Shown: piece by piece, positions 1-6,101 of the stretch
Position numbering within the stretch: position 1 is the stretch's first letter
Layout: every line of letters starts with the position of its first letter
Origin: Deltaproteobacteria bacterium
GTDB lineage: Bacteria; Desulfobacterota; Desulfarculia; Adiutricales; JAGVGV01
Assembly (NCBI GenBank): GCA_015233515.1
Contig: JADFXS010000176.1
Span: 1 to 6,101 of the forward strand
Length of the DNA stretch: 6,101 nucleotides
Direction: 5' to 3'
Program-made: the position numbers and the translations under genes
The notes under the pieces: model-generated
The model's database searches: none
Told to the model about the DNA's origin: nothing
The model's input: only the letters and a program-made list of their open reading frames with translations

Positions 1-226
1 CGACCAGGCCTTCGGCTTACAAGAGCATTAAGGCTTCGCGAACCGGCGGGCGGCTGATAGCAAGGCGTTTTGCGATTTCTTCTTCCTTGATCTGCTGCCC
101 CGGCTGGAATTCTCCGGAAAGAATCCAATCCTGAATATGTTGCTTCGCGACGACTACTAAAGATTCGATTTTCAATCGTTCTCTCACCTGGTTGTAAAAG
201 TGACCAGAATCCAGCAACTTCCTCAT
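1..226 (-). pseudogene. GntR/FadR-type transcriptional regulator, 5' part, interrupted by in-frame TAA; continues past the left edge
   Basis: DNA-binding regulator, probably the local repressor of the methyltransferase operon. From the proposed ATG (224-226) the frame gives 69 residues. Residues about 22-69 form a GntR winged helix-turn-helix, with ILSGEFQPGQQIKEEEIA and AKRLAISRPPVREAL matching the family's usual pattern. After REALMLL comes TAA (17-19), and the same frame then reads AEGLV to the window edge. GntR proteins normally read LEAEGLV here, so TAA sits where a Glu codon (GAA) is expected. The effector domain lies outside the window. I chose this ATG because AGGA lies 9 nt upstream and a TTGACA box lies upstream of it; longer frames from TTG at 304 lack a ribosome binding site, and a TTG start nearer the HTH is also possible. 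It could be a true pseudogene, a sequencing error or a read-through gene. The family call is firm; functional status is open. Confidence 0.8.
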
Positions 227-247
227 GGAAGATTGTCCTAATGACAT

Positions 248-280
248 ATAGTAATTAACATTCTTAACCAAATATGTCAA
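248..280 (-). promoter_or_regulatory. Possible promoter of the GntR gene
   Basis: On the minus strand a perfect TTGACA (275-280) precedes the GntR start. The -10 is poor: TAATTA at a 17-nt spacing, or TACTAT (248-253) at 21 nt. It lies just downstream of the terminator that follows the corrinoid gene, so separate transcription of the regulator makes sense. The weak -10 keeps confidence low. Confidence 0.35.
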
Positions 281-314
281 ATCCATACCGCTTATAATGT
301 GCAAATCAGCCTGT

Positions 315-335
315 AAAACCCGACCACCGATCGGG
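315..335 (-). terminator. Short intrinsic terminator after the corrinoid gene
   Basis: Read on the minus strand, two bases after the corrinoid stop codon, CCCGA pairs with TCGGG around a 7-nt loop and is followed by TTTT. The stem is only 5 bp and the T-run is short, so it may be leaky and allow some read-through into the GntR gene. Confidence 0.45.
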
Positions 336-337
336 AT

Positions 338-970
338 TTATTTCAAAAGAGCTTTCGCTAACTTGCTCGCGCCCCCGGCATCCGAGGCATAACCGTCGGC
401 GCCGATTTTTTCGGCAAACTGCTGCGTTACCGGTGCTCCGCCCACGATGATCTTGACCTTGTCGCGTAACCCGCTTTCCGTGATCGCTTTTATCGTCTCC
501 TGCATCATATTCATCGTAGTGGTCAGCAGGGCCGACAGGCCTACCATATTGGGCTTTTTATCGTTTATCGCCGCGACGAACTTCTCGGGAGATACATCCA
601 CGCCCAAGTCGATCACCTCGAACCCGGAGCTTTCCAGCATCATGATGACCAGATTTTTTCCAATATCGTGAAGATCTCCCTTGACCGTGCCGACCACGAT
701 TTTACCAGAGGTACTCATGTCTTCCTTTGATAAATGAGGTTTTAAAACTTCAACCGCGGTGGCCATGGCTTGGGCGCTGAAGAGGACTTCGGGAATGAAC
801 ATTTCGCCCTGTTCCATTTTATTCCCGACTATATCCATCCCGGTGACCAAGCCATCGTTGAGAATCGAGGCGGCGTTCACGCCATCCTCGAGCATTTTTT
901 TAGCCATCGTCACTAAATTTTCGGCGTCTCCCACCATCAGGAGCTCTATCATCTTGCTAAAATCAACCAT
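338..970 (-). CDS. Methyltransferase cognate corrinoid protein (MtbC/MttC/MtaC family)
   Basis: Cytoplasmic B12-binding shuttle that accepts a methyl group from the substrate-specific methyltransferase and presents it to a second methyltransferase acting on tetrahydrofolate or another carrier. The 210 residues match the usual family length. Residues about 1-85 form the helical cap domain (EQGEMFIPEVLFSAQAM at 53-69). Residues about 88-210 form the Rossmann-like cobalamin domain, with the DxHxxG signature as DLHDIGKN (D99, H101, G104). H101 is the expected lower axial cobalt ligand. SALLTTTM (146-153), VGGAP (176-180) and GADGYASDAGG (190-200) are the expected later cofactor contacts. ATG at 970 has AGGAGG 8 nt upstream; a GTG one codon earlier is less well spaced. 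It is the last intact gene of the operon, separated from the methyltransferase frame by about 330 bp of hairpin-rich DNA. Nothing in it looks damaged. Confidence 0.95.
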   Translation of the reverse strand: MVDFSKMIELLMVGDAENLVTMAKKMLEDGVNAASILNDGLVTGMDIVGNKMEQGEMFIPEVLFSAQAMATAVEVLKPHLSKEDMSTSGKIVVGTVKGDLHDIGKNLVIMMLESSGFEVIDLGVDVSPEKFVAAINDKKPNMVGLSALLTTTMNMMQETIKAITESGLRDKVKIIVGGAPVTQQFAEKIGADGYASDAGGASKLAKALLK

Positions 971-987
971 CACAAATTCCTCCTCTT

Positions 988-1029
988 AAAAAACAGCTTC
1001 CCCGGCCTGGGCATTTACTAGGCCGAAGC
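988..1029 (-). terminator. Terminator-like hairpin just before the corrinoid gene, possibly an attenuator
   Basis: On the minus strand GCTTCGGCCT (1029-1020) pairs with AGGCCGGGGAAGC (1008-996), with three extra bases on one side, across an 11-nt loop. TGTTTTTT (995-988) follows directly. This has the form of an intrinsic terminator, and it ends only a few bases before the AGGAGG of the corrinoid gene. Its 5' arm overlaps the 3' arm of another hairpin, so the two cannot form together. Confidence 0.45.
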
Positions 1030-1052
1030 CCATTGGTTCGGCATGTTTTTTT
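1022..1052. terminator. GCCGAA/TTCGGC hairpin: plus-strand terminator, and possible anti-terminator on the minus strand
   Basis: GCCGAA (1022-1027) and TTCGGC (1037-1042) form a 6-bp stem with a 9-nt loop. On the plus strand seven T residues (1046-1052) follow three bases later, giving an intrinsic terminator that would stop transcripts running against the operon. In the minus-strand RNA the same stem has no T-run and would compete with the terminator-like hairpin downstream of it. Confidence 0.4.
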
Positions 1053-1129
1053 ATAATTTTTGGCGCCCGTTGTTGATAATGATCGAAATGATATCGTTCC
1101 GCTCAGCGCCCCATAAGGGCTGCAGGCTT

Positions 1130-1261
1130 GTAGCCCGGCGATTCATCGCCGGGAAATCGTTTCGCCTATCTAACATTTTGTCGCGTAGCGACTAACCAAT
1201 CCGTGGCTTGAAACCCACGGCTACCATCCTTCAATAAGGGCGATTGATTAATCGCCCCTAC
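1130..1261. repeat. Cluster of GTAG-tagged palindromes (REP/BIME-like)
   Basis: Three perfect hairpins lie within about 130 bp. CCCGGCGA/TCGCCGGG with a 4-nt loop (1134-1153) is preceded by GTAG on the plus strand. CCGTGG/CCACGG with an 8-nt loop (1201-1220) and GGGCGATT/AATCGCCC with a 4-nt loop (1238-1257) are each followed by CTAC, i.e. preceded by GTAG on the minus strand. A small GTCGC/GCGAC hairpin (1180-1192) lies between. GTAG at the foot of a stem, in opposed orientations, is the hallmark of REP elements and the composite BIMEs mobilised by RAYT (TnpA-REP) enzymes. No RAYT gene is in the window, so the class is inferred from form only. Confidence 0.6.
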
Positions 1262-1304
1262 AACACGGCGAACGGAAAATTTCTCCCTTCGGCCGATGTC
1301 CGCG

Positions 1305-2756
1305 TTACTCCACCAGTTTCCGATCGGCCGCCGCGACTATCTCGTTCATTTCCTTCACGGTCTCGGCCGGAAGGTCGATCGGCCCGGCGTCTTTCATCAA
1401 CTTTTCCAGATAGGCCGCGGCGCGTTCAACCAAGGTCCCTTGTTTTTTGTCCAGCCACATGGAACGAGTGGAACGGACAAAATTTATCGGTTCAAAACCG
1501 TCGCGGCAGTGTTTACGGGTATGGGCACCGGGCAAAAACTGGCCGCCCGGTTCGCAATGCATCAGTTCTTCCCACCCCAAGGCGTCATCGTCAAAGCTCA
1601 TCTTGGCCACGGTGGCTTTAGTCATGCCGAGAACTTCATTATCGACCACCAACTGGACCGGACTGATAGTACAGGCCGTCTCGATCTGACCGGCCGCGCC
1701 GACTACGCAGCCTCCCGACAGGGCGATCAGTACAGTTCTCATGGCCCTTTCGCTCATCCCTTGACCATCGAGATCCGGGGAATCGGAACCCGAACCATAG
1801 GTGTGGGCCGGAATACCATAGATGGATTGCATCTGCTGGACAAAGAGCGCGGACTGACGTGAAGCTTCGACGCTGGATTGCATGTTCAGGCCGGTTCTCA
1901 TATCGGCCGAAAACTGCAGGGAAGTGGCGATGATCGGGATGCCGGGCTGAATCACCTGAGCCGTGGCGAGCATAACCAAATTTTCCACCACTCCGACCAT
2001 CGCCGCGCCCGGTGCGGTAATAGGCGCCGTAGTGCCGGCTCCCGGCAAACTGCAGGGCTGCATGGGAACGCCATGACGAGCCGCCTGGAGGATGATTTCC
2101 AAATCCATCGGTTTAAAAACAAAAGGACTAACCGAGCAGGTGATCCAGCTAGCCAACGGATGTTTCCGCAGAGCGTCCTGGCCGCCCGCCGCCGCAATAA
2201 GCAGTTTTGTCAGATACTCAATACTTTCAAAGGTATATGGCTGGATCCAAATATGCTTTTACATGTTTTCCAAGGCGGTTTTTAAGGCATAAATTTCCGC
2301 GGTGGCGCTCGGGACATCGGGACGTACAGGAAAATCAAAGAAATCGATAGATTTTAAACGGGCGGTCAGCTGCGCCCATTAGGCGACGTCCGCCAGCTTG
2401 ACCCGCCGATAAGTGCCGGTTCCTGGTTCTACCCAAGACTGCGCCCCGGTGTTCGTTCTGGTGTGAAAGGTTCCCTCCGGGTGGGGAAACGTCAAGGGAT
2501 ATTTTCCGTTCCGGCCTTCCAGATCAAAAGACTTCGGCGCCTTATCGATTTGTTCTTCCATGAAACTCTTCGGAAAACGGACCATATTAGTATCAAAATC
2601 CACGTGGGCTCCAGCTTCGCTTAAAAGCTTCAAGACCGTGGGGTGGTTCATTTTGACGCCGCGTTTTTCCAGAAATTCAAACGCCTTCTCTTTCAGTCGA
2701 TGCGATTCTTCCTCGGAAAAATACGCAAACCTGGAATGGTTGGGACAATTACTCAT
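1305..2756 (-). pseudogene. MttB-superfamily (trimethylamine methyltransferase family) protein, non-pyrrolysine type, with two in-frame TAA codons
   Basis: Would transfer a methyl group from a methylated amine, probably a quaternary one, to the cognate corrinoid protein. ATG at 2754-2756 has AGGAGG 5 nt upstream. One continuous frame of 483 codons, a normal family length, ends at TAA 1305-1307. It has TAA at codon 126 (2379-2381, after KLADVA, before WAQL) and codon 166 (2259-2261, after ALENM, before KHIWIQPYT). Family sequence is intact throughout: FEFLEKRGVKMNHP near residues 27-40, KSIDFFDFP 135-143, QPYTFESIEYL 172-182, PGAGTTAPITAPGA 238-251, and GSGSDSPDLDGQ 321-332. Pyrrolysine-type MttB has its TAG near residue 334; there is no stop in that region here, so this resembles the MtgB/MtpB/MtcB betaine-type enzymes. 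Without read-through it would give only a 125-residue fragment; a TTG at codon 201 opens a 283-codon 3' frame but has no evident start signals. The family call is firm; substrate and whether it is expressed are unknown. Confidence 0.88.
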
Positions 2757-2879
2757 TTTTTCCTCCTATTACAGGCCATTCCTGCTCATTTTCCATATTG
2801 AAGCGAATGGTCGCTTATCCAAGTTCAATAACTTATTCAGTCGTGTATTCCTTAACGGTTTTGCAAGTCCGAAGCTGAG

Positions 2880-2927
2880 GATTTTTCGGCCGGAAACCAC
2901 AAAAGATGCGGTTTCCGGGCCAAAATC
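2880..2927. repeat. Long imperfect hairpin at the 3' end of the symporter gene
   Basis: GATTTTTCGGCCGGAAACC (2880-2898) pairs with GGTTTCCGGGCCAAAATC (2910-2927) around an 11-nt loop, giving roughly 17 pairs with a small mismatch or bulge. It overlaps the symporter stop codon (2926-2928). No T-run follows on either strand, so it is not a classic intrinsic terminator. It may protect the 3' end of the transporter message or mark an RNA processing point before the methyltransferase gene. Confidence 0.55.
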
Positions 2928-4449
2928 ATTCCGCGTAATAAATAGCTTCCGCTTTATCCAGAGCTCCATAAAAATCATCCAGGATTTCCGCGTCCATTTC
3001 CTTAGTGACCAGACTGACGACTACCAGCAACACTCCTGAAACCAGCATGCCGAATACGCCGTACCAAGAATCCCCATAGCCGTATTGATAAGTCAATAAC
3101 ACCGTGATGACTCCGGCGACGGTGGAAATAATGGCCGCGGGTTTAGTGGCCCGTCTCCAATAAAGAACCGCGAGCAGGACCGGAAACATCGGCATGACCA
3201 TGGCAATGGCGAACATGATCAGGGTCCAGATCAAATTAGGGGGATTGAGGGCCAGCAATAAGGCGGCCACCCCTAAAGCAAAAACAGCTAGGCGGGCGAT
3301 GAGCGTGTGTGTTTGGGGTGACACCTGAAGTTTCAGAATTTTATTGAGAATATCCTCGGAAATTATCGAACCGGCGACCAGAAGGTGAGCCGTAGCGCAG
3401 GATAATCCCTTGGCTAAGGTTCCCCAAACGAATATTCCCATCAACACGGCGGCAAAAGTTAACATTTTGGGTGAAATAATCTTGGTCAGCAAGAGGGGGA
3501 TGACCAGTTCGGTATCGCCTTTGCTCAATCCGGGCAGCAGGCTGATGGCGGCAAACCCGATAACCATGGTGCCCGTCCAAACAACAAACTGCAAAACAGG
3601 CTGAAATATCATCAGTTTTCGTTGACTACCGATGGAATCGCCGAAAAAGCCGGCTCTGATGAATACATCCGGCAGCATGATGGTCCAGCCGATGGCGCAG
3701 GCGATCGGATACCCAAACCTGGCCGAATACGGGACCCAACCATCGGGTCCGGGATACGAAAACCACGCATTACTGTGCTGCCACACCAGGCCGACGGATT
3801 GCAAAATAGACCCGTCAAATCCGACATATAAAGCGCTTATGGCGATTACCCAGAGAGCGCCCATGAATATCCAACCTTGAACCGTAGCCGCCCAAGCCAC
3901 CGACACCACGCCTCCGAACGGGATAAAAAGCAGGGTGGTCAGACCGACGAAGACGATAATCGCTTGATGGGAGACCAGTCCCCCGCTGGCTATTTCCGCG
4001 GCTTTGCCGCAGGCGGTATAGATGGCCGCCGCATATGGCAAGGAGACGCTGAAGAAAACAATGGCGAGAATAACCCTGAGCCCGGGACTGCGGAAACGAT
4101 CGGCGAAAACATCGGCCGGAGTGGTGTAATGCCTTTGTGTATTCAACAGCCAGACCTTGTTCATGACGAAATAGGTCAAAACCGGAAATAGAGGCATATA
4201 GCTCAATTCCGACAACCAAAACGCAAAGCCGCCGCGATAATAGCCGCCGGGTCCGGCAAAGAACACCCAGGTGCTCATTAAGGCGGCGATATAGGTCATT
4301 ACCAAGACAAAGGCGCTGATCGTTCCACCGGCGGTATAATAGTGCCTGGCCGATTCTCCCCTTTGTCGCCACCATACGAAAATACCAAAAGCAATAAGGG
4401 CCGCCATATATATAATGTAACAAGCCCAAGTCACAGTTGCAGATAACAC
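2926..4449 (-). CDS. Sodium:solute symporter family (SSS) transporter
   Basis: Inner-membrane importer of 507 residues, a typical SSS length, with about 13 hydrophobic segments. Family landmarks are YYTAGGTISAFVLVMTYIAALMST (first part at 37-50), which covers TM2 with the usual A-x-x-ST ending; HYTTPADVFADRF (107-119); GWTIMLPDVFIRAGFFGD (254-271), matching the M-P-x-x-x-x-R motif; and WGTLAKGLSCATAHLL (342-357), the TM8/Na2-site region. That last segment departs from the usual STADS-type sequence, although S350 and T353 could still supply hydroxyl ligands. The start is GTG 4447-4449 with GAGGAGGG 6 nt upstream; the stop is TGA. It lies between a two-helix small protein and the methyltransferase frame. 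By context it brings in the methylated substrate, in place of the BCCT or other carriers often seen in such operons. The substrate cannot be read from the sequence. Confidence 0.92.
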   Translation of the reverse strand: MLSATVTWACYIIYMAALIAFGIFVWWRQRGESARHYYTAGGTISAFVLVMTYIAALMSTWVFFAGPGGYYRGGFAFWLSELSYMPLFPVLTYFVMNKVWLLNTQRHYTTPADVFADRFRSPGLRVILAIVFFSVSLPYAAAIYTACGKAAEIASGGLVSHQAIIVFVGLTTLLFIPFGGVVSVAWAATVQGWIFMGALWVIAISALYVGFDGSILQSVGLVWQHSNAWFSYPGPDGWVPYSARFGYPIACAIGWTIMLPDVFIRAGFFGDSIGSQRKLMIFQPVLQFVVWTGTMVIGFAAISLLPGLSKGDTELVIPLLLTKIISPKMLTFAAVLMGIFVWGTLAKGLSCATAHLLVAGSIISEDILNKILKLQVSPQTHTLIARLAVFALGVAALLLALNPPNLIWTLIMFAIAMVMPMFPVLLAVLYWRRATKPAAIISTVAGVITVLLTYQYGYGDSWYGVFGMLVSGVLLVVVSLVTKEMDAEILDDFYGALDKAEAIYYAE

Positions 4450-4523
4450 CCGATTCCCTCCTCAAGTTGTCGTTGTCGCGCCTTCATCCGAATCAATAGA
4501 GAAATTGCTGGTTGAAATCGTGC

Positions 4524-4763
4524 CTAGTGGTTCTGATCATTAGTTTTTTCCACTTTGTTCAGCTTTCTCTGGCGAAACACGATGATCATGCCGGCATAAG
4601 AGATAATCCACATGGGAATAATGGTTAACACCCCATGTATGATTGCTGCTTCAGGATTACCATATGAAGGGACTCCCGGCAGATTGTATAAGACATAAAA
4701 TAAAACTACGAGCCCTAGCCACCACTTTTCCGTTTTTTTATAAGCTTTCTGATTTTCGGCCAT
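4524..4763 (-). CDS. Small two-helix membrane protein, probable SSS symporter partner subunit
   Basis: Seventy-nine residues with two hydrophobic segments, about 14-29 (WWLGLVVLFYVLYNLP from W14) and 41-63 (IIHGVLTIIPMWIISYAGMI), and charged ends (KKTEK near the start, RQRKLNKVEK near the end). ATG 4761-4763 is preceded by AGGGAGG with 9 nt spacing; the stop is TAG. It lies directly upstream of the sodium:solute symporter, 74 bp away. Several SSS systems have such a tiny two-helix protein next to the main permease (for example YhdT beside PanF, or DUF3311/DUF4212-type proteins), so a stabilising or regulatory subunit is a reasonable inference. I cannot assign it to one named family. Confidence 0.8.
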   Translation of the reverse strand: MAENQKAYKKTEKWWLGLVVLFYVLYNLPGVPSYGNPEAAIIHGVLTIIPMWIISYAGMIIVFRQRKLNKVEKTNDQNH

Positions 4764-4827
4764 CTCTCCTCGCCTCCCTACATCGCCTGATTGATCGAAT
4801 TGTTTTTTTCCGGCTTCTAGAACTATG

Positions 4828-4839
4828 TCACTGAGTCAT
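4828..4839 (-). other. Three-codon start-stop frame (MTQ) behind a very strong Shine-Dalgarno site
   Basis: AGGAGGAG (4845-4852) lies 5 nt before ATG (4837-4839), the best initiation site in the operon by eye, yet the frame ends at once: ATG ACT CAG TGA. It is the first start codon in the leader, about 65 bp before the first recognisable gene. It could be a regulatory minimal ORF, a remnant of a lost gene, or a ribosome standby site. No homology argument is possible at this length. Confidence 0.4.
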
Positions 4840-4908
4840 TTTATCTCCTCCTGTTGAAAGTAGCGATTGTTCCTTGATTCCCCGAAGTCCGGCAGCGGTC
4901 GCTGTCTT

Positions 4909-4918
4909 TTGTATACAA
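4909..4918. promoter_or_regulatory. Palindromic operator, FadR/GntR-type (TTGTATACAA)
   Basis: TTGTATACAA is a perfect 10-bp palindrome that overlaps the last two bases of the -10 box and the likely start point. It fits the GT-N(few)-AC core of FadR-subfamily GntR operators. A regulator bound here would block the promoter, so repression is the natural reading. The GntR gene at the end of the operon is the obvious candidate. I infer the pairing from motif class and proximity. Confidence 0.6.
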
Positions 4919-4945
4919 TCTACGATAGACAATATTTAATGTCAA
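4917..4945 (-). promoter_or_regulatory. Sigma-70-type promoter of the methyltransferase operon
   Basis: On the minus strand a perfect TTGACA (4940-4945) is followed after 17 nt by TAGATT (4917-4922), four of six matches to TATAAT. Transcription would start near 4910 and give a leader of about 70 nt before the first ATG. The leader opens with a CAGCG/CGCTG inverted repeat (4893-4904). Position, direction and spacing fit the operon's first genes. Confidence 0.7.
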
Positions 4946-5082
4946 CAAATTTTCGCCATCGAAAAATACCAACCAAGCTTTTTTTCCGGTCCAGCCGCCG
5001 TTCCTTATCGTAACATGCTTAATTTAAAAAATATTCGCCATCAAGCGCCCGATAGACTCCCTCAAACCGGAACAGGCTCCAA

Positions 5083-5115
5083 CGCCTGATAATAACCACC
5101 CGTCCGAATCAGGCG
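5083..5115. repeat. Inverted repeat upstream of the ECF transporter promoter
   Basis: CGCCTGAT (5083-5090) and ATCAGGCG (5108-5115) are perfect 8-bp inverted arms separated by 17 nt. They end 25 bp before the -35 box of the plus-strand promoter. No T-run follows on either strand. Spaced arms upstream of a promoter suggest a dimeric regulator site rather than a terminator. Confidence 0.45.
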
Positions 5116-5140
5116 CTAGAAAACCGAACCTATTTGCCGC

Positions 5141-5169
5141 TTGAAAATATTGAATAACTTGATTAAAAT
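5141..5169 (+). promoter_or_regulatory. Sigma-70-type promoter of the ECF transporter locus
   Basis: TTGAAA (5141-5146), 17 nt, TAAAAT (5164-5169): five of six matches in each box with ideal spacing. The start point near 5176 leaves a leader of under 20 nt, too short for a riboswitch. Confidence 0.65.
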
Positions 5170-5193
5170 TCATTAACGAAAAGGATGATCGGT

Positions 5194-6012
5194 ATGCGCG
5201 AACTATTCAAAATGTGGCGAAACACCCGGATGATCGTTCTGACCGCGATCTGCGGCGCGGCCTATGTGGCCGTCCTTTTGCCTTTCAAAGGCCTGGTCAT
5301 CGTTCCCGGCCTGACCGAAGTCCGTCCCGGCGCCGCCCTGCCCATTATTCTCGGTTTCCTGTTCGGTCCGGCCGCGGTCTGGGGCGCGGCCATCGGCAAC
5401 ACCATCGCCGATGCCCTGGGCGGCATGCTGAGCCCCGGCACCATTCCCGGCTTTTTCGGCAATATGATCTTTGCCTATATCCCCTATTCCATTTGGCGGG
5501 CCTTGTTCGGCCGGACCAACCCGGTCCGGGCCGGTCTGAAGGGGTGGATAGTTCTATATCTCATCCTCGTTACGGATTGCCTGACCATCGGCGCCGTTAT
5601 CGGCTATGGCGTGGATTTACTGAAACTGGCCCCCTTCGCGGCCCTGGGCCTGATCATCACCGTGAACAATCTCCTCATCGCCGCCGTGTCCGTCCCGCTT
5701 TTGGTCGGCCTGCTCTACGAACGAGTCAGGCTCATGGGCCTGTTGTACTTCCAGGTCATGGACGAAGAACCGGCCGATCAGAATCCACCCGCCGGTTCAT
5801 TTCAACCCACGCGGCGCGCCTGGGCCGGCTTGAGTCTCTGCCTGATCGGTTCCATGCTGGCCTTCGCCATCGGATTGTATATCAGCGGCGAGTCCCTCGG
5901 CGCCGGTTACGGAGTCGCCGCTTTCAGCGCCGCGGCCAAAGGCAGCGTCGCCTTGGGCGCCGGTATGATCCCGGGGTTTTTGATTCTGTTGCTGGGCCTG
6001 ATCCTGCTTTGA
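5194..6012 (+). CDS. ECF transporter S component (substrate-binding membrane subunit), substrate unknown
   Basis: Very hydrophobic 272-residue inner-membrane protein. Helices lie near residues 12-36, 47-66, 82-106, 117-140 and 145-175, matching the compact S-component core. EVRPGAALPIILGFLFGPA (42-60) followed by AAIGNTIADALGG (65-77) is typical of a group of vitamin/queuosine-like S components. A linker (about 188-208, acidic and Pro-rich) leads to two extra hydrophobic segments (210-230, 252-272), longer than a normal S component of about 170-200 residues. The start is taken at ATG 5194-5196 because AAGGA lies about 8 nt upstream; ATG 5185, three codons earlier, would abut its Shine-Dalgarno. 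An ECF-type ATPase begins 5 bp downstream, so the two are co-transcribed. Base composition is visibly richer in G+C than the methyltransferase operon. The family call is good; the transported vitamin or metal cannot be named. Confidence 0.82.
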   Translation: MRELFKMWRNTRMIVLTAICGAAYVAVLLPFKGLVIVPGLTEVRPGAALPIILGFLFGPAAVWGAAIGNTIADALGGMLSPGTIPGFFGNMIFAYIPYSIWRALFGRTNPVRAGLKGWIVLYLILVTDCLTIGAVIGYGVDLLKLAPFAALGLIITVNNLLIAAVSVPLLVGLLYERVRLMGLLYFQVMDEEPADQNPPAGSFQPTRRAWAGLSLCLIGSMLAFAIGLYISGESLGAGYGVAAFSAAAKGSVALGAGMIPGFLILLLGLILL

Positions 6013-6017
6013 CGCCC

Positions 6018-6101
6018 ATGCCTCATCTCCTGACTTGCCGCGATCTGAACTTCACCTATCGCGGGGCAAGCTCCGCCGCCTTGAACAACATAAATTTTCA
6101 T
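6018..6101 (+). CDS. ECF/CbiO-type ABC transporter ATPase, N-terminal 28 codons; continues past the right edge
   Basis: ATG 6018-6020 opens a frame reading MPHLLTCRDLNFTYRG then ASSAALNNINFH. This is the usual beginning of EcfA/CbiO ATPases: a first beta strand, then an aromatic FTYRG A-loop, then ALNNINF before the Walker A, which falls outside the window. It begins 5 bp after the stop of the S component and has no clear ribosome binding site of its own, suggesting translational coupling. It would power uptake together with the S component and a T component expected downstream. Confidence 0.82.
   Translation, partial: MPHLLTCRDLNFTYRGASSAALNNINFH

Follow-up and report, generated by a model that had tools for sequence, protein, structure and literature searches.

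The window, that is, the whole stretch of 6101 bases that was analysed, carries on its minus strand the frames of a small hydrophobic protein, a sodium:solute symporter, a methyltransferase of the MttB superfamily, a corrinoid protein and a GntR-type regulator (Table 1). To judge from its gene content, this is a quaternary-amine-type demethylation cluster composed of these five genes. On the opposite strand, within positions 5185–6101, the QueT-like gene is followed by the apparent start of an ATP-binding subunit, which is cut by the contig end.

Table 1. Features of the 6101-base window
Feature	Position	Strand	Remark
GntR-type regulator frame	1..175	-	likely TTG start at 175-173; runs off the left contig edge; TAA inside
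Premature TAA, regulator codon 53	17..19	-	in the winged-helix region, VREALMLL*AEGLV
Corrinoid protein (MtgC/MtbC-like), intact	338..973	-	terminates with TAA
Palindrome cluster	1100..1265	.	inside the 331-base gap between methyltransferase and corrinoid genes
True end codon TAA, methyltransferase frame	1305..1307	-	usual family length
MttB-superfamily methyltransferase (COG5598-like, non-pyrrolysine)	1305..2756	-	483 codons plus TAA; Pfam PF06253 on both outer pieces
Premature TAA, codon 166	2259..2261	-	context ATG TAA A
Premature TAA, codon 126	2379..2381	-	context GCC TAA T
Ribosome binding site AGGAGG, methyltransferase gene	2762..2767	-	directly upstream of ATG
Sodium:solute symporter, intact	2926..4449	-	terminates with TGA; constraint control in this study
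Small hydrophobic protein, 79 aa, intact	4524..4763	-	goes with the symporter in relatives
QueT-like protein/transporter, open frame	5185..6012	+	followed by the start of an ATP-binding-subunit-like frame

The neighbourhood of MttB relatives was compared in 45 distinct genomic loci, some of which are cut by contig ends: 29 have the symporter, 28 of these 29 also have the small protein, 15 have the corrinoid protein and 5 have the regulator. Since the order small protein–symporter–methyltransferase is kept in relatives and the order methyltransferase–corrinoid protein–GntR-type regulator is found in one of them (L043), a working cluster appears to be the ancestral state. The 79-aa hydrophobic protein, for which a search of Pfam and NCBIfam gave no match, may be a subunit of the symporter. 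The methyltransferase and corrinoid genes are separated by 331 bases in the window, compared with about 65 bases between the corresponding matches in L043. The three strong palindromes at 1100–1265 (z −5.4 when folded as single-stranded DNA) are likely an inserted palindromic repeat with the look of dispersed intergenic repeats; a 20-base part of them had no exact match in viral_contigs.

The initial annotation had described a 483-codon methyltransferase frame that is interrupted by TAA at codons 126 and 166 but free of frameshifts, with a strong ribosome binding site, a normal end and family-like sequence around the stops. All of this is confirmed, given that both outer pieces of the frame match Pfam and that the frame, with the stops read as X, aligns unbroken to P0002–P0005, the nearest four among the matches listed (66–73% identity). 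The MTTB family PF06253 was matched by the piece before codon 126 over residues 8–90 (49 bits, 3.2e-13) and by the piece after codon 166 over residues 8–276 (123.6 bits, 7.4e-36), both above the gathering cut-off of 25 bits. No frameshift or deletion was found in the frame, which aligned to its relatives without large gaps. The disabling mutations counted were two TAA codons in the mttB frame and one in the GntR frame. The last of these, a third in-frame TAA of the cluster, had been missed in the initial annotation; it is 17 bases away from the edge of the contig, and the regulator frame is visible only up to that edge.

The methyltransferase shares its fold family with the non-pyrrolysine members of the MttB superfamily (PF06253; MtgB, MtcB, MtpB and MtyB type). 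Like them, it has Gly instead of pyrrolysine and clusters with a corrinoid protein and a symporter; it differs from them by the two premature TAA codons. The frame is 35–46% identical to most Bacillota loci, as against 66–73% to metagenome proteins. The pyrrolysine MttB of methanogens and some bacteria belongs to the same superfamily and is the textbook example of a stop codon that is translated; however, it recodes a single TAG at residue 334, whereas the codons of the window are TAA and lie elsewhere. The pyrrolysine of MttB is given as Pyl334 in PMC9842639, and residue X334 of 7XCL aligned with Gly323 of the window, a sense codon, so that a TAG near residue 334 is indeed absent, as first annotated. 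With the pyrrolysine MttB model TIGR02369 (curated cut-off 525 bits), the two pieces of the window scored 59.5 and 160.7 bits, and the intact relatives P0002 and P0003 were also below the cut-off (287 and 302.8 bits). Pyrrolysine at the stops of the window was therefore rejected, the codons being TAA and the pyrrolysine site being Gly323.

The MttB search gave 252 matches, 120 of them listed, and alignment A1 consisted of P0001 and 119 other rows; P0006, a fragment from the window itself, was excluded. When homologues were aligned for the residue replacing each TAA, a check proposed in the initial annotation, the close rows had mainly Tyr or Asp at codon 126 and mainly Glu at codon 166. Among the 119 close rows from the matches listed, codon 126 was Tyr in 55, Asp in 35, Thr in 12 and another residue in 17, with Glu in none, and the nearest four relatives among those matches all had Tyr. 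In the 45 distinct genomic loci, which are mostly more distant, the same codon was Glu in 28, Thr in 4, Gln in 4, Tyr in 3, Asp in 3 and another residue in 3. Codon 166 was Glu in 104 and Gln in 5 of the 119 close rows from the matches listed; the 45 loci had Lys (20), Ala (7), Glu (5) and others (13, with Gln in 1). At the regulator stop, each of the 5 distinct genomic loci with a regulator had Glu, as did the metagenome protein P0123. These counts suggest that the nearest relatives point to two different residues at the mttB stops. Glu would nevertheless be acceptable at all three TAA sites, a pattern compatible with one meaning for TAA.

The Glu counts are what speaks for TAA being read in this organism, in some contexts at least, as a sense codon, most plausibly for Glu, although at codon 126 the counts come from the wider loci and not from the close rows. 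Against such a meaning, TAA serves as the terminator of mttB and of the corrinoid gene, each at the length usual in its family, and the corrinoid, symporter, small-protein and QueT-like frames contain no further in-frame TAA. Moreover, the stop reassignments in bacteria that are described in PMC8629427 all concern UGA. We consider a sense TAA to be extremely improbable. A dual role, in which TAA ends genes and yet stands for an amino acid, most plausibly Glu, at some internal sites of the methyltransferase and the regulator, would be very improbable too, if marginally less so. None of the titles listed in our literature search reported that TAA is reassigned in a bacterium.

The premature stops are TAA in all three cases, with no TAG or TGA among them; if the mutation spectrum is assumed to be AT-biased, about 28% of the new stops in mttB would be expected to be TAA. 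Deamination damage of the C-to-T type was rejected as their source, as it does not fit the residues commonest in relatives at the three sites, though Gln occurs as a minority at codons 126 and 166.

We compared the conservation of the methyltransferase with that of the symporter. The symporter search gave 344 matches, 120 of them listed, and alignment A4 comprised the window's own sequence and 53 others, which follow the order of the list from P0125 to P0180 except for three shorter rows that were dropped. Columns were compared in the first 54 rows of A1 and in the whole of A4 (54 rows). In the MttB of the window, 8 of 126 near-invariant columns are changed, which puts it at rank 1 of 54 (53 relatives compared), ahead of P0040 (7), P0053 (6) and P0038 (6). 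The symporter shows 0 departures in 175 such columns and shares the lowest place among its 54 rows. The view taken at first, that conserved residues had not been lost, is thus only partly upheld: more near-invariant residues are changed than in any of the relatives compared, yet each of the eight substitutions is conservative. Random missense changes at these near-invariant columns would be radical in about 54% of cases under neutrality; in 14 similarly isolated relatives, 11 of 47 near-invariant changes were radical. Private changes fell in columns of less than 0.5 bits in 11 of 35 cases in MttB and in 2 of 36 cases in the symporter (Fisher p 0.006).

The evolutionary rate of the two genes was compared as well. 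In the MttB tree of 101 rows, the end branch of the window was 0.33 long, as against 0.12–0.24 for three sisters from the same fork (summed paths). Relative-rate counts were higher for the window in 11 of 12 MttB comparisons, with a tie in the remaining one, and p was below 0.05 in 6 of the 12; in the symporter control this was so in 0 of 18. With P0011 as the outgroup, the MttB rate excess was small or nil (34:34, 40:30 and 41:38).

Given that all eight changes are conservative where about half would be expected to be radical, a period of free drift is unlikely to have been long, and the loss would be recent. In a simple neutral model, about 3–4% of mutations were nonsense (6% with G:C to T:A only), and two nonsense changes together with no radical change at conserved columns had a probability of at most about 2–4% at any mutation number tried, with a peak at 10–20 mutations, a figure that joins two premises and by itself favours no rival. 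Our reading of these patterns, which is no proof, is a recent inactivation: the MttB protein was under somewhat relaxed selection until recently and was then cut.

The faster rate of the methyltransferase may have another cause. Among the matches listed, the named relatives of the symporter are mostly Bacillota ('Ca. Formimonas warabiya', Sporomusa, Desulfosporosinus and Dehalobacter), whereas those of MttB are mostly Desulfobacterota. This suggests that the methyltransferase gene has moved between phyla, and in the present cluster it may have been acquired. Judged by the symporter and the gene order, Bacillota would be a guess for the host. A viral origin of MttB was rejected, as a search of viral_contigs with two peptide patterns found no relative.

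The main rival to a genuine loss is an error of sequencing or assembly, in which a thinly covered metagenome contig would carry wrong bases at three sites and the genes would be intact in the organism. The window seems to be a whole contig of 6101 bases, the length listed for the contig that encodes its proteins; one of the three stops lies close to its end, and no second copy with at least 90% identity was found among the matches listed for either MttB (best 73%) or the symporter (best 75–77%). In addition, the stops come without any indel and the protein sequence around them is family-like. However, error should strike all genes alike, and the symporter retains 175 of 175 near-invariant columns and the other four intact frames have no stop. 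If errors were frequent enough to produce three nonsense codons, some of them should have struck the symporter, and the excess change of the MttB lineage would require a separate cause. We regard such an error as unlikely.

Leaky or regulated read-through, in which some insertion of an amino acid at TAA would yield a little full-length methyltransferase (and regulator), was also considered. The conservative nature of the eight near-invariant changes would fit a full-length protein selected until recently, and PMC7918605 describes bacterial genes with in-frame stops and a dN/dS below 1 as widespread, its Table 1 giving a dN/dS of 0.74 around TAA. For the same reason, the claim in the initial annotation that read-through would be at unprecedented positions is too strong. 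On the other hand, with two TAA codons in the same gene the losses at each would multiply. The premature stops have the contexts TAAT, TAAA and TAAG, and the stop at codon 126 thus has a +4U, which reduces read-through in E. coli according to PMC5289835. The RNA around the stops is ordinary as well: four stretches folded before and after both mttB stops gave z 0.36 to 1.38 against shuffles, the 103-base stretches after the stops giving 0.39 and 0.68, and no Rfam family was found in the window, so that a stimulatory RNA structure was rejected. A suppressor tRNA within the window was rejected likewise, since the scan of its 6101 bases revealed no tRNA gene. Finally, a stop at codon 126 or 166 was found in 0 of the 45 distinct genomic loci. 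Taken together, read-through seems quite improbable, somewhat more so than an error of sequence.

The explanation that we favour as probable is that the methyltransferase and the regulator of this uncultured anaerobic bacterium were recently pseudogenised by nonsense mutations. Of the three possibilities raised in the initial annotation (pseudogenisation, error and read-through), recent pseudogenisation fits best, because the GntR-type regulator is cut as well, MttB has evolved faster than its sisters in most comparisons and the symporter has not, and the MttB of the window has lost more near-invariant residues than any of the 53 relatives compared; read-through gained no positive support from the relatives, the RNA folds or the +4U context. 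Several points count against a pseudogene, namely that there is no frameshift or deletion, that the changes are conservative, that the neutral model gives such an outcome a low probability, that the rate excess depends on the outgroup and that P0040, P0053 and P0038 come close to the eight departures of the window's MttB. For ordinary decay, it is also a little odd that TAA is the codon at every one of the three stops and that none of them is an easy C-to-T product of the common residues of relatives. Isolated nonsense codons in otherwise conserved frames are likewise a mark of the young pseudogenes and stop-containing genes of bacteria that PMC7918605 portrays, but the window differs from these in that one of its genes has two stops and a neighbouring gene has a third.

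If the two genes were recently inactivated in this way with their neighbours left intact, translation of the methyltransferase would stop at codon 126. The TIM barrel of Methanosarcina barkeri MttB spans residues 82–395 as given in PMC9842639, and both mttB stops fall within the stretch that matches it, codon 126 corresponding approximately to Asp135 and codon 166 to Ala177 of that protein (manual count on the alignment). Neither fragment would have a complete barrel, and the methyltransferase gene is presumably dead or nearly so. The corrinoid protein and the symporter remain intact; they may serve other methyltransferases, or too little time may have elapsed for their loss.

If the ordinary explanation holds, the locus is one more methylotrophy gene cluster being lost. 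Real translation of the TAA codons, by contrast, would make this the first bacterial case of ochre recoding known to us. The MttB superfamily can reach dozens of copies per genome, with 82 in 'Ca. Formimonas warabiya' as reported in PMC9768040. On the ordinary explanation, the locus also cautions against taking an in-frame stop in an MttB, on its own, as evidence of recoding.

Stops are present in other MttB frames. The sole stop in the aligned stretches of the 45 loci was a TAG at position 267 of L005 (the same gene as that of L041 and L054); with 1 of 45 relatives having an in-frame stop, single nonsense codons are not unheard of in this subfamily. This TAG may be either a nonsense mutation or a pyrrolysine inserted at an unusual site. 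Elsewhere, L051, a relative with 26% identity, has a TAA at the position of residue 43, L053 has a TGA near the C-terminus, and L052 has in its aligned stretch just a TAG at the pyrrolysine site, its listed TAA presumably lying outside that stretch. The L005/L054 gene belongs to the Desulfobacterales chromosome CP070694.1; its in-frame TAG, around 2139 of L005/L054, is at the residue-267 position, off the pyrrolysine site, and other MttB frames of this genome often carry a TAG.
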